Of a DNA stretch of 17,021 bases, positions 1 to 17,021 are shown piece by piece (positions within the stretch are counted from its first letter, which is position 1; each line of letters opens with the position of its first letter). Below the pieces are notes generated by a model. It saw only the letters and a list, made by a program, of their open reading frames with translations, made no database searches and was not told the origin of the DNA. The DNA lies in contig PAYW01000031.1 of assembly GCA_002715425.1 (NCBI GenBank), forward strand, positions 1-17,021. The letters are read 5' to 3'. The stretch comes from Actinomycetota bacterium. GTDB taxonomy: Bacteria > Actinomycetota > Acidimicrobiia > Acidimicrobiales > UBA8592. Made by a program: the position numbers and the translations under genes.

Positions 1-23
1 CAAGTTGAATGCCCCGTATTCGC

Positions 24-36
24 GCTCAATTTGAGC
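24..36. repeat. Short perfect inverted repeat upstream of the PKD gene
   Basis: GCTCAA and TTGAGC flank a single T about 35 bases before the first start codon. It could be a small operator, the end of an upstream terminator, or chance. No TATA-like box is evident near it, and nothing else recognisable lies in the first 70 bases. Confidence 0.25.
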
Positions 37-70
37 AACGATTGAAAACGGGTTAACTCGCCCTGAGATT

Positions 71-1603
71 ATGCTCAAGAGTAGATGGTGGCACCTTTGG
101 GTGCTCAGCGCAGTTTTTTTGTGCTCATCTACCGTTACTGGAACTTCTGTTATTGATGATCCACCACAAATCATTTTATCGCATCAACAGGGTACATTTG
201 TTTCTGGTGAATTCGAGCTAAACGGCACCTATATCGACGAAGAATACCCGACAACAATTACTTGGGAAATTCACAATGGCACTGCGATTGTCGCTTCTGG
301 CGATTTGATTGCAAGTTTACAACTGCTACCCGTAAATCAATCGTCTCGTGACATGTGGTCATTTGGAGTAAAATTGAATTTCACATCCATGCAACCTTGC
401 TCGTGTATAATCAATGTCGAGGCCATTGATACATCACAACAGAGTTCCACCTCACAATTAATTGTCTTCCATTATGGAGATTCAACAGAACCGTCTCCCG
501 ATTTGCTGCCCCGCGCTATTTTCAACTCAGCCAATCAGGCAAGCAAACTCACCGGCATAGATTCCATTGATGTCTTTGCTATCGATGATCTTGGTGACAC
601 AGACATCCAATGGGCATTAACTGACAATAGTCTAATCGCTCAAAGTTGTGCGTTGTCATGGATTGACAACCCGGTTGTCAATTGGTCCAACCCATTACAA
701 TCAATTTCACACCCACAACTACATCATACCCATCAAATTTCGATAGATACTACAAATTACGATGATGGTTCATATTCACTGCTATTGCGTGCAGTAACAG
801 ATAATTTTGAGCAAGCCTCGGTTTCAGCATGCCTTACGTTAGGCATAGACAACCAGTTTCCAACAGCAATCATCGTCGGCTCTACATCACTAAACGAAAG
901 TGCGGATATTGTGCAGTTTGATGGGAGTTCTAGTTCAGATGGAATTTGGGGTCGTACAGAACTGATCTTCTTATGGGTTCTCGATGGCGATATTGATGCA
1001 CCAGAGGTGGTTAGTGGAAAGGACTTGAGTACATTCACATTCGATGGTAGCCAATCTGGAAATTTTTCGCTGACTCTCACAGTAGTTGATGAGGTTGGAT
1101 TTACCAATACGACAACCCACTCATTTAGTATAGAAAATCAAGCTCCGGTTGCATCCCTACGTGTTGGTGGACAACCGCTGACTGATGGTTCTGAAATTAC
1201 GCTTATTGACAGTCCACAATGGTTGATTGAATGCCGTGATTCCTACGACACACCCAACGACCAAGACGGGTTAATTTGCACATGGTACATTGATGACGAA
1301 CCCAAGATGACTGGTTTGGCTCGTCAGTTGGAAAAACCGGATGACCTATCCCGGCCACATACATTGAGACTATTGGTCACAGACGACGATGGAGCCAATG
1401 ACAGTATCACCGTAACCTTTGGAGTACAAGGAACGCCTTCAGATCCAAATTATGTTACCCATGAAGATTCAAACAATTTCGAAATCATTGCACAAGCTTT
1501 GGTTTTGTTCTTGTCAATTGTCGTACTAGGTTTCACCATACTCTATGTAAATCGAAAATATACAGGTCACTCAGCTCCCATCCCCAAGTGGAAACGTGAT
1601 TGA
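71..1603 (+). CDS. Membrane-anchored surface protein with PKD-like domains
   Basis: A 510-residue secreted and membrane-anchored protein. The N-terminus is a signal peptide (basic residues 3-5, hydrophobic stretch to about 19, likely cleavage near 24-26). Two Ig/PKD-like beta-sandwich repeats can be made out at about 262-355 and 358-452. Each begins after an N-Q-x-P-type linker, and they carry sequences such as FDGSSSSDG and LLVTDDDGANDS. Residues 27-255 look like further beta-rich domains of the same kind but are more divergent. A single membrane helix lies at about 471-493, followed by a short basic cytoplasmic tail ending KWKRD. PKD domains usually mediate extracellular protein or polysaccharide contacts, and no catalytic motif is visible. 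The next gene follows after 12 bases, so it probably heads the four-gene rightward cluster. The topology is well supported; the specific role is unknown. Confidence 0.8.
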   Translation: MLKSRWWHLWVLSAVFLCSSTVTGTSVIDDPPQIILSHQQGTFVSGEFELNGTYIDEEYPTTITWEIHNGTAIVASGDLIASLQLLPVNQSSRDMWSFGVKLNFTSMQPCSCIINVEAIDTSQQSSTSQLIVFHYGDSTEPSPDLLPRAIFNSANQASKLTGIDSIDVFAIDDLGDTDIQWALTDNSLIAQSCALSWIDNPVVNWSNPLQSISHPQLHHTHQISIDTTNYDDGSYSLLLRAVTDNFEQASVSACLTLGIDNQFPTAIIVGSTSLNESADIVQFDGSSSSDGIWGRTELIFLWVLDGDIDAPEVVSGKDLSTFTFDGSQSGNFSLTLTVVDEVGFTNTTTHSFSIENQAPVASLRVGGQPLTDGSEITLIDSPQWLIECRDSYDTPNDQDGLICTWYIDDEPKMTGLARQLEKPDDLSRPHTLRLLVTDDDGANDSITVTFGVQGTPSDPNYVTHEDSNNFEIIAQALVLFLSIVVLGFTILYVNRKYTGHSAPIPKWKRD

Positions 1604-1615
1604 CCCGAATATCTC

Positions 1616-2971
1616 ATGAAGGTTGTTGCATTCGGGAGCATGATGTACGAAAGGGTCTCCTCTGCTCTTGGCGAGCGACCACCCCAGATATCTCATGAAG
1701 AGATGCGTGGGCGACAACAAAAATTTTGCTCGAAACTGGATTTAGATTCTGTTGCGATCATCACCAATAACCCCGTATCCATACGTAGCCGCGACACACA
1801 TCATCGACACCGATTTAATTCGTATCTTCACTATCTTACCGGATGGCATGGTGAAGATGGTGTAGCCGTATTTTTCTATGAAGGGACATGGAAATGTAGA
1901 CTCTATGTCCAGGCTCGTGATGTCGTCAAAGAAACTTGGACAGGCCGTCGACCCGGGACTGAAGGAGCATTGGAGAATTGGCCGATTGATGAGGCAGAAA
2001 GCCGAGATATGATACGTGAAAGTTTGGAAAAGATGTTAGCTGATTGCAACAGTGTTTACCATATCGAAGGACTAGACATTGTTGTTGATGATGTCGTTAG
2101 TAAAACATTCGATGATATACTCGATCCACGTACAATCCTTGATGAGATGCGCGTGACAAAGTCAGATGCCGAAATTGCGCTGATGAAATATGCTGCCGAT
2201 TTGGCAGCACTAGCACATATCGAGGCCATGCGTGAGTGCAGGCCAGGTATGGGTGAATGGCAGTTACAATCCATTATCGAGGGATGTTTCCTCTATCACA
2301 AATCTGAATGGGCGTACCCGAGTATTGTGGGTAGTGGTGACAATGCGACTATTCTGCACTACAATGAGAACAGTCAACCTACCTCTGATGGTGACATTGT
2401 ACTCATCGATGCAGGCTGTGAAGTTGATGGATACGCCAGCGACATCACACGCTCTTTTCCTGTAAACGGGAAATTTACAGAACCACAAAGAGCGATATAC
2501 GATCTTGTATTGAAATCACAAATCGCGGGAATAGAGGCGTGTCAGGTGGGGTCCCCATGGAGTGAAATGCATCATGCTACATCACGAGTCCTTGCTCAAG
2601 GTTTGATCGATTTGGGTATTCTCAATTGCACTTTGGATGAAGCACTTGGTGACGATTTTAATGGACCATATAGACAGTTCTTCATGCATGGGACAGGCCA
2701 TTTACTAGGGCTTGATGTCCATGATGTAGGTGGAGGCCGTCAAGGTGATGGTGGTCCGGAGCGTACCTTGACACCAGGAATGGTCCTGACCATTGAGCCG
2801 GGACTGTACTTTGGAGCTTGGAGAGATGATATCGACATCGACTCTAAATGGGCTGGAATCGGTATTCGAATTGAAGATGATGTACTCATTACGAATGATG
2901 GTCCAGTCATTCTAACATCAAAATGTCCGAAGGAAGTTTCTGAGATTGAGGCCATCGTCGGAAAAAGCTGA
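1616..2971 (+). CDS. pepP: Xaa-Pro aminopeptidase (M24B, PepP-like)
   Basis: A 451-residue cytoplasmic metallopeptidase that should remove N-terminal residues preceding proline. The N-terminal creatinase-like domain (about 24-175) has the family signature around residues 55-75 (SIRSRD, then LHYLTGW). The pita-bread catalytic domain (about 180-445) keeps all five dinuclear-metal ligands: D265 in LIDAG, D276 in SDITR, H362 in GTGHLLGLDVHD, E394 in TIEPG and E420 in IRIEDD. Length matches bacterial PepP (about 440). The start is uncertain: ATG 1616 is used here, but ATG 1640 or 1643 just after GGGAG would remove only 8 or 9 residues without touching a domain. It lies 12 bases after the PKD gene and 9 bases before the MqnC-like gene, so cotranscription is likely. 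A PepQ-type dipeptidase is less likely because the N-terminal half matches PepP. Confidence 0.93.
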   Translation: MKVVAFGSMMYERVSSALGERPPQISHEEMRGRQQKFCSKLDLDSVAIITNNPVSIRSRDTHHRHRFNSYLHYLTGWHGEDGVAVFFYEGTWKCRLYVQARDVVKETWTGRRPGTEGALENWPIDEAESRDMIRESLEKMLADCNSVYHIEGLDIVVDDVVSKTFDDILDPRTILDEMRVTKSDAEIALMKYAADLAALAHIEAMRECRPGMGEWQLQSIIEGCFLYHKSEWAYPSIVGSGDNATILHYNENSQPTSDGDIVLIDAGCEVDGYASDITRSFPVNGKFTEPQRAIYDLVLKSQIAGIEACQVGSPWSEMHHATSRVLAQGLIDLGILNCTLDEALGDDFNGPYRQFFMHGTGHLLGLDVHDVGGGRQGDGGPERTLTPGMVLTIEPGLYFGAWRDDIDIDSKWAGIGIRIEDDVLITNDGPVILTSKCPKEVSEIEAIVGKS

Positions 2972-2980
2972 GGGGTTTGA

Positions 2981-4147
2981 ATGTGGGAAAAAATTCTCGA
3001 TGAGCAACGCGGCTCCACACCACCTAGATTGAGCGTTGAGGATGCGACTGAACTGTATGATAATGCAGATTTCAATCTATTACGCAGCGTAGCTCTTGAG
3101 CGTAGAAAACTTGTCAATCCAGGCAATCATGTGACTTACATGATTGATCGAAATGTCAACTATACCAACGTCTGCACAATCAACTGTCAATTTTGCTCCT
3201 TTTATCGTCCACCTGGCCACAAAGAAAACTATACACAAACATTTGAACAAATTTCGCATCGAATTAGTGAATTGGAAGACGTTTCTGGAGTGAGAGTTTT
3301 GATGCAAGGTGGCGTCAATCCCGAATTGCCACTGAGTTGGTATACGGATCTTATGAAGTTCTTGAGGGAAAAGCACCCCTCAATTGCTCTAGACTGCTTT
3401 TCTCCAATTGAAATTGAAGGTATAGCTGAGGTCTGTGGTAAATCCACTCTAGATGTGTTGACAGAACTCAAACATGCAGGTATGCATGGGCTACCTGGTG
3501 GTGGAGCGGAGATGCTTGTTGATGATGTACGACTAGATATATCTCCGAAGAAAGGAAGTGCTGAAAATTGGCTACGTGTGATGCACGAAGCTCAATCGCT
3601 CGGGCTGACAACCTCGGCAACCAATGTGTTTGGTTTTGGAGAAAGCGCGTTCAATCGGGTTCAGCACATGGAAAGAATACGTGATTTACAAGATCAAGCT
3701 TTAGAAAATGGATGGATAGGATTCACTTCGTTTGTTGCTTGGCCTGTACAGTTGGAGACCAATGTATTTGGCCGCCGTAATCGCGGGAAGAACAAATTCG
3801 AGTTGGGTGCAGGTCCTACTGAATACCTTCGTCATGTGGCCATTTCCAGGTTATTTTTTGACAATATCTCTCATATTCAGGGTTCATGGCCAACCATGGG
3901 TTTGGACATCGCACAAATGGCACTACTTGGTGGTGCAGACGACGTGGGTTCAACGATGATGGAAGAAAATGTCGTTTCTGCATCAGGAACTGAGAAGACT
4001 TGCGCTCTCGAATCAGAACTCCAAGAAACCGTCAGACGCGCTGGATTCAAACCTATCAGGCGAGATTCTGACTACAACTTATTGGATACACCTGTTGTTT
4101 CACCGGATGTTACTGCCTTTCCTGCCCCTCCTCCTATGCAGCCTTGA
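2981..4147 (+). CDS. mqnC: Radical SAM cyclic dehypoxanthine futalosine synthase-like protein (MqnC family)
   Basis: A 388-residue radical-SAM enzyme. The [4Fe-4S] cluster motif CxxxCxxC is C65-C69-C72, preceded by the DRNVNYTNVC stretch typical of the MqnC/CofH group. Other matching blocks are LPGGGAEML at 171-179, FGFGES at 217-222, GSWPTMG at 301-307 and STMMEENVVSASG at 324-336. MqnC makes cyclic dehypoxanthinyl futalosine in the futalosine route to menaquinone, and length and motifs fit MqnC better than CofH or MqnE. The ATG follows GAGGGG that overlaps the preceding TGA stop, which suggests translational coupling to pepP. The C-terminal tail (about 370-388) is proline-rich and probably disordered. 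No other menaquinone gene lies in the window, so the pathway assignment rests on family resemblance and on partners encoded elsewhere. Confidence 0.85.
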   Translation: MWEKILDEQRGSTPPRLSVEDATELYDNADFNLLRSVALERRKLVNPGNHVTYMIDRNVNYTNVCTINCQFCSFYRPPGHKENYTQTFEQISHRISELEDVSGVRVLMQGGVNPELPLSWYTDLMKFLREKHPSIALDCFSPIEIEGIAEVCGKSTLDVLTELKHAGMHGLPGGGAEMLVDDVRLDISPKKGSAENWLRVMHEAQSLGLTTSATNVFGFGESAFNRVQHMERIRDLQDQALENGWIGFTSFVAWPVQLETNVFGRRNRGKNKFELGAGPTEYLRHVAISRLFFDNISHIQGSWPTMGLDIAQMALLGGADDVGSTMMEENVVSASGTEKTCALESELQETVRRAGFKPIRRDSDYNLLDTPVVSPDVTAFPAPPPMQP

Positions 4148-4158
4148 TCGGTGTTTAC

Positions 4159-4983
4159 ATGCGACGACGTGCAACTGTACCTGCTCGCGTGAATATTATT
4201 GGAGAGCACACTGATTATGCTGGTGGTTTGGCACTACCGTTTACAATCAACTCTAGATTAGAATTGGAGGCAAATTTTTCTGCTACAGAATATATTGGCG
4301 ATGATACGATTATTGAATTGTGGAAAGAGGCAGGTGGTCCAGTCGCTGAATTGAAACTACAAAGTGACATTCCAATTGGTAAGGGGTTATCGTCATCTGC
4401 AGCATTGTGTATCGCAATCGCCACTTGTGTAACTGGCCAAGTAGGAAATATGCAAACCTGCCTCCTTGCACAGCAGATAGAGCACCGAGTACTTGGAACT
4501 CAATGCGGATTGTTAGATCAAATGGCAATGATATATGCGAAGCAAGGATATGCAACAATGATTGATTTCTCTACCAATTCAATCGAAGAAATAGAAATGC
4601 CACTGACTTGGAAATTCAAATTAATCGATTCTGGAATACATCGAACGCTTGCAGAAACAAACTATGGGCCCAATTTAGCAGAGAAAAATGATCATGTGAT
4701 TGCTGAAAATAATCGTGTTATTCAGGCACAAAGTGCAAGTGCCAAAGAGCTGGGCGAATTGCTTAACCAGTCGCATGAATCACTGATTAAATTGGGTGTC
4801 AGTTTACCCAGTATAGACACAAAGGTGCATGAATTGCAGCAAATGAGTGGTGTACTAGGTGCCAGGATGATGGGTGGTGGATTCGGTGGTATGATTCTAG
4901 TACTCGTAAATGATGATACCGTACTGCCTGAATTTCCACTGGTGGAATCATCTGGTCCTGCGACTTTGGAAATACTCCTCTAA
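4159..4983 (+). CDS. galK: Short galactokinase-like GHMP sugar kinase
   Basis: A 274-residue GHMP-superfamily kinase, probably phosphorylating galactose or a related sugar at C1 with ATP. All three diagnostic motifs are present: the galactokinase signature RVNIIGEHTDYAGG (10-23), the ATP-binding PIGKGLSSSAA (72-82) and the C-terminal GARMMGGGFGG (234-244). The likely catalytic aspartate is D120 in CGLLDQ. It is clearly shorter than typical galactokinases (about 350-390). The gaps are mainly between motifs 1 and 2 and in the helical region before motif 3, but no motif is lost, so it reads as a compact enzyme and not a broken one. ATG 4159 is preferred; TTG 4144, overlapping the mqnC stop, would add five residues. 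Its 3' end overlaps the oppositely oriented glycosidase-nucleotidyltransferase gene by 36 bases. Another hexose or heptose C1 kinase cannot be excluded. Confidence 0.85.
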   Translation: MRRRATVPARVNIIGEHTDYAGGLALPFTINSRLELEANFSATEYIGDDTIIELWKEAGGPVAELKLQSDIPIGKGLSSSAALCIAIATCVTGQVGNMQTCLLAQQIEHRVLGTQCGLLDQMAMIYAKQGYATMIDFSTNSIEEIEMPLTWKFKLIDSGIHRTLAETNYGPNLAEKNDHVIAENNRVIQAQSASAKELGELLNQSHESLIKLGVSLPSIDTKVHELQQMSGVLGARMMGGGFGGMILVLVNDDTVLPEFPLVESSGPATLEILL

Positions 4984-7032
4984 TTTTGACAATCTTTCAG
5001 GTGTTCCCATGTCCCAAAATGGGGTTTCGTCAGTATAGGCATGGATGCGACCTGAATATGCAGGGTATACTGTTTCTTCCCAACTCCATACACCCGATTT
5101 CCCAATGTCATCAATAACCGATTTTCTGACGATACTGGTCCCTGCTTCGTACCCATTGTAGGTCGCTTTTTGATCCACCTTTGAGTATTCAACAACCAAC
5201 CCATTTTGGTGATGTAAATTGAAAGTATCATGGCCTTCAATGACGGTCATAGTGATTGGTAATCCATGTTCAGAATGAGCCTTCAATAATCTCCTGTAAT
5301 TGATTGGATGATAATCGTCACCCCATACCAAAACGAATTCATCGTCAAGGTAATTTCGTGCATTCCAAAGTGCGCCTCCCGTTCCCAATCTCTCACTCTC
5401 TTGAACAAAAGTAAGCTCAATTCCGTCATGTGTAAGATTTTCAAACTGCTCACCCAGGTGGCCGGTTAAGATCAACGCATTTCGACAACCCTGCCCATGG
5501 GCCCAGTCCAAAATATGCATGAGCACAGATTTCCCATCGACAGAGATGAGCGGCTTTGGAATCGTCTGTGTCAATTCACCCAGTCTAGTGCCGAGCCCAC
5601 CAGCGAGAATAACAATCTGGGGTATGCGGGTGTCAGTCACATAATCTGCATACACTTTGCCACTTTCTTTGAGTGTGCGAATCTGTGTAGCATAGTCTAC
5701 ATGATACAACCCAAATCGCTGTGAATACCCCTCGGCCCACTCAAAATTATCCATCAAACTCCAATGGTAGAAACCCCGAATATCAAGTCCATCACGAATG
5801 GCTTGTGATGTAATCCATAGGTGCCTTCTTACATGGTTAGGACGCATATCATCATCATCGTCAGCAACGCCATTTTCTGTCACAAAAATCGGTAGATTAA
5901 GGCTTCGAACCATGTCAAAAGATCGACGCAATCCTTCCGCATACATTGGGTATCTGAAATCTGTACGTTCTTCCCATGGACGTTTAAGTGGATCTAAATC
6001 AACAGTCGTTGGCATAAATGGAGTAGTTAACAAATGAGTATAGTAATTGACACCAATGAAGTCACTACTATTTTTCAGTCCATCTATTTTAGTCGAAAAA
6101 ATGGAAGATGGCGCTCTGAATTTACCTGTTTTGATAGATCGAATCCAACACCGATTAAACATCTCATCGAGTATTTTAGATTGAATCCAATGCAACAGAT
6201 TCCACCTGCGATAAGGGTCGAAAATATTGATGTTTTTGACCAATCCAATTTGAGCATCTGAACCACCAGGCATTGATTTCAGTGCGCGGTAGCACTGAGC
6301 GTGTGCAATCATCATGTTTCGAGATACAGCTTTGGTGAGCTTGAAAGAACGCTTACCAGGGGGGAATTCGCCAAGTACATATCCCATCGATGTAAATACC
6401 GCTGGCTCGTTTATGGTACACCACCACTTAACACGATCACCGAATTCTGCAAACATTTTCTCAGAAAATCTGACCCACAAATTGACATTATCACGTTTTG
6501 TAAATCCACCCATTTCTTCAAACCAAATCGGATGTGAGAAATGGTGAAGGGTAACCATGGGTATGATGTTTTTTTCAAGTAAATCATCAATCATTGTAGA
6601 ATATTGTGAGATTGCATTATCATCCCAATCCCCCATATTTGGTTCGATACGACTCCATTCAATTGAAAATCTGTAGTGTCCAACTCCAAGATTTTCAATC
6701 AGATCGAAGTCATTTTCCCATCGATTCCAATGGTCACATGCTTCACCACTACGTTCCAATTCCGTTGAGTTTTCAAATTGTGTCCAATTATTCTGATTAT
6801 GACCTTCAATCTGATGTGATGCTGTAGCAACACCCCATGCAAATGTACTGGGGAAGTCTACATCAGTTAGATCGATGTTATCCCAATTCAGGTGATTTTC
6901 GGGATTACGGATTTGCAAGTACAGAATCGTCAGTGTATAGCCGGTAATGATCAGTCCGGCCACATACCACCATTCCATGATGTCGGGTTCCACCGACGTG
7001 AGATAATCACTTCCACAATTCACTGTGTCCAT
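4948..7032 (-). CDS. Membrane-anchored GH1 beta-glycosidase fused to sugar-1-phosphate nucleotidyltransferase
   Basis: One uninterrupted frame encodes two enzymes (residues below are counted from the alternative TTG at 7041; subtract 3 for ATG 7032). A membrane helix at about 24-43 has acidic residues before it and arginine after it, predicting both catalytic domains inside the cell. The GH1 domain (about 62-465) carries QIEG at 77-80, the acid/base E212 in TINEP and the nucleophile E389 in VTENG, with SLMDNFEW near 428-435. This is a complete retaining beta-glycosidase of LacS/beta-glucosidase type. After a short linker a nucleotidyltransferase domain (about 474-697) begins with ILAGGLGTRL (478-487), then PKPL, GTGGALWNA, the metal-binding WGDD (573-576) and WDMGTPERL. 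It resembles HddC/RmlA/ManC-type enzymes that make NDP-sugars. The start is ambiguous: ATG 7032 overlaps queD by 13 bases, and ATG 6978 also retains the helix. Each domain call is strong; joint function is inferred. Confidence 0.92.
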   Translation of the reverse strand: MDTVNCGSDYLTSVEPDIMEWWYVAGLIITGYTLTILYLQIRNPENHLNWDNIDLTDVDFPSTFAWGVATASHQIEGHNQNNWTQFENSTELERSGEACDHWNRWENDFDLIENLGVGHYRFSIEWSRIEPNMGDWDDNAISQYSTMIDDLLEKNIIPMVTLHHFSHPIWFEEMGGFTKRDNVNLWVRFSEKMFAEFGDRVKWWCTINEPAVFTSMGYVLGEFPPGKRSFKLTKAVSRNMMIAHAQCYRALKSMPGGSDAQIGLVKNINIFDPYRRWNLLHWIQSKILDEMFNRCWIRSIKTGKFRAPSSIFSTKIDGLKNSSDFIGVNYYTHLLTTPFMPTTVDLDPLKRPWEERTDFRYPMYAEGLRRSFDMVRSLNLPIFVTENGVADDDDDMRPNHVRRHLWITSQAIRDGLDIRGFYHWSLMDNFEWAEGYSQRFGLYHVDYATQIRTLKESGKVYADYVTDTRIPQIVILAGGLGTRLGELTQTIPKPLISVDGKSVLMHILDWAHGQGCRNALILTGHLGEQFENLTHDGIELTFVQESERLGTGGALWNARNYLDDEFVLVWGDDYHPINYRRLLKAHSEHGLPITMTVIEGHDTFNLHHQNGLVVEYSKVDQKATYNGYEAGTSIVRKSVIDDIGKSGVWSWEETVYPAYSGRIHAYTDETPFWDMGTPERLSKLEEYFQSRRTR

Positions 7033-7469
7033 GAAGCCCAAGATTTCGGTGTCTCTCTCACATGCATCGCAACCAATCTCAAACGATTTCCATATGCAGA
7101 CTTGATATGTGGAGCAACTTGATTATACGCCCATTTGGCTAAATTTTCAGCGGTTGGGATGAAATCAACGACTACCGTACGATGATCAGACCCCATCAAT
7201 TCAAGCGCTTCACGGGCAACATCATCTCCTTCGTAAACGATAAAGGCATGATCGACAATGTCGTGTACATGCTCAGTGAGAATCGCGGATACATCACTGA
7301 AATCAATGAGCATACCTTCATCAGAAACACCGGAAACATCTACAACATCACCCTCAATTTCTGCTTCCCATCGATATCGATGACCGTGCATATGTCGACA
7401 CTTGCTTTTGTGATTAGGCACACGGTGACCAGTGTCAGTTTCAACCCATCTTCTAATTCGTGTTGTCAT
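7020..7469 (-). CDS. queD: 6-carboxy-5,6,7,8-tetrahydropterin synthase (QueD)
   Basis: A 149-residue PTPS-family enzyme converting dihydroneopterin triphosphate to 6-carboxytetrahydropterin, the second step towards preQ0. The zinc ligands H15, H28 and H30 and the catalytic C24 are in place in the CxxxHGH motif (24-30). D70/H74 (HDIVDH), E108 (PTAEN) and E139 (HVRET) fit the catalytic and pterin-anchoring positions. It is somewhat longer than E. coli QueD (about 121), with extra residues around 40-53 and 78-98. The ATG overlaps the queC stop as ATGA, and GGAGATG lies just upstream, so start and coupling are well supported. A eukaryotic-type PTPS making pyruvoyl-tetrahydropterin is unlikely in this que cluster. 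The downstream fusion gene overlaps its 3' end. Confidence 0.93.
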   Translation of the reverse strand: MTTRIRRWVETDTGHRVPNHKSKCRHMHGHRYRWEAEIEGDVVDVSGVSDEGMLIDFSDVSAILTEHVHDIVDHAFIVYEGDDVAREALELMGSDHRTVVVDFIPTAENLAKWAYNQVAPHIKSAYGNRLRLVAMHVRETPKSWASWTQ

Positions 7470-8239
7470 GATTTCATCTCCTTATCTAATTGTAGCGCAT
7501 TTTCCAGAACAATTTCCCATGGTTCTGAATAGGCAACAGGATCATTGCGACCGATTGCGTGAAATGCCAAAATTCTCTCCACGTCTGCACCACTGCGCCC
7601 AGATGATCTTCCCTTTGAATCAGGATTGTAGGAAGTATTCGTATTTGCAAAAACAGTATCAAAATCAAGATTCAATGAGTTTAGTGACTGCTCAGCATCT
7701 CTGAGAATCGATTCCTTGTCTCCATCGATATATGGCAAATGGAAGCTCACCTTTTCACTGTCCCAGTTTCCAATTTCAAATGCCATTGAAATGGCATCAT
7801 AAAATTCGGGTCGACAATCTGGATAGATTGTATGATCTCCACTGTGAACACCAAGCGCGATGATGACATTGCAATTCTCTCGCAAAGCAATGGAAAGAGC
7901 ATATCCATACAAAATCGATGAAAATATCGCATTCCTGTTGGGAACAACCGTCTGTTTCATCTGTTCTTCCTCATAGTGACCTTGGGGCACATCAAGGCCC
8001 TCAGTCGTCAATGCAGAGTGAAAAATCCCCATCGCAGAACTCAGGTCTGCAATTTCATGTTCAACATCATAACCGTTCAACGCTAGATATTCGATGTTGT
8101 TTTTTGCTCGATCTAATTCAATTGCATGTTTTTGGCCATAATTGTAGGATAGACAGCTGACCTTGTATCCATCTGCCAATAGACGCATTAGCAAAGCGGT
8201 ACTGTCCATGCCACCTGAAAGTGCCATCACTGCTCGCAT
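7466..8239 (-). CDS. queC: 7-cyano-7-deazaguanine (preQ0) synthase QueC lacking zinc cysteines
   Basis: A 257-residue ATP-dependent enzyme of the PP-loop superfamily that converts 7-carboxy-7-deazaguanine plus ammonia to preQ0. The PP-loop ALSGGMDST is at about 6-14, followed by LSYNYGQKH, VVPNRNAIF and LGVHSGDHTIYPDCRPEF, all QueC hallmarks. ATG 8239 is chosen because it shares an A with the queE stop (TGATG) and places the PP-loop at the usual distance; ATG 8284 would add 15 unneeded residues. The C-terminus still aligns with the family zinc site (SYNPD, then GRSSGRSGADVER), but the four expected cysteines read S203, S213, S216 and D219. The rest of the enzyme looks intact, and it lies between queE and queD with overlaps on both sides, so it is probably functional despite the missing metal site. 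Confidence 0.9.
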   Translation of the reverse strand: MRAVMALSGGMDSTALLMRLLADGYKVSCLSYNYGQKHAIELDRAKNNIEYLALNGYDVEHEIADLSSAMGIFHSALTTEGLDVPQGHYEEEQMKQTVVPNRNAIFSSILYGYALSIALRENCNVIIALGVHSGDHTIYPDCRPEFYDAISMAFEIGNWDSEKVSFHLPYIDGDKESILRDAEQSLNSLNLDFDTVFANTNTSYNPDSKGRSSGRSGADVERILAFHAIGRNDPVAYSEPWEIVLENALQLDKEMKS

Positions 8240-8835
8240 CAGAGTACCCCCATCCATTTGTGTGTCTGTAGACTCAAGCGCCATCCTGGACTATTTTTGA
8301 CCAAACGTTCGACAGTCTGAAAAGAGTGTCCATTTTCTTCGACAGAGTCTGTATCTATGTAGCAAGGCTGCAAGTATAGATGTGTAAATCCGTTGATTAA
8401 TTCATCATACATTGACAATTCTTGACCACAGTAAACAATTTTCAATTCATCACCATGACGTTGCTTGATTGTGAGATTAGGATACAGTTGGTCTTTGGGT
8501 GACACACAAATCCAATCAATAATGGGGTCAACCGGAATCGTCCCATTGGTTTCGATAGACAAACTGATTCCATGTTTCTTCAGTGCTGAACCGATTGTTG
8601 ATAGATCTTGCAATGCAGGTTCCCCGCCGGTGAAAATAACACGCTTGCAGTCGTAGGACAACACCTCTTCGAGGATTGATTCAAGTGATCTTTCTTCATA
8701 TTTCAAAAAATCAGTATCGCACCATTCACAGCGCAAATTGCAATTACCAAACCGCACAAAAACATGTGGGATGCCAGAATGGAATCCTTCTCCTTGCACG
8801 GAGTGAAATATTTCGACAATCGGATAACTGATCAT
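8239..8835 (-). CDS. queE: 7-carboxy-7-deazaguanine synthase (QueE, radical SAM)
   Basis: A 198-residue radical-SAM enzyme that rearranges 6-carboxytetrahydropterin to 7-carboxy-7-deazaguanine, the substrate of QueC. The N-terminus EIFHSVQGEG (8-17) is a QueE hallmark. The cluster motif CxxxCxxC is C32-C36-C39, followed by TGGEP (69-73) for SAM binding. SIETNGT near 93-99, VSPK near 111-114 and the C-terminal QTHKWMGV are also family-typical. Length is normal for the compact archaeal/bacterial form. The start is fixed by AGGTGAT three bases before ATG, and the stop shares a base with the queC ATG. This places queE, queC and queD in one translationally coupled unit. Confidence 0.95.
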   Translation of the reverse strand: MISYPIVEIFHSVQGEGFHSGIPHVFVRFGNCNLRCEWCDTDFLKYEERSLESILEEVLSYDCKRVIFTGGEPALQDLSTIGSALKKHGISLSIETNGTIPVDPIIDWICVSPKDQLYPNLTIKQRHGDELKIVYCGQELSMYDELINGFTHLYLQPCYIDTDSVEENGHSFQTVERLVKNSPGWRLSLQTHKWMGVL

Positions 8836-8838
8836 GAT

Positions 8839-8845
8839 ATCACCT
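8839..8845 (-). promoter_or_regulatory. Shine-Dalgarno site of queE containing the protease stop codon
   Basis: On the minus strand AGGTGAT stands three bases before the queE ATG. The preceding protease gene ends in AGG-TGA, so its last arginine codon and stop are themselves the ribosome-binding site. This implies coupled termination and re-initiation. Confidence 0.75.
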
Positions 8846-10162
8846 ATTACAACCCAAGATAGGGGCTACTTGTGAGTCAAATGTGCAAATCCAATCGGTA
8901 TGGCTAGAGACGAGTGTATTGAAGGCAACATCGCCGTAATTGGCAGTGAGGCTGCCATGTGCAGTCAGACCAATCACTGTCCATTGGCCATTCAGATAGA
9001 TGTAGGTCGGACCTCCAGAATCACCCTGAACAGAGGTACCTTCCATGGATAATGGGGACGCATCACTGTTCCCAGATCCAGCATAAGCGTAACTTCCTTG
9101 TTGTAACGTGGATGTATTGCCGGCTGCTAATGAGTTGTGCTTCTCTGAAGGGCTATCAAAATCATAGACGATGAATCCACCATGAAAATGGTGGTCACCA
9201 TTGTATTCGTGCGGTGGGACTAAATCACTCACAATACGGTCAAGGACATTAGACCATGCGCGTCTTTGTGTATATTCACCGTCACCATCATCTAAGCAGA
9301 AATCAGAACATTCAGAATAGCCTAAATCATATGCACCATAGCCTGCAGTGAATATAATAGAACCAATTTGCAAACTGTCAGTAGTCGATGTATTGTCCCA
9401 AATTGCGACACTTGCAATTTCGGTATCGATGGACTCACTCAACTTGATTAGTGCAATGTCGACACCTGATTCCATGATTTCGGAATCGCCTTCCCAACCA
9501 GGATGAATGTAGATATTTGAGACAGGATAAGCTGCATCGAAATGCCCCGAACCAACATCAACACCGAGGTAGACACCAGTTTCACTGGCAACAAGTTCGT
9601 CAACAACGTGAGCAGCGGTCAATACCCATTTTTCGGATATTATCACACCACTGCCAGACAAGTATTGCCCCCCATTATCCTCTCCATAGATGTTGACTGT
9701 TGATGAAAAATCAGGATAGTCTTTGTCAATCGTGAATGGGAATCTATTGGCTCCGAGATCTTCGTATAAACCAGCATCGACATCGTGACGAAATCCAAAC
9801 TCAGGCGTTTCCTCGAGCTCAAAAATCTCACCTAAACTGGCAAACAATACAGCGATGAGTAACACGAAGGCTACGATTACAGCAAAGCCAGCGATGCCGA
9901 TACCAATCCATACATTACGGCTAATTCGTGATCGTTTTGGGGATGTTTGGTAGTAAATCATCCCCGGTTGCGCAAATTGATTTGTTTGTGGGTATGCCTG
10001 TATTGTCGTATGTTGTACAGGTGCAACATTTGGGGCCAAGGGTTGTGTTTGCTGGGGATTGACAAAATCCGGATAGTATTGCCTTGTGTAGAATAGCGCC
10101 TGTTCTTGTGTATATCCTTGGCCAATCAGTGAGTTGTAATACTCAATATCTGCTGGGCCCAT
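8840..10162 (-). CDS. Membrane-anchored chymotrypsin-fold (S1) serine protease with cytoplasmic N-terminal module
   Basis: A 440-residue protein in three parts. Residues 1-33 form a short amphipathic, aromatic module (GYTQEQALFYTRQYYPDF), followed by a Pro/Gln-rich linker to about 75. A basic patch (KRSR, 76-79) precedes one membrane helix (about 84-110), predicting N-inside, C-outside topology. The outer part (about 140-440) is an S1 peptidase with the full triad: H185 in LTAAHVV, D235 in VDIALIKL and S382 in GDSGGP. The position equivalent to chymotrypsin residue 189 is T376, so trypsin-like Arg/Lys preference is not expected. C285/C289 and C426/C438 may form disulfides. It lies between folE and queE, 14 bases after folE with AGGTGT before its ATG. 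Its substrate is unknown, and any link to deazaguanine synthesis is only positional. Confidence 0.88.
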   Translation of the reverse strand: MGPADIEYYNSLIGQGYTQEQALFYTRQYYPDFVNPQQTQPLAPNVAPVQHTTIQAYPQTNQFAQPGMIYYQTSPKRSRISRNVWIGIGIAGFAVIVAFVLLIAVLFASLGEIFELEETPEFGFRHDVDAGLYEDLGANRFPFTIDKDYPDFSSTVNIYGEDNGGQYLSGSGVIISEKWVLTAAHVVDELVASETGVYLGVDVGSGHFDAAYPVSNIYIHPGWEGDSEIMESGVDIALIKLSESIDTEIASVAIWDNTSTTDSLQIGSIIFTAGYGAYDLGYSECSDFCLDDGDGEYTQRRAWSNVLDRIVSDLVPPHEYNGDHHFHGGFIVYDFDSPSEKHNSLAAGNTSTLQQGSYAYAGSGNSDASPLSMEGTSVQGDSGGPTYIYLNGQWTVIGLTAHGSLTANYGDVAFNTLVSSHTDWICTFDSQVAPILGCNR

Positions 10163-10176
10163 GTTAACACCTACAT

Positions 10177-10737
10177 TTACTGTCGAATCAACTGCATTAA
10201 TTCGGATCGTGCTTCAGCTTTGTCAAAGAATACACCGCGCATTGCAGAAGTGGTCATCACTGCATTCTGCTTCATTACACCACGACATTGCATACATCCG
10301 TGGGATGCCTCTACAATAACGGCACACCCCAGAGGTGAAAGGTGCTCTTCCAAATCGTCAGCGACACCCTTTGTAATTCGCTCTTGATTTTGTAAACGCC
10401 GAGCGTGCATGTCTACGATTCTTGCCAATTTGCTGATGCCAACAATTCTGTCAACCGGGATATATCCAACATGAGCGACTCCTTTGAATGGCTGAAGGTG
10501 GTGTTCGCATGTACTGTGGAATTCGATATCCTTCAGTAGAACGATACCATCGTATCCCTCAGCGTTGAATGTTGAATCTAACACCTCTGATGCTGACTCA
10601 TTGTATCCAGAAAAAATCTCGCTCCAAGAATTGATAACTCGTTTGGGTGTATCGATGAGTCCTTCACGATTTGCATCACCCTCAATATACTCTAGGAGTT
10701 TCCTAACCGATTCTTTTGCCTCTTCAACTGTGACCAT
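10177..10737 (-). CDS. folE: GTP cyclohydrolase I, type IA (FolE)
   Basis: A 186-residue enzyme that opens GTP to 7,8-dihydroneopterin triphosphate, the substrate of QueD. The zinc ligands are visible as C77 and H80 in STCEHHLQPF and C148 in SHGCMQCRGV. The family blocks REGLIDTPKRV (24-34), GYIPVDRIVGISKLARIVDMHARR across 91-114, QERIT (118-122) and the C-terminal MTTSAMRGVF are all present. The length equals that of bacterial FolE. Many archaea use FolE2/MptA instead, so a bacterial-type IA enzyme is notable. Its place as second gene behind the small RHH-like protein and upstream of queE/C/D points to preQ0/archaeosine supply. The ATG directly follows the stop of the upstream small gene, with GGGGATGAT as a likely ribosome-binding site. 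Confidence 0.95.
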   Translation of the reverse strand: MVTVEEAKESVRKLLEYIEGDANREGLIDTPKRVINSWSEIFSGYNESASEVLDSTFNAEGYDGIVLLKDIEFHSTCEHHLQPFKGVAHVGYIPVDRIVGISKLARIVDMHARRLQNQERITKGVADDLEEHLSPLGCAVIVEASHGCMQCRGVMKQNAVMTTSAMRGVFFDKAEARSELMQLIRQ

Positions 10738-10911
10738 TCAATCATCCCCTATACGCCCATGGCGACTATCAATTGCATCCAGTTGATCTAGCAATTTCCT
10801 GCAAGCTGTTCGAATTGCATCTGCAACGCTGACAAACTTCGCACCATCACCGACATGAATTTTTAGATCGTCAAGCAGTTGCTGCGGGACGTCGAGACTC
10901 ACTTTAGGCAT
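10738..10911 (-). CDS. Small ribbon-helix-helix-like protein heading the folE-que cluster
   Basis: A 57-residue gene between the promoter region and folE. Residues 2-8 (PKVSLDV) look like the short beta-strand of CopG/Arc-type proteins. They are followed by a helix (about 9-19, PQQLLDDLKIH) and a second helix (about 28-48, SVADAIRTACRKLLDQLD) with the S-x-A-D/E-A-I-R pattern common in the second helix of RHH repressors. Such proteins bind DNA as dimers through the strand. The TGA stop is immediately followed by the folE ATG. The start has no Shine-Dalgarno site, but a TATA-like box lies about 26 bases upstream, which fits a leaderless transcript. An inverted repeat overlaps that box, suggesting autoregulation. 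The alternative is a small non-regulatory helical protein or an antitoxin; no toxin partner is visible. Confidence 0.65.
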   Translation of the reverse strand: MPKVSLDVPQQLLDDLKIHVGDGAKFVSVADAIRTACRKLLDQLDAIDSRHGRIGDD

Positions 10912-10931
10912 AAATATGGGTCATATCAATA

Positions 10932-10941
10932 GCATAAATAG
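10932..10941 (-). promoter_or_regulatory. Probable TATA box of the RHH-folE-que cluster
   Basis: CTATTTATGC on the minus strand is centred about 26 bases before ATG 10911, the spacing expected for an archaeal TATA box when transcription starts at the start codon. The absence of a Shine-Dalgarno site at that ATG agrees with a leaderless mRNA. Confidence 0.5.
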
Positions 10942-10961
10942 TATTCGTATAGTAATACTAT
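10938..10961. repeat. 8-bp perfect inverted repeat overlapping the promoter, candidate operator
   Basis: ATAGTATT and AATACTAT are perfect inverted copies separated by eight bases, in the 54-base gap between the ABC permease stop and the RHH-like gene. One arm overlaps the TATA-like box, so a dimeric repressor bound here would block transcription. It could also form a hairpin acting as the end of the upstream ABC transcript. The strand-first small protein next to it makes the operator reading attractive but unproven. Confidence 0.5.
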
Positions 10962-10965
10962 GGTA

Positions 10966-12201
10966 TTATGATAAGGATTCTACCAAATCCTCTCGGTTGA
11001 ATTGTTTCGATGCCCACCATATCGCTCCAACTGCATATATGATTGAAGTTGAACTCCACATGAGAATATGCATTGGATCATAAATGCCCATCAGAGCCTC
11101 TCGCATGGCCAATGTAATGTTGAACACAGGAAGCAAGAACCACCAAAGTTCAATGCCTTCTAGATTGACAAATTGTGCAAACAATGTCGGTACAACAAAG
11201 ACAACCACCATCGGGCCCAATATGCTACCTGCTTCACGTACACTATGGGCTCGGATAGCAACAGCCAGTTCAATTGCGACGACGAATATCGCAAACAAAA
11301 TCACGCTTAACATCAGCAACCCTAGATCGCGGATTGTAATTTCTGGCACATCTAGGCCACCGGATGTGATGAAACTCACGGCAAATAGCAATCCAATCAT
11401 TTGCCCCAATACACTAGCGCATGCCACTACAGCTACAGCCAACCATTTTCCAAATAGCAATTCGGTGCGTGCTGTTGGTGTACAAAGTAAGGCCTCCATG
11501 GTACCTCGTTCTCGCTCACCCGCAGTCAAGTCAATTGAGGGTTGAATAGCGGCAGTTGTCGTCCACATCGCGACGACAAGGGGGATGAACATCGCCAACC
11601 CCATCGCAGCGAGTTCGCCACCACTTGCAATATCGGCACTATTCTGATCACCATCCCAATGAACCGGGTCAAATGCTTCAGCACGTGTGAGATTATTCTG
11701 CGCCAGTGTATTGTTGATTACATCTGATTCCCATGCCAAAACTGCATCTAATGTGCGTGTGCGCGCTTCCCAAGATAATTCATTTGTTGAATCGGATAGA
11801 ATGGCATAATTCCATGATTCTGATGCATTCGAGTCAACTTGCTGCAACCTCAAAATTGCATGTATTGTGGCTCCCCCATCGTTATTGATTCGTTGGGCAT
11901 CATTGCCAGGTTCAGACAAACTTGAGACATTGGAAAGATTCGCCCTGATGATTTCTAAATTTTGATATTCTAGATAAGTGGTTAAATTATCACTTAATTC
12001 ACCCTGGACTTCAATTTTCAGTTCATACTCAGATAATTCTGCTGCCTCACCCTGTAAAAAGAGAGGGAGGGCGATGAATATTGCCGGGAAAATCAGCAAT
12101 GGTACCAGGACCATTGCCAATACCGTTCTCCAATCACGCACAAAATCAATCAATTCCTTGCGTGCAACGATAAGCACACGTGTGAAATTGAATTGTGACA
12201 T
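10966..12201 (-). CDS. ABC-2 family export permease (NatB-like)
   Basis: A 411-residue membrane protein that would form the channel of an ABC-2 exporter. One helix at about 27-49 is followed by a large extracytoplasmic domain (about 50-195) rich in N-x-S/T sites. About five or six helices then lie between 197 and 397 (near 197-219, 253-279, 293-316, 326-345, 352-370 and 377-397). The GERERGTME motif (228-236), which contacts the ATPase in NatB/ABC-2 permeases, is intact, with a CTP turn after it. This architecture resembles NatB sodium-extrusion permeases, but substrate cannot be read from sequence. ATG 12201 is chosen because it shares one base with the ATPase stop (TGATG); a TTG three bases upstream is the only alternative. 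It is the last gene before the promoter gap at 10912-10965. Confidence 0.9.
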   Translation of the reverse strand: MSQFNFTRVLIVARKELIDFVRDWRTVLAMVLVPLLIFPAIFIALPLFLQGEAAELSEYELKIEVQGELSDNLTTYLEYQNLEIIRANLSNVSSLSEPGNDAQRINNDGGATIHAILRLQQVDSNASESWNYAILSDSTNELSWEARTRTLDAVLAWESDVINNTLAQNNLTRAEAFDPVHWDGDQNSADIASGGELAAMGLAMFIPLVVAMWTTTAAIQPSIDLTAGERERGTMEALLCTPTARTELLFGKWLAVAVVACASVLGQMIGLLFAVSFITSGGLDVPEITIRDLGLLMLSVILFAIFVVAIELAVAIRAHSVREAGSILGPMVVVFVVPTLFAQFVNLEGIELWWFLLPVFNITLAMREALMGIYDPMHILMWSSTSIIYAVGAIWWASKQFNREDLVESLS

Positions 12202-13007
12202 CAATTCCCACTCCTTGTAAGCATTCTACGCCAAACTCTAGCGATTTTACCTTCATCTTCTGTCGAATCTATGCGGGATTCGTCTTCTGTTAACGCGACA
12301 TATGCCTCTTCCAGATCTTTTGTTCCAGTCTCTTCTAACAGTGCCTGAGGTGTCCCATCAGCTCGAATGGTACCATTGTGAATGATGACGATTCGATCGC
12401 AGACTTGCTGCGCTTCTGCTAGATTGTGGGTACTGTAGATGACCGTGCCACCTTCATCGCCTAGTTTACGGACGAGTTTACGAACCATTCGAGCACTGGT
12501 CACATCCAAGCCGCCCGTTGGTTCATCTAAGAGTAGAATTTTTGGTCCATGTGAAAGCGATCTCAATAATGCCGTTTTTTGCCTCATGCCCCTTGAAAAT
12601 CCGCGAGTTGGGCGATGAAGATCCTGGTCGAAATTCAGCAACTTAGCGAACCTTTCAGTACGTGTCCAAGCCATGTCATCATCGACACCATTCAGTCGAC
12701 TGTGATATCGAATATTTTCCCATGCAGTCAATCTGGCATACAATCCCGTGGCTTCTGGTACAACCCCAACGTGATCACGCATCTTGTGGATATCTACTGC
12801 GGCACCTTCAATCATCCCTTGGACATCTCCTGATGATGGCCGATACAATCCACACAATAACCGCAATAGAGTGGTTTTTCCAGCTCCATTCCCACCCACA
12901 AGGCCGACCACTTCACCTGAATTGAAAGTGACATCTACGTCTTGAAGTGCAGTCACTTCTTTGAAAGATTTAGTGACTCTAGATACAGTCAACAAGGGTT
13001 CAGACAC
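12201..13007 (-). CDS. ABC transporter ATP-binding protein (NatA/CcmA-like)
   Basis: A 268-residue ATPase partner of the adjacent permease. Walker A is GGNGAGKTT (38-46), the signature is a diverged FSRGMRQK (137-144) in place of LSGGQ, Walker B is ILLLDEP (157-163), the D-loop GGLD follows, and the switch histidine is H194 in YSTHN. This signature form is common in ABC-2 exporter ATPases of the NatA/DrrA group. About 45 residues after the ATPase core (from about 222) are acidic then basic and have no obvious fold. The ATG is preceded by GAGGTG that overlaps the epimerase stop, and its own stop overlaps the permease start. Export of an ion, lipid or small molecule is possible; the substrate is unknown. 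Confidence 0.93.
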   Translation of the reverse strand: MSEPLLTVSRVTKSFKEVTALQDVDVTFNSGEVVGLVGGNGAGKTTLLRLLCGLYRPSSGDVQGMIEGAAVDIHKMRDHVGVVPEATGLYARLTAWENIRYHSRLNGVDDDMAWTRTERFAKLLNFDQDLHRPTRGFSRGMRQKTALLRSLSHGPKILLLDEPTGGLDVTSARMVRKLVRKLGDEGGTVIYSTHNLAEAQQVCDRIVIIHNGTIRADGTPQALLEETGTKDLEEAYVALTEDESRIDSTEDEGKIARVWRRMLTRSGN

Positions 13008-13016
13008 ATTTGCACC

Positions 13017-13430
13017 TCATTGTCTAACGTGCTGTACCAATTCAACAAGAACTCCACCGGTACTGGAGGGATGAACAAATGCAATTTTCGTACCATGGGC
13101 GCCATCAACAGGTGTTTCATGTATCATGCAAATATCTGCATCAATCAGGTGTGCGATAGTCGCCTTCAAGTCATCGACCTCAAAAGCCAATTGCTGGATA
13201 CCAGGCCCACGTTTATCGAGAAATTTCCCAATGGGCGTATCGCGACCAAGGGGTTCTAGCAACTCAATTTTAGGAGAATCGCCACCAACAGTATCGAAGA
13301 ATCGAATGTTCACACCTTGTTCGTCGTTGGTTTCATCACGCCCCTGAATCAATCCAAGCACTGACCAGAATTTGGTAGCCTGCTCGATATTATCAGTGGC
13401 AATTCCGATATGATCTATCCTAATGCCCAA
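13017..13430 (-). CDS. mce: Methylmalonyl-CoA epimerase
   Basis: A 137-residue glyoxalase/VOC-fold enzyme that interconverts (S)- and (R)-methylmalonyl-CoA for the mutase encoded just upstream. Diagnostic stretches are IDHIGIATDN (5-14, metal ligand H7), IELLEP (55-60), PIGKFLDKRGPGI (66-78), KIAFVHP (115-121) and GVLVELVQ (126-133, likely ligand E130). One expected position is odd: the family's GxHHxA segment reads GIQQLAFEV, so the histidine usually binding metal is glutamine. The start is TTG, supported by AGGTGAT exactly three bases before it, the same spacing as at queE and the FKBP gene. It begins 9 bases after the mutase stop, so the pair is surely coexpressed. Confidence 0.92.
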   Translation of the reverse strand: MGIRIDHIGIATDNIEQATKFWSVLGLIQGRDETNDEQGVNIRFFDTVGGDSPKIELLEPLGRDTPIGKFLDKRGPGIQQLAFEVDDLKATIAHLIDADICMIHETPVDGAHGTKIAFVHPSSTGGVLVELVQHVRQ

Positions 13431-13433
13431 ACA

Positions 13434-13440
13434 ATCACCT
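13434..13440 (-). promoter_or_regulatory. Shine-Dalgarno site that fixes the TTG start of the epimerase
   Basis: AGGTGAT lies three bases before a TTG. The mutase stop TGA runs directly into it (TGAGGTGAT). Without this site the TTG start would be hard to justify; with it, the protein begins at the usual epimerase N-terminus. Confidence 0.75.
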
Positions 13441-15020
13441 CAAAATCCACTCGGAGCCGACCAAGTCCCAAATACCAATTTCATGGCATTCATAATTTCA
13501 CCCACACTACAGTATACACGCACAGCATGCAAAATTAGTGGGAACAAATTTGCATTTGTATTTGCTGCTTCAGTAATTGCATTAAGCGCATCAAGCACGA
13601 CACCCTCATCTCGCATATCAATCAATTGAGACATTTTGGCATATTGCATTTCGGTAATTTTCGGATCTATTTCCTCTCCTTCGTATTGCAAATCTTCATC
13701 CATTAAAGCATGGTTTACACCGACAACTTTCCTTTGATGACTCTCTACATCTTGCATTTGTTTCCAGGCAGAATCATGGATTCTTCTTTGTTGAAAACCT
13801 GTTTTTAGTGCAACGAGTGCACCACCCATTGAATCTATTTCCTGAATTAATTCTAGTGCGTTTTCGAATATGGTTTGTGTCAGTGATTCCACATGATAGG
13901 AACCTGCCAATGGGTCAACGACATCAGATAGACCAGTTTCTTCAGCCAAAATCTGTTGCGTTCGTAATGCAATCGTCGCACTTTCGTCCGTTGGCAATCC
14001 AATGGCTTCGTCATACGAATTGGTGTGTAGCGATTGGGTTCCGCCCAATACTGCAGACATGGCTTGATATGAAACTCGAGTCACATTGTTCAGCGGTTGT
14101 TGTGCAGTCAATGTAACACCAGCAGTTTGTGTATGGAACCGTAACATAGTCGACTTGGGATTTTTCGGTGCGTAGCGCTCAGTCATCAGATGGTGCCAAA
14201 GTTTTCTAGCAGCACGGAATTTAGATACCTCCTCAAAGAAATCATTGTGGCAACCAAAGAAGAATGACAATCTAGGTGCAAATTCATCTACATCCATGCC
14301 TGTTGAAATCGCAGCATCAACATAAGCCAACGCATTTGAAAGTGTAAATGCGATTTCTTCTACGGCTGTTGCACCTGCTTCACGAATGTGGTATCCCGAG
14401 ATACTGATGGTATTCCAGAGGGGATGGTGTTCAGCACAGTGACTGATTAGATCCGTGATTAGGCGCATGCTCGGCTCTGGAGGAAAAACATGTGTACCAC
14501 GTGCGATGTATTCCTTCAAGATGTCATTTTGCACCGTTCCACGTATCTTTCTTGTATCTCCGCCTTGTTCTTCACATACTGCAACATATAGTGCGAGTAA
14601 AATGATTGCAGGGCTATTGATTGTCATCGAAGTCGATACCTGGTCTAACTCAATTTGATCAAATAAAGCGCGCATATCTAGTATTGAATCGATGGCAACC
14701 CCCACACGACCAACCTCTCCTAAACTGAGCGGATCATTGCTGTCCATGCCTAACTGTGTAGGCAAATCAAAAGCTACAGAAAGTCCACTTTGACCCCGAT
14801 TTAGGAGTGTATGAAATCTCTTGTTTGTTTCTTCAGCACTACTGAATCCAGCATACTGACGCATCGTCCAATATCTGCTTCTGTACATCGTCTCATGTAC
14901 TCCACGAGTGTATGGTGCTTGGCCAGGATATTCAGAATTGACAATTACATCATCGGCTGTGGGTACGTCTGAAATCGGTAAACCACCAAGGGTTTCAAAT
15001 GATTCCTTACGCAATTTCAC
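13440..15020 (-). CDS. mcmA1: Methylmalonyl-CoA mutase, large (catalytic) subunit
   Basis: A 526-residue TIM-barrel subunit catalysing (R)-methylmalonyl-CoA to succinyl-CoA with adenosylcobalamin. The substrate-selective residues match true mutases and not isobutyryl-CoA mutase: Y56 in RQYAGF (Y89 of the Propionibacterium enzyme) and R174 in QNDILKEYIARGT (R207), with Q164 in the same block. H211 in SGYHIREAGA corresponds to the catalytic H244. The protein stops after the barrel with no DxHxxG cobalamin domain, so a separate small B12-binding subunit is needed and is not in this window. The start is GTG preceded by GAGGAA, and an in-frame stop about 35 bases upstream excludes a longer form. 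The N-terminus is short compared with the usual 550-560 residues. The epimerase follows directly, supporting propionyl-CoA breakdown. Confidence 0.95.
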   Translation of the reverse strand: MKLRKESFETLGGLPISDVPTADDVIVNSEYPGQAPYTRGVHETMYRSRYWTMRQYAGFSSAEETNKRFHTLLNRGQSGLSVAFDLPTQLGMDSNDPLSLGEVGRVGVAIDSILDMRALFDQIELDQVSTSMTINSPAIILLALYVAVCEEQGGDTRKIRGTVQNDILKEYIARGTHVFPPEPSMRLITDLISHCAEHHPLWNTISISGYHIREAGATAVEEIAFTLSNALAYVDAAISTGMDVDEFAPRLSFFFGCHNDFFEEVSKFRAARKLWHHLMTERYAPKNPKSTMLRFHTQTAGVTLTAQQPLNNVTRVSYQAMSAVLGGTQSLHTNSYDEAIGLPTDESATIALRTQQILAEETGLSDVVDPLAGSYHVESLTQTIFENALELIQEIDSMGGALVALKTGFQQRRIHDSAWKQMQDVESHQRKVVGVNHALMDEDLQYEGEEIDPKITEMQYAKMSQLIDMRDEGVVLDALNAITEAANTNANLFPLILHAVRVYCSVGEIMNAMKLVFGTWSAPSGF

Positions 15021-15076
15021 GGGAATTCCTCGCTCTGACGAAAGGGTTGACGCCTACAATCGTTACGTGGTCACAA

Positions 15077-15598
15077 TTAGCAGCATGTATCATCGTCACA
15101 GCAATTCGACTTGGGTTGTACTTCATGCTCAACACCACCCGGGCCGTGAACATGTCCATGAGCAACTTCACTATCTTCAGCAGCTCTCACGTCAATTACT
15201 TCAACATCAAAGTGCAATGTTTTACCTGCCATTGGTGGATTGAAATCACATTTAACAGCAGTTTCTGTGATTGCTATGATTCGGAAAGGACCAGCATCTG
15301 ACATGAGCATCATACCAAGGTCCAATGGCATATCTTCGGGAAACATTCCTCTTGGAACTTCCTGGATTAGCTCATCTGTAGGGTGGCCATATGCATCTTC
15401 AGGTTCAAGTGTAAATGATCGGGTATCACCAGTTTTAGCGCCCATGATTTCGCGTTCGAAACCAGGTATCATCTGCTTGTGGCCGACCAAAAAAACCAGA
15501 GGATCGCCACCGATACTGGTATCAAATGTTTCTTCACTGTCTGGAAATGTCCCAGTATAGTGTACTGTTGCTACTGTATTTGCTTCAATTATTGTCAT
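15077..15598 (-). CDS. slyD: SlyD-like FKBP peptidyl-prolyl isomerase with His/Cys-rich tail
   Basis: A 173-residue cytoplasmic prolyl isomerase and probable chaperone. The FKBP half-domain shows VHYTGTF (12-18), FDTS (25-28), FLVGHKQMIPGFE (36-48) and DAYGHP (68-73). An insert-in-flap segment (about 74-118) is followed by the returning FKBP strand HFDVEVIDV (129-137), the SlyD layout. The tail from about 140 has histidines (HGHVHGPGGVEHE) and ends with NCCDDDTCC, a likely Ni/Zn/Cu-binding extension as in bacterial SlyD. The start is fixed by AGGTGAT three bases before ATG. The gene sits between a basic disordered protein and the mutase, with a 56-base gap on the mutase side that shows no clear TATA box. 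Confidence 0.92.
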   Translation of the reverse strand: MTIIEANTVATVHYTGTFPDSEETFDTSIGGDPLVFLVGHKQMIPGFEREIMGAKTGDTRSFTLEPEDAYGHPTDELIQEVPRGMFPEDMPLDLGMMLMSDAGPFRIIAITETAVKCDFNPPMAGKTLHFDVEVIDVRAAEDSEVAHGHVHGPGGVEHEVQPKSNCCDDDTCC

Positions 15599-15601
15599 GT
15601 T

Positions 15602-15608
15602 ATCACCT
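15602..15608 (-). promoter_or_regulatory. Shine-Dalgarno site of the FKBP gene containing the upstream stop codon
   Basis: AGGTGAT is three bases before the FKBP ATG. The upstream gene ends AGG-TGA inside it, the same arrangement as between the protease and queE. Confidence 0.75.
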
Positions 15609-16337
15609 ACGTGTTGTCAAAGAATCAATGAGTTTCTCTATACGACTGAAACAGTTTTCTGAAATAATTCCTGCAGCCATTTTCTCTTGCAAGAATGATT
15701 TTGCCTCTTCAACACCTTGGCGTTGACCCTTGGCAATGGTCTGACTAAGAACATTGGAGCGATGCTCATCTTCAACACCTTCATCTTCTAAGATTCGCCG
15801 CATGTCGTATTTGAACTCCATAGACTTGCCTTGGTTCAATTTTTTCACTCTCTTGGCCTGACCTTGGGGTCTGTTACGCTTGCCTTGCCGGCCACCTCTT
15901 CGCTGTTGACCAGTAGGCTTCGCCTGTTTTTTGAAAGGGTTCGTGGGCTCCTTCTTTTTTTGGAAAGATTCTTCTTTTGCACTTTGGGTTTCTGTGGCCT
16001 TAACACGTGTTGCTTCGATTAGTTCGCGTGCTCGCTCATCAGTTTTACGCTGTAATTCGCTTTGTTTGGTGTCAGATTGCTTACGCAATCCAACACTTTT
16101 ACCAGCCCGAGCTGGTGCGCTGGGAGCTGATTTATTGTCGGATTTTTTTGGTGCATTACCAGTAGGTGCGATGGGAGGTGCTTTCGGTTTATTTCCAGGT
16201 GGAGCCGGAGGTCCAGATTGACCGCGGCCACGGCCTGATTTGTGGCCTCTCTTGGGAGATTTTTTGCTGTCGGGGGCAGACTTTCTGGGGTTCTTGAACG
16301 GATTTGACGGCTCATCCCTAGCACCCAAGTCTGACAT
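15603..16337 (-). CDS. Unrecognised Lys/Arg-rich disordered protein with helical C-terminus
   Basis: I do not recognise a family. From ATG 16337 the protein is 244 residues; a TTG at 16367 would add ten. About the first 170 residues are low-complexity and strongly basic, with Pro/Ala/Gly/Ser runs, an RG-rich patch (SGRGRGQSG) and K/R clusters (RRGGRQGKRNR). A short motif occurs twice: SNPFKNPRK near 11-19 and TNPFKKQAK near 132-140. The last 70 residues (from MEFKYDMRRILEDEG) look folded and helical, with regular hydrophobic spacing and an acidic centre. The composition suggests RNA or ribosome binding, but that is inference only. The gene is real: it is long, spans the gap between kae1 and the FKBP gene, and ends in the FKBP ribosome-binding site. 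Confidence 0.75.
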   Translation of the reverse strand: MSDLGARDEPSNPFKNPRKSAPDSKKSPKRGHKSGRGRGQSGPPAPPGNKPKAPPIAPTGNAPKKSDNKSAPSAPARAGKSVGLRKQSDTKQSELQRKTDERARELIEATRVKATETQSAKEESFQKKKEPTNPFKKQAKPTGQQRRGGRQGKRNRPQGQAKRVKKLNQGKSMEFKYDMRRILEDEGVEDEHRSNVLSQTIAKGQRQGVEEAKSFLQEKMAAGIISENCFSRIEKLIDSLTTRR

Positions 16338-16343
16338 CCTCCA

Positions 16344-16357
16344 ACCGGACCTCCGGT
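16344..16357. repeat. Short inverted repeat just upstream of the disordered-protein start
   Basis: ACCGGA and TCCGGT are separated by two bases, immediately before ATG 16337. It may form a small GC-rich hairpin that affects initiation, or be an operator half-site pair. If translation instead starts at TTG 16367 it lies inside the coding region. The evidence is only the symmetry. Confidence 0.3.
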
Positions 16358-16388
16358 CGACCCGCAATAAGGGTTGGCTTTCGGCATC

Positions 16389-17021
16389 CTAATTCCAAAG
16401 TATGGGTGTTTCATCTGTACGCAAATCCTGCCTTACACCCGATTGATCGAGCTTAGTCGGTTCACCCCACAGCAATTGTAGTCGACCGAGTGTTGCAATC
16501 ATACTACCATTATCGATACAAAGTGCCTTAATCGGTACATGTGAAGACCCAAATCGGTCCCTTGACATCATGTCGCACATACCACGTAATCGCTCATTGC
16601 AAGCTACTCCTCCACCGAGAAGTAATTCTGACTTACCCGCATGGGCCATCGCTCGTTCAGCGACTTCGACACATGCAGCAAAGGCATGTTCTTGCAGAGA
16701 CCAACAGACTGCTTCCAATGGTTTGCCTTTTTCAACAAGATTTAGGGCTGCATTTAGGATTCCTGAAAATGCCAAATCCATGCCCTGAACCGCATAGGGT
16801 AACTCAAGACCATCAAGAGTTGGATTCGGGTTATTATCCAGCCACTGATTTGCCAATTGCTCAATCTTTGGCCCACCAGGAAATGGAATGCCCTGCTCGC
16901 GTGCAAACTTATCTAACATGTTACCAATCCCAATGTCCAAAGTCTCACCAAGTACACGATATCTTCCATCTAATCTGGCGATTACTTGTGTATTGCCACC
17001 GCTGGCATACAACAAAACTGG
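16389..17021 (-). CDS. kae1: tRNA threonylcarbamoyltransferase catalytic subunit Kae1/TsaD, 5' end missing
   Basis: The C-terminal 210 or so residues of the KEOPS catalytic subunit, which transfers threonylcarbamoyl to A37 of ANN-decoding tRNAs (t6A). The frame is open to the right edge, so roughly the first third is outside the window; the metal-binding HxxxH motif should be there. Visible family blocks are LYASGGNTQVIA, GETLDIGIGNMLDKFAR, FPGGPKIE, the nucleotide/metal-binding LLLGGGVACNERLR, and IDNGSMIATLG with the conserved aspartate of the metal site. It ends with QDLRTDETPILWN and a TAG stop, the usual Kae1 end, so there is no fused Bud32 kinase as found in several euryarchaea. The bacterial TsaD alternative is less likely because the C-terminal LRTDE ending is Kae1-like. 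Confidence 0.93.
   Translation of the reverse strand, partial: PVLLYASGGNTQVIARLDGRYRVLGETLDIGIGNMLDKFAREQGIPFPGGPKIEQLANQWLDNNPNPTLDGLELPYAVQGMDLAFSGILNAALNLVEKGKPLEAVCWSLQEHAFAACVEVAERAMAHAGKSELLLGGGVACNERLRGMCDMMSRDRFGSSHVPIKALCIDNGSMIATLGRLQLLWGEPTKLDQSGVRQDLRTDETPILWN

What the first reader, a model, noticed from the sequence alone, without database searches (positions are those of the whole stretch)
4948..7032. GH1 glycosidase fused to a sugar nucleotidyltransferase with a membrane anchor
One frame carries a complete retaining beta-glycosidase (both catalytic glutamates present) followed by a complete nucleotidyltransferase (GGLGTRL, WGDD, WDMGTP), after a single membrane helix whose flanking charges place both domains in the cytoplasm. 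A hydrolase joined to an NDP-sugar-forming enzyme is a combination I do not know from characterised proteins. It suggests that a sugar freed from a glycoside at the inner membrane face is passed, after C1 phosphorylation, into NDP-sugar for glycan or glycolipid synthesis. Alternatively the GH1 domain may act as a transglycosylase.
Basis: partly seen in the sequence, partly recalled or inferred. Interest (0 to 1): 0.85.

Follow-up and report, generated by a model that had tools for sequence, protein, structure and literature searches.

The report
Glycosidase fused to sugar-nucleotide enzyme
Some ocean archaea carry one protein that joins a sugar-releasing enzyme to an enzyme that makes activated sugars, next to a galactose-kinase-like gene, which suggests a compact route for recycling galactose into building blocks.

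Summary
The fusion is real and conserved. ORF 4948-7032 (-) encodes a membrane helix, a GH1 domain and a sugar-1-phosphate nucleotidyltransferase (NTP) domain. Both domains occur full-length in 56 listed protein clusters and in one frame in 30 of 30 loci L001-L030; one copy lies on a 2.06-Mb contig, so it is no assembly error. A galactokinase-like gene converges on its 3' end. In 193 genomes of the order, NTP is found in 55, the kinase in 56, both in 54; GH1 and NTP share a frame at 35 of 56 NTP places. GalT is found in 1 of 193 genomes, one without NTP or kinase. Four bacterial genomes carry GH1, NTP and galactokinase as neighbouring separate genes; the NTP tested (L053) is GlmU-like, unlike the archaeal one. 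Best reading: glycoside to galactose to galactose-1-phosphate to NDP-galactose, a salvage route without GalT and with its glycosidase built in. The nearest single-domain solved GH1 is a membrane-bound alkyl-glucoside hydrolase, hinting at a glycolipid substrate. Sugar, nucleotide and substrate are untested.

The parts
4948..7032 (-). fusion gene: membrane helix + GH1 + sugar-1-phosphate nucleotidyltransferase, 694 aa (probable true start at 6978, 676 aa)
6910..6966 (-). single hydrophobic helix (residues 23-41), predicted N-out/C-in
   Evidence: hydropathy and flanking charges; helix 21-42 in the model
5635..6858 (-). GH1 domain (Pfam residues 59-466); acid/base E209 at 6406-6408, nucleophile E386 at 5875-5877
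   Evidence: roles of the two glutamates recalled from GH1 enzymes
4951..5622 (-). nucleotidyltransferase domain (residues 471-694): GGLGTRL 5581-5601, WGDD 5314-5325, WDMGTP 4999-5016
4144..4983 (+). short galactokinase-like GHMP kinase (279 aa; probable start ATG 4159), convergent, 3' end overlapping the fusion gene by 36 nt
   Evidence: conserved neighbour

Best explanation
A salvage module that works without the Leloir enzyme GalT. The GH1 domain hydrolyses a beta-galactoside (or related beta-glycoside) on the cytoplasmic side, the convergent galactokinase-like enzyme makes the sugar-1-phosphate, and the fused NTP domain couples it to an NTP to give an NDP-sugar, most likely NDP-galactose, for glycan or glycolipid synthesis. 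Shown: the domain architecture, its conservation, the kinase pairing, no GalT found in archaeal carriers, and the bacterial gene sets. Inferred: every reaction step, the sugar, the nucleotide and the direction of flux. The anchor and the nearest solved relative make a glycolipid a possible source of the sugar; this is the weakest step.
For: GH1 with intact catalytic residues fused to an intact NTP domain in 48 of 48 fused rows examined. NTP and kinase co-occur in 54 genomes (NTP 55, kinase 56, of 193; Fisher p 2.7e-44, not corrected for shared ancestry) and lie convergent on one contig at 53 of 56 NTP places. GH1 is in 48 of 55 NTP genomes against 26 of 138 without NTP. Control: 14 loci with more distant NTP paralogues (L097-L110) show neither kinase nor GH1 in 3.2-3.7 kb. 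The kinase matches galactokinases best, with the galactose-binding signature PF10509. GalT (PF01087) in 1 of 193 genomes, one without NTP or kinase; control rang in 6 of 14. Strict GalE in 0 of 193; control rang in 11 of 14, over cut-off in 8. Four bacterial genomes have GH1, NTP and galactokinase side by side on one strand (L045, L051, L053, L140), while 26 loci with weaker NTP matches (L142-L167) show no GH1 or kinase. The bacterial NTP of L053 is nearest GlmU (145 bits), the archaeal one nearest a heptose-pathway NTP (87 bits), so two NTP subfamilies accompany this GH1. Nearest single-domain solved GH1: 1vff of P. horikoshii, described as membrane-associated and active on long-alkyl glucosides (PMC4687101, passages).
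Against: GH1 of this family occurs without NTP in 26 genomes (25 without NTP and kinase), and 7 of 55 NTP genomes show no GH1 match (completeness unknown), so GH1 is not strictly bound to the pathway. In bacteria, L048 has the GH1 without NTP or kinase in its 9.6-kb locus, and L141 has the NTP without the others in 3.7 kb. The kinase is short (279 aa) and below the NCBIfam galactokinase cut-offs. The archaeal NTP's nearest solved relatives include guanylyltransferases, while galactose salvage is usually written with UTP. G200 has the kinase without an adjacent NTP. GalT is missing from nearly the whole sampled order, so its absence is not specific to carriers. G404 has a weak GalT match over the cut-off.
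Confidence: 0.6

Rival explanations
1. The same salvage route but for another sugar or nucleotide, for example GDP activation, as in the heptose pair HddA/HddC or the fucose enzyme FKP (both recalled).
For: With the family profile the best solved matches are a 6-deoxy-D-mannoheptose pathway protein (115 bits; taken as HddC, recalled), then a glucose-1-phosphate cytidylyltransferase (66) and mannose-1-phosphate guanylyltransferases (66, 58). The best NCBIfam match of the NTP part is mannose-1-phosphate guanylyltransferase, 95 bits against a cut-off of 440. E545 is kept in 48 of 48 fused rows; counted by eye from the LGT motif, the printed GlmU rows have Gln there and the HddC-like and guanylyltransferase rows have Glu.
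Against: The kinase has the galactose-binding signature and its best solved matches are galactokinases. The Glu is not decisive: I recall that the UTP enzyme MurU also has it (not checked).
Confidence: 0.2
2. The GH1 domain is a transglycosylase on glycolipids, as in plant SFR2, and the NTP domain serves the same lipid pathway separately.
For: GH1 with a membrane helix; SFR2 is described as moving galactose between galactolipids (PMC8065580, passages).
Against: No SFR2 sequence was compared here. A pure transglycosylase would free no sugar for the kinase conserved next door.
Confidence: 0.08
3. The domains are fused for co-expression or placement and act in unrelated reactions; GH1 is an ordinary catabolic beta-glucosidase.
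For: Separate existence of both parts in related genomes. A paper on North Sea MAGs describes the single GH1 of its MGIIa genomes as a beta-glucosidase that processes poly- and oligosaccharides (PMC6864105, passages).
Against: Gene linkage in bacteria with a different NTP subfamily; co-occurrence of GH1 with NTP and kinase.
Confidence: 0.1

Closest known systems
Pyrococcus horikoshii membrane-bound beta-glycosidase BGPh (GH1, PDB 1vff)
   Same: Nearest single-domain solved sequence and top structural match; archaeal and membrane-associated (PMC4687101, passages)
   Different: Single domain, no NTP domain; said to meet the membrane through a hydrophobic surface rather than a helix
Isselbacher (pyrophosphorylase) route of galactose salvage with UDP-sugar pyrophosphorylase
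   Same: Galactokinase followed by direct nucleotidylation without GalT, as described for plants (PMC6329318, passages)
   Different: No glycosidase attached there (recalled); whether this NTP belongs to the USP family was not tested
HddA/HddC and FKP (GHMP kinase + guanylyltransferase pairs, recalled)
   Same: GHMP kinase paired with a nucleotidyltransferase; the archaeal NTP's best solved match is a heptose-pathway NTP
   Different: Kinase here is galactokinase-like; a glycosidase is attached. FKP was not compared
SFR2/GGGT and Chlamydomonas CrGH, GH1 enzymes linked to galactolipids
   Same: GH1 enzymes described in galactolipid turnover (PMC8065580, passages)
   Different: Eukaryotic; no sequence comparison was made here

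Membership tests
Glycoside hydrolase family 1 | family profile over the full barrel | tested here: met
   PF00232, 310 bits, residues 59-466; Foldseek top match 1vff
Glycoside hydrolase family 1 | two catalytic glutamates (TxNEP, TENG; roles recalled) | tested here: met
   48 of 48 fused rows
Glycoside hydrolase family 1 | beta-glycosidase activity | not testable with these tools
   no assay
Sugar-1-phosphate nucleotidyltransferase | family profile and signature/metal residues (roles recalled) | tested here: met
   PF00483 64 bits over a cut-off of 21.2, profile positions 3-139 of 245; R483, K493, D572, D573, D674 in 48 of 48 fused rows
HddC (NF049965) | curated equivalog cut-off 300 bits | tested here: not met
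   68.7 bits
Galactokinase (4144-4983) | galactose-binding signature PF10509 and GHMP domains | tested here: met
   41.6, 48.5 and 33.5 bits, all over cut-off
Galactokinase (4144-4983) | NCBIfam galactokinase equivalog cut-offs | tested here: not met
   172.6 against 443 and 140.9 against 226.65 bits, the other three also below
Leloir pathway | GalT present | tested here: not met
   1 of 193 genomes, and that one lacks NTP and kinase
SFR2/GGGT | orthology and transferase activity | not tested
   no SFR2 sequence was obtained

The most novel reading that the evidence does not exclude
An enzyme that recycles galactolipid (or other beta-glycolipid) head groups into NDP-sugar at the membrane: the GH1 that was read as a polysaccharide-processing beta-glucosidase in Marine Group II archaea would instead be the entry step of head-group salvage, perhaps from phytoplankton galactolipids.
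Probability: 0.3. Interest if true: 0.8.

Novelty: new variant of a known kind. Interest (0 to 1): 0.62.

Why it matters
Marine Group II archaea lack cultured isolates and how far they use carbohydrates is unsettled (PMC6336850, PMC6864105; abstract starts and passages). The GH1 of MGIIa has been read as a catabolic beta-glucosidase (PMC6864105). The fusion and the kinase pairing point instead to nucleotide-sugar salvage, name the partner enzyme, and give a direct in vitro test with two proteins and three activities.

Tried and rejected
Assembly error or frameshift near 5630: rejected, since 30 of 30 loci read through and one copy lies on a 2.06-Mb contig. Operon logic with the queuosine genes upstream: not pursued; the neighbours in L174 differ by eye. 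Phage origin: 94 phage-collection records matched, none over 80% of the query, all under 60% identity; the 10 listed rows cover the GH1 part, and two of them are bacterial records. Nucleotide choice from a single residue: left open. Galactolipid clues in bacterial loci (FadL-like genes in L045 and L053, a START-like and a melibiase-like gene in L051) come from single loci without counts or controls, so they are not used as evidence. Papers: no paper held all the terms, and the listings show no title on such a fusion; the library holds open-access papers only, so this is no proof that nothing is in print. The second structure job, pdb_via and the third protein search were not used; the kinase was not searched against the protein collection.

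Full report
What is there. ORF 4948-7032 on the - strand encodes 694 residues: a hydrophobic helix (residues 23-41), a GH1 domain (59-466) and a nucleotidyltransferase (NTP) domain (471-694), with only a few residues between the last two. The predicted model has mean pLDDT 85 and pTM 0.67, and its best solved match is the GH1 enzyme 1vff; the 50 rows printed there are all beta-glycosidases, and the relative placing of the two domains was not judged. P0004-P0017 start at or near residue 19 here, so 6978 is the likelier start, although P0001-P0003 share the longer one.

It is conserved. The homologue search scored 8000 candidates and listed 120 of 7936 matches; rows P0001-P0056 cover 93-100% of the query and carry both Pfam domains. 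L001-L030 are all fused (30 of 30); 29 of 30 also hold the kinase gene (in L003 only in part), and L028 ends at a contig edge. L015 and L017 come from one assembly. In a GH1 tree of 62 rows all 31 fused rows and L033 form one clade (96/95). L033 is cut off inside GH1 by its contig end and was labelled as not fused, so the tool's own tally asks for two changes; the root is a midpoint. The order is taken as Poseidoniales from the record titles.

The kinase. A convergent gene at 4144-4983 (likely start 4159) is a compact galactokinase-like GHMP kinase: over the Pfam cut-offs, best solved matches galactokinases, but below the NCBIfam galactokinase cut-offs. In 193 genomes of the order the NTP domain is found in 55, the kinase in 56, and both in 54. 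The three exceptions: G170 (NTP match cut at a contig end), G140 (kinase match cut at a contig end), and G200, which has the kinase beside another gene. At 53 of 56 NTP places the kinase match lies convergent on the same contig, at 51 of them within 27 nt; G098 and G207 show larger gaps (264 and 519 nt between the matches), G055 and G193 have it on another contig, and G170 ends at its contig edge. As a control, 14 loci with more distant NTP paralogues (L097-L110) show no kinase or GH1 match.

Fused and unfused. 35 of 56 NTP places (34 genomes) share the GH1 frame; 21 do not. Of the 21, G166 sits near a contig end and is unclear, G173 and G181 carry one TGA inside the match, and G116 has a separate NTP and also a GH1 whose contig end shows the first 34 residues of an NTP domain. 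In the three unfused genomes first read in detail (L088-L090), NTP and kinase form the same tail-to-tail pair, and the GH1 was found elsewhere in the same genomes (L034, L038, L044). The pair therefore exists without the fusion, and the simplest history is that GH1 was joined to it once; this direction was not tested.

Pathway context. GalT (PF01087) is found in 1 of 193 genomes, G205, which has neither NTP nor kinase, and in none of 6 further archaeal genomes. The strict GalE family is found in 0 of 193 at E 1e-60, with at most 10 candidates scored per genome in the rows shown, so distant epimerases may exist. If there is indeed no epimerase, the product would go into glycan synthesis rather than into glycolysis (inference). 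One survey mentions a galactose permease subunit in MGIIa and basal MGIIb (PMC6336850, passages), and another reports a single GH1 in its MGIIa genomes and no described GH in MGIIb (PMC6864105, passages).

Bacteria. L045, L051, L053 and L140 (from G404) have GH1, NTP and galactokinase as separate neighbouring genes on one strand; a hydrophobic N-terminal stretch is seen by eye in the first three GH1s. In the phylum sample of 235 genomes 69 matched the bacterial NTP, many of them probably GlmU itself (inference); 4 matched with E below 1e-60, and 3 of these 4 carry the trio, while L141 shows no GH1 or kinase in its 3.7 kb; L142-L167 (26 loci) show neither. L048, in the same GH1 group, has no NTP or kinase in its locus. 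GalT was not found in G022-G024; G404 has a weak match over the cut-off. The bacterial NTP tested (L053) is nearest GlmU, 145 bits, with the heptose-pathway protein at 23; the archaeal one is nearest that protein at 87 bits, with GlmU at 47. The same kinds of enzyme thus accompany this GH1 with two different NTP subfamilies, which I count as the strongest functional argument. The GH1s of L045, L048, L051 and L053 join the archaeal ones at 98/87 on a short branch of a midpoint-rooted tree, so the linkage may not be fully independent.

Membrane and lipid. By eye the anchor is shared with unfused archaeal relatives and with bacterial ones, but it is absent in 26 of 48 fused rows, and 4 have a longer membrane region instead. 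The nearest single-domain solved GH1 is described as membrane-associated and active on long-alkyl glucosides (PMC4687101, passages). This makes a lipid substrate possible, not shown.

Limits. The completeness of the genomes is not given, those with titles are metagenome-assembled, they are related to each other, and the Fisher values overstate independence. No reaction was tested.

Noticed in passing
P0024, P0032, P0055, P0056, P0088; L024: Relatives with a longer N-terminal membrane region before GH1: MauE over the Pfam cut-off in P0055, under it in P0088, precomputed for P0056, no match in P0024; P0032 and L024 are alike by eye. P0088 has it without an NTP domain.
   Followed up: partly
window 7020-10737 (-): QueD-, QueC- and QueE-like genes, a trypsin-like protease with a hydrophobic stretch, and FolE lie in a row on the same strand just upstream of the fusion gene.
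   Followed up: no
window 2981-4147 (+): A CofH/MqnC-type radical SAM enzyme, closest to cyclic dehypoxanthinyl futalosine synthase (402 bits) but under its cut-off of 428.
   Followed up: no
window 71-1603 (+): 510-aa protein with a signal-like start and a C-terminal hydrophobic stretch by eye, no Pfam match.
   Followed up: no
L051, L053, L045: A START-like (Polyketide_cyc) gene lies after the galactokinase on the other strand in L051, with a similar gene by eye in L053; L051 also has melibiase-like and RPE65-like genes, and L053 and L045 have FadL-like genes.
   Followed up: partly
G154 contigs C6 and C23; L015 and L017: One genome of the sample holds two copies of the fusion and kinase on two contigs, and L015 and L017 likewise come from one assembly; possibly two strains in one bin.
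   Followed up: no
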